Positions 1-64,000 of a stretch of 64,000 nt of DNA are shown here, piece after piece. Positions within the stretch are counted from its first letter, which is position 1. The number at the start of each line of letters is the position of its first letter. Below the pieces are notes generated by a model that was not told where the DNA came from, did no database searches, and saw only the letters and a list, made by a program, of their open reading frames with translations. The DNA lies in the NCBI RefSeq assembly GCF_000259195.1, contig NZ_JH650760.1, forward strand, positions 183,219 to 247,218. The letters run 5' to 3'. The DNA comes from Pseudomonas donghuensis (GTDB lineage: Bacteria; Pseudomonadota; Gammaproteobacteria; Pseudomonadales; Pseudomonadaceae). The position numbers were made by a program, and so were the translations under genes.

Positions 1-222
1 AGCTGCAACCGGGTGCGGATGACGGTGGAAGGGCGCTTGTTGCTGTGCCTGGGGCAGGAGGACTCGCTGGATTTACGCGGCTTGTTGCGCCGCTATCCGC
101 TGGATGACCAGCCGATTGTCAGCGCGCTGCAACAGGCGTTGCGGCGCAAACCCTTGCGCCATGATTTCAACCCGCAGGGGGAGGTGCAGATCTTGCGGTT
201 CATGAACATGAGCGGCGGGTGA
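1..222 (+). CDS. moaA: GTP 3',8-cyclase MoaA, C-terminal end (partial)
   Basis: The frame is open from base 1 and stops with TGA at 220-222, so only about the last 73 residues are present; the radical SAM core lies outside the window. The visible part contains the MoaA C-terminal pattern: a Cys-Asn-Arg entry, then RLLLCLGQE with a cluster-binding cysteine, then a tail resembling the KP..H.F segment and the end MNMSGG. MoaA carries out the first step of molybdopterin synthesis from GTP and holds a second iron-sulphur cluster in this C-terminal region. The neighbour downstream is the anaerobic nucleotide reductase, also an oxygen-sensitive radical enzyme, which suggests a locus for low-oxygen life. 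Identification rests on a short fragment but the motif order is characteristic. Confidence 0.85.
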   Translation, partial: SCNRVRMTVEGRLLLCLGQEDSLDLRGLLRRYPLDDQPIVSALQQALRRKPLRHDFNPQGEVQILRFMNMSGG

Positions 223-241
223 GGGTGGCCGTCAGGGCCTC

Positions 242-292
242 ATCGCGGGGCAAGCCCGCTCCCACCCTGTAGGAGCGGGCTTGCCCCGCGAT
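242..292. repeat. REP palindrome, GGAGCGGGCTTGCCCCGCGAT class
   Basis: Two perfect 21-base inverted arms (242-262 and 272-292) surround a nine-base loop. This is the classic Pseudomonas REP doublet placed just after a stop codon. It could form a strong hairpin and act as a 3' stabiliser or terminator for moaA. The same family recurs at about ten places in the window. Confidence 0.9.
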
Positions 293-294
293 TC

Positions 295-308
295 TTGATA
301 TCGATCAA
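295..308. promoter_or_regulatory. Anr/FNR box upstream of nrdD
   Basis: The sequence TTGATATCGATCAA matches the Anr/FNR consensus TTGAT-N4-ATCAA at every fixed position. It starts three bases after the REP and its centre lies about 93 bases before the nrdD ATG. Anr is the oxygen-sensing activator of Pseudomonas, so low-oxygen induction of nrdD-nrdG is inferred. A possible -10 element CATATT sits at 343-348. Confidence 0.85.
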
Positions 309-394
309 TTTCTTCCACCCGCTTTACCCGTAGCCTTCACTGCATATTGTGTCTCTAAGCAAATAAACACCTATATGTAGTGTCTGGAGGGCAA

Positions 395-2407
395 ATGCAC
401 AGCACGCTGATCAGGGTAGGGCATAACCGGTTGCACAAGCGCGATGGCAGCCTGGTGGCCTTTGACGCGGACAAGATCCGCCAGGCGTTGATCGCCGCCG
501 GCAAGGCCACCGGCGAATACGCCGAAGCCGAGGCGGACGGTTTACTCGATGCCGTGCTCGCCCATCTGGAGGGCTATTCGAAACTGCACGTCGAACAGAT
601 CCAGGACCGGGTCGAGCGGGTATTGATGGACGCCGGCCATTTCCTTTCGCTACGCGCCTATATCGTCTACCGCGAACAGCACGGGCGCCTGCGCCGCGAT
701 CGCAAGACCCTGGTCGAGGTGGCCACCTCGATGAACGAGTACCTCAACCGCGAAGACTGGCGGGTGCAGGCCAACGCCAACCAGGGTTACTCCCTCGGCG
801 GGCTGGTACTCAATGTCTCCGGCAAGGTCACTGCCAACTACTGGCTCGACGAGGTCTACAGTGAAGCCATCGGCCGCGCCCACCGCGAGGCCGACCTGCA
901 TATCCACGACCTCGACATGCTCGCTGGCTACTGCGCCGGCTGGTCGCTGCGCAGCTTGCTGCACGAGGGCCTCAATGGCGTGCCGGGGCGGGTCGAGGCC
1001 GGGCCGCCCAAGCACTTGAGCAGCGCCTTGGGGCAGATGGTCAACTTTCTCGGCACCCTGCAGAACGAGTGGGCCGGGGCCCAGGCCTTCAGCTCGTTCG
1101 ACACCTACCTGGCGCCCTATGTGCGCAAGGATCAATTGAGCTTTGAAGAGGTGCGCCAGGCCATCCAGGAGTTCATCTACAACCTCAACGTGCCGTCGCG
1201 CTGGGGCACGCAAACCCCCTTTACCAACCTGACCTTCGACTGGGTCTGCCCGCAGGACCTGCGCGAGCAGATCCCGGTGATCGGCGGTGAGGAAATGCCC
1301 TTTGCCTATGGCCAGCTGCAGGCCGAAATGGACCTGCTCAACCGCGCCTACATTGAAGTGATGCAGGCTGGCGACGCCAAGGGCCGGGTATTCACCTTTC
1401 CGATTCCGACCTACAACATCACCCATGACTTCCCCTGGGACAGCGACAACGCCGAGCGCCTGTTCGCCATGACCGCCCGCTATGGCCTGCCGTACTTCCA
1501 GAACTTCCTCAACTCGGACATGCAGCCCAACCAGGTGCGCTCGATGTGTTGTCGCCTGCAGCTGGATGTGCGCGAGTTGCTCAAGCGCGGTGGCGGCCTG
1601 TTCGGTTCGGCCGAGCAGACCGGCTCGCTCGGCGTGGTGACGATCAACTGCGCGCGCCTGGGCTACCTGTACAAGGGCGACATCAGTGGCCTGCTGCAAC
1701 GCCTGGACGCGCTGATGGAGCTGGCCATGGAGAGCCTTGAGGTCAAGCGCAAGGTCATCCAGCACCATATGGATGCCGGGCTTTATCCGTACACCAAGCG
1801 TTACCTGGGCACCTTGCGCAATCACTTCTCGACCATCGGCGTCAACGGCCTGCACGAGATGCTGCGCAACTTCAGCGATGACCAGATGGGCCTGCACACC
1901 GCCCAGGGCCGGCGCTTCGCCCTGAACCTGCTGGACCACGTGCGCGCCACCCTGGTGCGTTTCCAGGAAGAAACCGGCCACCTGTACAACCTTGAGGCCA
2001 CCCCGGCCGAGGGCACCACCTACCGCTTTGCCAAGGAAGACCTCAAGCGCTTCCCCGACATCCTCCAGGCCGGCTGCAGCCAGGCGCCGTACTACACCAA
2101 CTCCTCGCAGCTGCCGGTGGGCTACACCGACGACCCGTTCGAGGCCCTGGAACTGCAGGACGAGCTGCAATGCAAATACACCGGCGGCACCGTCCTGCAC
2201 CTGTACATGGCCGAGCGGATCTCCTCGGCCCAGGCCTGCAAGCAACTGGTGCGCAGGGCCCTGGAGCGTTTTCGCCTGCCGTACCTGACGATCACCCCGA
2301 CCTTCTCGATTTGCCCGGTACACGGCTACCTGGATGGCGAACACGAGTTCTGCCCCAAGTGCGACGAAGCGCTGCTGCTGGCCCAGCAGCAGGGCAGCGT
2401 GCACTGA
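395..2407 (+). CDS. nrdD: anaerobic ribonucleoside-triphosphate reductase, large part (NrdD without glycyl-radical tail)
   Basis: Class III ribonucleotide reductase, which makes dNTPs from NTPs without oxygen. The ATG at 395 is chosen over an in-frame GTG at 380 because GGAGGG lies at 386-391. The 670-residue product has an N-terminal ATP-cone (about residues 5-95), the catalytic barrel with Cys180 (GYCAGWS) and a finger-loop CC pair at 385-386, and a C-terminal zinc knuckle (C640, C653, C656). It stops about 14 residues after the zinc site. The glycyl-radical motif RVxGY that normally follows is absent here and is encoded by the next gene. E. coli NrdD, at roughly 710 residues, carries both in one chain. 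An Anr box precedes the gene. The zinc knuckle and downstream nrdG make the identity secure. Confidence 0.95.
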   Translation: MHSTLIRVGHNRLHKRDGSLVAFDADKIRQALIAAGKATGEYAEAEADGLLDAVLAHLEGYSKLHVEQIQDRVERVLMDAGHFLSLRAYIVYREQHGRLRRDRKTLVEVATSMNEYLNREDWRVQANANQGYSLGGLVLNVSGKVTANYWLDEVYSEAIGRAHREADLHIHDLDMLAGYCAGWSLRSLLHEGLNGVPGRVEAGPPKHLSSALGQMVNFLGTLQNEWAGAQAFSSFDTYLAPYVRKDQLSFEEVRQAIQEFIYNLNVPSRWGTQTPFTNLTFDWVCPQDLREQIPVIGGEEMPFAYGQLQAEMDLLNRAYIEVMQAGDAKGRVFTFPIPTYNITHDFPWDSDNAERLFAMTARYGLPYFQNFLNSDMQPNQVRSMCCRLQLDVRELLKRGGGLFGSAEQTGSLGVVTINCARLGYLYKGDISGLLQRLDALMELAMESLEVKRKVIQHHMDAGLYPYTKRYLGTLRNHFSTIGVNGLHEMLRNFSDDQMGLHTAQGRRFALNLLDHVRATLVRFQEETGHLYNLEATPAEGTTYRFAKEDLKRFPDILQAGCSQAPYYTNSSQLPVGYTDDPFEALELQDELQCKYTGGTVLHLYMAERISSAQACKQLVRRALERFRLPYLTITPTFSICPVHGYLDGEHEFCPKCDEALLLAQQQGSVH

Positions 2408-2438
2408 CCCCTTACCCTCAACCGCAAGGAGCTTCATC

Positions 2439-2606
2439 ATGACTGCACAGCAAACCCCGGCCGTGGCGCAACGCCAACGGTGCGAAGTCTGGACCCGGGT
2501 CATGGGCTATCACCGCCCGGTGTCGGCGTTCAACCCCGGCAAACAGTCCGAGCACCACGAGCGGCTGCACTTCAATGAGGGTGCGGCAACGGCCGGGCAT
2601 CCATGA
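2439..2606 (+). CDS. separate glycyl-radical segment of class III ribonucleotide reductase (55 aa)
   Basis: A 55-residue gene with its own strong ribosome binding site AAGGAG at 2426-2431, seven bases before the ATG. The product contains WTRVMGYHRPV followed by AFNPGKQSEH. These match the C-terminal glycyl-radical loop of NrdD proteins (RVxGY then FNxGKQxE), with Gly23 as the expected radical site. It lies in a different frame from nrdD, 31 bases after its stop, and its TGA overlaps the ATG of nrdG (ATGA), implying translational coupling with the activase that would install the radical. The inference is that it docks onto the large protein as a separate subunit, much as the GrcA/YfiD spare part does for pyruvate formate-lyase. 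I have not seen the assembly proven; the motif itself is clear. Confidence 0.88.
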   Translation: MTAQQTPAVAQRQRCEVWTRVMGYHRPVSAFNPGKQSEHHERLHFNEGAATAGHP

Positions 2607-3298
2607 ATCGAGCGCTACGGGTCGGGGGCATGGTGCCCCTGACCACCCTCGATTACCCCGGCAGGCTGGCCTGTGTGCTGTTCTGCCAGGGCTGCGCCTG
2701 GCGCTGTCGTTACTGCCACAACCCGCAACTGATCCCGCCCCGGGGCAGCGATGAACTGCCCTGGGCGCAGGTGCTGACATTTTTGCAGCGGCGTCAGGGC
2801 CTGCTCGACGCCGTGGTGTTCAGCGGCGGCGAACCGACCCTGCAAGACAGCCTGGCCGAGGCCATGGCCCAAGTGCGGGCCATGGGTTTTGCCATCGGCC
2901 TGCACAGTGCCGGGATCAAGCCCGCGGCCTTTGCCCGGGTGCTGCCCGGCGCCGACTGGGTGGGCTTTGACGTCAAGGCGCTGGCCGAGGACGGCCAGAC
3001 GGTCACCGGCGTGCGCGGCAGTGGCCAGGCCAACTGGCGCAGCCTCGACTACCTGCTGGCCAGCGGCGTCGACTACGAATGCCGCACCACGGTGCACTGG
3101 CACCTGATCGATCCCCCCCGACTCATCACCCTGGCCCGGCGCTTGAACGCGCTCGGGGTCAAACGCTTCGTCGTGCAGTTGGTGCGCACGGCACGCATGC
3201 TCGATGCGCAATTGCCCAGTGCTTCGGCACAAAGCTTGCTGCCTGAGCTGTGGGGCACCCTCCACGCGCTGTTTCCCGCGTTCGAAGTACGCGACTAG
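2603..3298 (+). CDS. nrdG: anaerobic ribonucleoside-triphosphate reductase activating protein NrdG
   Basis: Radical SAM activase of 231 residues that generates the glycyl radical on NrdD. The cluster motif CAWRCRYC (CxxxCxxC) lies at about residues 31-38, and the SAM-contact sequence SGGEPTLQ follows near residue 74. The ATG overlaps the stop of the 55-residue glycyl-radical gene by four bases, so the substrate peptide and its activase are probably made in step. The start MNRALRVGGMVPLTTLDYPG is typical of this family. Expression is expected from the Anr-controlled promoter upstream of nrdD. Confidence 0.94.
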   Translation: MNRALRVGGMVPLTTLDYPGRLACVLFCQGCAWRCRYCHNPQLIPPRGSDELPWAQVLTFLQRRQGLLDAVVFSGGEPTLQDSLAEAMAQVRAMGFAIGLHSAGIKPAAFARVLPGADWVGFDVKALAEDGQTVTGVRGSGQANWRSLDYLLASGVDYECRTTVHWHLIDPPRLITLARRLNALGVKRFVVQLVRTARMLDAQLPSASAQSLLPELWGTLHALFPAFEVRD

Positions 3299-3310
3299 TA
3301 AGGCTTTGAA

Positions 3311-4930
3311 ATGACCAGATTGACCACAGCACAACGTATCCTCATCGGCTTTGCCATCGCGCCCCTGGCGCTCCTGGGCCTGGCCTTCTATGCACTGCAC
3401 GACCTGGCCACGCTCAAGGAGCAGGCGGTAGTGATCGTCAAACAGGATTGGCCGAAGATCGAGCCGATCATGGTCATCGCCACCGGTGTGCGCGACAACG
3501 CGCGCAACACCCGCGACCTGTTGCTGGACAAGGACAACCTGCAAGTACAGCAGGCCATCGACACCACCAAGCAGCGCATCACCCAGGCCCTGGCGACGCT
3601 CGAGCCGTTGTTCTACCTGCCCGAAGGCAAGGCCGCCTATGCCGCCTTGAAAGCCAGCCGCGAAGCCTATGTCGCGGCGTTCACCCAGGTGCAGACGCTG
3701 ATTCGCCAGGGCGACGCGCAGGCGGCAATGGCCCAGCTCAAGCAGCAGGTGGTGCCCGCCGAGCATGAGGTCTACAAGAACCTGGAAAGCCTGATGGCCC
3801 TGCAGGGGCAGATCTTCGTCGAGCGCGAACAGGCCGCCCAGTCCCTGTACAACGATGCCCGGCTGAACATGCTCGGGCTGTTCGTGCTGTGCCTGCTGGC
3901 GGTGATCGCCGCCGCGTTGCTGGTGACCCGCAGCGTTACCCGGCCACTGGGCGGCGAGCCGGATACCGCCGCGCGGGTGCTCAGCCAGATCGCCCAGGGC
4001 GACCTGACCATCGAGGTGCCGACCCACGCCAGCGCCGACGGCAGCGTGATGCTCAACATGCACCACATGCAGCAGAGCCTGAACAGCATGGTCAAGCATA
4101 TCGCCGCCTCGGTGGAGCGGGTGGCCAGCTCCTCCGAAGAGCTCAGCGCGGTCAGCAGCCAGACCAGCAGCAGCCTGCAGTTGCAGGGCCTGGAAATCGA
4201 ACAGGCGGCTGCGGCGGTCAACGAGATGACCGCCGCAGTGGACGAGGTGGCGCGCAACGCGGTGAGCACCAGCGAGGCCTCGAAAGTATCCGAGCAAACC
4301 GCCCAGCGTGGCCGTGAGCAGGTGCGCGAGACGGTCGCCTCGATCACTACGCTGGCCGACGGCGTCAACGATACCTCCGGGCGCATCCAGCAACTGGCCG
4401 GGCGCGTGCAGGACATCAGCACGGTGCTGGATGTGATCCGCAGCATCGCCGAGCAGACCAACCTGCTGGCGCTCAACGCCGCCATCGAAGCGGCCCGCGC
4501 CGGCGATGCCGGGCGCGGTTTTGCCGTGGTCGCCGACGAGGTGCGGGCCCTGGCCCATCGCACCCAGGTCTCGACCCAGGAGATCGAGCAGATGATCGGC
4601 AATATTCGTCAGGACACCGGCCAGGCGGTGACCGCCATGCTCAGCAGCAGCGAGTTGGTACACAGCACCCTGGAGGTGGCGCAGCGTGCCGGTGAAGCGC
4701 TGGAGGCGATCACCCAGTCGATCTCGCAGATCAACGAGCGCAACATGATGATCGCCAGCGCCACCGAAGAGCAGGCCCTGGTGGCCCGCGAGGTGGACCG
4801 CAACCTGGTGGGCATTCGCAACCTGTCCGAACAGGTGCTGCTCGGTGCGCAACACACCGACACCGCCGGCCATGACCTGGCGCAGATGGCCGGCAGCCTG
4901 AGCCAGACCGTGGCGCGCTTCAAGGTCTAG
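3311..4930 (+). CDS. methyl-accepting chemotaxis protein
   Basis: A 539-residue transmembrane chemoreceptor. The first membrane helix covers about residues 10-32 and the second about 188-210. Between them is a roughly 155-residue helical periplasmic region that looks like a four-helix-bundle ligand-binding domain. A HAMP segment follows, then the cytoplasmic coiled coil with the signalling hairpin SIAEQTNLLALNAAIEAARA near residues 375-395. No C-terminal CheR-binding pentapeptide is present. The ligand cannot be read from sequence. It starts 12 bases after nrdG and might share its transcript. Its TAG stop shares the bases CTAG with the stop of the convergent ftrD gene. Confidence 0.93.
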   Translation: MTRLTTAQRILIGFAIAPLALLGLAFYALHDLATLKEQAVVIVKQDWPKIEPIMVIATGVRDNARNTRDLLLDKDNLQVQQAIDTTKQRITQALATLEPLFYLPEGKAAYAALKASREAYVAAFTQVQTLIRQGDAQAAMAQLKQQVVPAEHEVYKNLESLMALQGQIFVEREQAAQSLYNDARLNMLGLFVLCLLAVIAAALLVTRSVTRPLGGEPDTAARVLSQIAQGDLTIEVPTHASADGSVMLNMHHMQQSLNSMVKHIAASVERVASSSEELSAVSSQTSSSLQLQGLEIEQAAAAVNEMTAAVDEVARNAVSTSEASKVSEQTAQRGREQVRETVASITTLADGVNDTSGRIQQLAGRVQDISTVLDVIRSIAEQTNLLALNAAIEAARAGDAGRGFAVVADEVRALAHRTQVSTQEIEQMIGNIRQDTGQAVTAMLSSSELVHSTLEVAQRAGEALEAITQSISQINERNMMIASATEEQALVAREVDRNLVGIRNLSEQVLLGAQHTDTAGHDLAQMAGSLSQTVARFKV

Positions 4931-6306
4931 CTCCAGCCCCAGAACTGCAACCACCAGCCATGGCCCACGGCGGCGATGGCCAACAGCAGGCAAGCGCTGG
5001 CGCCGCAACGGCGCCAGCCACGGATGCGTTGCGCGGCCAGCAGCTTGCTCGCCAACAGCAGGCTCCAGCCCAAGGCCGCGATCAACAACGTGGCCCTGGC
5101 CGGCTGTACCCAGTCCAGCAGCAAGCCCTCAAAGCGCAGCAACTTCACCGTGGTGGCCGACAAGCCAAGGAACAGCCCCGCACCACCCAGGGGCGTCAGG
5201 CACAGGCTCAGGGGCCAATACAGGGCAGGATTGCCCGCCAGCCGCGCGGCCAGGCGCAGTAGGATCAGCAGCCCGCCGCCGAGCAGCAGGGCACTGCCAC
5301 ACAGGTACACGACGATGCAGAAACCGTCGAGCCAGCTGAAACTGTCGTTGAGTTGCGGGTAATGGGTCAGCAGCCACCAGGGCGCGTTGTCCTGTAGCGG
5401 CCAGAGCAGCTCATGCTCCACCAGCCAGTTGGCCAGCCATTGCTTGAGGGTGATGAACCAGGGGCTGACTGTCCATTGGAAGGCGCCCATGGCCAGGCCG
5501 ATCACCCCGAACAGCAGCAAGCGGGTGTCCCAGGGCGAGGGGGTGTGGGTGGCCGCTTCAAGTATCTCCTGGTTGCTGGAACGGGCGATCAGCTGCACCG
5601 CGCCGCGTTGCCCGCTGCAGCGGCCACAGGCATGGCAATCACGGGCGCCGCGCATCCGCCGGATGTCCAGCAGCGGGGCGCAGTTGGGCGGTGGCAGGCG
5701 TGGCCCGGCGTTGGCTTGCCAGCGCTGTTCATCGACCTGAAAGTGCACCGGCGCCAGCCGCGCCAACAGGGCGAAGACGCCGCTGACCGGGCACAGGTAG
5801 CGGCACCAGATGCGCTTGCCGCGCACGAACAGCACACCGGCCAGCACCGCCGCCAGGGTCGAGCCACCGAGAATCAGCAGCGCCGCCTGGGCGTAGTCAT
5901 AGACGCTGATCAATTGGCCGTAGAGGGTGGTCAGGCAGAACGCCAGGGTGGGCCAGCCGCCCCAGCGCACCCAGCGCGGTACGCCCATGCCCTTGCCATA
6001 CTGGCTGGCCCATTCGCTGAGCGCGCCTTCCGGGCAGAGCACGCCGCACCAAAGCCTGCCGAACAGCACGATCGACAGCAGCACGAATGGCCACCAGATA
6101 CCCCAGAACAGGAACTGGGCGAACAGCGTCAGGTTGTCCAGCATCCGCGCCTGGCTATCCGGCAAGGGCAGCAGCGCCGGCAGCACCAGCAGCAGGGCAT
6201 AGAACAGCACTACCGTCCATTGCAGCGTACGAATCACCCCGGCGTTGCGCCGCATGCCATCGCCCAGGCGCTGCAGCCAGCGGTTGCCCAGGCTCAGGCC
6301 GGACAT
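4927..6306 (-). CDS. ftrD: FtrD-type membrane polyferredoxin of ferrous iron uptake
   Basis: A 459-residue membrane protein with several hydrophobic helices and iron-sulphur motifs: WCGVLCPEG (C87, C91), WCRYLCPVSG (C168, C172), and a C209 / C224-xx-C-xx-C set. This NapH/CcoG-like arrangement is that of FtrD, thought to pass electrons across the membrane for the Ftr iron uptake system. The start at 6306 (MSGLSLGN) is chosen because the longer frame would run deep into ftrC; the chosen start overlaps ftrC by 13 bases, which fits translational coupling. It is the last gene of ftrABCD. The role in electron transfer is family knowledge; the redox partner is not visible. Confidence 0.88.
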   Translation of the reverse strand: MSGLSLGNRWLQRLGDGMRRNAGVIRTLQWTVVLFYALLLVLPALLPLPDSQARMLDNLTLFAQFLFWGIWWPFVLLSIVLFGRLWCGVLCPEGALSEWASQYGKGMGVPRWVRWGGWPTLAFCLTTLYGQLISVYDYAQAALLILGGSTLAAVLAGVLFVRGKRIWCRYLCPVSGVFALLARLAPVHFQVDEQRWQANAGPRLPPPNCAPLLDIRRMRGARDCHACGRCSGQRGAVQLIARSSNQEILEAATHTPSPWDTRLLLFGVIGLAMGAFQWTVSPWFITLKQWLANWLVEHELLWPLQDNAPWWLLTHYPQLNDSFSWLDGFCIVVYLCGSALLLGGGLLILLRLAARLAGNPALYWPLSLCLTPLGGAGLFLGLSATTVKLLRFEGLLLDWVQPARATLLIAALGWSLLLASKLLAAQRIRGWRRCGASACLLLAIAAVGHGWWLQFWGWS

Positions 6307-7148
6307 GCTTGGGCGCCTGTTCTGCGTTGCAGCAGCCAGCAGCCGACACTCAGCCAGTAGCCGCAGAGCACCAGCAGGGTGAGGGCGCTGGGGCTGGCCC
6401 GGTAGCCGGCTACACCTGCGAGAAAACCGCCGACACCATGGCTGTCGCTGAGCCACAGGCTGCTGTCCCAGAGCGCATCACCGACCAGGGTATAGGCCAT
6501 TTCCGGCAGGTCCATGGCCAGTAACTGGCCGCTGATGCGTTCGCTGGCACTGACCAGCAAGGCAGCGGCGAGCAACAGCAGAACGCCCTCGCTGAGGGCA
6601 AAGAAGCGTTGCCAGGACATCCATCGGCGACTGCCCTGCAACAGGGCGATGGTCAGGCCCGAGAGCACCAGCCCGGCAATGCCGCCAATAGCAAACAGGC
6701 CCAGTTGTGGCCCCTGCAGACGGGCGCCAGCGCCATACAGGAAGACCACGGTTTCGCTGCCTTCGCGGCTGACCGCAAGCATTGCCAGCAGCAACAGGCC
6801 GAGGCCGCCCTGACGCGTCAGTTGCCGGTCGGCCTGGCGCTGCAACTGGCCCTTGAGCGTACGCCCATGGCGATGCATCCAGCCGACCATCTGCACCATC
6901 AGCAGGCTCGCGACCAGCGCCAGGCCGGCCTGGAACCATTCGTTGGCGGCGCCGCTCATGGTCTCGCCGGCGTACAGGATCAGCACCGCCAGCAGGCCCG
7001 AGAGCAGCACGCCCAGGGCCACGCCCACCCAGAGAAAATTGAACAGGCGCCGGGCGCCTTGTTGCTGGCCGGCCCAGGCCTGGAGAATGCCGATCACCAG
7101 CAAGGCCTCGACGCTTTCGCGCCAGACGATGAACAGTGCTTGATTCAT
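6294..7148 (-). CDS. ftrC: FtrC, FTR1-family iron permease
   Basis: A 284-residue membrane permease with about seven hydrophobic helices. Both hallmark RExxE iron-translocation motifs of the FTR1/EfeU family are present: RESVE at residues 10-14 and REGSE at 128-132. The ATG at 7148 is preceded by GGAGG and starts MNQALFIVWRE, the usual family start. It follows ftrB by 19 bases and overlaps ftrD. In the Ftr system it carries iron through the inner membrane after handling by the periplasmic proteins FtrA and FtrB. Confidence 0.93.
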   Translation of the reverse strand: MNQALFIVWRESVEALLVIGILQAWAGQQQGARRLFNFLWVGVALGVLLSGLLAVLILYAGETMSGAANEWFQAGLALVASLLMVQMVGWMHRHGRTLKGQLQRQADRQLTRQGGLGLLLLAMLAVSREGSETVVFLYGAGARLQGPQLGLFAIGGIAGLVLSGLTIALLQGSRRWMSWQRFFALSEGVLLLLAAALLVSASERISGQLLAMDLPEMAYTLVGDALWDSSLWLSDSHGVGGFLAGVAGYRASPSALTLLVLCGYWLSVGCWLLQRRTGAQACPA

Positions 7149-7167
7149 GAAGCCTCCTGCACGCGGG

Positions 7168-7488
7168 TTATTTGGCCAGGATGCCGCCTTCGGGCAACTG
7201 CGGATTGAACTCGTCGAAAAACGGATAGTGGCCGGGGCGCAGCGGGTGGATGACGACAAAGCTGGTCACCCCGGACGACAGTACTTTCTCGACCCGCAGC
7301 GGCGTGCTTTCGAATTCCGCCGGGCCTTCGCCGAGGTTCTTCAGGACGATCTTGAAACGCTGCCCGGCTGGCACTTCGAGCAGGGCGGGGGTGAAGTGGC
7401 CGTCGCGCAGGATCAGCTCGAAGCTCGGCAACGGCGCGGCGCTCAGCGGCAAGGCCGCACAGGCGAGCAACAGGGCCAGGGCTTTCAT
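7168..7488 (-). CDS. ftrB: FtrB, periplasmic cupredoxin-like protein
   Basis: A 106-residue secreted protein with a signal peptide MKALALLLACAALPLSA and a single cupredoxin-like domain. In Ftr systems this protein is a periplasmic partner of the permease, proposed to oxidise or hold iron. Possible metal ligands include His33, His83 (VIHPLRPGHY region) and neighbouring residues, but no full type-1 copper site can be assigned with certainty. Its ATG directly abuts the TGA of ftrA (no spacer). Confidence 0.85.
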   Translation of the reverse strand: MKALALLLACAALPLSAAPLPSFELILRDGHFTPALLEVPAGQRFKIVLKNLGEGPAEFESTPLRVEKVLSSGVTSFVVIHPLRPGHYPFFDEFNPQLPEGGILAK

Positions 7489-8019
7489 TCAGTAACCGCC
7501 TTTCTTGCCGATCCCGGCATAGACGAACTCGTAGTGCAGTTCACAGCGTTCGAACCACGGCTCGACCCCGGTTTCCTTGTCGGTATGGCGGCCCAATGCA
7601 CCATGGCCAGCCGGTGGCAGCAGGGTGAAGGTCAGCCGGTACTTGCCCGGGCCCTGGAGCTTGACGTTGTCGCCATAGTGCGGCCCGTCGTTGGCGACCA
7701 TGGCGTGGAAATCGCCGCGGATGGGCGTGTCGCTGCCTTGCTTTTGCAGGCTGAAGGCGACGTTCAGGTAGGGCACGAAACTGCCTTCCTGAAAGCCCTG
7801 GCGATTGTTTTCGGTGGCCCGTACATCGGCTTCCAGGTGGATGTCGGAATCGGCGGTGGCGCGCATCATCCCGGCCGGGGCCATTTCGATCGGCTGCAGG
7901 TACACCGCACCGACCTCAAGGCCTGGGCACAATTGCGGCTCGCCAATGGGGTATTCCTTGGCGTGGGCAAGCGGGGCGATCAGGAGCAAGGCAAGAGGGA
8001 GCGAAAGGGCGCTACGCAT
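7489..8019 (-). CDS. ftrA: FtrA, P19-family periplasmic iron-binding protein
   Basis: A 176-residue protein with signal peptide ending LAHA-KE, and the P19/Tp34 fold pattern: YPIGEP start, AVYLQPIEMAP, ADVRATENN, and a VPYLNV core. These proteins bind iron or copper in the periplasm and feed the FTR1 permease. It heads the operon ftrA-ftrB-ftrC-ftrD on the minus strand. A Fur-like site at 8074-8094 lies about 55-75 bases upstream of the start, so iron repression is likely. Confidence 0.92.
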   Translation of the reverse strand: MRSALSLPLALLLIAPLAHAKEYPIGEPQLCPGLEVGAVYLQPIEMAPAGMMRATADSDIHLEADVRATENNRQGFQEGSFVPYLNVAFSLQKQGSDTPIRGDFHAMVANDGPHYGDNVKLQGPGKYRLTFTLLPPAGHGALGRHTDKETGVEPWFERCELHYEFVYAGIGKKGGY

Positions 8020-8073
8020 GATGACGTCCAGGGCTGAGCAATGGGAGCCCGAGTCTAGGAAGCTTCTGTGCGA

Positions 8074-8094
8074 ACAATAATGATTATTATCAAT
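8074..8094. promoter_or_regulatory. Fur-box-like site upstream of ftrA
   Basis: An AT-rich stretch with overlapping hexamers resembling GATAAT. The core AATAATGATTATTATC region matches the 19-base Fur consensus at about 13-14 positions on either strand. Position between ftrA and the divergent DUF3079-type gene fits iron control of ftrABCD. The match is imperfect, so confidence is moderate. Confidence 0.65.
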
Positions 8095-8118
8095 TTTACG
8101 GGATATCGGTCAGCGTCC

Positions 8119-8132
8119 TTGATCTGCATCAA
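8119..8132. promoter_or_regulatory. Anr/FNR box upstream of the DUF3079-type gene
   Basis: TTGATCTGCATCAA matches TTGAT-N4-ATCAA exactly. Its centre is 68 bases before the ATG at 8194, which would allow a class II (-41.5) activator position with a short leader. It is the second perfect Anr box in the window and points to low-oxygen induction of the downstream small gene. Confidence 0.78.
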
Positions 8133-8193
8133 GGGCAATGCCTGACCCGCGCAGTAGCGTGGAGGCTCGCCCATTGCCTGCCTGAGGCATTTC

Positions 8194-8409
8194 ATGGCCA
8201 AGCCCTTTCCCATCAGCCCCAAGCACCCCGAGCGCATCTGCTGGGGGTGCGATCGCTACTGCGCAGCCAACGCCCTGGCCTGCGGTAACGGTGCCGACCG
8301 CACCATGCACCCGGCGGAAGTGTTCGGTGAGGACTGGAACGAGCAAGGTGATTACGGGCTGGCGTTGCCGGAGCAGCAGGGCCCCGCTCAGGATCAGGGG
8401 GCCACATAG
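8194..8409 (+). CDS. small DUF3079-type protein
   Basis: A 71-residue protein beginning MAKPFPISPKHPERICWGCD. The pattern PKHPERICWGCDRYC.A..L.CGNG.DRT.HP.E.FG.DW is that of the uncharacterised DUF3079 family. Four cysteines (CWGCDRYC and a later AC) plus histidines suggest a metal or zinc-ribbon-like site, though no activity is known. A perfect Anr box lies 62 bases upstream, and the gene diverges from the Fur-controlled ftrABCD operon. It converges on the next minus-strand gene with a 16-base gap. Family recall is from sequence pattern only. Confidence 0.75.
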   Translation: MAKPFPISPKHPERICWGCDRYCAANALACGNGADRTMHPAEVFGEDWNEQGDYGLALPEQQGPAQDQGAT

Positions 8410-8425
8410 GTGCACTGTTGTTCAG

Positions 8426-8674
8426 TCAAAACAGCTGTTGACGCTTATCCAGTTGCTGGTCGACCAGCCATTTGCCGTGCGCCAGTGATGCGTGCTGGGC
8501 GTTATCAAGGTCGGCCAGGTAGGCCATCTTCACCGGCAGCGACAAGCGCCGGCTGGTGTGGCCCTCGGGATCGGTAATCAGGCATCCGGCGTTGTAGGGC
8601 GTGGGGATGCCCGGGTGGGTTTCGACGCTGGCGGTGATGGTGTGGTTGCGATGCACGCATTGAAGGGTCTTCAT
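8426..8674 (-). CDS. hypothetical protein (82 aa)
   Basis: Small soluble protein starting MKTLQCVHRNHTITA. The start at 8674 is preceded by TAAGGACG, a good ribosome binding site, whereas a longer in-frame start at 8710 would lie inside a large inverted repeat. The product has a predicted beta-rich N-terminal half (VHRNHTITASVETH, GCLITDPEG) and a helical C-terminal end (LDNAQHASLAHGKWLVDQQL). I do not recognise the family or a function. Its 5' leader contains a nested perfect hairpin at 8687-8745, directly next to the ribosome binding site. Confidence 0.65.
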   Translation of the reverse strand: MKTLQCVHRNHTITASVETHPGIPTPYNAGCLITDPEGHTSRRLSLPVKMAYLADLDNAQHASLAHGKWLVDQQLDKRQQLF

Positions 8675-8686
8675 CGTCCTTACCTC

Positions 8687-8745
8687 GCTGCTGTGGTATC
8701 GAAAGCGCACCAGTCAGGGCGCTTTTTTGGGTATACCACAGCAGC
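8687..8745. repeat. nested perfect inverted repeat in the leader of the 82-residue gene
   Basis: Outer arms GCTGCTGTGGTAT (8687-8699) and its exact complement (8733-8745) enclose inner arms AAAGCGC (8702-8708) and GCGCTTT (8719-8725). On the minus strand the outer arm ends 12 bases before the ATG at 8674. On the plus strand the inner stem is followed by a run of six T (8723-8728) and so also resembles a terminator. Either an RNA structure controlling translation or a small palindromic insertion could explain it. Confidence 0.7.
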
Positions 8746-8779
8746 CGTGCGGCTGGATCCGGGCCGACGAACGTGACCG

Positions 8780-9823
8780 TCAGCGGAACGCCGGCACCAC
8801 TTCGTTGATGAACAGTTCCAGGGACTTTTTCTTTTCGGCATGGGGCAGGCTGTTGTCGCACCAGAAGCTGAACTCGTCGACCCCCAGCTCCTGGTAGTAG
8901 CGGATGCGCGCGATGATTTCTGCCGGGGTGCCGATCATGGTGTTCTTGCGGATGTTGTCCAGTTCGAACTCCGGACGTTCCTTGAATTTCTCTTCCGGGC
9001 TTGGTGCCAGGAAGCCGTTGTTGGGTACCTGCTTGTTGCCGAACCAGGCATCGAAGGTCCGGTAGAAACGCGAGATGGCCTGGGCGCCGACTTTCCAGCC
9101 GTCGGCGTCATCCGCGGCATGCACGTGGGTGTGGCGTAGCACCATCAATTGCGGGCGCGGTACCTCGGGGTTGTTGGCCAGGGCTGCCTCGAACTTGTTC
9201 GTAAGGTCCAGGACTTCTTCATCGCCTTTCATCAATGGCGTGACCATGACGTTGCAGCCGTGCTTGACTGCGAAGTTGTGCGAGTCCGGATCGCGCGCGG
9301 CGATCCACATCGCAGGCATGGGCTGCTGGATCGGCTTGGGCACGCAGGTCGAGGTGGGGAATTTCCAGATCTCGCCATCGTGGGCGTAGTCGCCTTGCCA
9401 CAAGGCGCGCACCACCGGCACCATCTCCCGCAGGGCCTGGCCGCCTTCGGACGCCGGCATGCCAGCGGCCATGCGGTCGAATTCGAACTGGTAGGCGCCG
9501 CGGGCCAGGCCCACTTCCATGCGCCCGTTGCTGATCACATCAAGCAGGGCGCATTCACCGGCCACCCGCAACGGGTGCCAGAACGGCGCAATGATGGTCC
9601 CGGCACCCAGGTGAATGGTGCTGGTGCGCGCCGCCAGGTAGGCCAGCAGCGGCATGGGGCTGGGCGAGATGGTGTATTCCATGGCGTGGTGTTCGCCGAT
9701 CCATACGGTGCTGAAACCGCCGTCTTCGGCCATCAGGGTCAGTTCGGTGAGGTCTTCGAACAGCTGGCGGTGGCTGACCTGTTCATCCCAACGTTCCATG
9801 TGTACGAACAACGAAAATTTCAT
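8780..9823 (-). CDS. LLM-class flavin-dependent monooxygenase
   Basis: A 347-residue bacterial-luciferase-like protein. It shows the family beginnings MKFSLFVHMERW, the WIGEHHAMEYTISPSP segment typical of luciferase-like alkane or nitrogen-heterocycle monooxygenases, and GTPAEIIARIRYY near the C terminus. Such enzymes use reduced FMN supplied by a separate reductase; that partner is encoded directly upstream in the same direction (9918-10403). A divergent NCS1-family permease suggests the substrate may be a nucleobase-like heterocycle, but there are no rutBCDE-like genes and the substrate is not determined. Confidence 0.88.
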   Translation of the reverse strand: MKFSLFVHMERWDEQVSHRQLFEDLTELTLMAEDGGFSTVWIGEHHAMEYTISPSPMPLLAYLAARTSTIHLGAGTIIAPFWHPLRVAGECALLDVISNGRMEVGLARGAYQFEFDRMAAGMPASEGGQALREMVPVVRALWQGDYAHDGEIWKFPTSTCVPKPIQQPMPAMWIAARDPDSHNFAVKHGCNVMVTPLMKGDEEVLDLTNKFEAALANNPEVPRPQLMVLRHTHVHAADDADGWKVGAQAISRFYRTFDAWFGNKQVPNNGFLAPSPEEKFKERPEFELDNIRKNTMIGTPAEIIARIRYYQELGVDEFSFWCDNSLPHAEKKKSLELFINEVVPAFR

Positions 9824-9917
9824 AACGCATTCCTCGGATCTTGTTGTAGGTCGCCTGTCGGATCAGGCGGCATGACTCTCGACCTGCGCCCTGCGCCTGT
9901 CGTAAGAATAGTGCGGC

Positions 9918-10403
9918 TCAGGCGAAGGCTGGCAGTTCGGCCATCTTGCCGCGGCAGTACACCAGCGGGCTGGGGGCTTGCTCGGAGGCGATGAGGTTTT
10001 TCACCGCGCCGACCATGATCGCGTGGTCGCCGCCTTCATATTCGCGCCACAGCTCGCATTCGATGATTGCCGTGGCGTTGGCCAGCAATGGATTGCCCAG
10101 TGCGCTCAGGGTCCAGTCGATGCCCTGGGCCTTGTCTTTGCCTTTGCGCGCAAAGGCATAGGCTTCGGCCTGTTGGGCACCGGACAGCAAGTGGATGGCG
10201 AAGCGCTTGTTGCGGATCAGCACCGGGTAGGAGTCGGAGCTGTAGTTGGGGCAGAACAGCACCAGCGGCGGCTCCATGGACAGCGAGCTGAAGGCGCTGG
10301 CGGTCAGGCCGACGACCTGGCCGTCGTCGTCCAGGGTGGTTATCACCGTGACGCCGGACGGGAAGGAGCCCAGGACGTTCTTGTAGACGGTTGCGTCGAT
10401 CAT
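9918..10403 (-). CDS. flavin reductase (monooxygenase partner)
   Basis: A 161-residue protein of the flavin reductase-like FMN-binding split-barrel family. Recognisable elements are the N-terminal GSFPSGVTVITTLD, TASAFSSLSMEPPLVLFC, RFAIHLLS, and the C-terminal PLVYCRGKM. It reduces FMN with NAD(P)H and passes it to the luciferase-like monooxygenase encoded 94 bases downstream. Both genes are probably one transcript starting in the 10404-10727 region, which holds palindromic operator-like sequences. Confidence 0.9.
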   Translation of the reverse strand: MIDATVYKNVLGSFPSGVTVITTLDDDGQVVGLTASAFSSLSMEPPLVLFCPNYSSDSYPVLIRNKRFAIHLLSGAQQAEAYAFARKGKDKAQGIDWTLSALGNPLLANATAIIECELWREYEGGDHAIMVGAVKNLIASEQAPSPLVYCRGKMAELPAFA

Positions 10404-10727
10404 GGCGTGGTCCTCGGAAGCAGCGGTGGTCCGCGTTTTTGTTTGATGTGTCTGATGGTATACCGTAATACCTGATTTGCAAGTGGAATTTTAAGTCGCG
10501 ACGAGTGGCCCAGGATTACGCTAAAGGCCAGTAAACACGGGGCTTGCAGCGTTTTTCAAAGGAAAATGGCGAGGTCAAGATCAGATCAGTTGCAGGCAAA
10601 ATAGCCGGATTAGTCTTGTGGAAAAGATGGAATACCATAATATGGTTCGCAGCTGAGAGGCCGTTTCGAACACTCCGCAAGCGGTTTCCTACAAAGATAA
10701 AAACAGAACCTTTCGAGCTTATTGCCC
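10404..10727. promoter_or_regulatory. divergent intergenic region with repeated ATACC(G/A)TAATA elements
   Basis: This 324-base region separates the flavin reductase from the divergent permease and holds no convincing gene. Two copies of ATACC(G/A)TAATA occur, at 10460-10470 and 10632-10642. The first overlaps the palindrome GGTATACC (10457-10464) and lies about 55 bases before the reductase start; the second is part of ACCAT-AAT-ATGGT (10635-10647) and lies about 90 bases before the permease start. The arrangement resembles a shared operator for a GntR- or similar dimeric regulator. The regulator is not in the window. Confidence 0.5.
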
Positions 10728-11993
10728 ATGTCCCAGCCGTCTTCGCAACTCGACTTTTTCTGGGGAATGCTGGCGATCGTGCTGGGCCATCTGCTCGGGG
10801 GCATCGTCATCGCCCTGGCGTCGGCCCAGGGGCCGCAGATGGGCATCCCGCAAATGGTTCAGAGCCGCGGGCAGTTCGGCCGCTATGGCGCGCTGCTGAT
10901 TGTGTTCTTTGCCGCCATCATCTATGTCGGTTTCTTTATTTCCAACATCGTCCTGGCTGGCAAGTCGATCCACGGCATTGCCCCGAGCGTGCCGATGCCG
11001 GCGGCAATCGTCATCGGCGCCCTGAGTGCCACGGCCATCGGTGTGATCGGCTATCGCTTCATACATACCCTCAACCGCATCGGTACCTGGGTGATGGGCT
11101 CGGCATTGCTGGCGGGCTTTTTGATGATCTTCGCCCAGGAGCTGCCGGCCGACTTCTTCAGCCGTGGCGGTTTCAACCTGTCGGGCTGGGTCGCAACCCT
11201 GTCGCTGGGGGTGATCTGGCAGATCAGCTTTTCCCCTTACGTGTCCGACTATTCACGTTACCTGCCGCGTGAAGTGGGCATCGCACGGCCGTTCTGGGCT
11301 ACCTATTTTGGCGCGACCCTGGGCACCATCCTGTCGTTCGGCTTTGGTGTCGTTGCTGTGCTGGCCGTGCCAGAGGGGACCGAGGCGATGGCGGCGGTGG
11401 AGCAGGCCACCGGTTGGTTGGGGCCGATCCTGATGGTGTTGTTCCTGCTCAACATCATCAGCCACAACGCCCTTAACCTGTATGGCGCGGTGCTGTCGAT
11501 CGTGACCTCGATCCAGACCTTTGCCAGCCGCTGGACGCCGAGCATCAAACTGCGAGTGGTGCTGGCCAGTGTGATTTTGCTGGGTTGCTGCCTGGTAGCG
11601 TTGAGCGCCTCGGCGGACTTCATCGGCCAGTTCATCGGCCTGATCCTGGCACTACTGCTGGTACTGGTGCCCTGGGCGTCGATCAACCTCATCGACTTCT
11701 ACCTGATCAAGCGCGGCAACTATGACATTGCCTCGATCTTTCGTGCCGATGGTGGAGTCTACGGGCGCTTCAATGCCCATGCGATCATCGCGTATGCCTG
11801 CGGGATTGTGGTGCAACTGCCGTTTGCCAATACGTCGTTGTATGTCGGGCCGTATGCCAATTTGGTGGAGGGTGCGGACTTGTCGTGGCTGATCGGGCTG
11901 CTGGTGACGTGCCCGTTGTATTACTGCCTGGCGACCCGGGGGCGGGGTCAGCTGGTACAGATCCAATGCAGGAGCGGGCTAGACCCGCGATGA
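10728..11993 (+). CDS. NCS1-family (cytosine/purine-type) permease, N-terminally short
   Basis: A 421-residue membrane protein of the nucleobase:cation symporter-1 family, recognised from ASAQGPQMGIPQMVQSRGQFG in the second helix region and the succeeding pattern of about eleven hydrophobic helices. Family members usually have 50-70 further residues, including helix 1, before this point. Here the frame is closed by TAA at 10698-10700 and neither the TTG at 10722 nor the ATG at 10728 recovers it, so the 5' end seems to have been lost. The last seven codons (RSGLDPR) come from a REP element, suggesting a 3' alteration as well. It may be non-functional. Confidence 0.7.
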   Translation: MSQPSSQLDFFWGMLAIVLGHLLGGIVIALASAQGPQMGIPQMVQSRGQFGRYGALLIVFFAAIIYVGFFISNIVLAGKSIHGIAPSVPMPAAIVIGALSATAIGVIGYRFIHTLNRIGTWVMGSALLAGFLMIFAQELPADFFSRGGFNLSGWVATLSLGVIWQISFSPYVSDYSRYLPREVGIARPFWATYFGATLGTILSFGFGVVAVLAVPEGTEAMAAVEQATGWLGPILMVLFLLNIISHNALNLYGAVLSIVTSIQTFASRWTPSIKLRVVLASVILLGCCLVALSASADFIGQFIGLILALLLVLVPWASINLIDFYLIKRGNYDIASIFRADGGVYGRFNAHAIIAYACGIVVQLPFANTSLYVGPYANLVEGADLSWLIGLLVTCPLYYCLATRGRGQLVQIQCRSGLDPR

Positions 11994-12074
11994 GGCCAAT
12001 ACAGCCAGCACATCAAGTGTTGCCTGGATTGCGACCGCTGCGCGCTCGATCGCGGGGCAAGGCCCGCTCCTACA
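11970..12074. repeat. REP pair, one half inside the permease 3' end
   Basis: The first REP unit (11970-11991) overlaps the permease stop codon and supplies its last residues. A second unit in the opposite orientation occupies 12049-12074. The pair forms the usual inverted REP doublet with a 57-base spacer. Confidence 0.8.
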
Positions 12075-12136
12075 GGGTCGGTGCTGTTCTCTGGATGGAT
12101 ACAAGACCTGTGGGAGCTAGTATCGAAAGGCCTTGA

Positions 12137-12658
12137 TCAGAACTCGGTCGGCTGAATGATCTCGACCCAGTAATCATCCGGGTCCTTGATAAATGCCAGG
12201 TGCTTCATGCGGCCGTCGCTCAGGCGCTTCTGGAAGGCGACGCCCAGTTGCTCGAAACGCTCGCACGCTGCACGGATATCCGGCACCGAGATGCAGATAT
12301 GGCCGAAACCGCGCGGGTCGGTGTTGCCGTTGTGGTAGGCAAAGTCGGCATCGTTCTCGGTACCGTGGTTGTGGGTCAGCTCGAGGATGCCAGGGATCGA
12401 CTTCATCCACTCGGTGCGCTTGGCAGCATCCGCCGGAATCTGCGCCTTGTCGACCAGGGCGAGGAAGTACAGGCTGAACTCGGCTTGCGGGAAGTCGCGC
12501 TTCTCCACCAGGCTGAAGCCCAGGACGCGGGTGTAGAAGTCCAGGGACTTGGCAACGTCCTTGACTCGCAGCATGGTGTGGTTGAAAACGAAGTTGTGGG
12601 TCGCGGCATCCGGTTGCGCGGTGACACCGGGGAGGGTGTCGAGATGGTTCAGGCTCAT
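12137..12658 (-). CDS. gloA: lactoylglutathione lyase (glyoxalase I)
   Basis: A 173-residue glyoxalase I that isomerises the methylglyoxal-glutathione adduct to S-lactoylglutathione. It shows NHTMLRVKDVAKSLDFYTRVLG, the ELTHNHGTE metal-ligand segment, GFGHICISVPD and the final WVEIIQP. Metal ligands are expected at His27, the Glu of LELTHN, the His of FGHI and the Glu of WVEI. Length and motif order fit the larger eukaryote-like bacterial GloA. It is a single gene with a REP downstream. Confidence 0.95.
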   Translation of the reverse strand: MSLNHLDTLPGVTAQPDAATHNFVFNHTMLRVKDVAKSLDFYTRVLGFSLVEKRDFPQAEFSLYFLALVDKAQIPADAAKRTEWMKSIPGILELTHNHGTENDADFAYHNGNTDPRGFGHICISVPDIRAACERFEQLGVAFQKRLSDGRMKHLAFIKDPDDYWVEIIQPTEF

Positions 12659-12747
12659 GGGCTCTCCGCATTTGAGGCTGGCAACAGCGCTGCCAGCAAA
12701 ACAGTCAGGGCGTCATGATACGGAACTGAAGCGATTGCGCAAACGAT

Positions 12748-12803
12748 TTGCGCCCCGCCTTTGTGGGGCGGGGCGCAAGAATTAGAAGCCCGCCGAAGCG
12801 GGC
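12748..12803 (-). terminator. double hairpin downstream of the MvaT-family gene
   Basis: On the minus strand a GCCCGC-TTCG-GCGGGC hairpin (12788-12803) with a stable UUCG loop is followed by TTCTAATTCTT. A second hairpin with 12-base perfect arms TTGCGCCCCGCC (12748-12759 and 12767-12778) comes next. They lie about 70 bases after the stop of the MvaT-family gene and probably end its transcript. Confidence 0.65.
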
Positions 12804-12874
12804 GTATGGGGCGCTAGTCCGTTAGCAGCCTTCATCCTGATCCAGTCGATGTGAAAAATGTGTGAAGGTGTTTT

Positions 12875-13240
12875 CTACTTGCGCAACCAGCTGTCGACTG
12901 TCTTGGCACCGTACTGTTCCTTCCAGGCTTTCAGCCCGCGGTGGTTGCCGCCTTTGGTCTCGATCAGCTCGCCGGTGTGCGGGTTTTCATAGACCTTTAC
13001 CACCCGTGCGCGACGCTGTTTGGGCGCGCTGACCGCGCCTTTATGGGCGGCTTTGGGGTCGAGGATCGCAATAATATCGCGCAGGCCCTTGTCGTAGTGT
13101 TTCATCAGGTCGACAAGTTTTTTCTCGAACTCGATTTCACGCTTGAGGCCGGCGTCCTTTTTCAGCGCCTCCAATTGCGCCATTTGTTCCTGAAGGGCCT
13201 TTTCGGCTGCGCGGAACTCTGCAAGTCTGGACACTGTCAT
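12875..13240 (-). CDS. MvaT/MvaU-family H-NS-like nucleoid protein (TurB-like)
   Basis: A 121-residue xenogeneic silencer. Start MTVSRLAEFRAAEKALQEQM follows AAAGGAG at the proper spacing. The N-terminal half is a charged coiled coil for dimerisation and oligomerisation, with FEKKLVDLMKHYDKGLRDIIAILDP as the family core. The C-terminal DNA-binding part contains NPHTGELIETKGGNHRGLKAW, where the GGNH turn resembles the AT-hook-like loop that reads the minor groove of AT-rich DNA. The SRLAEFR start is closer to MvaU/TurB than to MvaT (SLINEYR). The AT-rich upstream region 13320-13420 is a likely autoregulatory target. Confidence 0.92.
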   Translation of the reverse strand: MTVSRLAEFRAAEKALQEQMAQLEALKKDAGLKREIEFEKKLVDLMKHYDKGLRDIIAILDPKAAHKGAVSAPKQRRARVVKVYENPHTGELIETKGGNHRGLKAWKEQYGAKTVDSWLRK

Positions 13241-13599
13241 CACTCCTTTAAGTCTGCAGTGGCCCGGCATGCGTGAAGATCAGCAACATTCTGTATAACG
13301 CAGCCGCCACCGGGTTGGGCACAACATCGCACTAATTAAGAGTGTAGTAGTCGGTGCGCAGCGGGTAAACATTAAACTTTTATATTGCTGGTTATGGAAC
13401 TTTCTTAATTACGCCTCCTCCCCGCGTAAAGAACTAGTGGGTGCTGGGGTTGGTGCCTTAGACCATGGTCCAATGGCCCGTTCCAGAGCGGTTGCGAGAT
13501 GATGAACGGTCAACGTCGACTGTCGTCGGCGCTGGGAGCATTGTCGGCGCCGGGATCTGCGCCGGCTGTTTTTTGCCTTTCTTTCGGATTTCGCTTCTC
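13241..13599. other. divergent intergenic region between the MvaT-family gene and the porin
   Basis: A 359-base stretch with no supported gene. The middle (about 13325-13420) is clearly AT-rich for this genome and holds a TATATT -10-like element at 13381-13386, a likely promoter zone and a possible target of the adjacent nucleoid protein. The 3' part carries a terminator-like hairpin (13545-13574). Confidence 0.6.
13545..13574 (+). terminator. terminator-like hairpin in the porin leader
   Basis: CGGCGC (13545-13550) pairs with GCGCCG (13559-13564) across an eight-base loop, followed after four bases by six T (13569-13574). It lies only 25 bases before the chosen porin ATG. An earlier GGCGC copy at about 13527-13532 could pair with the same strand instead, so an attenuator is possible. 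Confidence 0.55.
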
Positions 13600-14889
13600 A
13601 TGTTTGCCCCATACCCTCTCGCGCCCGGGCGCAGCCTTGTTGGCCTGCTCGCGATGTTTGCTGCTGTCTCGACTCAGGCCGCTGGTTTTCTAGAAGACAG
13701 CAGCGCCAAAGTCGAAGCACGCAACGTCTACTTCAACCGTGACTTCCGTGATGGTCATACCAGTTCCAATCAGGGCGGATCGAAACGTGAAGAGTGGGCC
13801 CAGGGCTTTATTCTGAATGTACAGTCCGGCTATACCGAAGGCACTGTAGGATTTGGTGTTGATGCATTGGGTATGCTCGGGTTTAAACTCGACTCCAGCC
13901 CGGCCGACAGTAACAGTGGTCTGTTGCCGTCCAGCGGGCACGATCCGCGTCGCTCGGTAGACCAGTACGCGAAGATGGGTGTGGCCGGCAAGATGCGTTA
14001 CTCGCAGACCGTGCTCAAGGTCGGTTCGATGTTGCCGGACATGCCGTTGCTCAAGTACAACGACGGCCGTTTGCTGCCGACCATGTTCCAGGGCGCGATG
14101 CTGACCTCGGAAGAGTTCAAGGACCTGAAGTTCACCGTGGCGCGCCTGGACAAGTACACCGCCCGGGACTCTACCGACCGCCAGGACATTCGTGTTCACT
14201 GCAAGAACAAACGCTACGCCTGCGATACCACGGCCGATCATTTCGACATGGCCGGCGTCGACTACAAGTTCAACGATCGCCTGAGTGCGCAGTATCAGGT
14301 GGCCAAACTTGAAAACATCTACCGTCAGCACTTCTTTGGCCTGGTCGCCAGCCAGCCGCTGAGTGTCGGCAGCCTGTCGGCAGACCTGCGCTTGATCAAG
14401 AGCGATGACATCGGCCGCGCGCGTGCCGGCGATATCGATCACCGCGCCTTCAGCGGCATGCTCGGTTATAGCCTGGGCGGGCACAAGATCAGCGCCGGCT
14501 GGCAGCGCATGTACGGCGAGAATGCCATGCCATACCTGGATGGCAGCAACCCGTACCTGGTCAACTATGCCCAGGTCAACGACTTCGCTGCGGCCCAGGA
14601 GCGTTCCTGGCAGCTGCGCTACGATTACGACTTCAAGGCCATGGGTGTACCGGGCCTGAGCTTCTTTACCCGCTACATCAACGGCGACCATATCAAGGTC
14701 CCGGGCAGCCTGGCCGAGGGCAAGGAGTGGGAACGCGACAGCGAGCTCAAGTACCAGATCCAGAGCGGCACCTTCAAGGATGTCAGCGTACGCCTGCGTA
14801 ACTCGACCTACCGCAGCAACTACGAGAAGTATGCCCGTGACATGGACGAAACCCGGGTGATCGTCAGCTACAACTTCTCGATCTTCTAA
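13600..14889 (+). CDS. OprD-family outer membrane porin
   Basis: A 429-residue porin. ATG 13600 gives the signal peptide MFAPYPLAPGRSLVGLLA...TQA-A and the mature start GFLEDSSAKVEARNVYFNRD, the signature N terminus of OprD/OccD/OccK channels. Many beta-strand pairs follow, and the protein ends in aromatic FSIF, as expected for outer membrane assembly. An in-frame ATG at 13465 would add 45 residues but would place a terminator-like hairpin within coding sequence, so it is not preferred; no strong ribosome binding site distinguishes the starts. The substrate, usually an amino acid or aromatic acid in this family, is not predictable here. A hairpin at 14914-14942 follows. Confidence 0.92.
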   Translation: MFAPYPLAPGRSLVGLLAMFAAVSTQAAGFLEDSSAKVEARNVYFNRDFRDGHTSSNQGGSKREEWAQGFILNVQSGYTEGTVGFGVDALGMLGFKLDSSPADSNSGLLPSSGHDPRRSVDQYAKMGVAGKMRYSQTVLKVGSMLPDMPLLKYNDGRLLPTMFQGAMLTSEEFKDLKFTVARLDKYTARDSTDRQDIRVHCKNKRYACDTTADHFDMAGVDYKFNDRLSAQYQVAKLENIYRQHFFGLVASQPLSVGSLSADLRLIKSDDIGRARAGDIDHRAFSGMLGYSLGGHKISAGWQRMYGENAMPYLDGSNPYLVNYAQVNDFAAAQERSWQLRYDYDFKAMGVPGLSFFTRYINGDHIKVPGSLAEGKEWERDSELKYQIQSGTFKDVSVRLRNSTYRSNYEKYARDMDETRVIVSYNFSIF

Positions 14890-14913
14890 CCAACAGTACG
14901 TTGCCATTGCGCG

Positions 14914-14942
14914 CCGGCCAGCCGACTATAGGGGCTGGCCGG
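14914..14942. terminator. hairpin between porin and cobF
   Basis: Perfect 10-base arms CCGGCCAGCC and GGCTGGCCGG with a nine-base loop, no T run. It lies 25 bases after the porin stop and 20 before cobF; it may end or stabilise the porin mRNA. Confidence 0.5.
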
Positions 14943-14961
14943 GCCATGGAAACGACATGCG

Positions 14962-15711
14962 ATGAAACAACTGCTGTTGATTGGGATCGGGCCGGGCAAT
15001 CCGCGCCAGATCACCCTTGAAGCCATCGACGGGCTCAACCGTGCCCAGGTGTTCTTCGTGCTCGACAAGGGCGCGGTCAAGGATGAGTTGCTGCAACTGC
15101 GCAAAAACATCCTTGAGCGTTTTGTCGATCGGCCCGGGTACCGCCTGGTGCAGGTCGACGACCCGCTGCGCGATGGCGCGGCCAGCGACTATGTCGGCGC
15201 GGTGCAGGCGTGGCACCAGCAGCGTGCAGCGCTGTATGCCAACCTGATCGACAACGAACTGGCTGACGGCGAATGCGGCGCTTTCCTGCTCTGGGGCGAG
15301 CCGACGCTGTATGACAGCACCCTGCGCATTCTTGAGTTGGTACAGGCCGCAGGCTTGCCGCTGAGCCTTGAAGTGATCCCCGGCATCAGCAGCGTCCAGG
15401 CCCTGGCCGCCGCTCACCGCATTCCCTTGAACCGTATTGGTGAACCCCTGACCGTGCTGCCCGGGCGGCGCCTGGCTGAACAGCCACGCATCGATAACCT
15501 GGTGGTCATGCTCGATGGCCAGTGTGCCTTTGCGGCGCTGGATGACCCGCAGTTGCACATCTACTGGGGCGCTTACCTGGGCACCGCCGACCAGATCCTG
15601 ATTGCCGGGCCGTTGCTTGCGGTCAAGGCGCAGATCCTCGCCGCCCGAGAACAGGCGCGGGCGCGCAAGGGCTGGATCATGGACACTTATCTGCTGCGTC
15701 GGCCGCTGTAG
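14962..15711 (+). CDS. cobF: precorrin-6A synthase (deacetylating) CobF
   Basis: A 249-residue SAM-dependent methyltransferase of aerobic cobalamin synthesis that methylates C-1 of precorrin-5 with loss of acetate. It shows the tetrapyrrole methylase start LLLIGIGPGNPRQITLEA, the segment FLLWGEPTLYDSTLRIL and VIPGISSVQALAAAHRIPLN, all as in CobF. It stands alone here, apart from other cob genes. Its last 35 bases overlap the 3' end of the convergent glycosyltransferase gene. Confidence 0.93.
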   Translation: MKQLLLIGIGPGNPRQITLEAIDGLNRAQVFFVLDKGAVKDELLQLRKNILERFVDRPGYRLVQVDDPLRDGAASDYVGAVQAWHQQRAALYANLIDNELADGECGAFLLWGEPTLYDSTLRILELVQAAGLPLSLEVIPGISSVQALAAAHRIPLNRIGEPLTVLPGRRLAEQPRIDNLVVMLDGQCAFAALDDPQLHIYWGAYLGTADQILIAGPLLAVKAQILAAREQARARKGWIMDTYLLRRPL

Positions 15712-16996
15712 CCAGGCGGTTCTTGGCCTCGATCCACTGGGCCATGTACTGGGTGCTCTTGTGCTGGTGGTGACGGAGCATGGCGCCGGTGAAGTTGAAC
15801 AGCCGGTGCTGGTCGAGGTCGGCCAGGGCGTATTCGATCCGTTCGACCAGGGCGCTGGCGTGCTGGCGTCGGTCGTAGCGTGCGCTGAGCAAGCGGCGCG
15901 CGTCCTGCTGAGCCTGGTTCCAGCGCGTTTCATCGCTGTACAGCGTTGCTGCGGCTTCGGCCAGGCCTTCGGCGGTGTCGGCGATCGCCCCAGGCCAGGG
16001 CAGGGCGCCATGCATGGCTTCGGCGCCGATGGGGGTGGTGACGCTGGGCGTGCCGCATTGCATGGCATCGGTAAGCTTGCCCTTGATCCCGGCGCCAAAG
16101 CGCAGCGGTGCCAGGCAGATGCGCGCGTTGCTCATCACTTGCAGGGCGTCTTCGGCCCAGTTCATGATGTGAAAGCCTTCGCCCGGTTTATGCAGGGCGG
16201 TGGCCTTGGGCGGAGTGTAGGCGCCGTAGATATGCAACTGCGCTTGCGGCAGGCGCCGACGGATCATCGGCCACAGGCTGTTCTTCATCCACAGCACGGC
16301 ATCCCAGTTCGGTGCATGGCGAAAGTTGCCGATGCTGAGGAAATGCGCACGCTCGGCGAATGGTTTGAACGGCTCGCTGGGCGCATCGAGCATCAACGGG
16401 CACCAGTGCAGCAGGTGCTCGGGCACGCCGAAGCCATTGAGCAGCAGGTCGATCTCGACATCGGAGATCATCAGGCTCAGATCGCTGCGGTAGATGGCGG
16501 CGAGTTCGCGCAAGGTCAGGTCGGCGCTGGCCATCTGCCGATAGAGGTCGGGGCCGGACGTGTTGAATAGCGCGCGAAAGTCATTCGGGTCCAGGCCCTC
16601 GACCAGGCGCCTGCGCAGCAATTGCTGACGGGCATCGCGCAGGCTTTGCAGGTCGGAGGTTTCCAGCACGCGCAGGGCGTTGGGGCAGTGCTTTTCGACG
16701 CGCCAGCCGAACTGCTCTTCCATCATGAAACGGTCGAACAGCACCACGTCCGGGGCCAGTTCGCTGACAAAGCGGTCGAAGCTGCTGTCGTTGAGGGCGA
16801 TGGCCTGTTCGGCAATGCCCAGGCTGGCCAGGTCGGCCTTGTGCTCGCCGATGGCTGCGGGGCTGCTGAAGGTAATGCGCCAGCCGCGCTGCACGAAGCT
16901 TTCAAGGATCTGCATCATGTGCGAGCCGGCAGCTGATGAGCGTGGCTCGGGCCAGACGTAGCCAATGACCAGGACGTTGAGGGCGCGGGTAAGCAT
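15677..16996 (-). CDS. GT-B glycosyltransferase
   Basis: A 439-residue protein with the two-domain shape of a GT4-like glycosyltransferase. The N-terminal domain has VLVIGYVWPEPRSSAAGSHM, a substrate-side loop. The C-terminal domain has LSIGNFRHAPNWDAVLWM, LHIYGAY, and the nucleotide-sugar site region ICLAPLRFGAGIKGKLTDAM followed by CGTPSVTTPIGAEAM. Start MLTRALNVL at 16996 is preferred to an earlier in-frame start at 17017. No polysaccharide operon surrounds it; acceptor and donor are unknown. The gene overlaps cobF tail to tail. Confidence 0.85.
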   Translation of the reverse strand: MLTRALNVLVIGYVWPEPRSSAAGSHMMQILESFVQRGWRITFSSPAAIGEHKADLASLGIAEQAIALNDSSFDRFVSELAPDVVLFDRFMMEEQFGWRVEKHCPNALRVLETSDLQSLRDARQQLLRRRLVEGLDPNDFRALFNTSGPDLYRQMASADLTLRELAAIYRSDLSLMISDVEIDLLLNGFGVPEHLLHWCPLMLDAPSEPFKPFAERAHFLSIGNFRHAPNWDAVLWMKNSLWPMIRRRLPQAQLHIYGAYTPPKATALHKPGEGFHIMNWAEDALQVMSNARICLAPLRFGAGIKGKLTDAMQCGTPSVTTPIGAEAMHGALPWPGAIADTAEGLAEAAATLYSDETRWNQAQQDARRLLSARYDRRQHASALVERIEYALADLDQHRLFNFTGAMLRHHQHKSTQYMAQWIEAKNRLATAADAADKCP

Positions 16997-17048
16997 GGCG
17001 ATCGGGGACCTTGGCAAAAGCGCGTATTAAAGCAGATTCCACCTCCAC

Positions 17049-17420
17049 TTATCCTTGAACTGCCGGGAGAATGCCCTGCACTGTGTCACGCAACTGATCA
17101 ATGCTGAACGGCTTGGCGATCTGGTGCATGCCAGCCGGCACCTCCAGGTTGTCGCCATAGCCACTGGCAAACAGCACCGGCAATGCCGGGCGCAACTTCC
17201 GGGCCTCGACGGCCAAGGCCTTGCCGTCCATGTCCGGCAGGCCGACATCGGTCATCAGCAACGCCAACGGTTGTTGCAGATCTTTCAATGTCTTCAGTGC
17301 CGCTTGAGCATCGGCAGCTTCGAGCACCTGATAGCCAAGCTCTACCAGCACCTCGACCGTCAGCATGCGCACGATAGCGTCATCTTCGACGACGAGCAGG
17401 GGCTGGGGTGTCTGCGCCAT
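17049..17420 (-). CDS. single-domain response regulator
   Basis: A 123-residue CheY-like receiver with no output domain. Acidic pocket residues are in VVEDDAIVR, the phosphoacceptor is Asp58 in LLMTDVGLPDMDG, and the conserved Lys is in IAKPFS near residue 108. The start MAQTPQPLLV is preferred to an in-frame start six codons upstream because of AGGAAA upstream. It faces away from the large kinase operon at 17717-24240 and is very similar in style to the receiver ending that operon, so it is a likely partner of that pathway. Confidence 0.88.
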   Translation of the reverse strand: MAQTPQPLLVVEDDAIVRMLTVEVLVELGYQVLEAADAQAALKTLKDLQQPLALLMTDVGLPDMDGKALAVEARKLRPALPVLFASGYGDNLEVPAGMHQIAKPFSIDQLRDTVQGILPAVQG

Positions 17421-17716
17421 GGTGGGTTTCCTGTACAAAAAGTCTGTGCATTATCTGTAAGCCGGGCACGCCTTGAGGTTCCCTCTACGCTGGATAAAGC
17501 TTCCCGAATGAGCAGCATAGCGGTCTATCAGAAAGCAGGGAACGTTTGCGCAAGGTACCGCTCAAATGCTGGCTAAATGCCCTACCAGAATGGCCAAAGG
17601 CGTTTAGACTCGGAGTAGGAAAGGCTGGCAGAGTGGCCTCTCCAGCGGAAAACAGAACGATTATTCGAAAATCCACCACACTCTTTCGTTTGCTTCCTTT
17701 GCTCGGGCGTCTTGAG

Positions 17717-20700
17717 ATGATTCAACCAGCCTCAATCGATCAGCGTAGCTTCCGTAAACTGTTGGCCCGCAACATCGGCCTGCCCCTGGGGGTTGGACTG
17801 CTCAGTGCCGTGGTGTTCGTGACCATCATCAGTTACCTGTTGTCGGCCATCCAACGGGTCGAGCATACCGACCGGGTGATCAACAATGCCAACGAGACGA
17901 TCAAGCTCTCGATCGACATGGAAACCGGCATGCGCGGCTTCCTGCTCACCGGCGAAGAGCGCTTCCTGGACCCCTATGCAGTGGCCAAGCCGCAGGTGAT
18001 GGTCGGGATCAAAGGCCTGGAGCAACTGGTGGCTGACAACCCGCAACAGGTCGATCGCCTGGAACGTGTGCTGGGCCTGCAGGAAGAATGGAACGCCTTC
18101 GCCAACACGATGATCAGCCTGCGCCGTGACAACGGCAATTATCGCCAGGCTATCGGTTCGGGGCGGGGCAAGCGCCTGACTGATCAGATCCGCAAGGAAT
18201 TCGACGCGTTCATTGCCATGGAGCAACAGTTGCGGGTGGCACGCAACGACAAGGTCAATACCACCACCCTGGTGTCGATCTCCGTGTACCTGGTGTTTGT
18301 CATCCTGCTCAGCGCCCTGCTGGCCTACCTGGGCCGCCGCGACCTGTTGGCGCTGTCCAGCCGCTATGCCAGCAGCCTTGAGTCGCAGCAACGTGCCAAC
18401 CAGCGCCTGGAGCGCCAGGCCTGGTTGCGTACCGGGCAGACCGAGCTGGCCGGCCAGGTACTGGGACAGTTGACCCTGCCGATGCTCGGCAACAATATCC
18501 TGCGCTTCTTTGCCGGTTACCTGGGCAGCGCCGTGGGTGCCCTGTATGTCCGCGACGAGCACGGTGGGTTGCGCCGGATGGCCAGCTACGGGCTGTCAGC
18601 CGAACAGGCTGCGCAGGATCAGGTCGTCGGCAGCCAGGAAGGTATTCTGGCCCAGGCAGTGATTCAGGAGCGCCTGCTGCGCCTGGACGATCTGCCGGCT
18701 GACTATTTCAAGGTCAGCAGTGGCCTGGGCGAGGGTTTGCCGCGTAGCGTGCTGGTGATCCCGACCCGCAACGACGGGCAAGTCAATGGCGTGGTCGAAC
18801 TGGGCTTTTTGCGCAGCCTGGATGAGCGCGAGCTGGAGTTCCTCGAGCTGGTTGCCGGCAACCTGGGCACCTCGATCGAAAGCGCGCGCTACCGCCAGCG
18901 CCTGCAAGAGGTGCTGGCTGAAACCCAGCAGCTCAACGAAGAGTTGCAGGTCCAGCAGGAAGAGCTGAAAACGGCCAACGAGGAGCTTGAAGAACAGTCG
19001 CGGGTACTCAAAGAGTCCCAGGCCCACCTGGAAATCCAACAGGCCGAGCTTGAACAGACCAACGAGCAACTGGCCGAGCGCACCGAAGCGCTGGCCGAAC
19101 AGCGGGATGTCCTGGATCGCAAGAACGGCGAGCTGAACGAGGCCCAGGTCGAGCTGCAGGAGCGCGCCGAAGAGCTGCAGCGCTCAAGCAAGTACAAGTC
19201 CGAGTTCCTCGCCAACATGTCCCACGAGCTGCGTACGCCGCTCAACAGTTCACTGATCCTGGCCAAGTTGCTGGCCGAGAACGCCGAAGAGAATCTGACC
19301 GACGAGCAGGTCAAGTTTGCCGAGTCGATCTATTCGGCGGGCAATGACCTGCTCAACCTGATCAATGACATCCTCGATATCGCCAAGGTCGAGGCCGGCA
19401 AGCTTGAAGTGCGTCCGGAAACCACCCACGTGGCGCGACTGACCGAAGGCTTGCGCACGCTGTTCGAGCCGCTGGCCAATGAGAAGCAGCTGGGCTTCAC
19501 CGTCTCGGTCGAGCCGCAGGTGCCGCCGACCCTGTACACCGACCGCCAGCGCCTGGAGCAGATCCTCAAGAACTTGCTGTCCAACGCCGTGAAGTTCACC
19601 GAGCGCGGCGAGGTGAGCCTGAGCGTTGGCTGGCAGGCCGGCGCGGGTATCGTTTTCTCGGTGCGCGACAGCGGCATCGGGATTGCCGCCGATCAGCAGC
19701 AGAGCATTTTCGAAGCGTTCCACCAGGCCGACGGCACCACCAACCGCCGCTATGGCGGCACCGGCCTCGGCTTGTCCATTTCACGGGACCTGGCGCAGCT
19801 GCTTGGCGGCCAGATCAGCGTCGACAGCAGTCTGGGCAAGGGCAGCGTGTTCAGCTTGACCCTGCCGGAGCGTTACGAGCCGATTGTTGATCAAGGCCCG
19901 GCGGTGATCGTGCATCAGCCAGCCGTGATGGTCGCCGCCCCCGCGCCTGAAGTTGAGCCAGCGCCATGCCAGGCGCCGGGTTTTGCCGACGACCGCGACC
20001 AGGCGCCGTTCAGCAACCGCTGCATCCTGGTGATCGAGGACGAGCCGAATTTTGCCCGCATCCTCTACGACCTGGCCCATGAGCTGGGCTACAGCTGCCT
20101 GGTCGCCCAGGCTGCCGACGAGGGCTTTGAGCTGGCGGCAAGCTTCATCCCCGACGCGGTGTTGCTGGACATGCGCCTGCCGGATCATTCCGGGCTGACC
20201 GTGCTGCAGCGGCTCAAGGAGCAGGCCAGTACCCGGCACATTCCGGTGCATGTGATCTCGGTCGAGGACCGGGTCGAGGCAGCGCTGCACATGGGCGCCA
20301 TTGGCTACGCGGTAAAACCGGCCACCCGTGAAGAACTCAAGCAAGTGTTCGCCCGCCTTGAAGCCAAGCTGACCCAGAAGCTCAAGCACATCCTGCTGGT
20401 CGAGGATGACGACCTGCAGCGCGAAAGCATCGCCCGCCTGATCGGCGACGAAGACATCGAGATCACCGCCGTGGGCATGGCCCAGCAAGCCCTGGACCTG
20501 CTGCGCGAGAATATCTACGACTGCATGATCATCGACCTCAAGCTGCCGGACATGCTCGGCAACGAATTGCTCAAGCGCATGTCCGACGACGACATCCGCG
20601 CGTTCCCGCCGGTGATCGTCTACACCGGGCGCAACCTGACCCGCGAAGAAGAGGCCGACCTGCTCAAGTACTCGCGCTCGATCATCATCAAGGGCGCGCG

Positions 20701-21199
20701 CTCGCCTGAGCGCCTGCTCGATGAAGTGACGCTGTTTCTGCACAAAGTCGAATCCACGTTGTCCCATGAGCGACAGCGCATGCTCAAGACCGCGCGCAGC
20801 CGCGACAAGGTCTTCGAAGGGCGCAAGCTGCTGCTGGTGGATGACGACGTACGTAACATCTTTGCCCTGACCAGCGCCCTGGAGCACAAGGGGGCGATTG
20901 TCGAGATCGGGCGCAATGGCCGCGAAGCCATCGAGCGCCTGGAACTGCACGAGGACATCGACCTGGTGCTGATGGATGTGATGATGCCGGAGATGGACGG
21001 CTATGAAGCCACCCGCCTGATCCGCAAGGATCCGCGCTGGCGCAAGCTGCCGATCATCGCCGTCACCGCCAAGGCGATGAAGGATGACCAGGAGCGTTGC
21101 CTGCAAGCCGGGGCCAACGACTACCTGGCCAAGCCCATCGACCTGGACCGCCTGTTCTCGCTGATCCGTGTCTGGCTGCCGCAACTGGAGCGAATTTGA
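17717..21199 (+). CDS. hybrid sensor histidine kinase with CHASE3, GAF, long coiled coil and three receivers
   Basis: About 1,160 residues from ATG 17717; an in-frame earlier start at 17546 lacks signal-like features. Order: membrane helix about 20-42, CHASE3-like helical periplasmic domain (METGMRGFLLTGEERFL), membrane helix about 190-210, a GAF-like domain (GALYVRDEHGG region), a charged coiled coil about 392-495, HisKA with His503 (NMSHELRTPLN), HATPase, then three receivers with phosphoacceptors Asp818, Asp940 and Asp1087. It heads a five-gene operon whose next members are CheR and CheB, so methylation of its MCP-like coiled coil is a plausible extra input. The signal is unknown. The 296 bases upstream hold no gene. 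Confidence 0.9.
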   Translation: MIQPASIDQRSFRKLLARNIGLPLGVGLLSAVVFVTIISYLLSAIQRVEHTDRVINNANETIKLSIDMETGMRGFLLTGEERFLDPYAVAKPQVMVGIKGLEQLVADNPQQVDRLERVLGLQEEWNAFANTMISLRRDNGNYRQAIGSGRGKRLTDQIRKEFDAFIAMEQQLRVARNDKVNTTTLVSISVYLVFVILLSALLAYLGRRDLLALSSRYASSLESQQRANQRLERQAWLRTGQTELAGQVLGQLTLPMLGNNILRFFAGYLGSAVGALYVRDEHGGLRRMASYGLSAEQAAQDQVVGSQEGILAQAVIQERLLRLDDLPADYFKVSSGLGEGLPRSVLVIPTRNDGQVNGVVELGFLRSLDERELEFLELVAGNLGTSIESARYRQRLQEVLAETQQLNEELQVQQEELKTANEELEEQSRVLKESQAHLEIQQAELEQTNEQLAERTEALAEQRDVLDRKNGELNEAQVELQERAEELQRSSKYKSEFLANMSHELRTPLNSSLILAKLLAENAEENLTDEQVKFAESIYSAGNDLLNLINDILDIAKVEAGKLEVRPETTHVARLTEGLRTLFEPLANEKQLGFTVSVEPQVPPTLYTDRQRLEQILKNLLSNAVKFTERGEVSLSVGWQAGAGIVFSVRDSGIGIAADQQQSIFEAFHQADGTTNRRYGGTGLGLSISRDLAQLLGGQISVDSSLGKGSVFSLTLPERYEPIVDQGPAVIVHQPAVMVAAPAPEVEPAPCQAPGFADDRDQAPFSNRCILVIEDEPNFARILYDLAHELGYSCLVAQAADEGFELAASFIPDAVLLDMRLPDHSGLTVLQRLKEQASTRHIPVHVISVEDRVEAALHMGAIGYAVKPATREELKQVFARLEAKLTQKLKHILLVEDDDLQRESIARLIGDEDIEITAVGMAQQALDLLRENIYDCMIIDLKLPDMLGNELLKRMSDDDIRAFPPVIVYTGRNLTREEEADLLKYSRSIIIKGARSPERLLDEVTLFLHKVESTLSHERQRMLKTARSRDKVFEGRKLLLVDDDVRNIFALTSALEHKGAIVEIGRNGREAIERLELHEDIDLVLMDVMMPEMDGYEATRLIRKDPRWRKLPIIAVTAKAMKDDQERCLQAGANDYLAKPIDLDRLFSLIRVWLPQLERI

Positions 21200-22013
21200 G
21201 TATTGAACGCAACACCGATATTGAAATCCGGCTGTTGATCGAGGCGATCTACCTCAAGTACAGCTACGACTTTCGCGATTACTCCGGCGCCTCGATCAAG
21301 CGCCGGATCCAGTACGCCTTGCGTCAGTTCGACTGCAAGACCGTCTCGGCCCTGCAGGAGCGGGTGCTGCACGATCCGAGCATGTTCATGCAGTTGCTGC
21401 AGTTCCTGACCATCCCGGTCAGCGAGATGTTCCGCGACCCCGAGCACTTGCTCGCGGTACGCCAGGAAGTGGTGCCGCTGCTGCGTACCTGGCCGTCGAT
21501 CAAGATCTGGATCGCCGGCTGCAGTACCGGCGAGGAGGTCTATTCGATGGCCATCCTGCTGCGTGAGGAGGGCTTGCTGGAACGCACCATCATCTATGCC
21601 ACCGACATCAACCCCAGCTCCCTGGAGAAAGCCAAGCAGGGCATCTACAGCATGCAGAACATGCGCCTGTATGCCGAAAACTACCGCAAGGCAGGCGGGC
21701 GGGGCGAGCTCAGCGACTACTACACCGCGGCCTATGGCAACGCCATCGTCGACAGCAGCCTGCGCGACAACGTGACCTTCGCCGACCATAGCCTGGCGAC
21801 CGACAGCGTGTTCTCCGAAACCCAGTTGATCTCCTGCCGCAACGTGCTGATCTACTTCAACAAGACCCTCCAGGACCGCGCCTTCGGCCTGTTCCACGAG
21901 TCGCTGTGTCATCGCGGCTTCCTGGTGCTGGGCAGCAAGGAAACACTGGACTTCTCGGCCTATTCCGACAAGTTCGAGGCGCTGGTCAAGCCCGAACGGA
22001 TCTACCGCAAATC

Positions 22014-22017
<4 letters not shown>
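21196..22017 (+). CDS. CheR-type protein-glutamate methyltransferase
   Basis: A 273-residue CheR homologue. It begins with TTG at 21196 overlapping the kinase stop (TTGA), with GGAG five bases upstream, so it is translationally coupled. The N-terminal CheR domain includes YDFRDYSGASIKRRI; the SAM-binding part contains WIAGCSTGEEVYSMAILL, ATDINPSSL and SCRNVLIYF. CheR enzymes methylate glutamates in chemoreceptor coiled coils. No chemoreceptor is in this operon, so the target may be the upstream kinase. It lacks TPR or other extra domains. Confidence 0.92.
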
Positions 22018-22582
<565 letters not shown>

Positions 22583-22589
<7 letters not shown>

Positions 22590-23809
22590 GGCACATACAA
22601 GCAAAACTGCTGATCGTCGATGACCTGCCAGAGAACCTGCTGGCCCTGGAGGCATTGATCAAAGGCGAAGACCGCGAGGTGCACCAGGCCCAGTCTGCCG
22701 ACCAGGCCCTGGCGCTGTTGCTCGAACACGAGTTCGCCCTGGCGATCCTTGATGTGCAAATGCCCGGAATGAACGGCTTCGAACTGGCCGAGCTGATGCG
22801 CGGCACCGAGAAGACCAAGAACATTCCCATTGTCTTTGTCAGCGCCGCCGGGCGCGAGATGAACTACGCCTTCAAAGGGTATGAAAGTGGCGCGGTGGAT
22901 TTTCTGCACAAGCCCCTGGACAGCCTGGCGGTCAAAAGCAAGGTGACGGTGTTCGTCGACCTGTTCCGCCAGCGCAAGGCCCTTGGTCAGCAACTGGAAG
23001 CCCTGCAGCGCAGCCGCGAGGAGCAGGAACAGCTGCTGGCGCAGTTGCAGGTCACCCGCCGCGAGCTCGAACATGCTGTGCGCATGCGCGATGACTTCAT
23101 GTCGATCGTCTCCCATGAAGTGCGCACGCCGTTGAACGGCCTGATCCTGGAAACCCAGCTGCGTAAGTTGCACTTGGCCAAGGGCAACGCCGATGCCTTC
23201 ACCCTGGACAAGCTGCGCGCCATGGTCGAGCGTGACGAGCGGCAGATCAACAGCCTGATCCGCTTGATTGAAGACATGCTCGACGTCTCGCGGATCCGCA
23301 CCGGCAAGCTCTCCATACGCCCTGGCCAGTTCGACCTGGGGCAATTGGTCGGCGGCTTGATCGAAAACTTCCAGGCCCAGGCCGTGGCCGCCGAGTCGCA
23401 GCTCGAATTCAACGCGGGTGTCACGCTGGCGGGGATGTGGGATGAGTTCCGGATCGAGCAGGTGGTCGCCAACCTGCTGACCAACGCCCTGCGCTACGGG
23501 GCGAAAAAACCGGTGCAGGTGCGCACCTTCGAGCAGGGCGGCATGGCCTGTGTGGAGGTGCGTGACCATGGCATCGGCATCAGTGAGCACAACCAGCAGC
23601 GGATCTTCCAGCAGTTCGAACGGGTCGCCTCCAGCCAGAGCAGCGCGGGGCTGGGCCTTGGCCTGTATATTTCCGAGCAGATCGTCCTGGCCCATGGCGG
23701 CAGCATCGGCGTGCACAGCGTCGAGGGTGAGGGCGCGACCTTTACCGTGCGTCTGCCGCTGCCGCAGGCATTGCGTGAAAATGGCCGGTCGCAGGCAACC
23801 TCTGCCTGA
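22583..23809 (+). CDS. receiver-histidine kinase hybrid, cytoplasmic
   Basis: A 408-residue soluble protein: an N-terminal receiver (Asp57 in ILDVQMPGMNG), a coiled-coil linker about 125-165, HisKA with His178 (VSHEVRTPLNG), and HATPase with NALRYGAKK, DHGIGI and GLGLGLYI motifs. A receiver placed before the kinase suggests that phosphorylation by the upstream hybrid kinase controls this second kinase, giving a branched relay. It overlaps the CheB gene by seven bases. The downstream single receiver gene (23863) is a likely substrate. Confidence 0.92.
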
Positions 23810-23862
23810 GGCCAGGGTCGTATGGCGATGTTATCGAGCATTTTAGAGAGCAAGGCATTGGC

Positions 23863-24240
23863 ATGAGTGAAGATGCGCAGGACGTCGTACTGGTGGTCGA
23901 AGACGAGCCGGTGATTCGCATGGTTCTCGAGGACTACCTCAAGGGTGAGGGTTACCACGTGCTGGTGGCGCAAGACGGCAAGCAGGCCTTCGATATTCTG
24001 GCGCGCAAGCCGCACCTGGACCTGATCGTCACTGACATGCGTTTGCCGGGCGGGATCTGCGGGGTACAGATCGCCGAGCCCGCCGTCAAACTGAGGCCGG
24101 ACTTGAAGGTGATCTTCATCAGCGGTTACCCGGCAGAAATCCGCGAATCAGGCAGCCCGATCGCCTTCAAGGCGCCAATCCTGGCCAAGCCGTTTGACCT
24201 GGACAGCCTGCGTGACCAGATTCAGGAGCTGTTGCGCTAG
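23863..24240 (+). CDS. single-domain response regulator ending the signalling operon
   Basis: A 125-residue receiver with VVEDEPVIRMVLEDYL, phosphoacceptor Asp58 in IVTDMRLPGG and a conserved Lys in LAKPFDLDSL. No output domain follows, so it would act through protein contact or as a phosphate sink. It lies 53 bases after the cytoplasmic kinase gene in the same direction. It closely resembles the divergent receiver at 17049-17420 in layout and the IRMxL..L segment. Confidence 0.9.
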   Translation: MSEDAQDVVLVVEDEPVIRMVLEDYLKGEGYHVLVAQDGKQAFDILARKPHLDLIVTDMRLPGGICGVQIAEPAVKLRPDLKVIFISGYPAEIRESGSPIAFKAPILAKPFDLDSLRDQIQELLR

Positions 24241-24294
24241 TGTCCTGGTGACACTTCCCACGCTATCCCTCACAGGTGGCTGATTTCCCTCACC

Positions 24295-24570
24295 GTGCAA
24301 AAAGCGTCCGATAGCTACCTTGTGAATCGCCACAGGGAACAGGCGCTGCGCTTTATCGTCCGGCAGGGGGACGCCACCAATACCGGTGGTGAGGCACGTG
24401 GTGGTTGTACACAACATCCGCTAGGTGGTCGGGCCATTGCACGAATCGGCGACCCGTCTATTGCCCGCGCTGTCGGTCGCATCGTGCCATCGGGAGACAG
24501 CTACCTGCCACTGGAACCCGAGTCCCAAGCCTGCATCGACGCCCATGGCATTCCCTACAGCGCCTGGTGA
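24295..24570 (+). pseudogene. degenerate PAAR-domain protein
   Basis: The frame encodes RFIVRQGDATNTGG..., TQHPLGGRAIARIGDP and later HGIP, a PAAR-spike pattern (tip protein of type VI secretion). Between GDP and GDSYLP, the expected cysteine-bearing stretch appears only in another frame (VYCPRCRSHRAIG). This is explained by loss of one G near 24456 and gain of one G near 24492, two compensating single-base changes. The C terminus stops at GIPYSAW, where family members continue with a Cys-rich strand. Starts at 24295 (GTG) or 24322 (GTG) lack a ribosome binding site. No other secretion genes are nearby. It is probably a decayed orphan. Confidence 0.6.
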
Positions 24571-24571
24571 C

Positions 24572-25165
24572 TCATGCCATCGAATTCAGGCTTTCACCGC
24601 GCAAGGTCCGCTCGATCCCGCCCAACAGCATGCTTTCCATCAGCGCCAGGCCCTGGGCCTGGGGCAGTTGCGAGGCTTGCAGCCAGCCAGGCAGGCTGTT
24701 GAGCAAGTTGGCGATGACATGGGCAGTGACTTCAAGTGCCTTGCCGCGCAAGGTTGCCTTGGGCACTAACAGACGCAGCAGAGCGCTTTCATACTGTTGA
24801 CGCAATTGGCCGATGTGAACCTGTTGCTCAGCACTCAGGCAGCACAGGTCACGCTCGGCCAGACGAAACTGCAGCGGCCGCTCGGCATGCAGGCCCCAGT
24901 GGGCGGCAATCACCTCGCCCAAGGTCTGCTGCTGGGCTCGACGTCCCGGGTTGAGCGTGGCCAACAACTCCTCGAACAGCTCTTCGATCAGATCGAACAG
25001 CAAGTGCTGTTTGCTCGGAAAGTGGTGGTACAAGGAGCCTGCCGTCAGCCCCAGGTGCGCGGCCAGTTCACGCATGCTGACCTGGCCGAACCCCTTCTCG
25101 GCGAACAACTCCAGGGCCTTGTCACGCCGCTCTTCAAAGTTCGCACAGCGCAAAGCGGCGTCCAT
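24572..25165 (-). CDS. TetR-family regulator
   Basis: A 197-residue repressor-type protein. The N-terminal helix-turn-helix reads FAEKGFGQVSMRELAAHLGLTAGSLYHHFPSK (split here over the family motif), and the rest is a helical ligand-binding domain. It is encoded 11 bases after the 3-hydroxyacyl-CoA dehydrogenase gene in the same direction, so it probably is the last gene of the thiolase-dehydrogenase operon and may control it in response to an acyl-CoA or fatty acid. Confidence 0.9.
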   Translation of the reverse strand: MDAALRCANFEERRDKALELFAEKGFGQVSMRELAAHLGLTAGSLYHHFPSKQHLLFDLIEELFEELLATLNPGRRAQQQTLGEVIAAHWGLHAERPLQFRLAERDLCCLSAEQQVHIGQLRQQYESALLRLLVPKATLRGKALEVTAHVIANLLNSLPGWLQASQLPQAQGLALMESMLLGGIERTLRGESLNSMA

Positions 25166-25176
25166 GGCAGGGCTCC

Positions 25177-26025
25177 CTAGTAGGTGAAGAAACCGCGACC
25201 GCTCTTGCGCCCCAGGTAGCCGGCGGCAACCATTTCCTTGAGCAGCGGAGCAGGGCGGTATTTGCTGTCGTTGTAGCCTTCGTGGAAGGCTTCGATGATT
25301 GCCAGCAGGGTGTCCAGGCCGATCAGGTCGGCCAGGGCCAGCGGGCCGATCGGCTGGTTGCAGCCCAGGCGCATGCCGGTGTCGATGTCTTCGGCGCTGG
25401 CCAGGCCTTCCTGGAGGACGAAGATCGCTTCGTTGATCATCGGCACCAGGATGCGATTGACCACAAAGCCCGGGCGGTTGCCGGCACTGATCGGCGTCTT
25501 GCCGACTTTCTCGGTCAGGGCCAGAGCCTTGGCGTAGGTGGCATCACTGGTTTGCAGGCCGCGAATGATCTCGACCAGGGCCATCATCGGCACCGGGTTG
25601 AAGAAGTGCACGCCAATAAAGCGCTCAGGCAGGCCGACCGCCGCGCCCAGTTGGGTGATCGACAGCGACGAGGTGTTGGTGGCAATCACGCACTGGTCGC
25701 TGACGCTGGCGGCGATCTGCTTAAGGATGCGCAGCTTGAGCTCGAGGTTTTCAGTGGCGGCCTCAATGACCAGCCCGGCCTGCTGCAGCTGCCCGTAGTC
25801 GGTGCTGGTGCGAATCCGCACCAGCGCCGCTTCGGCGTCTTCAGCGGTGAGGGTCTGCTTGCTGACCTGGCGCTCGAGGTTCTTGCGCAAGGTGGCGACG
25901 CCGCGCTCCAGGGCCGCGTCGGTCACATCGATCAGGGTGACCTGGTAACCGGCCAGCGCACAGACCTGGGCAATACCGTTGCCCATGGTGCCGGCGCCGA
26001 TCACGGCAATATTTTCAATACTCAA
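25177..26025 (-). CDS. 3-hydroxybutyryl/3-hydroxyacyl-CoA dehydrogenase
   Basis: A 282-residue NAD-dependent dehydrogenase. The TTG at 26025 is chosen because AAGGAG precedes it and the product then begins LSIENIAVIGAGTMGNGIAQ, the normal start of PaaH/Hbd proteins; an upstream ATG would extend into the thiolase gene. The Rossmann loop GAGTMG, ATNTSSLSIT, the catalytic histidine in FIGVHFFNPVP, and NRPGFVVNRIL are present. It oxidises 3-hydroxyacyl-CoA to 3-ketoacyl-CoA. The thiolase gene lies 14 bases upstream, so the two form a short fatty-acid or aromatic-ring-product degradation unit. Confidence 0.92.
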   Translation of the reverse strand: MSIENIAVIGAGTMGNGIAQVCALAGYQVTLIDVTDAALERGVATLRKNLERQVSKQTLTAEDAEAALVRIRTSTDYGQLQQAGLVIEAATENLELKLRILKQIAASVSDQCVIATNTSSLSITQLGAAVGLPERFIGVHFFNPVPMMALVEIIRGLQTSDATYAKALALTEKVGKTPISAGNRPGFVVNRILVPMINEAIFVLQEGLASAEDIDTGMRLGCNQPIGPLALADLIGLDTLLAIIEAFHEGYNDSKYRPAPLLKEMVAAGYLGRKSGRGFFTY

Positions 26026-26039
26026 CTTAAACTCCTTGC

Positions 26040-27224
26040 TCAAACGCGTTCGAAGACGATGGCGATGCCCTGGCCGCCACCGATGCACATGGTTGCCAGC
26101 GCGTAGCGGCCCTGAATGCGCTGCAGTTCATGGATGGCCTTGGTGGCGATGATAGCGCCCGTGGCGCCGACCGGGTGCCCCAGGGAAATGCCCGAACCGT
26201 TGGGGTTGACCTTTTCCGGGTCGAAGCCCAGTTCACCGGCGACTGCACAGGCCTGTGCGGCGAAGGCTTCGTTGGACTCGATCACATCGAGGTCGGCGAC
26301 GCTGAGGCCGGCCTTGTCCAGCACCTTGCGGGTTGCCGGTACCGGGCCCAGGCCCATCAGTTCGGGCTCGACGCCAGCGTGGGCGTAGGCTACCAGGCGC
26401 GCCAAAGGCTGCAAGTTATGGCGTTTGACGAAGTCACCGGTAGCCAGCACCAGTGCCCCAGCACCGTCGTTCAGGCCACTGGCGTTGCCGGCGGTGACGG
26501 TACCGTCTTTCTTGAACACGGTCTTCATGCCAGCGAGCTGCTCGGCGGTTACTTCGCCGCGTACGTGCTCGTCGACCTCGAAGCGTACCGGGCCTTTGCG
26601 GCTGGGAATCTCGATCGGCACGATCTGGCTGGCGAAGCGGCCTTCGGCGATGGCGCGGGCGGCGCGGCGCTGGCTGGTCAGGGCCAGTTCATCCTGCATC
26701 TGGCGGGTGATGCCATTGCGCTCGGCAACGTTCTCGGCGGTGATGCCCATATGAAAGCCGGCGAACGGGTCGTGGAGGATGCCGAGCATATAGTCGACGC
26801 CCTGCAGATCACCCATGCGCGCACCCCAGCGGGCTTGCGGCAGCAGGTAAGGGCCGCGGCTCATGGATTCGGCGCCAGCGGCGACAACCGCTTCGGCATC
26901 GCCCAGCAGCAGGCTTTGCGCGGCTGAAACGATGGCCTGCAGGCCCGAGCCGCACAGACGGTTGACATTGAAGGCCGGGGTTTCCTTGGGAATACCGGCG
27001 TTCATCGCCGCGACCCGGGCCAGGTAAGCGTCGCGCGCCTCGGTCGGAATGACGTTGCCCATGACCACATGGCCGATCTGTTCGGGTGCCACACCGGCGC
27101 GCTCGATGGCGGCGCGGGTCACGCTGCTGGCCAGATCCGCCAGGGGCAGGTCCTTGAGGGCGCCGCCGAAGCTGCCGATGGCCGAGCGTACGGCGCTGAC
27201 TACGTAGATGTCCGGGGTATTCAT
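26040..27224 (-). CDS. acetyl-CoA C-acyltransferase (thiolase, BktB-like)
   Basis: A 394-residue thiolase II. ATG 27224 (MNTPDIYVVSAVRSAIGSFG) has GGAG upstream and removes a 32-residue nonconserved extension. The nucleophile cysteine is in NRLCGSGLQAI (about residue 90), the histidine in GHPVGATGA, and the second cysteine in MCIGGGQG near the C terminus. It cleaves or condenses 3-ketoacyl-CoA and is the first gene of a unit with the 3-hydroxyacyl-CoA dehydrogenase and a TetR regulator. A divergent AraC gene lies 170 bases upstream. Confidence 0.93.
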   Translation of the reverse strand: MNTPDIYVVSAVRSAIGSFGGALKDLPLADLASSVTRAAIERAGVAPEQIGHVVMGNVIPTEARDAYLARVAAMNAGIPKETPAFNVNRLCGSGLQAIVSAAQSLLLGDAEAVVAAGAESMSRGPYLLPQARWGARMGDLQGVDYMLGILHDPFAGFHMGITAENVAERNGITRQMQDELALTSQRRAARAIAEGRFASQIVPIEIPSRKGPVRFEVDEHVRGEVTAEQLAGMKTVFKKDGTVTAGNASGLNDGAGALVLATGDFVKRHNLQPLARLVAYAHAGVEPELMGLGPVPATRKVLDKAGLSVADLDVIESNEAFAAQACAVAGELGFDPEKVNPNGSGISLGHPVGATGAIIATKAIHELQRIQGRYALATMCIGGGQGIAIVFERV

Positions 27225-27394
27225 GATCGACTCCAGTGTGCGAAAGCGTGGCGTGGCGGGGCTGGCGTCTGCCAGAATGCTGCCCACGGCCACCTTCAGG
27301 TTGGCTTTGAGTCTAGGCAAAGCCTGCGGGCGGGCCTATGCCATAACTGTCCAGTGACACTGGTATTTTTTGCCACACCCTTGCGGAAACCGCC

Positions 27395-28426
27395 ATGCGG
27401 GAAAACGATACAGTCGCCGTTTACTTCGTCCATACCATGCTCCATGCCCTGCGCGCCCAGCCTGAGCGGGCCGTCGCGCTGCTGGTCGAAGCCGGTATCG
27501 ATCCGGCAGTGCTGCAAGCGCCCGCCGCGCGTGTGCCGGCGCCGACCTTTGCGCGCTTGTGGTTGTTACTGATCGAGGCCCTGAACGATGAGTTTTTCAA
27601 CCTCGACAGCCATGGCATGCCGCAGGGCAGTTTTGCCCTGATCTGCCGCGGCCTGATCCAGGAGCCAACCCTGGAAAAGGCCCTGCGCCAGTGCCTGAAC
27701 AACTTTGCGCTGTTCTTGCGCGATATTCGCGGGCAATTGACGGTCAGGGGCGCACGCGCGGTGATCAGCCTGCGCACCGCCATCGACGACCCGCTGACAC
27801 GGGTGTATGCCGAAGAAACCTTCCTCGCGCTGGTGATCAGCCTGCTGTGCTGGCTGGCGGGGCGGCGAATCGTGATTGACCGCACGGCGCTGACCGACAG
27901 GCGCCCGGCCCAGGAGGATGATCCGTTACTCTGGGGCGCCAACGTGCAACTGGGCAGTGGCCACACCGAGATCGAATTTGCGGCTGAATACCTGCGCTTG
28001 CCGGTGGTCCAGGACCTGACGGCATTGAAGACCTTCCTGCGCAGCGCCCCGCAATGGTTGGTAATCCGCTACCGCAACCAGAATGGCCAGGTGGCCCAGG
28101 TGTATCGCTACCTGCGTGCCCGCCAGTACGGCCAGTGGCCGACCCTGCTGGCCATGGCCGAGCGCCAGGGTTTGAGCCCCAGCAGCTTTCGCCGCCAACT
28201 GGAGCGTGAAGGCCGCTCGTACCAGCAGATCAAGGACGAGGTGCGTCGGGCCATGGCTTTTGAATGCCTGCGCCAGCCGCACCTGAGTATTGCCGAAGTC
28301 GCCGAGCACACGGGCTTCCAGGAGCCCAGTGCGTTTCACCGGGCGTTCAAGAAGTGGACTGGCGAAAGCCCCGGCAGCTATCGTCAGCGCATGCTCAGTC
28401 CTGCAGCCGCGCCGCCAGTTGCTTGA
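27395..28426 (+). CDS. AraC-family regulator with PF12625-type N-terminal domain
   Basis: A 343-residue protein. Its N-terminal part (about 20-210) resembles the arabinose-binding-like domain of the OruR/ArgR-type Pseudomonas AraC regulators. The C-terminal double helix-turn-helix covers about residues 235-335, with LSIAEVAEHTGFQEPSAFHRAFKKWTG (shown here only by its ends as the second motif). It diverges from the thiolase operon and is a candidate regulator of it. Its final 32 bases overlap the convergent katB gene. Confidence 0.9.
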   Translation: MRENDTVAVYFVHTMLHALRAQPERAVALLVEAGIDPAVLQAPAARVPAPTFARLWLLLIEALNDEFFNLDSHGMPQGSFALICRGLIQEPTLEKALRQCLNNFALFLRDIRGQLTVRGARAVISLRTAIDDPLTRVYAEETFLALVISLLCWLAGRRIVIDRTALTDRRPAQEDDPLLWGANVQLGSGHTEIEFAAEYLRLPVVQDLTALKTFLRSAPQWLVIRYRNQNGQVAQVYRYLRARQYGQWPTLLAMAERQGLSPSSFRRQLEREGRSYQQIKDEVRRAMAFECLRQPHLSIAEVAEHTGFQEPSAFHRAFKKWTGESPGSYRQRMLSPAAAPPVA

Positions 28427-29924
28427 CCCTGACCAGGTCGCCACCGGCTACCTTGGCCACGCCCTTGCCATATTCAGGATCGGCCTTGTACAGGTACGAC
28501 AGCATGATGTGCTTGCTGTCGTCATCGCTGCTGGCCAATGACTGGCCGAAGCTGTTGATCAGGTCGCGGCGGTCTTTCTTGTCGTAGGAACGGAACAGTT
28601 CACCGGCTTGCTTGAAGTTCTGCTGGCGCTCGATGCCCTGTTGCTGGGTGCTGCCGCTCAAGGGTAGCCGGCTGTAGCGCGCCGACTCGGTCGAGGGGCG
28701 CGGCATCAGGCGGCTGGGTTCGTAGTTGACCCCGCCAACCGTGCGTGAGGCATTCAGGGCGCCATCCTGGTTGGCGTTGTTGACCTTGACCCTGGGCTGG
28801 TTGATCGGCAGGCCGCCAGCATTGGCGCCAACCCGGTACATCTGGGTGTCGGCATAAGAGAACAGCCGGCCCTGCAGCAGGCGATCCTCCGAGGGCTCGA
28901 TGCCCGGAATCAGGTTGGCAGGCGCGAGCGCCACCTGTTCGGTTTCCTGGAAGAAGTTGCTGACGTTGCGGTTGAGCACCATCTGCCCGACTTTTCGTTC
29001 AGGTACCCCTGGCCAGATCTTGGTCGGGTCCAGGGGGTCGAAGTCAAAACCCGCCAGTTGCTCGGGCTTGAGGGTCTGGATGTACAGCTCCCACTTCGGA
29101 TGGTCGCCGCGGTTGATGGCATTGACCAAGTCGCTGGTCATGTGGCTGAAATCATGCCCCTGAATCTTGGCCACCTCGCCAGGGGTGAGGTTCTTCTGGC
29201 CTTGCAAGGTTTTCCAGCGGAACTTCACGTAGGTGGTTTCACCGTCCCTGTTGACGAACTTGTAGGCATGCACGCTGTTGCCGTCCATGTGTCGATAGCT
29301 CAGTGGCGTGCCTTCGTTGGAATACAGCAGGGTCAGGGTGCGGGTGGCTTCGGGCATGTGCGAGAGCAGGTCGAAGCGCCGCGCGTCGTTGCCCAGATTG
29401 GTGCGTGGGTCGGGCTTGAAGGCGTGGACCATGTCGGGGAACTTGATCGCATCGCGGATGAAGAAGGTCGGGAAGTTGTTGCCGACCAGGTCCCAGTTGC
29501 CATCGGCGGTGTAGAACCGCGTGGCGAAGCCGCGCGGGTCGCGCAGGGTTTCCGGTGAATGCAGGCCGTGTACTACCGAAGAGAAACGCACGAATACCGG
29601 GGTGCGCTCGCCAGGGGTGAACACCTTGGCCCGGGTCAGCTCAGAAATGTCGCTGGAGGCGATGAACTCGCCATGGGCACCGGTACCGCGGGCATGAACG
29701 ACACGCTCAGGTATGCGCTCGCGGTCGAAGCGCTGAAGCTTCTGGATCAACTGCACATCCTGCAGGAGGGCGGGGCCAGTACCGCCGGCAGTCTGCGAGT
29801 TCTGGTTGTCGCCAACCGGGGCGCCATTGTCGCGGGTCAGCGGAGCGGCGAGGGCGCTGCTGGCAATCAGCACGGCCGAGGCGAGTATGCCCAATGTGTA
29901 GCCTGAAAAACTGCGGGTGCTCAT
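28395..29924 (-). CDS. katB: periplasmic monofunctional catalase, KatB type
   Basis: A 509-residue haem catalase. ATG 29924 gives a signal peptide ending SSALAA, as in P. aeruginosa KatB, so it is probably exported. Active-site His is in VVHARGTGAHG, Asn in VGNNFPTFFIRD, and the proximal haem-binding Tyr in RLFSYADTQMYR. It decomposes hydrogen peroxide, likely in the periplasm. A longer in-frame start at 29999 has no signal character. No OxyR site can be named with confidence. It overlaps the AraC gene tail to tail. Confidence 0.94.
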   Translation of the reverse strand: MSTRSFSGYTLGILASAVLIASSALAAPLTRDNGAPVGDNQNSQTAGGTGPALLQDVQLIQKLQRFDRERIPERVVHARGTGAHGEFIASSDISELTRAKVFTPGERTPVFVRFSSVVHGLHSPETLRDPRGFATRFYTADGNWDLVGNNFPTFFIRDAIKFPDMVHAFKPDPRTNLGNDARRFDLLSHMPEATRTLTLLYSNEGTPLSYRHMDGNSVHAYKFVNRDGETTYVKFRWKTLQGQKNLTPGEVAKIQGHDFSHMTSDLVNAINRGDHPKWELYIQTLKPEQLAGFDFDPLDPTKIWPGVPERKVGQMVLNRNVSNFFQETEQVALAPANLIPGIEPSEDRLLQGRLFSYADTQMYRVGANAGGLPINQPRVKVNNANQDGALNASRTVGGVNYEPSRLMPRPSTESARYSRLPLSGSTQQQGIERQQNFKQAGELFRSYDKKDRRDLINSFGQSLASSDDDSKHIMLSYLYKADPEYGKGVAKVAGGDLVRVKQLAARLQD

Positions 29925-30047
29925 GATGACTGTCCTGTCATGGAAGGGGAGCAGCCGATGATAGAAACGACGGGACAGTGTACCCAGATGGGTTTTCATT
30001 ACGCGGCGTCAGACTTCTCCGGAACTCGCTGGCGACTATGGGGGGGA

Positions 30048-30070
30048 CCCGACACTGCCTCAGTGCCGGG
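30048..30070. terminator. hairpin downstream of the DapA-like gene
   Basis: CCCGACACTG (30048-30057) pairs with CAGTGCCGGG (30061-30070) with one mismatch and a three-base loop. It lies 15 bases after the end of the DapA-like gene on the minus strand. There is no T run, so it may only stabilise the 3' end. Confidence 0.45.
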
Positions 30071-30084
30071 TTGCTGCAGCGCCT

Positions 30085-30969
30085 CTACGGCATTTGCTTG
30101 AGCAACTGCTGCAAGCGCGCCTGGCCTGCAGTGTCGAGGGCGAATACCGGCCGCCGCGGTTCACCCACCGGCAAGCCGGTCATGCCCAGCCCGGCCTTGA
30201 TGGTCGCCGGCAGGCCACCCTTGAGGATGAACTCCAACAGTGGCAGTTGACGGTAGAACACCGCCTTGGCCGCGTTCAGGTCGTTGGCCTGCACGGCCTG
30301 GTACAGCTGCTGGTTCAGCGCGGGGATCAGGTTCGGTGCGGCGGTGCACCAGCCGCTGGCGCCGGCCACGAATGCCTCCAGGGCCAACGGGTTGCAACCG
30401 TTGTAGAACGGTACCTTGCCCTCGCCGAGCAACTGCAGCTTGTGCATGCGCTGGATGTCGCCGGTGCTCTCCTTGACCATGGTCACGTTTTCGACCTCGC
30501 GCACGATGCGCAGGATCAGTTCCACCGACATGTCGGTACCGCTGGTGGCCGGGTTGTTGTAGAGCATGATCGGCAGCTTGATGCTGGCGCCAATGGCTCG
30601 GTAGTGCTCGAAAATCTCCGCTTCGGTGAGCTTCCAGTAGGCCGCCGGCAGCACCATCACCGCATCGGCGCCGTGTTCCTGGGCAAAGCGCGCACGGCGA
30701 ATGGCGCCGGCAGTGGTCAGGTCGGAGACGCTGACGATGGTCGGTACCCGCCCGGCAATGTGGCGCAGGCTGAACGCGGCCACCTGTTGCCATTCCAGGT
30801 CGCTCAGGTAGGCGCCTTCGCCGGTGCTGCCGAGGGGCGCGATGGCATGCACGCCGCCGTCGATCAGGCGGTCGATCGAGCGGCCGAGGGCGTCGAGGTC
30901 AAGCTGCTCGCCGTCGGCACTGAACGGGGTGATGGTGTAGCCGATGATGCCGTGAAAAGTCTTGGACAT
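30085..30969 (-). CDS. DapA/NanA-superfamily lyase or synthase
   Basis: A 294-residue class I aldolase of the dihydrodipicolinate synthase superfamily. The pyruvate-binding GSTGE lies at 47-51, the catalytic Tyr137 in MLYNNPATSG and the Schiff-base Lys166 in MVKESTGD. It is therefore probably active, but substrate cannot be assigned; it is not the housekeeping DapA because of its context. The class II aldolase gene lies 36 bases upstream, forming a two-gene operon with a divergent XRE-cupin regulator. A sugar-acid or hydroxyamino-acid breakdown role is inferred. Confidence 0.85.
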   Translation of the reverse strand: MSKTFHGIIGYTITPFSADGEQLDLDALGRSIDRLIDGGVHAIAPLGSTGEGAYLSDLEWQQVAAFSLRHIAGRVPTIVSVSDLTTAGAIRRARFAQEHGADAVMVLPAAYWKLTEAEIFEHYRAIGASIKLPIMLYNNPATSGTDMSVELILRIVREVENVTMVKESTGDIQRMHKLQLLGEGKVPFYNGCNPLALEAFVAGASGWCTAAPNLIPALNQQLYQAVQANDLNAAKAVFYRQLPLLEFILKGGLPATIKAGLGMTGLPVGEPRRPVFALDTAGQARLQQLLKQMP

Positions 30970-31005
30970 GAAATCTACTCCGCAAGGTAAGCAAAAAAGC
31001 TCGGA

Positions 31006-31788
31006 TCAGTTCAGGCAGTCGCCATGCACCCGCAGGCACTGGCGCGCATAGTAGTTGAAGGCAGCGCTGTGGCGTTTGGGCCGGGAGATCCAGTCATGGG
31101 CTTCACGGCCCAGCTCAGGGGCAATCGGCTTGATGCTGCCGGCGGCCATGGCCAGCAGTTGCAGCTTGGCGGCGCGCTCGATCAACTGGGCAATCACGCA
31201 GGCTTCCTCGATGCTGGCGCCGGTCGACAACTGGCCGTGGTGCGAGAGCAGGATGGCGCGCTTGTCGCCCAGGGCTGCACTGATGATCTCGCCTTCTTCG
31301 TTGCCCACCGGCACGCCGGGCCAGGCTTCGAGAAACGCGCAATCGTCGTACAGCGGGCAGAGGTCCATGTGCGACACCTCAAGCGGCACTTCCAGCATCG
31401 ACAGGGCGGCGACGTGGGTCGGGTGGGTGTGGATGATGCAGTTCACATCCGGCCGCGCGCGGTACACCCAGCTGTGGAAGCGGTTGGCCGGGTTGGGCAT
31501 GCCCTGGCCTTCGAGCACTTCCAGGTCTTCGTTGACCAGCAACAGGTTGCTGGCAGTGATTTCGTCGAAGCCCAGGCCCAGTTGCTGGGTGTAGAAGGTG
31601 CCCGGTTGCGGACCGCGGGCGCTGATTTGCCCGGCAAGGCCGGAGTCGTGGCCGTTGTCGAACAGAATCCGGCAGGTCAATGCCAGCTTTTCGCGCACAG
31701 TCCACGTATTATCGGCAAGCGAGCCTTGCATCTGCTTAAGGGCCTGCTGAATCAGCTGGTCCTTGGGGAGTGCCATTGTCTTGGCCAT
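31006..31788 (-). CDS. class II aldolase/adducin-family protein
   Basis: A 260-residue zinc-dependent aldolase-like protein. The metal site is seen in IIHTHPTHVAAL and the later LLSHHGQLSTG. ATG 31788 (MAKTMALPKDQL) is preferred to a longer start at 31893, which would overlap the operator region, and it is preceded by GAGGA. It is the first gene of an operon with the DapA-like lyase. Members act on sugar phosphates or keto-acid substrates; the exact one is not visible. The promoter lies between this gene and the divergent XRE-cupin gene. Confidence 0.87.
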   Translation of the reverse strand: MAKTMALPKDQLIQQALKQMQGSLADNTWTVREKLALTCRILFDNGHDSGLAGQISARGPQPGTFYTQQLGLGFDEITASNLLLVNEDLEVLEGQGMPNPANRFHSWVYRARPDVNCIIHTHPTHVAALSMLEVPLEVSHMDLCPLYDDCAFLEAWPGVPVGNEEGEIISAALGDKRAILLSHHGQLSTGASIEEACVIAQLIERAAKLQLLAMAAGSIKPIAPELGREAHDWISRPKRHSAAFNYYARQCLRVHGDCLN

Positions 31789-31867
31789 GGGGCTATCCTC
31801 GGTGGCGTGATGGGTTGTCACGGCTGACCACCCCGGTTGCTTGGAAGGTGACGGGGCGGTCAGGCTA

Positions 31868-31903
31868 ATGACACAATCAAGGCTATATGACACAAAGTGT
31901 CAT
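31868..31903. promoter_or_regulatory. palindromic operator ATGACAC-AAA-GTGTCAT with an extra half-site
   Basis: A perfect inverted repeat occupies 31887-31903 and one further ATGACAC half lies 19 bases to the left at 31868-31874. It sits in the divergent promoter of the aldolase and XRE-cupin genes, the expected place for an autoregulator site. It overlaps a possible GTG start at 31897, which argues against that start. Confidence 0.75.
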
Positions 31904-31923
31904 TAGCAAGAAAAAACTTGCCC

Positions 31924-32484
31924 ATGGCATTGGGAAAACCGCGTCGCATGTCTATTCGATTGAAATTGTTAAGAAAAAAACTGGGTATCACCCTGGATGC
32001 GCTGGCTGAAAGCTCCGGCATGACCAAGAGTTACCTGTCCAAGGTCGAGCGCGGATTGAATACCCCCTCGATTGCCGCCGCGTTGAAGCTGGCGCGCGCC
32101 TTGAATGTCAATGTCGAGGAACTGTTTGCCGAAGACCAGCCAGGCCATGCGCGCTACAGCCTGGTGCGCAGCGGCGAGCGCCAGGCGGTGGTGGGGCAGG
32201 CGCCGGGTTATACGGTGCTGGCCAAGCAGATCGGCAGCCGCAGCCTGTTGCCTTTCATCATCAGCCCGCCGCCGGAATTCAGCGATGCCTCGTTCAAGGA
32301 GCATCTGGGCGAAGAGTTCCTGTTCGTCCATGAAGGCCAGGTGGAGGTCGACTTTGGCAATGAACGGGTCATTCTCGAACGTGGCGATGCGCTGTATTTC
32401 AACGCCCAGACGCCACACCGCCTGCGTTCGCTGGGCGAGTTGCAGGCCCAGTTGCTAGTCGTGGTGCACGACACCGAGAGCTGA
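31924..32484 (+). CDS. XRE-family regulator with C-terminal cupin
   Basis: A two-domain regulator of about 186 residues. The helix-turn-helix near residues 10-65 contains LDALAESSGMTKSYLSKVER, and the C-terminal cupin (about 105-180) contains LGEEFLFVHEGQVEVDFG and GDALYFNAQTPHRLR. Start is uncertain: GTG 31897 overlaps the operator, ATG 31924 is taken here, and ATG 31948 (MSIRLKLLRKK) is also plausible. This architecture usually senses a small metabolite through the cupin. It diverges from the aldolase-DapA operon and probably controls it. The AraC gene follows after five bases. Confidence 0.85.
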   Translation: MALGKPRRMSIRLKLLRKKLGITLDALAESSGMTKSYLSKVERGLNTPSIAAALKLARALNVNVEELFAEDQPGHARYSLVRSGERQAVVGQAPGYTVLAKQIGSRSLLPFIISPPPEFSDASFKEHLGEEFLFVHEGQVEVDFGNERVILERGDALYFNAQTPHRLRSLGELQAQLLVVVHDTES

Positions 32485-32489
32485 TCCCC

Positions 32490-33275
32490 ATGGATGCACA
32501 CTCCCGCTTCTGGCGTGACCCGGCGCTACCCTTCATCGAAGCACGTCGCGTCGCCGATGGCCGCAAGGTCTGTTATGCGGCGCATTCGCACGAGAGCTTC
32601 TCCCTTGGCGCGATCACTGGCGGACGCAGTACCTATGTCAGCGGCGAGCGCCACCAGCAGGTGGCGGCTGGCACCGTGGTCTTGATCAATCCTGGTGTGG
32701 TGCATACCTGCAATCCCATCGACGGTCAGCCCTGGTCGTACCTGATGCTCTATGTCGACTGGCCGTGGTTACAGGCGTTGGGCTTCTCGCCACTGGCGGC
32801 GATCAGCAGTACTTCGGCGTCGTTGTTCGACGAGGTGCTCAGGCTGTTTGACGTGTTGTTGGATGCGCAATACCCGGCCGCGCGCAAAGAGACCGCACTG
32901 CGGTTGTTTTTCGCCGGGCTCAGCCAGCGCATTGGCGGTTTCGAGTGCTCGGCGCAGCAACCTGACCCGCGCTTGCTGGCGGCTGCGGCCTTTATTCGCG
33001 AGCATTGCACCGAGCCTTTGCGCCTTGAGGCCATCAGCCGGGCCGCCGGGTTGTCGACGTCCTACCTGATCAGGGCCTTCAAGCAGCAGTTCGGTCTCAC
33101 CCCTCATGGTTATCTGCTCGACCAGCGTGTGCAATATGCCCGTGCCCAGTTGCGGCGCGGGCGCTTGATTGCCGAGGTGGCGCTGGAGGCCGGTTTTGCC
33201 GATCAGGCGCATTTGCAACGCGCCTTCAAACAGCATCTGGCTGCGACCCCGGGGCATTACCGTTCAGGCCAGTAG
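32490..33275 (+). CDS. AraC-family regulator with cupin sensor
   Basis: A 261-residue regulator. The N-terminal arabinose-binding-like cupin shows AHSHESFSLGAITGG and LINPGVVHTCNP. The C-terminal double helix-turn-helix has LRLEAISRAAGLSTSYLIRA and a second unit EVALEAGFADQAHLQRAF. It follows the XRE-cupin gene by five bases in the same direction. Its 3' end overlaps the convergent LysE exporter gene by 12 bases, which it might regulate; this type often controls amino acid exporters. Confidence 0.9.
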   Translation: MDAHSRFWRDPALPFIEARRVADGRKVCYAAHSHESFSLGAITGGRSTYVSGERHQQVAAGTVVLINPGVVHTCNPIDGQPWSYLMLYVDWPWLQALGFSPLAAISSTSASLFDEVLRLFDVLLDAQYPAARKETALRLFFAGLSQRIGGFECSAQQPDPRLLAAAAFIREHCTEPLRLEAISRAAGLSTSYLIRAFKQQFGLTPHGYLLDQRVQYARAQLRRGRLIAEVALEAGFADQAHLQRAFKQHLAATPGHYRSGQ

Positions 33276-33851
33276 CAGGTAGAGGGCGCTGGCCAGCAAT
33301 ATGAACGCCAGACTGCGATTGAACAGCCGCATGCGCCGTGGATTGCCCAGGTGCTGGCTGATCCTGCTGCCAGCCCAGGCCCAGGTGGCGATCGAGAGAT
33401 AGCAGATAACCAGGTAGATGCCGGTGAACTGCCATAGCAGACGGGATTCACCGTTGTCGACATAGGCGCCGATCCCGGCCACGCAGGCCAGCCAGGCCTT
33501 GGGGTTGAGCCATTGCAGGGCGGCGCCGGCAAGCATCGACGGTGCATTCTGGTTGCCGGCTGCGGCCAGCTCACCGCCGTCGCTGGCCAGTTTCCAGGCC
33601 AGGTACAGCAGGAATGCCACGCCAGCCCAATGCAGCACCTGAGTCAGTGTCGGCCAATAGCGCAACAGCTCGTGCAGGCCGAGGCCGATCAGCACCAGCA
33701 GCACGCCAAAGCCCAGGGTTGCACCGCCGACATGCCGCAGGCTGGCGCGCAGGCCATGGCGGGCGCCAGCGCCCAGGGCAATGATATTGACCGGGCCAGG
33801 GGAAATGGAAGCGGCCAGCGCGAAGGCGGCCATCGATAGCATCAGGCTCAT
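33264..33851 (-). CDS. LysE/RhtB-family amino acid exporter
   Basis: A 195-residue inner membrane protein with about six helices. The family signature ASISPGPVNIIALGAGARHG is at residues 14-33 and LQWLNPKAWLACVAG near 113. Such proteins export amino acids or homoserine-lactone-like compounds. The convergent AraC gene overlaps its 3' end. The 180 bases upstream contain a markedly AT-rich stretch (about 33910-33950) consistent with a promoter. Confidence 0.9.
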   Translation of the reverse strand: MSLMLSMAAFALAASISPGPVNIIALGAGARHGLRASLRHVGGATLGFGVLLVLIGLGLHELLRYWPTLTQVLHWAGVAFLLYLAWKLASDGGELAAAGNQNAPSMLAGAALQWLNPKAWLACVAGIGAYVDNGESRLLWQFTGIYLVICYLSIATWAWAGSRISQHLGNPRRMRLFNRSLAFILLASALYLLLA

Positions 33852-34033
33852 GGGATCAGTATCCGGTAGTGGGGAACCGGCACAGACTAAGGGGCGGGAG
33901 TGGGCGCGTATTGAAGAAAATTACCCTGATTATTTTCAAGTAAAAATTACAGGTGTTGTGCCGGGTTCGCTGTTTTTCTTTTATTGATAACCGATCAGCA
34001 TGCAATCACTTTCAACCACAGGCAGTGATCGTC

Positions 34034-34744
34034 ATGCACAACCCTCATCCGTCCTTATTGAACCAGACCGTCGTCGTGCTCGGCGGTGCCAGCGGTATCG
34101 GTGCGGCAGTCGCGCGCCAGGCCCGAGACCGTGGCGCACGGGTCATTGTCGCCAGTCGCCAGCCAGGTCCGGTTGGCGAAGGTATCGAAGCAGTGACGCT
34201 CGATATCACCGATACCGGGGCGTTGCACGCCCTGTTTGCCGACATTGGCACGGTCGATCACCTGGTGATCAGCGCCGGGCCTGCGGTACAGGCCAAGCCC
34301 CTGGCGCAAAGCGACCTGCAACAGGCCCGCGAGGCCTTCGAGGTCAAGTTCTGGGGCGCCTTGCAGACGGTCCAGGCGGCGCTGCCCTACCTTTCGCCAC
34401 GCGCCAGCATCAGCCTGACGTCGGGGTTGCTGTCGCGCAAGTTCGTCCCCGGGCAGTTGATCAAGACCACGCTCAACGCCGCTCTCGAGGCCCTGGGCAA
34501 GCAACTGGCCAAGGAGCTTGCGCCGCGTCGCGTCAACGTCATCAGCCCCGGGCTGACCGATACCGAAGCGTACGCGGCGATGGATACCGCGCAGCGTGTG
34601 GCGATGTTTGACCGCGCCGCGGCCGGGCTGCCGGTTGGGCGGGTGGGGCAAGCCGATGAGGTCGCCGCGGGCTTTATCCTGGCCATGGAGAACGGCTTCA
34701 TGACCGGCAGCATTGTCGATATCGACGGCGGTGGGCTGCTGTGA
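34034..34744 (+). CDS. short-chain dehydrogenase-like protein without YxxxK
   Basis: A 236-residue Rossmann protein with the cofactor motif VLGGASGIGAAVA and a NAG-like SAGPA segment. ATG 34034 starts MHNPHPSLLNQTVV. The catalytic serine region SISLTSG is present, but where SDRs carry YxxxK the aligned stretch is IKTTLNAALEAL, giving Lys and Asn in place of Tyr and Lys. A SGLLSRKxxPG insert takes the place of the usual loop. This may be a divergent SDR subfamily with different chemistry or a binding protein. The C-terminal PGLTDTEAY and GSIVDIDGG are normal. Two perfect inverted repeats follow the stop. Confidence 0.82.
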   Translation: MHNPHPSLLNQTVVVLGGASGIGAAVARQARDRGARVIVASRQPGPVGEGIEAVTLDITDTGALHALFADIGTVDHLVISAGPAVQAKPLAQSDLQQAREAFEVKFWGALQTVQAALPYLSPRASISLTSGLLSRKFVPGQLIKTTLNAALEALGKQLAKELAPRRVNVISPGLTDTEAYAAMDTAQRVAMFDRAAAGLPVGRVGQADEVAAGFILAMENGFMTGSIVDIDGGGLL

Positions 34745-34758
34745 GCCGATGAGCGGGC

Positions 34759-34787
34759 GCAGGTCGTGCTCAAGTTTCACGACCTGC
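34759..34787. repeat. perfect inverted repeat after the SDR gene
   Basis: GCAGGTCGTG (34759-34768) and its exact complement (34778-34787) flank a nine-base loop, 15 bases after the SDR stop. No T run follows. It may be an intrinsic hairpin ending the SDR transcript or a protein-binding site. Confidence 0.6.
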
Positions 34788-34797
34788 TGCCGAAGCA

Positions 34798-34816
34798 ATA
34801 TGGCACTGTGCCATAT
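34798..34816. promoter_or_regulatory. 19-base perfect palindrome before the lipoprotein pair
   Basis: ATATGGCAC-T-GTGCCATAT is symmetrical over nine bases each side and ends 13 bases before the ATG at 34830. Its length and symmetry suit a dimeric regulator's operator, and at this spot binding would block transcription or translation. It overlaps no recognised consensus. Confidence 0.6.
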
Positions 34817-34829
34817 ATCAGGACATCCC

Positions 34830-35441
34830 ATGTTGAAAAAGCTGCTCCAGGCCACCGCGATCATCGCCACCCTGTCGATGACCGGCTGTGTGTCCTACAA
34901 CGTCACCGGCCCTCTGGGCGCTCCGCAACATCCAGCCGCCACCACCAGCCCACGTACGGCGCAGGTCGCTGACGTGGCGGTCTCGGCACCAGGCATCGAC
35001 GAGGCCACGCGCAAGGCCATCAGCCGCTCGCTGACTGCGCAACTCGACCAATACGTCGAGGCCGGCAAGTACTTCAAACAGGTCAGCCAATACCCGACAC
35101 GCCTGGATGAGCAGGACGTCATGCTCAAATTCAACATGACCTCGCTCAAGGGCCATCGCGGCCCCCATCCGGGCTATGTGCCGGGCGCGTTGCTGACCCT
35201 GACCGTGTGGATCTGGGTCAACGGCCCGATCTACGTCGACACCTTCGATGTCGCCGGTGACCTGGTGATCGAGGACCGTAACGGCAAGGCCCTGGCCAGC
35301 TCCCGCCAGGAACTCAAGCTTGAGCGCAACGTCGGCCTCTACCGCCGTGAATACTGGGCGCCGACCCTGGGGGCACCGCAGCTCAATGAAGTGGTTGCCA
35401 AGCTGCTCGACGACGCCACGCTGAAACTGGCCAAACAGTAA
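34830..35441 (+). CDS. putative outer membrane lipoprotein
   Basis: A 203-residue protein. ATG 34830 follows AGGACA and gives a type II signal peptide with the lipobox MTGC (Cys21). The mature protein begins with a low-complexity Pro/Ala/Thr stretch and continues with a domain (TRKAISRSLTAQLDQYVEAG, later VDTFDVAGDLVIEDRNGK) that resembles curli- or LpoB-like periplasmic folds but is not assigned. A second lipoprotein gene starts 17 bases after its stop, so both form an operon. Confidence 0.82.
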   Translation: MLKKLLQATAIIATLSMTGCVSYNVTGPLGAPQHPAATTSPRTAQVADVAVSAPGIDEATRKAISRSLTAQLDQYVEAGKYFKQVSQYPTRLDEQDVMLKFNMTSLKGHRGPHPGYVPGALLTLTVWIWVNGPIYVDTFDVAGDLVIEDRNGKALASSRQELKLERNVGLYRREYWAPTLGAPQLNEVVAKLLDDATLKLAKQ

Positions 35442-35458
35442 CGACAAGGACGATTCCC

Positions 35459-36046
35459 ATGCTGCGTATCATCAAAGCCAACCTGCTGCTCGGCGCTGTG
35501 CTGCTGACCGGCTGCGTCTCCTATTCGCAACACGAACTGGCGCCAGTGCAGAGCTGGCCGCCACAGGCGCAAGCCCAGGCGGTGAAACCGACCGCCTATG
35601 TGCGCACCACCGCGCAATACCAGGTCAATCGCGGCCAGCCCAATGCCACCGCCGGCAAGCCGGCCGAGGCCTGGGAGCAGGCACTGGTCGACACCTACAA
35701 GCAGTCCGGGCGCTTTGCCCGGGTGAGCACGGAAAAGGTCACGGCGGATATCTACGCCGAATCGACCCTGACCAACCACGAACAGTACAACGTGGCGTCG
35801 GCGATCATCACCGGGGCGACCTTCTTCATCATCCCGTCCACGGCGCGCAACACCTTCACCCTTGATACGGTGTTCAAGGACAAGGACGGCAAGGAACTGG
35901 GGCGCATCAGCAAGAGCGAGTCGGTACGCACCTGGATGCACCTGGTGCTGATCGTCGGGATTCCCTTCCAGCAGGACACCAGCGAACTGGTCCGCCAGTT
36001 GACCCAAAGCACGCTGGACGAGGCGGTCAAGCGTCAGTTGTTGTAA
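35459..36046 (+). CDS. putative lipoprotein, partner of the preceding gene
   Basis: A 195-residue protein with a signal peptide MLRIIKANLLLGAVLLTGC; Cys19 would be lipidated. Conserved-looking features are a long disordered spacer, the segment EALVDTYKQSGRFARVSTEK, a hydrophobic stretch (ASAIITGATFFIIPSTARN) and a C-terminal helix. Both lipoproteins share the form signal - spacer - domain with a central hydrophobic strand and a shared operon, suggesting a joint envelope function. I do not recognise the family. Confidence 0.8.
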   Translation: MLRIIKANLLLGAVLLTGCVSYSQHELAPVQSWPPQAQAQAVKPTAYVRTTAQYQVNRGQPNATAGKPAEAWEQALVDTYKQSGRFARVSTEKVTADIYAESTLTNHEQYNVASAIITGATFFIIPSTARNTFTLDTVFKDKDGKELGRISKSESVRTWMHLVLIVGIPFQQDTSELVRQLTQSTLDEAVKRQLL

Positions 36047-36091
36047 GGCCTCATTGCTGCAAGCCAACGCCTACAGGCCCTGCACCAACCC

Positions 36092-36116
36092 TGTGGGAGC
36101 CGGCCTTGCCGGCGAT
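36092..36116. repeat. single REP unit
   Basis: TGTGGGAGCCGGCCTTGCCGGCGAT, the ...GGGAGC..GGC class, between the second lipoprotein and a minus-strand hypothetical gene. It stands alone without an inverted partner. Confidence 0.7.
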
Positions 36117-36119
36117 GGG

Positions 36120-36398
36120 CTACGCAGTAGCCCCGCACAACAATCGCTCGACCTGCGCCAGCTCCCAGGTGCTGAGCAAACTCACCGGATCGGTGCCCCA
36201 TTGCCAGCACTCGAGCGTGCCTTCGCGGCCGTCGCTGCTGCGGCACGTGAGGCAATGGTGCAGGTGGGTTCCGTCGAAATCCAGGCTCAGGCGCCAGCCG
36301 TCGATATCGACCTCAACGCCGACACGCCGCAACGGACGAACGCCGAGGGCGGCATCACGCAGTTGCTGGCACACCTCACGGGCACTCAGGGCTGGCAT
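36120..36398 (-). CDS. hypothetical protein (92 aa)
   Basis: Soluble protein starting MPALSAREVCQQLRDAALG, with a predicted helix at the N terminus and a mixed beta region (VEVDIDGWRLSLDFDGTHLHHCLTC, shown in part). Three cysteines and a double His occur in the middle. It resembles small conserved Pseudomonas proteins of unknown role, but I cannot name a family with certainty. It lies alone between convergent or divergent neighbours. Confidence 0.6.
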   Translation of the reverse strand: MPALSAREVCQQLRDAALGVRPLRRVGVEVDIDGWRLSLDFDGTHLHHCLTCRSSDGREGTLECWQWGTDPVSLLSTWELAQVERLLCGATA

Positions 36399-36551
36399 CT
36401 ATTTCTCGCTCTCAAGGTACATGGCCTGGGCGACGGGGTCGCGAGGACGCTGAGCATAGTGCGTGCCGGCGCCGCTGTCAGCCGTTGTCCAGGCTTGATC
36501 TGCAGCGGTCTAGTGGGTAGCGTGCGCACCTTGGTCTTTTGAGTATCGGTT

Positions 36552-37961
36552 ATGACCCTGATGGAACGACTCTTCACCTGCGCGTTTGGATTGAGCGCAA
36601 TGGCCCCGGCCCTGGCTGCCGACAACCTGGCTATTCAACACTGGACCCAGCCCAGCGGCGCGCGGGTCTACCTGTTGCCTCAAAGCCAGGCCAGCGACCT
36701 GCAGATCCAGGTTGACTTCGATGCCGGCAGCCGCCGCGACCCACTGGATCAACCGGGCCTGGCGGTGCTCGGCGCAGCGCTTGCGGTGGAAGGTGTCCAT
36801 GCCCAGGGCGATGCCCCGGAGCTGAACGGCAATGCGCTGCGAATGGCCTGGATGCGCCTGGACAGTGAACTGAATACCCAGGTCGATGCCGACCGCTTCA
36901 GCTACATCCTGAAAATCACCGACACCAGTGCCCAGCGCCAGGCCGAGGCCACGGCGTTGTTAGGTCGGCAGATTGCCGAACCGGCCTTTGCCGGCAGCAT
37001 CTGGTTCCGGGCCAAGCCGTATTACATTCGCCAGGTCAACGGCGAAACCACCCGGCGTTTTGCCGGGGTAGGGCAACGCTTTGCCCAGGCGGTGTATGGC
37101 GACCACCCCTATGGCCGCGAGCTGACCCGCCCGGGACTGCAGCGCAACAAGCAGATCGACCTGGACGAGTACGCGCTGCCGTTCGGCTATGCCCTGACCC
37201 CGGCCATGGTCGAGCGCACCCGCATGGAAGATTTGCGCACGCATTACAGTGCAATGATGCTGCCATGCCGGGCCACGGTCAGCCTGGTCGGCAATCTTGA
37301 CCGGGCTCAGGCCGATGCCGTGGCCAATGCAGTGCTTGGGCGCTTGCCGAGCGGTCATTGCCCAGCATTGCCAGCGCTGCCCAAAGTGCAGGCGTTGAGC
37401 CAGGCCAGCCGCCAGCAACTGGAACCGCAGCAGGGTACGATCTGGATACAGATCGGCCAGCCGGCAGTGCCACGCAGCGACCCGGACTTTTTCCCGTTGC
37501 TGCTGGGCAGCGACATTCTCGGTGGCGAGCACTGGCCGACGCGGCTCAATCGGGCCGTGGGCGCTGAGCTTGGCGGCGATGTCAGTTGGGAATCGGCCAG
37601 CTACTTCGCCATGGGCCAACAGGCCGGGGCCTTCGTGATCTCGCTGGAAGTCCCTGCCGGGCATCAGGAGCAGGCACAGAAGGCGGCTCATCAGGCGTTG
37701 ACGCGCTTTGTCAGCGAGGGCCCGAGCGCCGAGGAACTGGCTGAGGCCAAGGCGCGGTTACTCGAGCTTTTTGCCGGCACCAGCCGCCACCGCCTGCTTG
37801 AGCATGTCGCGCAGATCGCCTTGAACGGCTTGCCGGACGATACCCTGGTGACCTGGCGCCAACAGCTTGAGGCGGTAACGCCTGCGCAAGTCAAGGCGGC
37901 GTTCAAACGCGTCGTTCAGCCACAGAAGCTGGCGACCGTAGTGGCGGGGCAAGATCTGTAG
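36552..37961 (+). CDS. M16-family peptidase homologue lacking the zinc site
   Basis: A 469-residue exported protein with signal peptide MTLMERLFTCAFGLSAMAPALA. It has the two-lobe M16 fold pattern (VDFDAGSRRDPLDQPGLAVL, VYGDHPYGRELTRPG, and a C-terminal repeat ending in VAGQDL). The catalytic HxxEH seen in active insulinase-type subunits should lie near residue 75, where the sequence is GLAVLGAALAVEG. It is therefore the non-catalytic type, usually paired with an active subunit, but no second M16 gene follows. It may act as a chaperone-like or partner subunit with a distant gene. Confidence 0.85.
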   Translation: MTLMERLFTCAFGLSAMAPALAADNLAIQHWTQPSGARVYLLPQSQASDLQIQVDFDAGSRRDPLDQPGLAVLGAALAVEGVHAQGDAPELNGNALRMAWMRLDSELNTQVDADRFSYILKITDTSAQRQAEATALLGRQIAEPAFAGSIWFRAKPYYIRQVNGETTRRFAGVGQRFAQAVYGDHPYGRELTRPGLQRNKQIDLDEYALPFGYALTPAMVERTRMEDLRTHYSAMMLPCRATVSLVGNLDRAQADAVANAVLGRLPSGHCPALPALPKVQALSQASRQQLEPQQGTIWIQIGQPAVPRSDPDFFPLLLGSDILGGEHWPTRLNRAVGAELGGDVSWESASYFAMGQQAGAFVISLEVPAGHQEQAQKAAHQALTRFVSEGPSAEELAEAKARLLELFAGTSRHRLLEHVAQIALNGLPDDTLVTWRQQLEAVTPAQVKAAFKRVVQPQKLATVVAGQDL

Positions 37962-37994
37962 GAGCGGCGGTGCGGCGATCCGACTTGCCCCGCG
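37959..37994. repeat. degenerate REP-like element
   Basis: TAGGAGCGGCGGTGCGGCGA and the following bases up to CCCCGCG resemble a decayed REP with partial symmetry. It overlaps the last bases of the M16 gene. Confidence 0.55.
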
Positions 37995-38026
37995 AAAAGG
38001 GGATTGTGAAATTTCCCACGCATCAT

Positions 38027-38045
38027 GATAATGAGAGTAATTACC
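38027..38045. promoter_or_regulatory. Fur box upstream of fecI-type sigma factor
   Basis: GATAATGAGAGTAATTACC matches 15 of 19 positions of the Fur consensus. It ends nine bases before the GTG start of the sigma factor gene, so iron-dependent repression of the fecIR-receptor cluster is expected. Confidence 0.8.
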
Positions 38046-38053
38046 ATTAATGT

Positions 38054-38572
38054 GTGATCACCCTCGTGCCGAGCTCTGTCGACTCCAAGGCTATCGTCGC
38101 CCACCTCTATAGCGACCATCATCGCTGGTTGCGCGCCTGGCTGTACCGCCGGCTGAACTGCCCGCACGATGCGGCGGACCTGGCCCAGGACACCTTCGTC
38201 CGGGCCATGACCAGCAGCGCCTTGCCCGCCCTTGAAGAACCCCGCGCCTTTCTCGCCACCGTCGCCCGCCGCCTGCTGAGCAACTTGTTCCGCCGTCGTG
38301 CGCTGGAGCAGGCCTACCTCGACGAGCTGGCGTGCCTGCCCGAACACTGCATGCCCTCGGCCGAAGACGTGGTGCTGGTGCGTGAAGCGCTGGCCGAAAT
38401 CGACCGCGTGCTCGATGGCCTGCCGGTGCGGGTGCGTCACGCCTTTATCCTGCATCGCCTCGAAGGCATGAACCAGCCGAGCATTGCCGAGCATCTGGGG
38501 GTGTCGCTGGCCACGGTCGAGCGCGACCTGCGCCGGGCCTTCGTGCATTGCCTGAGCGCGAGGCCGGAATGA
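38054..38572 (+). CDS. FecI-family ECF sigma factor
   Basis: A 172-residue extracytoplasmic function sigma factor of the iron-starvation type. Region 2 includes HHRWLRAWLYRRLNCPHDAADLAQDTFVRA, here seen in parts, and region 4 includes GMNQPSIAEHLGVSLATVERDLRRAF. It would direct RNA polymerase to the receptor promoter when the anti-sigma FecR is signalled through the TonB receptor. Start is GTG 38054, or GTG 38066. It overlaps the fecR gene (ATGA). The Fur box lies directly upstream. Confidence 0.92.
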   Translation: MITLVPSSVDSKAIVAHLYSDHHRWLRAWLYRRLNCPHDAADLAQDTFVRAMTSSALPALEEPRAFLATVARRLLSNLFRRRALEQAYLDELACLPEHCMPSAEDVVLVREALAEIDRVLDGLPVRVRHAFILHRLEGMNQPSIAEHLGVSLATVERDLRRAFVHCLSARPE

Positions 38573-39543
38573 GCAACACACCACTGGACCGCGCCACCCA
38601 CGAAGCAGTGGACTGGCTGCTCAAGCTGGAGAATGTTCCTGCCGGGAGCCCGTTGCTGGTGGCGTTCAACAGCTGGCTCGAGCAGTCTCCCGGCCACCAG
38701 GCCGCTTGGCAGCGGGTCAATGCCTTGCTTGGCGAACCCCTGGCCGATCTGCAGCAAGCCGAACAGCGCAACCCCGGCCAGTTGGCCATGGCCAGCCGCA
38801 GTTTGCGTGCCTTGCCTTCGCCGTCGCGGCGCAAAGCGCTGGGCGGCGGTCTGGCGATGTTGTTGCTGGGGCTGGGCGCCGGTGCAATTGGTAATCGGGT
38901 GGCGCCGCTGGGCGATTTGCTTGCCGACCTGCGCACCGGCACCGGTGAACGGCGTACCTTCACCCTGGCCGATGGTTCGCGCCTGTGCCTGAACGCGCGC
39001 AGCGCGGTGGATGTGCGTTTCAGCGCCGGGCAGCGGTTGGTGCTGCTGCGCGACGGTGAGCTGCAAGCCAATGTGGCCGCAGAACCGGGCCGACCCTTTA
39101 TCGTCGCTACCCGCGAAGGCCAGGTGCAAGCCCTGGGTACGCGCTTTAGCGTGCGCCAGGAAGAGCGCCAGAGCCTGGTTTCGGTACAACAGCACAGCGT
39201 CATGCTCAGCAGCGGCAGTGCGCCAGCCCAGCGCGTGGAAGAGGGCCAGGCCTTCCGTTTTGATGGCCACGGCAGCCAGCCTGTGGCGGCCTCACTACAC
39301 ACCCGTGCGAGCTGGGCCGATGGCCGCATCGATGTCCGCGACGAGCCACTGGGCGAGCTGATCGAGGCCTTGCGCCCGTACCGCGCCGGGCTGTTGCGCA
39401 TCAGCCCGCAGGCCGCGCAGGTGCGCGTCTACGGCAGCTTCCCGCTGGATGACAGCGAGCGTACCTTGCGCTCCCTGGCCGAGACCCTGCCGATCCGGGT
39501 CGACAGCTTTGGCGGCTGGCTGACCCGTATCGATGTGATCTGA
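38569..39543 (+). CDS. FecR-family anti-sigma regulator
   Basis: A 324-residue inner membrane protein. The N-terminal cytoplasmic part has THEAVDWLLKLEN and FNSWLEQSPGHQAAWQRV, the DUF4880/FecR N-domain; one membrane helix covers about 92-112 (GGLAMLLLGLGAGAIG). The periplasmic part includes FTLADGSRLCLNARSAVDVRF and the C-terminal secretin/STN-like region. It senses the N-terminal signalling domain of the receptor encoded next and controls the sigma factor encoded before. ATG overlaps fecI by four bases. Confidence 0.92.
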   Translation: MSNTPLDRATHEAVDWLLKLENVPAGSPLLVAFNSWLEQSPGHQAAWQRVNALLGEPLADLQQAEQRNPGQLAMASRSLRALPSPSRRKALGGGLAMLLLGLGAGAIGNRVAPLGDLLADLRTGTGERRTFTLADGSRLCLNARSAVDVRFSAGQRLVLLRDGELQANVAAEPGRPFIVATREGQVQALGTRFSVRQEERQSLVSVQQHSVMLSSGSAPAQRVEEGQAFRFDGHGSQPVAASLHTRASWADGRIDVRDEPLGELIEALRPYRAGLLRISPQAAQVRVYGSFPLDDSERTLRSLAETLPIRVDSFGGWLTRIDVI

Positions 39544-39598
39544 ATAAAAATAATTAAGATTTCGCTGAGGGGGGTTCGGTTACTGGCGTGTCCTCGTT

Positions 39599-42073
39599 AT
39601 GGACAACAACCTCGAACGAGCCAACACCTCCATGCCCGACTCCATGATCCGCCCCAGCCTGCTGGCCCTTGCCATCGCCCTGGGCAGCAGTGCGCCGCTG
39701 TACGCGCAGGCGCAAACCGACAGCAGCGTCAGCGCCAGCCAGCGTTTTGATATCCCGGCCGGGGACCTGGGCGAAGCCTTGAGCCACATTGCCCGCCAGT
39801 CCGGCCGAGTGCTGTCGGTCAAGCCGGCACTGTTGCAGGGCAAGCGCTCGGCAGCGGTCAGCGGTCAGTTCACTCCCGAGCAAGCGGCGACCCAGGCCCT
39901 CAATGGCAGCGGCCTTAATCTCAACATCACCGCCGGCGGCACCTGGAACCTGGTGCCGGCCGAGCAGAGCGGGGCGCTGGAACTGGGCCTGACCCAGATC
40001 GTTTCCAACGCCGGCGAAGATGCCTGGGGGCCGGTTCAGGGCTATGTGGCCAAGCGCACCGGCACTGCGACCAAGACCGACACCTCGGTGCTGGAAGTAC
40101 CGCAGACCATCAACGTCATCACCCAGGATGAAATCAAGGCGCTCGGCTCGCAGACGGTCACCCAGGCCCTGCGCTACACCCCGGGTATCACCGGCGGTGG
40201 TTTCTCCGACCGGGTCGGGATTTTCGACGAGCCGACCTCCCGCGGCTTCAGCCCGACGCCGCTGTACCTGGACGGCCTGCACCTGCCTTATGGCGGCGGC
40301 AGTACTGGCGGTGCGCTGCAGATCGATCCGTACGCGCTGGAACGTATCGAGGTGATGAAGGGCCCGGCCTCGGTGCTCTATGGCCAGAACCAGCCAGGTG
40401 GCCTGATCAACATGGTCTCCAAGCGCCCGACCGCGACGCCGCTGCATGAAGTCAAACTCGGTGGCGGCAGCCAGGACCGGCGTTACGGCGCGTTCGACTT
40501 TGCCGGCCCGGTGGATGACCAGGGTGAGTACCAGTACCGCGTGACCGGCATGGGCCTGGACAAGAACGGCGAGGCCGACTACGTCGAGCAGTAGCGCTAC
40601 ATGATCGCCCCGAGCCTGACCTGGAGCCCCAACGAGCAGACGCGCCTGACCGTTTACGGCCACTACCAGCGCGACAACGGCGTGCCGGAAGCCCAGGGCC
40701 TGCCAGCGGTGGGCACGGTGTTTGCCAGCCCCAATGGGCGGATCAAGCGCAGCCGTTTCATCGGCGAGCCGGGGGTCAACTCCTACGATCGCGAGCAGTA
40801 CACCTTTGGCTATGAAGTCAGTCATGAGCTGGACGACGTCTGGACCCTCAAGCAGAACACCCGCTACGCCTACGTCGATGACAAATACCGGGCGCCGCTG
40901 CACGGCTACGCCTTCGTGCCCAACCCGGTCACCGGGGCCGACGACCAGAGCGCGATGACCCGCTACGGGGTCGACTGGGCCCAGCGCAACAAGGTGTTTG
41001 GCATCGATAACATGGCCCAGGCCAAGTTCAACACCTTCGACGTCGCCCACACCCTGTTGATCGGCGTTGATTACTACCACTCCAACTCCAAATTCCTCGG
41101 CCTGTACGACCGCAATCCGCCGGTCATCGACCTGTATAACCCGGTGTACGGCAAGCCAATGAACTTCGGCCAGCCGTTCAAATGGGACCGCACCATCAAT
41201 CAGACCGGCCTGTACGTGCAGGATCAGCTCAAGTGGGACAACTGGTTCCTGACCCTCGGTGGCCGCTACGACTGGGCCGAGGCCGATAACAAGGAGCCGA
41301 TCGCTGGCACCCATACCACCGTCAAGGACGAGAAGTTCACCGGCCGCGCGGGGCTTGGCTATGCCTTCGACAATGGCGTGACGCCTTATGTCAGCTACTC
41401 CGAGTCGTTCCTGCCGCTGAGCGGTGCCGACTACGCGGGCAAGGCGTTCGAGCCGTCCACCGGCAAGCAGGTCGAGGCGGGTATCAAGTACCAACCGCCT
41501 GGCCAGGACAGCTTCATTCAGTTGTCGGTGTACGAGATCAACCAGCAGAACATCCTCACCGCCGACGTCGGCAACCCCGGCTTCAACAGCCAGGTTGGCG
41601 AACTGCGCTCGCGTGGCGTCGAGCTTGAAGGCAAGGCCAACCTCACCGATAACCTGGGCCTGATCGCTTCGGTATCGCGCAACGACGTGGTTTACACCAA
41701 GGACAACGATGGCCGTGAAGGTCGTCATCCGTCGGGCACCCCGCCGATGACCGCATCGCTGTGGCTGGACTATCACTTCACCGGTGATACCCCGATTGCC
41801 GGCCTGGGCATGGGTTTGGGTGCACGTTATGTGCGCGGCAGTGACGGCACCGATTTTGCCGATGGCCACTTCAGCATCCCGTCCTATACCGTGTACGACG
41901 GCATGGTCTCCTACGACTTGCAGCAGTCGCCATTGCGCCTGAAAGGGGTGAAGTTGCAGGTCAATCTGCAGAACCTGGAAGACAAGGTGTATGTCAGCCG
42001 TTGCACCAGCGACGTGGATTGCTACTACGGCGAAGGGCGGACCATTACCACTGACCTGACCTATAACTGGTAA
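39599..42073 (+). pseudogene. TonB-dependent siderophore receptor interrupted by an amber codon
   Basis: Reading through one TAG gives an 824-residue receptor of the ferrichrome/ferrioxamine (FhuA-like) type: signal peptide (SLLALAIALGSSAPLYAQ), an STN signalling domain (FDIPAGDLGEALSHIARQSG), the plug (TDTSVLEVPQTINVITQDE; ERIEVMKGPASVLYGQNQPG) and a beta-barrel ending CYYGEGRTITTDLTYNW. The stop TAG at 40592-40594 is codon 332, in EADYVEQ-stop-RYMIAPSLTW. Both sides are in the same frame, and relatives have a glutamine-like residue there, so one CAG-to-TAG change explains it. The 3' piece 40595-42073 cannot insert alone. The start may also be ATG 39632. Without read-through the receptor is non-functional although fecIR are intact. 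Confidence 0.88.
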
Positions 42074-42112
42074 GACCGACTTGCCCGGCGATGGGCTGCA
42101 AAGCAATCCCTG

Positions 42113-42982
42113 CTAGCGACAAGCCAGCAACCACTGACGAAACCCGGCCACCTGCGGCCGTTCCAGTGCCGTCGCCGGGTACACCAGGTAATACGCCAGC
42201 TCACTGGCGATGCCCTGTGCAAAGGGCGTCACCAGCATGCCTTCATCCAGCTCCCGCTGCACAAAGCCGCGGCGCACCAGCGCCACGCCCAGCCCCGCCT
42301 TGGCCGCTTCAATCGCGCCGTTGCTGTCTACGAACAAGGTACCGCCACTGGCCTCCACCTGTGGCGCCCCGGCTGCATCCAGCCACATCCGCCAGTCGTG
42401 GCGGTGCTCATCGTGCAGCAGGTGCACGCTGGCAAGGTCGTTGGGTTGGTGCAGGGCGTGGATGTTGCGCAAGTGCGGGCTACACACCGGCACCAGATCA
42501 TCATCCAGCAAGCGTTCGGCGACCAGCCCGTCATAGCGGCCATAGCCATGACGCACCGCCAGGTCGATGCCGTCGCGGGCGAAATCCACCAGGCGCTTGC
42601 AGGCGCTGATGCGTACATCGACACCGCTCTGCTGCGCCTCGAAACCGCCTAGCCGTGGCAGCAGCCACTGTACGGCAAACCCGGGTGTGCAACTGAGCGT
42701 CAGTACCTGCTGTCTGGCGCGCGTAGTGAGGGCACTGGTGGCCTCACGAATCATGCGAAAGGCGCTGCGCAGGGTCGCGAAATAGTCCTCGCCCTCCGGG
42801 GTGAGGCTGAGGCTGCGCGGGCGGCGGACGAACAACTGCACGCCCAGGGCCGCTTCCAGTTCCTTGATCTGCAGGCTGACCGCACCGGGGGTGACGCACA
42901 ACTCGCGGGCGGCAAGGGTGATACTGACATGCCGGGCGGCGGCTTCGAAGGCGCGCAAGGCGCTGAGTGAGGGTAGGGTCAT
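42113..42982 (-). CDS. LysR-family regulator (GcvA-like)
   Basis: A 289-residue LysR regulator. The helix-turn-helix covers about residues 1-60 (SALRAFEAAARHVSITLAARE), and the effector domain includes LTLSCTPGFAVQWLLPRL, as in GcvA/AmpR-type proteins. The gene diverges from the EamA transporter gene with 150 bases between starts, so it is the likely regulator of that exporter. Effector unknown. Confidence 0.92.
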   Translation of the reverse strand: MTLPSLSALRAFEAAARHVSITLAARELCVTPGAVSLQIKELEAALGVQLFVRRPRSLSLTPEGEDYFATLRSAFRMIREATSALTTRARQQVLTLSCTPGFAVQWLLPRLGGFEAQQSGVDVRISACKRLVDFARDGIDLAVRHGYGRYDGLVAERLLDDDLVPVCSPHLRNIHALHQPNDLASVHLLHDEHRHDWRMWLDAAGAPQVEASGGTLFVDSNGAIEAAKAGLGVALVRRGFVQRELDEGMLVTPFAQGIASELAYYLVYPATALERPQVAGFRQWLLACR

Positions 42983-43132
42983 GATGCTTTAATTCACCTC
43001 AATCATCTGGCGAAAAATGCTCGTTTGTCGTGGTGCTGGTGCCCATGAATACTGGCATTGAAGAGCTCCAGAGGCTGCCGATTGACCTTAGCAGAGCTCA
43101 ATCTCGATCGCCCGTTTGAGGAGTTAGCCACG

Positions 43133-44077
43133 ATGAATAAAGTCATGAGCCTGAGGGAGTGGGGCCTGTTGATTGCCCTGTCGATACTGTGGGGCGGTTC
43201 GTTCTTCTTCAATGGTATTGCCGTGAAGGAACTGCCGCCTTTCACCCTGGTGATGCTGCGCGTGGGGCTGGCGGCGCTGGTACTGCTTGCGCTGGTACGG
43301 CTACTGGGGCTGTACATGCCGCGCGAGTGGCGGATCTGGCGGGCGTTTTTGGCCATGGGGCTGCTCAACAACCTGCTGCCATTCTGCTTGATCGTCTGGG
43401 GCCAGGCCCGCATCGGCAGCGGCCTGGCCTCGATCCTCAATGCCACCACGCCGCTGTTTGCGGTGATCGTTGCGCACCTGCTGACCGAGGACGAAAACAT
43501 CAGCGTCAACAAGTTGGCCGGTGTTGCGCTGGGCTTTGTCGGCGTGGCGATCATGATCGGCTCGGCGGCCTGGTCCGGCTTGGACGGCAACCTGTGGGCA
43601 CAACTGGCGGTGTTGGCGGCGGCCTTGTCATACGCCGTGGCCGGGGTTTACGGGCGGCGCTTCAAGGTCATGGGGGTGGCGCCGCTGATCACTGCCACCG
43701 GACAGATCAGTGCGTCGGCCATCTTGTTGGTGCCGCTGGCGTTGCTGATCGACCTACCCTGGACGCTGGCCGCGCCAAGCCTGACAACCTGGGCGGCGGT
43801 GGCCGGTTTGGTGTTGCTTTCCACCGCGCTGGCCTATGTGGTGTTCTTTCGTATCCTGGCCACGGCCGGGGCGACCAACCTGATGCTGGTGACCTTCCTG
43901 ATTCCGCTCAGTGCCATCGTGCTTGGCGTGCTGGTGCTGGGGGAGCGTCTGGAGACCAGGCACTTTATCGGCATGGGGCTGATTGCCCTGGGGTTGGCGG
44001 CGATCGACGGGCGCTTGCTGAAGTGGCGGCGGGTGGCGGTGGAGGATCCGGACAGTTTTATCGGCCGGGATATTTAG
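43133..44077 (+). CDS. EamA/DMT-family transporter
   Basis: A 314-residue membrane protein with about ten helices in two EamA repeats. ATG 43133 has GAGGAG ten bases upstream; the repeats start near WGLLIALSILWGGSFFFNG and LWAQLAVLAAALSYAVAGVYG. These proteins export or import metabolites and amino acids. It is divergent from the GcvA-like LysR gene. Confidence 0.92.
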   Translation: MNKVMSLREWGLLIALSILWGGSFFFNGIAVKELPPFTLVMLRVGLAALVLLALVRLLGLYMPREWRIWRAFLAMGLLNNLLPFCLIVWGQARIGSGLASILNATTPLFAVIVAHLLTEDENISVNKLAGVALGFVGVAIMIGSAAWSGLDGNLWAQLAVLAAALSYAVAGVYGRRFKVMGVAPLITATGQISASAILLVPLALLIDLPWTLAAPSLTTWAAVAGLVLLSTALAYVVFFRILATAGATNLMLVTFLIPLSAIVLGVLVLGERLETRHFIGMGLIALGLAAIDGRLLKWRRVAVEDPDSFIGRDI

Positions 44078-44107
44078 GTCGCAGTCAACTTGCCCTGCGC
44101 TGCTGTG

Positions 44108-44494
44108 TCAGGCATCGCGCAACAGGTCATGGGCATCGAGCAGCCGGTAGGCAATCTGCGGCTGCTTCTCCAGCGCCCGGCGGATCGCCGCCGGAATATT
44201 CTGCCGGGTCTTGCGACACAAGCCCGGCAGGTCCTCGATCTGAATGTTGATGCCGCGCATGGTCCGCACTTCATTGAAGCTCGGAGTGATCTGCACGCGA
44301 ATGCCCAACTGCTCATACAAGCGTCGTTGCATGTGCTCCAGCTCCGACAGGCTCTGCAGGTTCTCCAGGCGCTCGAGTAGGCGCTTTTCTTCCTGACGCG
44401 TCAGCAGCAGGATGCGCGGGTCCTGCAGCGTCTCGCGGCCGCAATCGCAGGCGCCGGGCGGGCAGGGGGTGCGGGTGGGCAGGGTGGCGTTCAT
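44108..44494 (-). CDS. conserved hypothetical protein with Cys-rich N terminus
   Basis: About 128 residues from ATG 44494 (MNATLPTRTPCPPGACDCGRE), though ATG 44506 or 44530 are also open. The N-terminal CPPGACDCGRE holds three cysteines that could bind a metal. A helical region follows (EEKRLLERLENLQSLSELEH) and a C-terminal part QITPSFNEVRTMRGINIQIED. I do not recognise a characterised family; it lies alone between a transporter and a MOSC protein. Confidence 0.6.
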   Translation of the reverse strand: MNATLPTRTPCPPGACDCGRETLQDPRILLLTRQEEKRLLERLENLQSLSELEHMQRRLYEQLGIRVQITPSFNEVRTMRGINIQIEDLPGLCRKTRQNIPAAIRRALEKQPQIAYRLLDAHDLLRDA

Positions 44495-44638
44495 GCCTTG
44501 CAGCATAGCGAATCCAGCGCCCTCTGCCATGGGCTCGGTGCAGCGCTTTGTCGGTAGCGTATTTATCCGATACGCTCGCCACCTTGAGGCCGCCGGACGT
44601 GTTTGAGCTGGCCGAATGTGTAGAGGAGTGAATCGCTC

Positions 44639-45343
44639 ATGCTGGGACAGCAACTGCAACTGCAAAGTGTATTGACCGGCCGCGCCGTGCCTTTTACCCG
44701 CCCGGGTTCAGCCAGCGCCATCGCCAAGGCCCCACGCGACGGCGAGGTGGCCGTGACCGAACTGGGCCTGGCCGGCGACGAGCAAGGCGACTTGCGGGTG
44801 CATGGCGGGATCGAAAAGGCCATCCATCACTATCCACGTGAACACTATGCTGCCTGGGCGGCGGAGCTGGGCGAACATCCCCTGCTGCAGGCACCGGGTG
44901 CTTTCGGCGAAAACCTCAGCACCTGTGGCTGGACCGAGCAGAGCGTATGCCTGGGCGACCGTTTTCGCGCCGGCACGGCCTTGCTGGAGATCTCCCAGGG
45001 GCGCATGCCGTGCTGGAAGCTCAACGACCGTTTCGGGGTCGGGGACATGTCCCTGCGGGTGCAGCAAAGCGGTCGCACCGGCTGGTACTACCGGGTGCTG
45101 GAGGAGGGCGTGCTGGCCGCCGGGATGAGTATCGAGCTGATCGCTCGGCCGCATCCGCAGTGGTCGGTGGCGCGCTTGTCGTCAGTGCTGTTCGACAAGC
45201 AGGTCGATCTCGAGGTCATTCGCCAGTGCCTGGAACTGCCGTTGGCTGCCTCTTGGCGCCGGACGCTTTCGCGGCGTCTGGAAAAGGCCGAAGTCGAGGA
45301 CTGGGCACCGCGGCTGCAAGGGCCGGGCGTCGAAAGATCTTGA
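44639..45343 (+). CDS. MOSC-domain protein (YiiM-like)
   Basis: A 234-residue protein with a MOSC domain. Key parts: GLAGDEQGDLRVHGGIEKAI, HYPREHYAAW, FGENLSTCGWTE and the cysteine motif QGRMPCWKL (Cys about 122), which would bind the molybdenum cofactor. YiiM proteins reduce N-hydroxylated bases and similar compounds. ATG 44639 has GAGGAG upstream. The C-terminal helical extension is like the 3-alpha domain of YiiM. Confidence 0.9.
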   Translation: MLGQQLQLQSVLTGRAVPFTRPGSASAIAKAPRDGEVAVTELGLAGDEQGDLRVHGGIEKAIHHYPREHYAAWAAELGEHPLLQAPGAFGENLSTCGWTEQSVCLGDRFRAGTALLEISQGRMPCWKLNDRFGVGDMSLRVQQSGRTGWYYRVLEEGVLAAGMSIELIARPHPQWSVARLSSVLFDKQVDLEVIRQCLELPLAASWRRTLSRRLEKAEVEDWAPRLQGPGVERS

Positions 45344-45371
45344 AAGGGGTTGGGCAACTAGTCAGTCGGCC

Positions 45372-45422
45372 ATCGCTGGACAAGCCCGCTCCTACAAGGC
45401 AGGAGCGGGCTTGCCCGGCGAT
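45372..45422. repeat. REP doublet between MOSC and amidotransferase genes
   Basis: Inverted arms around CAAGCCCGCTCC and its complement span 45372-45422 in a nearly perfect hairpin. It lies between convergent genes and could terminate both. Confidence 0.85.
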
Positions 45423-45427
45423 CGCAA

Positions 45428-46243
45428 TCAGGCAGCCGTACCCAGCTGCTTCACCACCTGACCCTTGACGGCCTGCTTGCGGCACGCGTCGCCAAAGGCC
45501 TGGAACATCTTCACCGAGTCCGGGTTTTTCGCCGCTTGCCATTCCGGGTGCCATTGCACCGCGAAGAGGAAAGGCGACAGGCTCGGGGCGTGGATGGCTT
45601 CGACCAGGCCGTCTTCGGCGCGGGCCAGGGGCTCGATGCCTTCGCCGAGGTTTTTCAGGCCCTGGCCGTGCAGCGAGTTGACGCGGATTTCATCGCTCTG
45701 CAGCAGCTTGTGCAGCCAGCTGCCTTGCTCCAGTTTGACGCTGTGAACCGCGCTGTACTGCACATCGACCGGATCGTCCGGGTTTTCCCGGTGGTCGTTG
45801 AAGCCTGGCTCGGCGTAGACCTTCTGGTAGATGTCGCCACCCAGGGCGACGTTGATTTCCTGCATGCCACGGCAAATGCCGAAGATCGGCAGGCCACGGG
45901 CGATAGCCAGTTGTACCAGCGGCAGGTCGAACAGGTCGCGGTCGCGGTCCTGGGCCTTGCCCGGGGTTTCGTTCTCCTGGCCGTACAGGGCCGGGTCGAT
46001 GTTGCTGCCGGCGCCGGTCAGGTAAACACCGTCGGCCATGTCCAGGTAGGCTTCGAGGTCGTCGGTGCCGCAGCAGGTTGGCACCAGCACAGGTACGCAA
46101 CCGGCGTGTTCAACCAGCGGTACGATGTATTTGTGGGTCATGACTTGATAGTCGTGGCCTTTGCGCTCCTGGGAGCCCATGGTCATCAGCACGACGGGTT
46201 TGCGAGGGGTTTGATTCTTATTGCCAATGTTGCTGTTGGGCAT
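45428..46243 (-). CDS. class I glutamine amidotransferase-like gamma-glutamyl hydrolase (PuuD/SpuA type)
   Basis: A 271-residue peptidase C26 enzyme. The nucleophile is in GICRGMQEIN, and His-Glu of the triad in QWHPEWQ. It resembles gamma-glutamyl-gamma-aminobutyrate hydrolases (PuuD/SpuA) of polyamine breakdown, but other puu/spu genes are not next to it, so the substrate is an inference. The REP at 45372-45422 follows it. Confidence 0.88.
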   Translation of the reverse strand: MPNSNIGNKNQTPRKPVVLMTMGSQERKGHDYQVMTHKYIVPLVEHAGCVPVLVPTCCGTDDLEAYLDMADGVYLTGAGSNIDPALYGQENETPGKAQDRDRDLFDLPLVQLAIARGLPIFGICRGMQEINVALGGDIYQKVYAEPGFNDHRENPDDPVDVQYSAVHSVKLEQGSWLHKLLQSDEIRVNSLHGQGLKNLGEGIEPLARAEDGLVEAIHAPSLSPFLFAVQWHPEWQAAKNPDSVKMFQAFGDACRKQAVKGQVVKQLGTAA

Positions 46244-46609
46244 ATGTCACCTTGGGACAGGCGCAGCCTGTCATTATTGTGCAGGCGCGCTGCTGAAACC
46301 TTTGCGCTGCCTGAGGTTTCGAGCACTGCCGGTACGCCAAGCAAGGGGCTGTATCCGGTCGAAACCTGTCATATAGCTTGCCAGAGCCGTTTAATATGTC
46401 AAACGACTTCAGATTGCATGGGCGAAGCTTGAGATTGCCTGGATGCAATTATCGGCTTGCAGGCCCCGGTAACTGGCATGGCGCCTGGTGCGGCCAGTTC
46501 ATTATATTTAACAAGGTCCGGTGAATGGCCGAAGCAGCGCCTGCGCGGCTTTGCTGCATCGCGCGGTTTCTCTTAAGCTGGCTGTCACCGATGACTACCA
46601 GCCTGAACC
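46244..46609. other. intergenic region without a supported gene
   Basis: These 366 bases separate the amidotransferase from the MarR-type gene. The composition near 46370-46420 and 46490-46520 is AT-richer, consistent with divergent promoters. GAAACCT and AGGTTTC copies near 46294-46318 give a seven-base inverted repeat. No protein or RNA gene could be supported. Confidence 0.5.
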
Positions 46610-47032
46610 ATGCCCACTCCAAGACCGTCCCTGACCCTGACCCTGTTGCAAGCCCGCGAAGCCGCCATGGCCTTCTTCCGCCCCTCGCTCAATGCCCATG
46701 GCCTGACCGAACAACAATGGCGGGTGATCCGCATCCTGCGCCAACAAGGCGAACTGGAAAGCCATCAACTGGCCGAGCAGGCCTGCATCCTCAAGCCAAG
46801 CATGACCGGCGTGCTGGCGCGCCTGGAGCGTGACGGCCTGGTGCGGCGCAAGAAGTCGACCCAGGACCAGCGCCGGGTGTTCGTGGGCCTGACCGAACAG
46901 GGCCAGCAGTGCTTCGTCGACATGAGCGAAGACATGGAACACAACTATCAGCGCATCCTCGAACAGTTCGGCGAAGACAAACTGCAAGCACTGCTGGGCC
47001 TGCTCAACAGCCTGAAAAACATCAAGCCCTGA
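46610..47032 (+). CDS. MarR-family regulator, HpaR/HpcR-like
   Basis: A 140-residue winged-helix protein. It begins MPTPRPSLTLTLLQAREAAM and contains LTEQQWRVIRILRQQGELES and QACILKPSMTGVLARLERDG, which match the homoprotocatechuate degradation regulators HpaR/HpcR. No homoprotocatechuate genes are in the window, so it is either a distant regulator or an orphan of changed target. It may control the neighbouring small membrane protein or the divergent amidotransferase. Confidence 0.85.
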   Translation: MPTPRPSLTLTLLQAREAAMAFFRPSLNAHGLTEQQWRVIRILRQQGELESHQLAEQACILKPSMTGVLARLERDGLVRRKKSTQDQRRVFVGLTEQGQQCFVDMSEDMEHNYQRILEQFGEDKLQALLGLLNSLKNIKP

Positions 47033-47193
47033 GTGCCGTTTTGGCGCACTGGCCGCTTGCTACCTATACTGTGCCCATCCGCAACAGCGTGCCGTCGTTG
47101 ACTGGAGCCAGGCGTCTCTGTTCCCGTGGTCGTGACTTTCTGAAGTAGCAGGACGCGAGTCGTCAATTCATAACGCTACAAAGGGGTTGGATC

Positions 47194-47487
47194 ATGGATA
47201 TTGTCAGTCTGATCATTCAGATTGTTGCCGGTGTGGTGGGCGGCAACGCAGCCGGTATGAGCAAGCAGAGCATGGGCCCGTTACTCAACTCGATCTTCGG
47301 TGGAGTGGGTGGGGTGATTGTCGGGCAGATACTCGCAGCCTTTACCGGTGAACCCGGTGCGGCGGTGGCCGCGGGCGGTTCGCTGGACCTGCCGGCACTG
47401 ATCAGCAGTATTGTCGGTGGCGGTGCGGGGGGCGCGGTGCTCACCTTCATCGCCGGCCTGATCAAGTCGAAAATGCACCCTCAGTAA
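47194..47487 (+). CDS. small Gly/Ala-rich membrane protein
   Basis: A 97-residue protein with hydrophobic segments at about 3-18, 33-50 and 66-86 (SSIVGGGAGGAVLTFIAGLI) joined by glycine-rich turns, of the kind seen in small uncharacterised membrane proteins. ATG 47194 follows AAAGGGGTTGG, a plausible ribosome binding site. The function is unknown. A strong bidirectional terminator follows. Confidence 0.75.
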   Translation: MDIVSLIIQIVAGVVGGNAAGMSKQSMGPLLNSIFGGVGGVIVGQILAAFTGEPGAAVAAGGSLDLPALISSIVGGGAGGAVLTFIAGLIKSKMHPQ

Positions 47488-47494
47488 TATACCC

Positions 47495-47522
47495 GGCCTG
47501 CCCCTGCTGGCAGGGGCAGGCC
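47495..47522. terminator. bidirectional hairpin between convergent genes
   Basis: Perfect 12-base arms GGCCTGCCCCTG (47495-47506) and CAGGGGCAGGCC (47511-47522) with a four-base loop. It lies eight bases after one stop and three before the other, placed to serve both convergent genes. Confidence 0.75.
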
Positions 47523-47525
47523 TGT

Positions 47526-48680
47526 TCAGAAGTACTTCAGCCAGCTGATATCGCGGCGCCGCGCCTTGAGCGCGGCGAACCAGCGCACCGGCCGATAGAG
47601 CGCAACGCTCAGGACGATTGCTGTCAGCCACACTGCCCAGACCCCGTCGAAACCAAAGTAGCTGCCCTGGTTCAGGCCAAAGCAGGTGACGGCGATCAGG
47701 TACAGCAGCTTCAGCACATATAAATGCAGCAGGTAGAAGAACATCGGCGCGGCGCCGAACACGCTCAGCACCTGGATCGCACGGCTGTCTTGCAGCTGCT
47801 CGAACCTGCGCAGCAGCAACAGGCCGACGCCCAGGGTCAGGGCCAGAAACAGCAGCGAAGGTGGGTACTTGGTAATGTTGAAAAAGCTCATCAGGGTGCG
47901 CAGCGTGGTTTGCGCCACTTGCCACGGCGCCTCACCGTAGCCATTGAGCAGGCGTAGCAGCAGGAAGCCCACGAGGGCGCCAGTGCCACTGAGCAGTAGC
48001 TTGCGTTGGCGGGCCCGCGCGTTGGCATCACGGCCAAACCAAGGGCCCATGGCATAACCCAGGGCAATCACGCCGATCCATGGCAGCAGGGGGTAGGAAG
48101 TGCGCAGGCGCAGGCTGCCCGACAGGTCGATCCAGCCACGATCATGCAGCACGGCCCACGGGAGGTGCAGCGCTGAACCTGGCGCGAAGTGCAGCGGATC
48201 GAGCAGGTTGTGGCCAACGACGATCAGCGCACCGAGCACCACCAGCAGCGGCCGCGGCAACCACACCAGGCCGGCCAGGGCGATCATGCTCAGGCCGATG
48301 GCCCAGATCACTTGCAGGTAGATCACCTTCGGCGGCAACTCCAGGGTCCAGGCCAGGCTGACCAGGGTGAATTCCAGCAACACCAGCACCAGGCCACGTT
48401 TGAACAGGAAGGCCGAGACCGCGGCTTTGCCCTGATGCTTTTCGCCGTACAGGTAGGCCGACAGGCCGGTGAGCAGGACGAACACCGGCGCACACAAATG
48501 GGCGAGGGTACGGCTGAGAAACAGCCAGGGGTCGGTGCTGGCGACGTCCATCGGGTCGCTGACCTGGCGGTGCAGGAAGAAGGTTTCGCGCACATGGTCG
48601 AGCAGCATGAAGACGATGACCAGGCCGCGCAGGGCGTCGATGCAGAGCAGGCGTTGGTTGGCGGGTGGGGCGGTTGGCAT
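47526..48680 (-). CDS. DUF1624-type membrane protein (acyltransferase-like)
   Basis: A 384-residue integral membrane protein with about ten helices. It starts NQRLLCIDALRGLVIVFMLLDHVRETFF, the pattern of the DUF1624 / heparan-alpha-glucosaminide acetyltransferase-like family (R-x-D-x-x-R-G and DH). A conserved His is in LDHVRE. These proteins are thought to transfer acyl groups across membranes, but the substrate is unknown. The gene stands alone. Confidence 0.82.
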   Translation of the reverse strand: MPTAPPANQRLLCIDALRGLVIVFMLLDHVRETFFLHRQVSDPMDVASTDPWLFLSRTLAHLCAPVFVLLTGLSAYLYGEKHQGKAAVSAFLFKRGLVLVLLEFTLVSLAWTLELPPKVIYLQVIWAIGLSMIALAGLVWLPRPLLVVLGALIVVGHNLLDPLHFAPGSALHLPWAVLHDRGWIDLSGSLRLRTSYPLLPWIGVIALGYAMGPWFGRDANARARQRKLLLSGTGALVGFLLLRLLNGYGEAPWQVAQTTLRTLMSFFNITKYPPSLLFLALTLGVGLLLLRRFEQLQDSRAIQVLSVFGAAPMFFYLLHLYVLKLLYLIAVTCFGLNQGSYFGFDGVWAVWLTAIVLSVALYRPVRWFAALKARRRDISWLKYF

Positions 48681-48768
48681 GGGTGAGGTCGCTGGCGTGG
48701 GATTGCTAAGTTATGCGTTATAACATAACCAATATGCCAGGCAATAAACAAGGGCTGCTGTGCAGCCC

Positions 48769-48852
48769 ATCGCCGGCAAGGCCAGCTCCCACAGGATTGG
48801 CGCTGGCCTTGGGAACTGCTCAGAACTTGTGGGAGCTGGCTTTGCCAGCGAT
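48769..48852. repeat. REP doublet, GGGAGCTGGC-TTGCCAGCGAT class
   Basis: One REP unit 48769-48793 and an inverted unit 48828-48852 with a 34-base spacer. They follow the ABC ATPase gene (minus strand) and form the usual doublet of the second REP class. Confidence 0.85.
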
Positions 48853-48878
48853 GCAAGGCGAAGCCTTGCCCAAAGGCC

Positions 48879-49667
48879 TCAGTGCAGTATCTGCGCCAGG
48901 AAGCCCTTGGCCCGTGCGCTCTGCGGGTTGTTGAAGAACGCCTCGGGGCTGGCGTCTTCAATGATCTGGCCGCCATCGAGAAACAGCACCCGCTCGGCCA
49001 CCTGGCGGGCAAAGCCCATCTCGTGGGTGACGCAGAGCATGGTCATGCCGGTGTCCGCCAGTTTCACCAGCACGTCCAGCACTTCGGCGACCATCTCCGG
49101 GTCCAGCGCCGAGGTTGGTTCGTCGAACAGCATGATCTTCGGCTTCATGCACAGCGCCCGGGCAATCGCTACCCGTTGTTGCTGGCCGCCGGACAGTTGG
49201 CTGGGGTACTTGCCGGCCTGGCTTTCGATGCCCACCTTGTTCAGGTAGAAGCGCGCGCGTTCCTCGGCCTCCTTGCGCGACAGGCCGCGTACGCTCATGG
49301 GCGCCAGGGTGCAGTTGTCGAGCACGCTCATGTGCGGGAACAGGTTGAAGTGCTGGAACACCATGCCGATTTCGCTGCGCACTTCGGCGGCCTGGCGGGT
49401 GGTCAGGGAAAGGTCGGTGTCGTTGACGCGGATGTTGCCCTGTTCGGCAATTTCCAGGCGGTTGATGCAGCGGATCAGCGTCGATTTGCCTGAACCGGAA
49501 GGGCCGCACAGGACGATGCGCTCACCCTCGCGCACGTTGAGGTTGATGTCGCGTAGCACATGGAAGGCGCCGTAGTGCTTGTTCAGGCCCTCGATGGTCA
49601 CCACGACCTTGCGCGGGTCGGCCTGAGGGGCAGGGGTTGGGGTAGCAAGGCTCAGTGAAGCGGTCAT
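48879..49667 (-). CDS. ABC transporter ATPase, polar amino acid type
   Basis: A 262-residue ATPase. Walker A is GPSGSGKST, signature LSGGQQQR, Walker B IMLFDEPTSALD, H-loop THE. Together with two permeases (50953, 51660) and a binding protein (52484) it makes an importer for a basic amino acid. All lie in one direction with amaD, so the imported substrate is probably D-lysine or pipecolate-related, inferred from neighbours. Confidence 0.93.
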   Translation of the reverse strand: MTASLSLATPTPAPQADPRKVVVTIEGLNKHYGAFHVLRDINLNVREGERIVLCGPSGSGKSTLIRCINRLEIAEQGNIRVNDTDLSLTTRQAAEVRSEIGMVFQHFNLFPHMSVLDNCTLAPMSVRGLSRKEAEERARFYLNKVGIESQAGKYPSQLSGGQQQRVAIARALCMKPKIMLFDEPTSALDPEMVAEVLDVLVKLADTGMTMLCVTHEMGFARQVAERVLFLDGGQIIEDASPEAFFNNPQSARAKGFLAQILH

Positions 49668-49685
49668 GTTGTTATTCTCCCGCGA

Positions 49686-50927
49686 TCAGTTGAAGCGGTC
49701 CGCGCGATAAGGCGCAGGATCGGTAAATGGCGTTTCGCCGGTGATCAGCTCCGCCAGCAGGCGTCCGGTCACCGGGCCCAGGGTCAGGCCGTGGTGGGCA
49801 TGGCCGAAGTTGAACCACAGGCCCTTGTGGCGAGCGGCCGGGCCGATCACCGGGCGCATGTCCGGCAGGCACGGGCGGCGGCCCAGCCAGGGCTCGGCAT
49901 CGACCCGCTCACCCAGCGGGAAGACCTTGCGCGCCAAGGCTTCGCAGCGCTGCAGCTGGATCTGGTTGGCGGCATCGGTGCTGGCGGCGAACTCGATGCC
50001 GGTGGTCAGGCGGATGCCCATGGCCATGGGCGCGAGCACGTAACCGCCCTGGGCATCGCAGATCGAATGCTTGAGCTCGGCGCCGTCACGGGCGCGGTAA
50101 TGCATGTGATAACCGCGCTTGATCTCCAGCGGAATGCGATAACCCAGCGGCTTGAACAGCTCGGCCGACTGTGGCCCGAGGGCGACCACCGCCTCGGGTG
50201 CGGTGATTGGCCCCTGGCGGCTGTCGACCTGCCACTCGCTGCCGATCTGGCGCAGGGTGCGGGCGTCGCCGTGGATGAACTGGCCGCCACGCTGGACGAA
50301 CAGCGCCGCATAGCCGCGGGTCAGGCCGCCGGGGTTGCTGACGGTCTTGGGGTCGAGCCAGTGAATGCCGCCGACCACGTTGCCGCTGAGGTCCACTTCG
50401 CGTGCGTGCAGTTGCTGGCGATCGAGGATTTCGTACTTCAAGCCATAGGCTTGCAGCGCATGGGCGTCGGCCACGGCTTTTTGGTAGGCGTCTTCATTGC
50501 GGTACACCTCGATCCAGCCGCTGGCCTTGACCAGCTCGCCGAGGCCCGCTGCTTCGATCAGCGCGTCGTGCTCTTCGACGCAGCGCTGTACCAGCGGCAG
50601 CATGGCCTGGGTGGCCACGGCCAGGCCCGCTGGCGAAGAGTTTTTCCAGTACTTGAACAGCCATGGGCTGATCTTCGGCAGGTAGGTGAAGCTGTAGCGC
50701 ACGTCGGGCTGACGGTTCAGGCCATAGCGCAAAAGGCTCGACAACTCGTGGGGGAAGGCATAGGGGATGACGCTGGAGCGCTCGATCAGCCCGGCGTTGC
50801 CGTGGCTGGTGCCGCTGCCAGGCTCTTGGTGATCGATGAGGATCACCTTGCGCCCGCGTGCCTGCAAATGAAGGGCCGTGCAGACGCCGACGATGCCGGC
50901 ACCCAGAACGATGGTTTGACAATGCAT
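49686..50927 (-). CDS. amaD: FAD-dependent D-amino acid oxidase/dehydrogenase, AmaD-like
   Basis: A 413-residue DAO-family flavoprotein. The FAD dinucleotide motif is IVLGAGIVGVCTALHLQARG; a characteristic GNAGLI lies near residue 44 (HGNAGLIERSS). ATG 50927 is preferred to GTG 50942. It resembles DadA, but the gene set around it (basic amino acid importer, RpiR, dpkA, amaC) matches the D-lysine cluster of P. putida, where AmaD oxidises D-lysine to a keto acid that cyclises to delta1-piperideine-2-carboxylate. Assignment as AmaD rests mainly on context. Confidence 0.82.
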   Translation of the reverse strand: MHCQTIVLGAGIVGVCTALHLQARGRKVILIDHQEPGSGTSHGNAGLIERSSVIPYAFPHELSSLLRYGLNRQPDVRYSFTYLPKISPWLFKYWKNSSPAGLAVATQAMLPLVQRCVEEHDALIEAAGLGELVKASGWIEVYRNEDAYQKAVADAHALQAYGLKYEILDRQQLHAREVDLSGNVVGGIHWLDPKTVSNPGGLTRGYAALFVQRGGQFIHGDARTLRQIGSEWQVDSRQGPITAPEAVVALGPQSAELFKPLGYRIPLEIKRGYHMHYRARDGAELKHSICDAQGGYVLAPMAMGIRLTTGIEFAASTDAANQIQLQRCEALARKVFPLGERVDAEPWLGRRPCLPDMRPVIGPAARHKGLWFNFGHAHHGLTLGPVTGRLLAELITGETPFTDPAPYRADRFN

Positions 50928-50952
50928 TGGAACGGTCCTCACAAGCAGGCAA

Positions 50953-51663
50953 TCAGCGCAGGTGGCGGCCCAGGCGGGCTTCTATGTGTTTCAGGCTGCG
51001 TCGCACGATCTCGACGATCAGCAGGTAGAGCACGGCGGCCCACAGGTAGATCTGGAAGTCGAAGCTGCGCGAGAACGCAAGCTTGGTGACCCCCATCAGG
51101 TCGTAGATGGTCACCAGCGAGGCAATGGCGCTGGCCTTGATCATCAGGATCAACTCGTTGCCCAACGGCCCGATGGCAACGATCAAGGATTGCGGCAGGA
51201 TCACCTTGAAGAACGTGGTCGAGCGCTTCAGGCTCAGGGCCTTGGCGGCCTCGTACTGGCCGGGGGCGACCGCCAGCAGGCTGCCACGGAAGATCTCCGC
51301 CTGGTAAGCGGCGGTGTTGAGGGTGAAAGCCAGGACCGTGCAGTACCAGGCGTCGCGGAAGAACCACCAGAGGCCGACGTCCTGCCAGAAACCCTTGAGC
51401 GAACCCAGGCCGTAGTACAGCAAGAACAGCTGGGCCAGCAGTGGCGAGCCACGGAAGAAGTAGATGTAGCCAGCGCTCAGACGTTGCAGCATCAGGTTGT
51501 TCGACAACCTGGCCAGGGCCAGGAGCATGCCGAGCAGGGCGCCGAGGGTGAACGACAGCGCCACCAGCTTGCCGGTTACCAGCAGGCCGTCGATAAAGCG
51601 CGGGCCGTAGCGTTCCAGCAGGTCGGGGTCGAGCACCAGCGCCAGCAATTGATCGAAACTCAT
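50953..51663 (-). CDS. ABC transporter permease, polar amino acid type (first)
   Basis: A 236-residue permease of the HisMQ type with about five helices and the EAA loop YEAAKALSLKRSTTFFKVILPQS. It pairs with the neighbouring permease at 51660-52379, overlapping it by four bases. Part of the importer linked to amaD. Confidence 0.92.
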   Translation of the reverse strand: MSFDQLLALVLDPDLLERYGPRFIDGLLVTGKLVALSFTLGALLGMLLALARLSNNLMLQRLSAGYIYFFRGSPLLAQLFLLYYGLGSLKGFWQDVGLWWFFRDAWYCTVLAFTLNTAAYQAEIFRGSLLAVAPGQYEAAKALSLKRSTTFFKVILPQSLIVAIGPLGNELILMIKASAIASLVTIYDLMGVTKLAFSRSFDFQIYLWAAVLYLLIVEIVRRSLKHIEARLGRHLR

Positions 51664-52379
51664 GTCCGTGCCCCCCGCAGATGGCGGCTGAAGTACCGCT
51701 CGATGAAAGTGAACACCCGTCCCGACAGCGCCGAGAACAGCAGGTAGCCCAGGCAGGCGACGCCGTAGAAGAACATCGGCTCCTTGGTGACGCTGACCGC
51801 AAGATTGGTCTGGCGCATCAGGTCGACCAGGGAAATGGTCGACACCAGCGAGGTGTCCTTGAGCAGCGACAGCCAGTTGTTCGACAGGCCCGGCAGGGCA
51901 ATGCGCACCAGTTGCGGGAACACCACCTTGCGAAAGGTGGTGGCCTTGCTCAGGCCCAGCGCGGCCGATGCTTCGTATTGGCCTTTGGCGACCGTTTTGA
52001 ACGCGGCCAGCCAGATTTCGCTGGAGAATGCGGCGAACACCAGGCTGAAGGCGATCATCGCCGCCAGGAAGGTGTTGATCAGCACCTCGCCTTCATAGCC
52101 CATGGCCAGGAGGATTTTCTGCGCGGCGATCTGGCAGCCGTAGTAGATGATCAGCAGGGTGAGCAATTCCGGCAGGCCACGGAACACCGTGGAGAACACC
52201 GTCGCCGCGGCGCGCGGGAAGCGCTTGGAGGAGCGCGCGGCGAGGGCCACGCCCAGGCCCAGTGGCAAGCCGATGGGCAGGCAGGCCAGGGCCAGGGAGA
52301 TGGTCACCAGGGCGCCGGCCAGTAATGCCTGGCCCCAGCCGCCGCTGGCGAAGGAAAGCAGTGACAGTTGTTCGAGCAT
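51660..52379 (-). CDS. ABC transporter permease, polar amino acid type (second)
   Basis: A 239-residue permease from ATG 52379 (MLEQLSLLSF), with GAGGG upstream, replacing a longer start at 52400. It has about five helices and the EAA loop YEASAALGLSKATTFRKVVFPQL. It overlaps the first permease by four bases, so the two are translationally coupled. Confidence 0.92.
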   Translation of the reverse strand: MLEQLSLLSFASGGWGQALLAGALVTISLALACLPIGLPLGLGVALAARSSKRFPRAAATVFSTVFRGLPELLTLLIIYYGCQIAAQKILLAMGYEGEVLINTFLAAMIAFSLVFAAFSSEIWLAAFKTVAKGQYEASAALGLSKATTFRKVVFPQLVRIALPGLSNNWLSLLKDTSLVSTISLVDLMRQTNLAVSVTKEPMFFYGVACLGYLLFSALSGRVFTFIERYFSRHLRGART

Positions 52380-52426
52380 GGGCGAACCCTCTCGGTTCAA
52401 GAGTGATGGTGCTTTGGAGGGCCTCT

Positions 52427-52480
52427 TCGCGGGTCAAGCCCGCTCCCACAGAGTTTGTGGGAGCGGGCTTGACCCGCGAT
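52427..52480. repeat. REP doublet between binding protein and permease genes
   Basis: Perfect 24-base arms (52427-52450 and 52456-52479) with a five-base loop, the GGAGCGGGCTTGACCCGCGA class. It sits within the importer operon after the binding protein gene, where a hairpin may raise the level of the binding protein relative to the permeases. Confidence 0.9.
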
Positions 52481-52483
52481 CAG

Positions 52484-53242
52484 TCACTGATAGATATCGA
52501 AGTCGAAGTAACGACTGGCGATCTTCTGGTAGGTACCGTTGGCGACGATTGCGTCCAGGGCCTTGTTCAGGCGCTCGCGCAGGGCTTCATCTTCCTTGCG
52601 CACGGCAATCGAGGCGTCGGCCTTGGTGCCGTTGACGTCGCCAAGGATCTTGCAGCAGTCCTTGCCGGCCTTGCCCAGCCATTCGGTCAGCGGGAACTTG
52701 TCGGCAATCACCCCGTCCAGGCGCCCGGCGGCGAGGTCGGCGTTGGCTTCATCGAGGGTCGGGTAGAGTTTGACGTCGGCGCCGGCCTTGCCGTAGACGT
52801 CCTCGGCATAGATAGCCTGGGTCGAGGAAGATTGCGCGCCGACCGTGTAGCCTTTGAAGTCGGTTTGCGCGTCGGTGATTTCACTGTCCTTGGCCACGGC
52901 CACCGACAACGGGGTCTTGTAGTAGTGGTTGGTGAAGGCGATCTTCTTGCGCCGTTCTTCGGTATTGATCATCGACGCCACCACCGCGTCGTATTTCTTC
53001 GCCATCAAGGCCGGGATGATGCCTTCCCAGTCCTGGGCCACCAGGGTGCATTCGACCTTCATCTGCTCACACAGGGCGTGGGTGATGTCGACGTCGAAGC
53101 CGTGCAGCTTGTTATCCGAATCGACGTAGTTGAACGGTGGATATGCGCCTTCGGTGGCGATCTTCAGGGTTTCGGCCTGGGCCATGGTCGAGCCGGCGAG
53201 CAGCAGGGCGCAAGCCCCTGCGAAGCGGATAACGGGTTTCAT
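52484..53242 (-). CDS. amino acid ABC transporter substrate-binding protein
   Basis: A 252-residue periplasmic protein with signal peptide MKPVIRFAGACALLLAGSTMAQA. The binding-site pattern EGAYPPFNYVDSDNKLHGFD and DAVVASMINTEERRKKIAFT is that of the Lys/Arg/Orn type. ATG 53242 follows GAGG; a longer start upstream would add a nonsecretory sequence. It is the first transporter gene after the RpiR gene. Confidence 0.93.
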   Translation of the reverse strand: MKPVIRFAGACALLLAGSTMAQAETLKIATEGAYPPFNYVDSDNKLHGFDVDITHALCEQMKVECTLVAQDWEGIIPALMAKKYDAVVASMINTEERRKKIAFTNHYYKTPLSVAVAKDSEITDAQTDFKGYTVGAQSSSTQAIYAEDVYGKAGADVKLYPTLDEANADLAAGRLDGVIADKFPLTEWLGKAGKDCCKILGDVNGTKADASIAVRKEDEALRERLNKALDAIVANGTYQKIASRYFDFDIYQ

Positions 53243-53273
53243 GACACACCTCGATCTGTTGTTTGCACTCTTG

Positions 53274-54200
53274 CTATTGTTTGCTCGTTGACGTGTAGCC
53301 AACGAATTCGTTGTGTAGAGCTGCAGTTGCTTCCAAGCGTTTTTCAACATCCGGTCCTAGCTTCTTGCAGACCTCGTTGACCATCAGGTGTACCCACGAC
53401 AGCATCGTCGCGGTGGACTCCCAGAACAGATTGAATTCGGTGGGGATGCGAAACACCTCACTGGCGTTGGCATCGGCCCAGTCACAAAAAGTGTCGGTAA
53501 CCAGGGTTACCGGAATGCCTGCCGCATACGCCTTGCGGCACAGGGTCAGGGCATGGCGGGAATAGCGGCGCGCCTCGAACACCACCAGGGCGCAATCGGC
53601 CGGAGCGCTGAGCAGTACCTCGCCAAAATGCCCGGCACTGCCATCGACCACCTGCACGCCATCGCGCAGGTATTGCAGCAGGTGGGCCATGCACTGGGCG
53701 ATGCCGCGCTCGGTCTGAAAGCCGGCGACGAATACCTTGCGTCGCTGTGCCAGACGCTGGCTGACGGTGTCCCACGCCGGGGTGCGGCTGTATTCGTAAA
53801 CCCGCACCAGCGCGCCAACTTCCTGTTCAAGGCTGCGCGCAAGGCCGGCGGCATCCTTGCCGTGCTGCTGGCGAAATTCTTGCAGACGATCACCGACCAG
53901 CCACGGGCCTTCACCCAGATCGTCCTTGAGGTCATGTTTGAGAGCCTTGAGGTGCTCGTAGCCCAGCGAGCGGCAGAAGCGCCCGACACTCGACTCGCTG
54001 ACGCCGATTTTGGCCGCAAGGCTGGCGGAGGTTTCGAAGGGCAGGTCGGTGAGGTGGGCGAGCATGTAGCTGGCGATCTTGCGCCCGGACGCTGCGGCGT
54101 TGTGCAGGCTGTGTTCCAGGCGCTGTTTGATCGGTTGGCTCACAGGGCGACTCTCGAAGGCGGCGACACGTTGAAACAGAAAATGAATGTTTTCTGTCAT
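53274..54200 (-). CDS. RpiR-family regulator of the D-lysine locus
   Basis: A 308-residue regulator with an N-terminal RpiR helix-turn-helix (SASLAAKIGVSESSVGRFCRSLG) and a C-terminal SIS sugar- or metabolite-binding domain (KVFVAGFQTERGIAQCMAHLL, LVVFEARRYSRHA). ATG 54200 (MTENIHFLFQRV) is used, since the longer ATG 54248 would run through the palindromic operator at 54213-54228. It lies between the divergent dpkA gene and the transporter operon and is placed to control both. Confidence 0.88.
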   Translation of the reverse strand: MTENIHFLFQRVAAFESRPVSQPIKQRLEHSLHNAAASGRKIASYMLAHLTDLPFETSASLAAKIGVSESSVGRFCRSLGYEHLKALKHDLKDDLGEGPWLVGDRLQEFRQQHGKDAAGLARSLEQEVGALVRVYEYSRTPAWDTVSQRLAQRRKVFVAGFQTERGIAQCMAHLLQYLRDGVQVVDGSAGHFGEVLLSAPADCALVVFEARRYSRHALTLCRKAYAAGIPVTLVTDTFCDWADANASEVFRIPTEFNLFWESTATMLSWVHLMVNEVCKKLGPDVEKRLEATAALHNEFVGYTSTSKQ

Positions 54201-54212
54201 CAAGTCAATATT

Positions 54213-54228
54213 TGACAGTTTGCTGTCA
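54213..54228. promoter_or_regulatory. RpiR operator-like palindrome TGACAG-TTTG-CTGTCA
   Basis: A perfect inverted repeat of six bases with a four-base centre, in the divergent gap between the RpiR gene and dpkA. A CTGTCA half-site recurs at 54194-54199. This is the expected location for autoregulation and control of dpkA. Confidence 0.7.
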
Positions 54229-54293
54229 CTGGGGGAAAGTCTGGCCATTGCCCATCGCTGTCGCCCATTCCAAATCCAATAAGGGAGCTACAG

Positions 54294-55319
54294 ATGTCCG
54301 CACGTCCCGACACTGCTGTCGCGCAGATTGCCTTTGCCGACCTGCAGGCCTTGTTGCAGCGAATTTTCCTCGGTCATGGTTGCAGCGCAGCGGTGGCCCA
54401 GGCCCTGGCCTTCAACTGCGCCAGCGCCCAGCGCGATGGCGCTCACAGCCACGGTGTGTTCCGTATCCCCGGGTATGTTTCGACCCTGGCCAGTGGCTGG
54501 GTCAATGGCCAGGCTGTGCCCGACGTCGAAGACGTTGCCAGCGGTTTTGTGCGCGTCGATGCCAACGGCGGCTTTGCCCAGCCGGCCCTGGCGGCGGCCC
54601 GTGCGCTGCTGGTAGAAAAGGCCCGCAGCGCCGGTATTGCCGTGCTGGCGATCCATAACTCGCACCATTTCGCGGCCTTGTGGCCGGACGTCGAGCCGTT
54701 TGCCGATGAAGGCCTGGTGGCCCTGAGCGTGGTCAACAGCATGACCTGCGTGGTGCCCCATGGCGCCCAGCAGCCGTTGTTCGGCACCAACCCGATTGCC
54801 TTCGCCGCACCGTGCGCCGGTAGCGACCCGATTGTCTTCGACATGGCCACCAGCGCCATCGCCCACGGCGATGTGCAGATTGCTGCGCGCAAGGGCGAAC
54901 TGCTGCCTGAAGGCATGGGCGTCGACAACCAGGGCCAACCGACCCGCGACCCGCAAGCGATTCTCGATGGCGGCGCCTTGCTGCCGTTCGGAGGGCACAA
55001 GGGCTCGGCGCTGTCGATGATGGTCGAGCTGCTGGCGGCGGCACTGACCGGCGGCAACTTCTCGTTCGAGTTCGACTGGTCACAGCACCCGGGTGCGAAA
55101 ACGCCCTGGACCGGCCAGTTGATCATCGTCATCGACCCGGCCAAGTCGGTGGGTAATCGCTTTGCCGAACGCAGCCGCGACCTGGTGCGGCAGATGCAGG
55201 CAGTGGGCTTGCAGCGCCTGCCGGGCGAGCGCCGGTTCCGCGAGCGTGAACAGTCGGCAAAGCAGGGCGTGACGCTGACAGTGGCGGAACTTGAGCAGTT
55301 GCAGCGTTTGGCCCAATAG
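54294..55319 (+). CDS. dpkA: delta1-piperideine-2-carboxylate reductase DpkA
   Basis: A 341-residue member of the Ldh2/malate-lactate dehydrogenase-like family. It has the family pattern FRIPGYVSTLASGWVNG, NSHHFAALWPDVEPFADEG with the catalytic His, TNPIAFAAPC, and a C-terminal GHKGSALSMMVELLAAALTG. DpkA reduces delta1-piperideine-2-carboxylate, made from D-lysine by AmaD or AmaC, to L-pipecolate with NADPH. It diverges from the RpiR gene and precedes amaC. Confidence 0.9.
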   Translation: MSARPDTAVAQIAFADLQALLQRIFLGHGCSAAVAQALAFNCASAQRDGAHSHGVFRIPGYVSTLASGWVNGQAVPDVEDVASGFVRVDANGGFAQPALAAARALLVEKARSAGIAVLAIHNSHHFAALWPDVEPFADEGLVALSVVNSMTCVVPHGAQQPLFGTNPIAFAAPCAGSDPIVFDMATSAIAHGDVQIAARKGELLPEGMGVDNQGQPTRDPQAILDGGALLPFGGHKGSALSMMVELLAAALTGGNFSFEFDWSQHPGAKTPWTGQLIIVIDPAKSVGNRFAERSRDLVRQMQAVGLQRLPGERRFREREQSAKQGVTLTVAELEQLQRLAQ

Positions 55320-55335
55320 TGAACTTGAGCACGCT

Positions 55336-55400
55336 ATCGCTGGCAAGCCAGCTCCCACAGGGTTTTAGCTGATCATTGTGGGCGCTGGCTTGCCAGCGAT
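55336..55400. repeat. REP doublet after dpkA
   Basis: Units at 55336-55359 and 55377-55400 in inverted orientation, of the GGGAGCTGGC class with one mismatch, forming a stable hairpin after the dpkA stop. Confidence 0.85.
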
Positions 55401-55517
55401 TACTGTGCACACATGCACTGATCAGTTGCACCAAGGGTAATGTTCCTTGGCCCACAGTACAGGTATCCTCGACACAGCTTTTAGTCCGAATTGTCCTGAC
55501 CCAAGGAGCTGTGCGCT

Positions 55518-56711
55518 GTGTTCAAACATGTCGATGCCTATGCCGGCGATCCGATTCTCTCCCTGATGGAGACCTTCAAGGCCGATCCGCGTGCCGCCAA
55601 GGTCAACCTGAGTATCGGTCTGTATTACGATGCCGCAGGCGTGGTGCCACAGCTGGCTGCGGTGCGCGAGGCCGAGCAACGCTTTGCCGCCCAGCCTCAC
55701 GAAGCCTCGATGTACCTGCCGATGGAAGGTCTGAATAGCTACCGCCAGGCGATCCAGGCACTGCTGTTTGGCGCCGCGCATCCTGCTGTCGAGAGCGGCC
55801 GTGTGGCCACCGTGCAGACCGTCGGTGGCTCCGGTGCGCTGAAAGTCGGTGCCGACTTCCTCAAGCGCTACTTCCCCGAGTCGCAGGTGTGGGTCAGCGA
55901 TCCGACCTGGGACAACCATCGGGCGATCTTCGAAGGCGCAGGTTTCAAGGTCAACACCTACCCGTACTTCGACCAGGCCAGCCGTGGCGTCGATTTCGAC
56001 GGCATGCTCAGCGCCCTGCAGGGCCTGCCGAGCAACAGCATCGTCCTGCTACACCCGTGCTGCCACAACCCTACCGGGGTCGACCTGAGCCAGGCGCAGT
56101 GGCAACAGGTGATCGAAGTGGTCAAGGCGCGCAACCTGATCCCGTTCCTCGACATCGCCTACCAGGGCTTTGGCGAAGGCCTGGCCGAAGACGCCTATGC
56201 CATCCGCGAAGCCGCCCGTGCCGGTGTGCCGTGCCTGGTGAGCAATTCGTTCTCGAAGATCTTCTCGCTGTATGGCGAGCGGGTTGGCGGCCTGTCGGTG
56301 GTCTGTGATGACGCCGATACCGCGCAAAGCGTACTCGGCCAGCTCAAGGCCACCGTGCGCCGCAACTACTCCAGCCCGCCAAGCTTCGGTGCCCAACTGG
56401 TGGCGGCGGTGCTCGGTGATGCCGAGCTCAACGCCCAATGGCAAGCGGAAGTCGAGCAGATGCGCCTGCGTATCCTCGACATGCGCCAGGCCCTGGTCGA
56501 TGCCCTGGCCAAACTGCTGCCGGGCCAGGACTTCCAGTTCTTCCTGCGCCAGCGCGGCATGTTCAGCTACACCGGCTTCAGCGTCGAGCAGGTGCGCCGC
56601 TTGCGTGACGAGTTCGGTGTGTACCTGATCGACAGTGGCCGGGTGTGCATGGCCGGCTTGCGTCCGGACAACCTGCAGCAGGTGGCCAAGGCCTTCGCTG
56701 CGGTTCAGTAA
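55518..56711 (+). CDS. amaC: aromatic amino acid / D-lysine aminotransferase, AmaC-like
   Basis: A 397-residue PLP aminotransferase of the aspartate/aromatic type. The PLP lysine is Lys247 in [17 protein letters not shown], with [17 protein letters not shown] and RRNYSSPP motifs and the terminal arginine region. GTG 55518 has AAGGAG nine bases upstream. In P. putida AmaC converts D-lysine to the keto acid that cyclises to delta1-piperideine-2-carboxylate; the same gene is also called aromatic aminotransferase (TyrB-like). Either reading fits its neighbours dpkA and an amino acid transporter. Confidence 0.88.
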
Positions 56712-56720
56712 GCAAAACCT

Positions 56721-56775
56721 ATCGCGGGTCAAGCCCGCTCCTACACCATTCGTAGGAGCGGGCTTGACCCGCGAT
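56721..56775. repeat. REP doublet after amaC
   Basis: Perfect 24-base arms 56721-56744 and 56752-56775 with a seven-base loop, of the GGAGCGGGCTTGACCCGCGAT class. Confidence 0.9.
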
Positions 56776-56844
56776 GCTTTTAGCCCAAGGTGCAACCACT
56801 CCTCGGCCAGGGCTTTGCAAGTGCAACCAAACGGCGCACAATCG

Positions 56845-56896
56845 CGCCCCTCTTTATATGGTTGAGAGGGGCGAGGCCTCTGTTTCGCCACTCTCA
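56845..56896 (+). promoter_or_regulatory. leader with mutually exclusive hairpins before the amino acid transporter
   Basis: CGCCCCTCT (56845-56853) pairs perfectly with AGAGGGGCG (56865-56873). The same right arm, extended to TGAGAGGGGCGA (56863-56874), can instead pair with TCGCCACTCTCA (56885-56896) with one mismatch. Both stems cannot form together. The pair lies 37-88 bases before the ATG 56933, the usual place of a riboswitch or attenuator. No known riboswitch consensus was recognised. Confidence 0.55.
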
Positions 56897-56932
56897 GCCC
56901 TGTTGCAGTCTTGCGAGTGGAGTTGCACCCGG

Positions 56933-58210
56933 ATGAATGAGCAGGCCCCAAGCGTTGAACAACGCTTTGAATCAACCCCCGCCGCCCTCGGCAGCTGGGC
57001 CCGTCAGGACACCACCTGGATGCTGGGCCTGTTTGGCACGGCGATTGGCGCCGGGACCCTGTTCCTGCCGATCAACGCCGGCCTTGGCGGCTTCTGGCCA
57101 CTGCTGGTCCTGGCGCTGCTGGCTTTTCCGATGACGTACTATGCGCACCGCGGCCTGACCCGCTTCGTGCTCTCCGGGCGCGATGGCGCCGACATCACCG
57201 ACGTGGTCGAAGAGCATTTCGGCCTCAGCGCCGGTGCCCTGATCACGCTGCTGTATTTCTTCGCCATCTTCCCGATCCTGCTGATCTACAGCGTGGCGCT
57301 GACCAACACGGTCGGCAGTTTCATGGAACACCAGCTGCACATCGAGCCGCCACCGCGCGCGGTGCTGTCCTTCGTGCTGATCCTCGGGTTGCTGGCCATC
57401 GTGCGCTGCGGCGAGCAGGCCACGGTCAAGGTCATGAGCTGGCTGGTCTATCCGTTCATCGTTGCCCTGGCATTCCTGGCGGTGTTCCTGATCCCGCACT
57501 GGAGCGGCGGCATCCTCACTACCGCCACTGAAGTGCCTTCGGGTTCGGCGTTCCTGCACACCCTGTGGCTGGCGATCCCGGTGATGGTCTTCTCGTTCAA
57601 CCATTCGCCAATCATTTCGGCGTTCGCCGTTGACCAGAAACGTCGCTATGGCGTGCACGCCGACGAGCGCAGCGGGCAGATCCTGTGCCGCGCCCACCTG
57701 CTGATGGTGGCCATGGTGATGTTCTTCGTGTTCAGCTGCGTACTGACCTTGACCCCGGCGCAACTGGCCGAAGCCAAGGCACAGAACCTGTCGATCCTGT
57801 CGTACCTGGCCAACCACTTCAGCAACCCGACCATCGCCTTTGCCGCGCCGCTGATTGCCTTCATCGCCATCGCCAAGTCGTTCCTGGGCCACTACATCGG
57901 TGCCAGCGAAGGCCTCAAGGGCCTGATCGTCAAGACCGGCAAGCGTCCGGGCGCCAAGGCCCTGGACCGCATGACCGCGGCCTTCATGCTGGTGATCTGC
58001 TGGATTGTCGCCACCCTCAACCCGAGCATTCTCGGCATGATCGAGACCCTTGGTGGCCCGGTGATCGCTGCGATCCTGTTCCTGATGCCGATGTACGCCA
58101 TCCGCAAGGTGCCGGCCATGAGCAAGTACCGCGGGCAGATGTCCAACGTCTTCGTCGTCGCCGTGGGCCTGGTGGCCATCTCGGCGCTGGTTTACTCGCT
58201 GCTGAGCTGA
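56933..58210 (+). CDS. HAAAP-family amino acid transporter
   Basis: A 425-residue permease with about eleven helices of the hydroxy/aromatic amino acid permease family (TnaB/SdaC-like). Motifs include MLGLFGTAIGAGTLFLPINAG and MVFSFNHSPIISAF. ATG 56933 has GGAG upstream; the longer frame start at 56774 begins inside the REP. It is the next gene after amaC, so aromatic amino acid or related uptake is a likely role. Its leader carries two competing hairpins. Confidence 0.9.
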   Translation: MNEQAPSVEQRFESTPAALGSWARQDTTWMLGLFGTAIGAGTLFLPINAGLGGFWPLLVLALLAFPMTYYAHRGLTRFVLSGRDGADITDVVEEHFGLSAGALITLLYFFAIFPILLIYSVALTNTVGSFMEHQLHIEPPPRAVLSFVLILGLLAIVRCGEQATVKVMSWLVYPFIVALAFLAVFLIPHWSGGILTTATEVPSGSAFLHTLWLAIPVMVFSFNHSPIISAFAVDQKRRYGVHADERSGQILCRAHLLMVAMVMFFVFSCVLTLTPAQLAEAKAQNLSILSYLANHFSNPTIAFAAPLIAFIAIAKSFLGHYIGASEGLKGLIVKTGKRPGAKALDRMTAAFMLVICWIVATLNPSILGMIETLGGPVIAAILFLMPMYAIRKVPAMSKYRGQMSNVFVVAVGLVAISALVYSLLS

Positions 58211-58218
58211 ACCTATGG

Positions 58219-58247
58219 ATTCGGGAGCCGGCAATCGGCTCCCGAAT
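58219..58247. terminator. hairpin after the HAAAP transporter
   Basis: Perfect 12-base arms ATTCGGGAGCCG and CGGCTCCCGAAT with a five-base loop. No T run follows on the plus strand, so its role as a terminator is tentative. Confidence 0.55.
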
Positions 58248-58370
58248 GACTAAAAATTGTCCACAAAAGTTGTCTGGCAATTCAACAATTTAACATCGGC
58301 CCATAGGTAGACGGGCACTTTCATGCTTAACTCTGGTCCTTTACTCATCCCCCGCATAAGGACTTCGTTC

Positions 58371-58871
58371 ATGGCTCAAGTGACTCTTAAAGGCAACCCG
58401 GTTCAGGTCAAAGGCGAACTGCCGAAAGTCGGCGCCAAGGCGCCTGCGTTTTCCCTGGTTGGTGCTGGCCTGGCCGACGTGACCCTGGCCTCCCTGGCCG
58501 GCAAGCGCAAAGTGCTGAACATCTTCCCAAGCGTCGACACCCCGACCTGCGCTACTTCGGTGCGTAAGTTCAACGCGCAAGCCAGCACGCTGAACAACAC
58601 CGTCGTACTGTGCATCTCCGCTGACCTGCCGTTCGCGCAAGCGCGCTTCTGCGGCGCTGAAGGCCTGGAGAACGTGCAGAACCTGTCGCTGCTGCGCGGC
58701 GCCGAGTTCAAGGAACACTACGGCGTAGCTATCGCCGACGGCCCGCTGGCCGGCCTGACTGCCCGTGCCGTGGTGGTGCTGGACGAGAACGACAAGGTGC
58801 TGCACAGCGAGCTGGTTGGCGAAATCGCTGAAGAGCCGAACTATGAGGCTGCTCTGGCAGTCCTGAAGTAA
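58371..58871 (+). CDS. tpx: thiol peroxidase
   Basis: A 166-residue atypical two-cysteine peroxiredoxin. Peroxidatic Cys60 is in [10 protein letters not shown] with Thr57, resolving Cys94 in [14 protein letters not shown] 58371 follows AAGGA. It reduces hydrogen peroxide and alkyl hydroperoxides with thioredoxin. It is unlinked to katB, but both strengthen peroxide defence in this region. A good terminator lies downstream at 58979-59006. Confidence 0.94.
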
Positions 58872-58902
58872 TAGCGACCCTGCCGGGGCTGCTGCGCAGC
58901 CC

Positions 58903-58927
58903 ATCGCTGGCAACGCCAGCTCCCACA
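58903..58927. repeat. single REP unit after tpx
   Basis: ATCGCTGGCAACGCCAGCTCCCACA, GGGAGC class, preceded by GGGCTGCTGCGCAGCCC (58886-58902), a short perfect hairpin often seen next to this REP class. Confidence 0.75.
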
Positions 58928-58978
58928 AGGAGCGGCGAGGGCGACGCGATTATTGTTAATAATTGCTAAGAGTTGTTG

Positions 58979-59006
58979 CGGCCTGGCCCTCGTCCAGGCC
59001 GTTTTT
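58979..59006 (+). terminator. intrinsic terminator after tpx
   Basis: CGGCCTGG (58979-58986), loop CCCTCGT, CCAGGCCG (58994-59001) then TTTTT. A textbook Rho-independent terminator separating tpx from mdtA. Confidence 0.9.
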
Positions 59007-59124
59007 ATTTATAGTTCATTACTTTAGCTACGTAAGCTCAAGGTAAAGTGCCGGTAAAGGCGCTTTGCTTATCCGTCTTCAGTGCTTATCGTTCAGCCTC
59101 CTCAAAAGAATTCTTTCCCGCACA

Positions 59125-60408
59125 ATGGTCGATCAACCCATGCTTTCTCGTTCCCGTTCCTCCCGTCGCTGGCTTGTCGGCCTGCTGATCCTGCTGCTGG
59201 TCGCTGGCCTCGGCTGGTGGCTGTGGCCGTCGCCGGTCGCGCAAAAGGCCGCTGCTGCGCCGGGTGGCAAGGGTGGGCGGCCGGGCTTTGGCGCGTTCGC
59301 AGGTCCGGTGCCGGTGCGGGTCGAGCCGGCGACGGTTGGCGACTTCCCGGTGTACCTCAAGGCCCTGGGCACGGTGACGGCGACCAACACGGTCAACGTG
59401 CGCAGCCGGGTCGGTGGCGAGCTGGTCAAGGTCAACTTCCAGGAAGGGCAGAAGGTCAAGGCCGGAGACCTGCTGGCCGAGATCGACCCGCGCAGCTACC
59501 AGATCGCCCTGCAACAGGCCGAAGGCACCCTGGCGCAGAACCAGGCGCAACTGAAAAACGCCCAGATCGACCTGCAGCGCTATCAAGGCCTGTACGCCGA
59601 AGACAGCATCGCCAAGCAGACCCTGGACACCCAGGCGGCGCTGGTCGGCCAGTACCAGGGGACGATCAAGACCAACCAGGCGGCGGTAGGTGACGCCAAA
59701 CTCAACCTCGAATTCACCCGCATCCGCGCGCCGATCAATGGCCGTCTGGGGCTGCGCCAGCTCGACGTCGGCAACCTGGTGGCGGCCAACGACACCACCG
59801 CGCTGGTGGTCATCACCCAGACCCAGCCGATCAGCGTGGCTTTCACCTTGCCCGAATCGGAGCTCAACACGGTGCTGGCGCGCTACCGCAGTGGCGCACA
59901 ATTACCGGTCGAGGCCTGGGACCGCAGCGATGCCAAGCAGCAGGCGGTTGGTGTACTGCGCAGCCTCGACAACCAGATCGACACCACCACCGGCACCCTG
60001 AAGTTCAAGGCCTTCTTCGAGAACCAGGACGAAGCGCTGTTCCCCAACCAGTTCGTCAATGTGCGGCTGCTGGCCGACACCTTGAAGGGCGTGGTGCTGG
60101 CGCCTTCGGCGGCAATCCAGTTCGGTACCGACGGCTCGTTCGTCTATGTCATGGAAGGCGACAACAAGGTGCGCATCCGCCAGCTCAAGCTGGGTGCCAG
60201 TGACGGCGACCTCACCGTGGTCACCGAAGGCCTGGCCAAAGGCGAGCGGGTGGTGCTCGAAGGCACCGACCGCCTGCGCGATGGCAGCGACGTCGAAGTG
60301 GTTAACGACAGCGCCGACGTTCCCGTCACCCCAGGCCAGCACCTGCAGGGCCAGGACAACAAAGAGGCTTCCGCCGCGACCGGCGCTCAGGGCAAGGCCG
60401 GCGCATGA
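59125..60408 (+). CDS. mdtA: MdtA, periplasmic adaptor of RND efflux pump
   Basis: A 427-residue membrane fusion protein. ATG 59125 ([10 protein letters not shown]) is chosen; ATG 59140 or an upstream start at 59065 are alternatives. One N-terminal membrane anchor ([20 protein letters not shown]), then a barrel-sandwich ([22 protein letters not shown]), a helical hairpin ([20 protein letters not shown]) and a beta-barrel. It links the RND pump to an outer membrane channel. It overlaps mdtB (ATGA). Confidence 0.93.
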
Positions 60409-63400
60409 ACCTCTCGCGGCTGTTCATCCTGCGCCCGGTGGCGACCACCCTGAGCATGCTGGCCATCGTTCTGGCCGGCCTGATGGCTTATAAGATGCTG
60501 CCGGTGGCGGCATTGCCCCAGGTCGATTACCCGACCATCCGGGTCATGACCCTTTACCCCGGCGCCAGCCCCCAGGTGATGACCAGCGCGGTCACCGCAC
60601 CCCTTGAGCGTCAATTCGGGCAGATGCCCGGCCTGACCCAGATGGCCTCGACCAGCTCCGGCGGTGCCTCGGTGCTGACCCTGCGCTTTAGCCTGGACAT
60701 GAACATGGACGTCGCCGAGCAACAGGTCCAGGCGGCGATCAACGCCGCCAGCAACCTGCTGCCCAACGACCTGCCGGCGCCGCCGGTGTACAACAAGGTC
60801 AACCCGGCCGACACCCCGGTGCTGACCCTGGCGATTTCGTCGAAAACCATGCCGCTGCCCAAGCTCAACGACCTGGTCGACACCCGGGTGGCGCAGAAGA
60901 TTGCCCAGATTGGTGGCGTCGGCATGGTCAGCATCGCCGGTGGCCAGCGCCAGGCGGTGCGAATCAAGGTCAACCCCGACGCCCTGGCCTCGGCCGGGCT
61001 GAACCTGGCCGACGTGCGCACCCTGATCGGCGCCTCCAACGTCAACCAACCCAAAGGCAACTTCGACGGCCCGACCCGGGTCTCGATGCTCGACGCCAAC
61101 GACCAGCTGCGTTCGCCCGAGGAATACGCCAACCTCATCCTCGCCTACAAAAACGGTGCGCCGCTGCGCCTGAAGGACGTCGCCGAGATCGTCGACGGCG
61201 CCGAGAACGAGCGCCTGGCCGCCTGGGCCAACCAGAACCAGGCGGTACTGTTGAACATCCAGCGCCAGCCCGGGGCCAACGTCATCGAAGTGGTCGACCG
61301 GATCAAGGCCATGCTGCCGTCGATCACCGACAACCTGCCGGCGGGCCTGGACGTCAGCGTGCTCACCGACCGCACCCAGACCATCCGCGCCTCGGTCAAG
61401 GACGTACGCCACGAGCTGTTGATCGCCATTGCCCTGGTGGTCATGGTCACTTTCGTGTTCCTGCGCCGCTTCAGCGCTACCATCATTCCGTCGGTGGCCG
61501 TGCCGCTGTCGCTGATCGGCACCTTTGCGGTCATGCACCTGGCCGGCTTTTCGATCAACAACCTGACCCTGATGGCCCTGACCATCGCCACCGGCTTTGT
61601 GGTCGACGATGCCATCGTCATGCTGGAGAACATCTCGCGGCATATCGAGGAGGGCGAGACGCCGATGCAGGCCGCGCTCAAGGGCGCCCGGCAAATCGGC
61701 TTCACCCTGATCTCGCTGACCTTCTCGCTGATTGCGGTGCTGATCCCGCTGCTATTCATGGCTGACGTGGTCGGCCGGCTGTTTCGCGAGTTCGCCATTA
61801 CCCTGGCGGTGGCGATCCTGATTTCCCTGGTGGTGTCGCTGACCCTGACGCCGATGATGTGCGCACGCTTGCTCAAACGCGAGCCGGCGATCGAGGCGCA
61901 GGGCCGTTTCTACCGGGCCAGCGGCGCCTGGATCGACTGGATGATTGACTACTATGGCCGTGGCCTGCAGTGGGTGCTCAAGCACCAGCCGTTGACCCTG
62001 CTGGTGGCGGTGGCAACCCTGGGTCTGACCGTGCTGTTGTACCTGGTGGTGCCCAAGGGCTTCTTCCCGGTGCAGGACACCGGGGTGATCCAGGGCATTT
62101 CCGAGGCGCCGCAGTCGGTGTCGTTCACCGCCATGAGCCAGCGTCAGCAGGAGCTCAGCGCGGTGATCCTCAAAGATCCGGCGGTACAGAGCCTGTCGTC
62201 CTACATCGGCGTCGATGGCGACAACGCCACCCTCAACAGTGGCCGCCTGCTGATCAACCTCAAGCCGCATGGCGAGCGAGACCTTACCGCTGCCCAGGTG
62301 ATTGCCCGGCTGCAGCCGCAGGTCGACAAACTGCTCGGCATCCGCCTGTTCATGCAGCCGGTGCAGGACTTGAGCATCGAGGACCGGGTCAGCCGCACCC
62401 AGTATCAGTTCAGCCTGTCATCGCCCGATGCCGAGCTGCTGGCGCAGTGGAGCGGCAAACTGGTCGATGCCCTGCAGCAGCGCCCGGAGCTTGCCGATGT
62501 CGCCAGCGACCTGCAGGACAAAGGCCTGCAGGTGTTCCTGGTGATCGACCGCGACGCCGCCAGCCGCTTGGGCATCAACGTCGCCGACATCACCAATGCC
62601 CTGTATGACGCCTTCGGCCAGCGGCAGATTTCGACCATCTACACCCAGGCCAGCCAGTACCGCGTGGTGCTGCAGGCCGAGGCGGCGTCGAGCATCGGCC
62701 CGCAAGTGCTTGAGCAGATTCACGTCAAGGCCAGCGACGGCGGCCAGGTGCGGCTGTCGAGCCTGGCGCGCATCGAGCAGCGCCAGGCGCAACTGGCGAT
62801 TGCCCATATCGGTCAGTTCCCGGCGGTGATGATGTCGTTCAACCTGGGCCAGGGTGTGGCCCTCGGTGAAGCGGTCAAGGTCATCGAGCAGGTGCAGCAG
62901 GACATCGGCATGCCGGTGGGCGTGCAAACCCGCTTCCAGGGCGCGGCCGAAGCCTTCCAGGCCTCGCTGTCGAGCACCTTGCTGCTGATCCTGGCGGCGG
63001 TGGTGACCATGTACATCGTGCTTGGTGTGCTGTACGAGAGCTACATCCACCCGGTGACCATCCTCTCGACCCTGCCGTCAGCGGCGGTGGGCGCCTTGCT
63101 GGCGTTGATCCTCTCCGGCAACGACCTGGGCATGATCGCCATCATCGGCATCATTTTGCTTATCGGTATCGTCAAGAAGAACGCGATCATGATGATCGAC
63201 TTCGCCCTGGAGGCCGAGCGCAACCAGGGCATGGCCCCTGAAGCGGCGATCTACCAGGCGGCGCTGCTGCGCTTCCGGCCGATCCTGATGACCACCCTGG
63301 CGGCGCTGTTCGGCGCCATCCCGCTGATGCTCGCCACCGGTTCCGGCGCCGAACTGCGCCAGCCGCTGGGCCTGGTCATGGTCGGTGGGCTGCTGGTCAG

Positions 63401-63500
63401 CCAGGTGCTGACGCTGTTCACTACGCCTGTCATCTACTTGTACTTTGATCGGTTGTCGAGGCGCCTTCGCTCCCGTGGCCTGACTGGAGACTTGGTGTGA
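60405..63500 (+). CDS. mdtB: MdtB, RND multidrug efflux transporter
   Basis: A 1,031-residue RND pump with twelve helices and two large periplasmic loops. The proton relay aspartates are Asp401-Asp402 in [12 protein letters not shown]; the N terminus [19 protein letters not shown] is typical. It is the first of two RND subunits that act as a heterotrimer with MdtC. Operon mdtA-mdtB-mdtC, with a 118-base gap containing an inverted repeat before mdtC. Confidence 0.95.
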
Positions 63501-63508
63501 TCGGCGCC

Positions 63509-63611
63509 AGCTACAAGCTGCAAGCTACAAGCTGCAAGTGGTCTGGTGTAGGACCGCAGTTGCAGAGGTCACCTCAAACTGCTTGCAGCTTGAAGCTTGC
63601 AGCTTGGAGCT
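63509..63611. repeat. 30-base inverted repeat between mdtB and mdtC
   Basis: The left arm (63509-63538) is a tandem pair of AGCTACAAGCTGCA plus two bases. The right arm (63582-63611) is its complement at 28 of 30 positions, separated by 43 bases. A strong stem-loop could form between the two pump genes and set their relative expression. The sequence differs from the REP families elsewhere. Confidence 0.85.
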
Positions 63612-63618
63612 ACCGTCC

Positions 63619-64000
63619 ATGAACCTGTCCGCGCCTTTCATCGCCCGCCCAGTGGCGACGATGCTGCTGAGCCTGGCGATCATGCTGCTCGGTGGCGTCA
63701 GTTTCGGCCTGTTGCCGGTGGCGCCGTTGCCACAGATCGAATTCCCGGTCATCGTCGTCCAGGCCAACCTGCCGGGCGCCAGCCCCGAGGTCATGGCCTC
63801 GACCGTGGCCACGCCGCTGGAACGCTCCATGGGCGCCATCTCCGGGGTCAACACCCTGACCAGCAGCTCTAGCCAGGGCTCGACCCGGGTGATCCTCGGC
63901 TTCGACCAGGGCCGTGACATCGACGCGGCGGCGCGTGAAGTGCAAGCGGCGATCAATGCCTCGCGCAACCTGCTGCCCAGCGGCATGCGCAGCATGCCGA
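63619..64000 (+). CDS. mdtC: MdtC, RND efflux transporter (partial, cut by window end)
   Basis: The frame begins with ATG 63619 ([19 protein letters not shown]) just eight bases after the inverted repeat and is open to the end of the window, giving the first 127 residues. First helix, then the porter domain start [20 protein letters not shown] and [15 protein letters not shown] fit MdtC. It completes the heterotrimer with MdtB; the rest is outside. Confidence 0.92.

Follow-up and report, generated by a model that had tools for sequence, protein, structure and literature searches.

Near the start of the window, the whole 64,000-nt stretch of Pseudomonas donghuensis DNA that was analysed, lie three adjoining genes on the forward strand. 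The first, nrdD (395–2407), encodes the large chain of a class III ribonucleotide reductase (RNR): 670 amino acids with an ATP-cone and a catalytic barrel (models NF006126, PF03477, and PF13597) and without the glycyl loop. Its start is more likely the ATG at 395, with GGAGG just upstream, than the alternative in-frame GTG at 380. The final unit of the chain is a C-x2-H...C-x2-C zinc knuckle (CPVHGY...CPKC, 2312–2362, recognised from the sequence), which presumably binds zinc. The TGA stop (2405–2407) comes 14 codons past CPVHGYLDGEHEFCPKC, and there is no RVxGY in NrdD: the chain does end after its knuckle without the radical motif, as a sequence-only reading of this DNA had stated.

A ribosome-binding site (AAGGAG, 2426–2431, forward strand) lies 7 nt upstream of the ATG of the second gene (2439–2606), which is in the +1 frame relative to nrdD and has a product of 55 residues containing RCEVWTRVMGYHRPVSAFNPGKQ (also given as CEVWTRVMGYHRPVSAFNPGKQ). 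This is the predicted glycyl-radical subunit, by its match to positions 530–562 of PF13597, an alignment with Thermotoga maritima NrdD, and its dN/dS. The predicted radical glycine is Gly23, encoded by the GGC codon at 2505–2507. The TGA of this small gene (2604–2606) overlaps, as ATGA, the ATG at 2603 of nrdG (2603–3298, forward strand), which encodes the radical-SAM activase. The same earlier reading had given the middle gene its own AAGGAG, a different frame, the missing loop, and an overlap with nrdG, and is borne out on each point.

Upstream of nrdD, at 295–308, there is an exact match to TTGAT-N4-ATCAA, which we take to be the consensus for Anr/Dnr (FNR)-like boxes, suggesting induction of nrdD at low oxygen. 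The window has two exact matches, against 0.02 expected by chance; the second is at 8119–8132. In Pseudomonas stutzeri, enzymes of the nrd cluster were found by proteomics to be up under oxygen limitation; the accessible part of that paper does not name the small protein (PMC10433244).

A single Pfam domain is covered in complementary fashion by the first two gene products. NrdD matches NF006126 at 1128.7 bits (cut-off 548), the ATP-cone model PF03477 at 69.9 bits, and the NRDD domain PF13597 at 581.8 bits over profile positions 2–528; the small protein matches PF13597 at 34.7 bits (cut-off 26.2) over positions 530–562. The domain is divided exactly at the cut, which the sequence-only reading had placed between two known structural units. 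As to what is expected of a class III enzyme, NrdD has the catalytic domain and the ATP-cone, the RVxGY loop is present but carried by the second polypeptide, and NrdG is a dedicated radical-SAM activase (TIGR02495 NrdG2, 212.3 bits, cut-off 131.15). A profile of small proteins puts the glycine of RVMGY on Gly621 of T. maritima NrdD (4coi), the match being weak (E 0.75); according to PMC4493059, it is this residue that bears the radical in the T. maritima enzyme. The window small gene has a dN/dS of 0.12–0.30 against each of the 12 relatives compared.

The genome has one PF02867 match, corresponding to one other RNR large chain, and so gives no indication of a class II RNR in addition to it. 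A search of the genome with the pyruvate formate-lyase (PFL)-type glycyl-radical domain PF01228 gave no match (three of 14 control genomes have one), and the small protein does not match it either: at E values up to 1, it matches PF13597 alone. With no PFL-type domain and one other RNR large chain in the genome, the split enzyme is therefore the only candidate partner seen for the small protein. The lack of a PF01228 match in either the protein or the genome also led us to reject membership in the GrcA/YfiD family, which is that of PF01228.

Within the genus, NrdD was found in 31 of 149 genomes searched, and is split in all 31; the break is therefore not a sequencing error in this assembly, nor are its close relatives always fused, the two outcomes against which the original observation was to be judged. 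Thirty of these genomes have two separate matches, and the single match in G014 has an internal TGA; in G005, G068, and G081 the match table shows both pieces in one open frame, with an in-frame stop between them in the sequence, and the status of G053 comes from the match table alone. At the level of the order, NrdD occurs in 29 of 194 genomes: in 19 it is split and belongs to the same type as the window NrdD, nine have one-chain proteins of other NrdD types (22–25% identical to it, three of them judged by match range alone), and one (G239) needs another genetic code. At the level of the phylum, 57 of 398 genomes match: 12 have two separate pieces, G528 additionally has stops inside one match, G611 and G675 have two pieces in one frame, G649 has a weak partial match below the family cut-off, and the remaining 41 are mostly single matches spanning the whole profile.

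The search that the sequence-only reading had proposed, for loop-less NrdDs beside short RVxGY genes, was made among fetched loci, 174 in number and partly redundant, whose NrdD aligns with that of the window over more than 450 residues at 45% identity or higher. Left out before this count were duplicates (the small loci L002 and L060; L217–L221 and L234), five loci with short NrdD alignments (L072, L123, L160, L172, and L173, all split by the same rule), two without NrdD (L068 and L103), and 31 of other NrdD types. The arrangement sought was found in 152 of the 174, with the small ORF adjoining nrdD; 15 are fused, one (L230) is split with its pieces about 9 kb apart, and six were not classed by the script. 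Three of these six (L209, L210, and L056) are split, and L106 is fused by its sequence; L199 and L206 have no loop nearby, and a small gene on another contig of the same genome. Separation is thus not obligatory, given the 15 fused loci and L106.

In the 152 split loci with adjoining genes, the small protein has 45–80 residues (median 56), and nrdG lies within 200 nt downstream in 146. The starts of the small ORFs were picked by a score favouring an ATG and a ribosome site, so that the count of 151 ATGs in 151 is partly built in. An SD-like tetramer precedes 144 of the 151 chosen starts, compared to 365 of 4386 ATGs inside nrdD, and a strong ribosome site 120 of the 151, compared to 34 of 4386 background ATGs, the excess in both cases coming partly from the choice of start. 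The large chain has the full C-x2-H/C-x2-C pattern in every one of the 152, which speaks against the small protein as a donor of a zinc ligand. We also considered a free cysteine pair on the NrdD tail as a replacement for the redox tail of class I and II enzymes; this is not general, because 113 of the 152 tails lack cysteine, and the window tail has none. A cysteine just before the loop (in CE[VI]W, CMVY, or ECW) is found in all 152 split small proteins, and is absent from the fused G690-type proteins (L211–L216). In L056 (G239 contig C163), in-frame TGAs fall, as judged by eye, mostly at positions where relatives have glycine, as in code 25, and the radical glycine of the small ORF is itself encoded by TGA; this is possibly a code-25 organism binned into the G239 genome.

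A genome scan found at least 556 stretches encoding a relative, from which 80 named loci were kept; the closest NrdD among these is from Pseudomonas wadenswilerensis (99%). In a plasmid collection, 29 records match, of which 16 were opened. Eleven of the 16 carry the split form (Cupriavidus necator H16 pHG1, C. metallidurans CH34, Paracoccus ferrooxidans, Cereibacter azotoformans, Bradyrhizobium ottawaense, Sulfuricystis, Azospira, Aquabacterium, Sulfuricurvum, Shinella, and Thiothrix) and three a fused form (Acidiphilium, Actinomyces oris, and Geoalkalibacter); the small gene is alone on the other two, both from Allochromatium. These orphan small “nrdD” genes, in A. vinosum pALVIN01 (L068, 3471–3680) and A. 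tepidum pAt1 (L103, 2460–2645), have no NrdD or NrdG within the stretches examined. On the Azospira sp. I09 plasmid (L067), the entire class III operon is between two class I RNR genes, in the order class I alpha, nrdD, small gene, nrdG, class I beta. In C. necator H16, the small gene on pHG1 is H16_RS32675. The small gene is often annotated “nrdD” as well, so that databases contain it without marking a separate subunit.

In a FastTree tree of 143 NrdD cores, built with the trait columns left out, the split trait changes 6 times, compared to 19.9 in shuffles, with the starred branches forcing at least 4 changes. Fused rows, for example those of Acidiphilium, Actinomyces, Maricaulis/Parvularculaceae, and G936/G847, occur among the split ones. 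We interpret this as a single old split that was followed by several re-fusions, on a tree whose root is unsure and in which long branches meet; repeated splitting may be the history instead. An association of the split with the ATP-cone was considered and dropped, since the cone is missing from many split rows and present in some fused ones.

The small gene is not always found beside nrdD. In G626 it is together with nrdG about 9 kb from nrdD, and in G953 the two are together on a different contig from nrdD; in both cases nrdG was confirmed by tblastn. Three genomes (G771, G963, and G788) carry, in addition to the linked copy, one more on a different contig, G711 has two such extra copies, and in G800 the sole small gene is on another contig, all of these unlinked or extra copies coming from partly incomplete assemblies. 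The extra copy in G771 probably lies in a prophage, since there is an endolysin-like gene (PHROG 894) nearby. For the G963 copy, location in a prophage is a guess: a neighbouring ORF resembles, by eye, one near the G771 copy, and neither of these matches a PHROG. The neighbours of one G711 copy (L224) appear, again by eye, mobilisation-like.

Relatives of the small protein are encoded by 149 IMG/VR contigs, of which 80 were kept (L239–L318). By script, 66 of these loci have a complete stand-alone ORF (for example, L240:4992-5123 and L281:4974-5180), nine are near the contig start, and three are open at the 5′ end; of the remainder, L302 has a long open frame and L306 shows no motif. A tblastn search at E 0.01 found neither NrdD nor NrdG in the 80 stretches (roughly 4–10 kb each), and did find them in the positive controls: NrdD and NrdG in both L107 and L175, and NrdD in L201. 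Whole records were searched for 45 of the 80, those with contigs of about 15 kb or more, leaving out L306 (20.9 kb): all 45 have exactly one PF13597 match, confined to profile positions 513–562, and the catalytic part of NrdD is absent, by this profile, from all 45. NrdD is thus likely absent from the entire phages, bearing in mind that the records may be fragments. The search was keyed to the conserved motif, and reductases of other types were outside its reach; conservation of the motif in the phage set is therefore partly by construction.

The longest ORF in 20 of the phage loci matches a PHROG in 15 cases, including terminase (2), major head (1), tail fibre or tape-measure (3), and integrase (2) genes; further loci have portal or head-tail adaptor, major head, tape measure, endolysin, and replication initiation genes. 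The window small protein and three phage small proteins that were scanned match PHROG 4132, annotated as of unknown function. The best bacterial match follows lineage for some phage copies (L316 to Sulfuricurvum; L271 and L272 to G771). No close copy was found in 50,697 named phage records: matches are below 60% identity, and in annotated records the genes concerned are labelled anaerobic reductase. One phage locus with the loop gene (L276) also has a reverse transcriptase (PHROG 1423), perhaps part of a diversity-generating element.

Taken together, these observations make it very probable that the locus encodes a two-polypeptide class III RNR, whose 55-residue glycyl-radical subunit is separately translated and acts in trans. 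At the level of sequence, they establish that NrdD is cut and that the cut is conserved, that the small gene has translation signals of its own, and that in some genomes and phage records it is independent of nrdD. The proposal that the loop is a separate subunit acting in trans thus finds strong support in copies away from nrdD, in extra copies, and in copies alone in phage records. In such an enzyme, the large NrdD would supply the ATP-cone, the zinc knuckle, and a barrel that holds the thiyl cysteine; NrdG, translation-coupled to the small gene, would place the radical on Gly23; and, before or after that step, the loop of the small protein would dock into the NrdD barrel and so start catalysis. 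An oxygen hit at the split-off end would then cost the cell the 55-residue chain rather than damage the large one. Docking, formation of the radical by NrdG on the small protein, its physical detachment, and GrcA-like replacement of the small chain once oxygen has cut it at the radical glycine are steps that we infer. An AlphaFold model of a natural fused relative, from Marinicaulis (L175; alignment A4, 31 rows), has a mean pLDDT of 73.1, with the loop region below 50.

The known one-chain class III NrdDs (T4; T. maritima, 4coi and 4u3e; Prevotella copri, 8p23) have the same barrel, zinc knuckle, RVxGY-type loop, and NrdG activase, and that of P. copri likewise has an ATP-cone; in these the loop is within the chain, whereas here loop and tail form a 55-residue protein of their own. 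With dATP at the ATP-cone of the P. copri enzyme, the whole glycyl-radical domain becomes mobile (PMC11226230, in its accessible portion), which makes a free part physically plausible and a detachable loop a small step. Phage nrdD genes are also found in pieces, through introns, inteins, or endonucleases (PMC3653736); as far as the available text of that source goes, these are mostly inserted elements, in contrast to a clean subunit boundary common to many bacteria. The split of the window gene can be further compared to genes of the same genus and of PFL. The class II NrdJab of Pseudomonas aeruginosa is also an RNR large chain in two genes; it uses cobalamin and no glycyl radical, and its cut is unrelated to the one in nrdD. 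The PFL spare parts GrcA/YfiD and T4 Y06I are likewise short stand-alone glycyl-radical proteins, trans-acting (as the small NrdD-loop protein would be) and also carried by phage, although they differ from it in family and target. PFL retains a loop of its own and uses YfiD only after damage, whereas split NrdD has none. In glycyl-radical proteins, oxygen cleaves the chain at the glycine, and YfiD or T4 Y06I restore cleaved PFL; the accessible text of PMC8683613 describes these two as the only validated spare parts, and considers ones for other enzymes possible.

By this analogy, the glycyl-radical subunit could be a transferable spare part, exchanged after oxygen cleavage, which phages carry alone to revive or commandeer the split NrdD of their hosts and so make phage DNA at the oxic-anoxic border. 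This is a tentative proposal, to which we give somewhat less than even weight as a whole; it is plausible that the part may be replaced when oxygen has damaged it and that phages may make use of it, and the extra and phage copies fit the damage-replacement reading without proving it.

The split might instead be real and functionally neutral, with the pieces assembling once and staying together and the phage copies mere passengers. That most copies adjoin nrdD and nrdG (nrdG in 146 of 152), and that fused forms occur among split ones in the tree, agree with this; to the contrary, the additional copies in genomes that already have a host copy, in one case close to an endolysin-like gene, and the stand-alone copies in at least 45 phage records suggest that the free part is beneficial. 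We regard neutrality as unlikely, but as a serious competitor to exchange.

Very little weight is left for a joining of the two frames in translation, by programmed +1 frameshifting or stop readthrough, into an ordinary one-chain NrdD. The small frame is open upstream to 2334, within nrdD, and the nrdD stop is in the context TGAC, so that a +1 frameshift product is a real alternative at this locus; it is the comparative data that reject it. Rather than a fixed relation across relatives, the frame of the small ORF relative to the nrdD stop is +1 in 63, 0 in 45, and +2 in 44 of the 152 loci, leaving no fixed frameshift; the nrdD stop is TGA in 107, TAA in 29, and TAG in 16; and the gap between the ORFs has a median of 32 nt and a range of −53 to 213. 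The small ORF starts at an ATG with a ribosome site of its own, and G626, G953, and the phage records offer no neighbouring nrdD to which it could be joined. A sequencing error or decayed pseudogene, suggested by the break itself and the existence of fused relatives and by nothing more, can be practically dismissed in view of the same cut in all 31 NrdD-bearing genomes of the genus sample and in complete plasmids such as C. necator H16 pHG1, and of the dN/dS of 0.12–0.30.

In the open-licence PMC literature, which does not include key older papers, we found no description of a stand-alone glycyl-radical NrdD subunit in bacteria or phages. Earlier work on individual systems is said to include that of Siedow (1999) on nrdDG of Cupriavidus H16 and of Wei (2014) on the NrdD of N. 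bacilliformis. If the exchange proposed here takes place, it would to our knowledge be the first spare-part system outside PFL.

The two-polypeptide reading would have practical consequences: nrdD expressed alone from a species with the split should then give inactive enzyme, and PHROG 4132, an unexplained phage gene family, would likely acquire a function. A natural system of this kind makes spare-part repair beyond PFL, a question raised in the accessible text of PMC8683613, directly testable. It also suggests a new route by which phages may feed on the nucleotide synthesis of their hosts. For the enzyme family itself, it would mean that an essential enzyme can bear its radical on a small protein apart from the main chain, both in a model genus and in numerous other bacteria.
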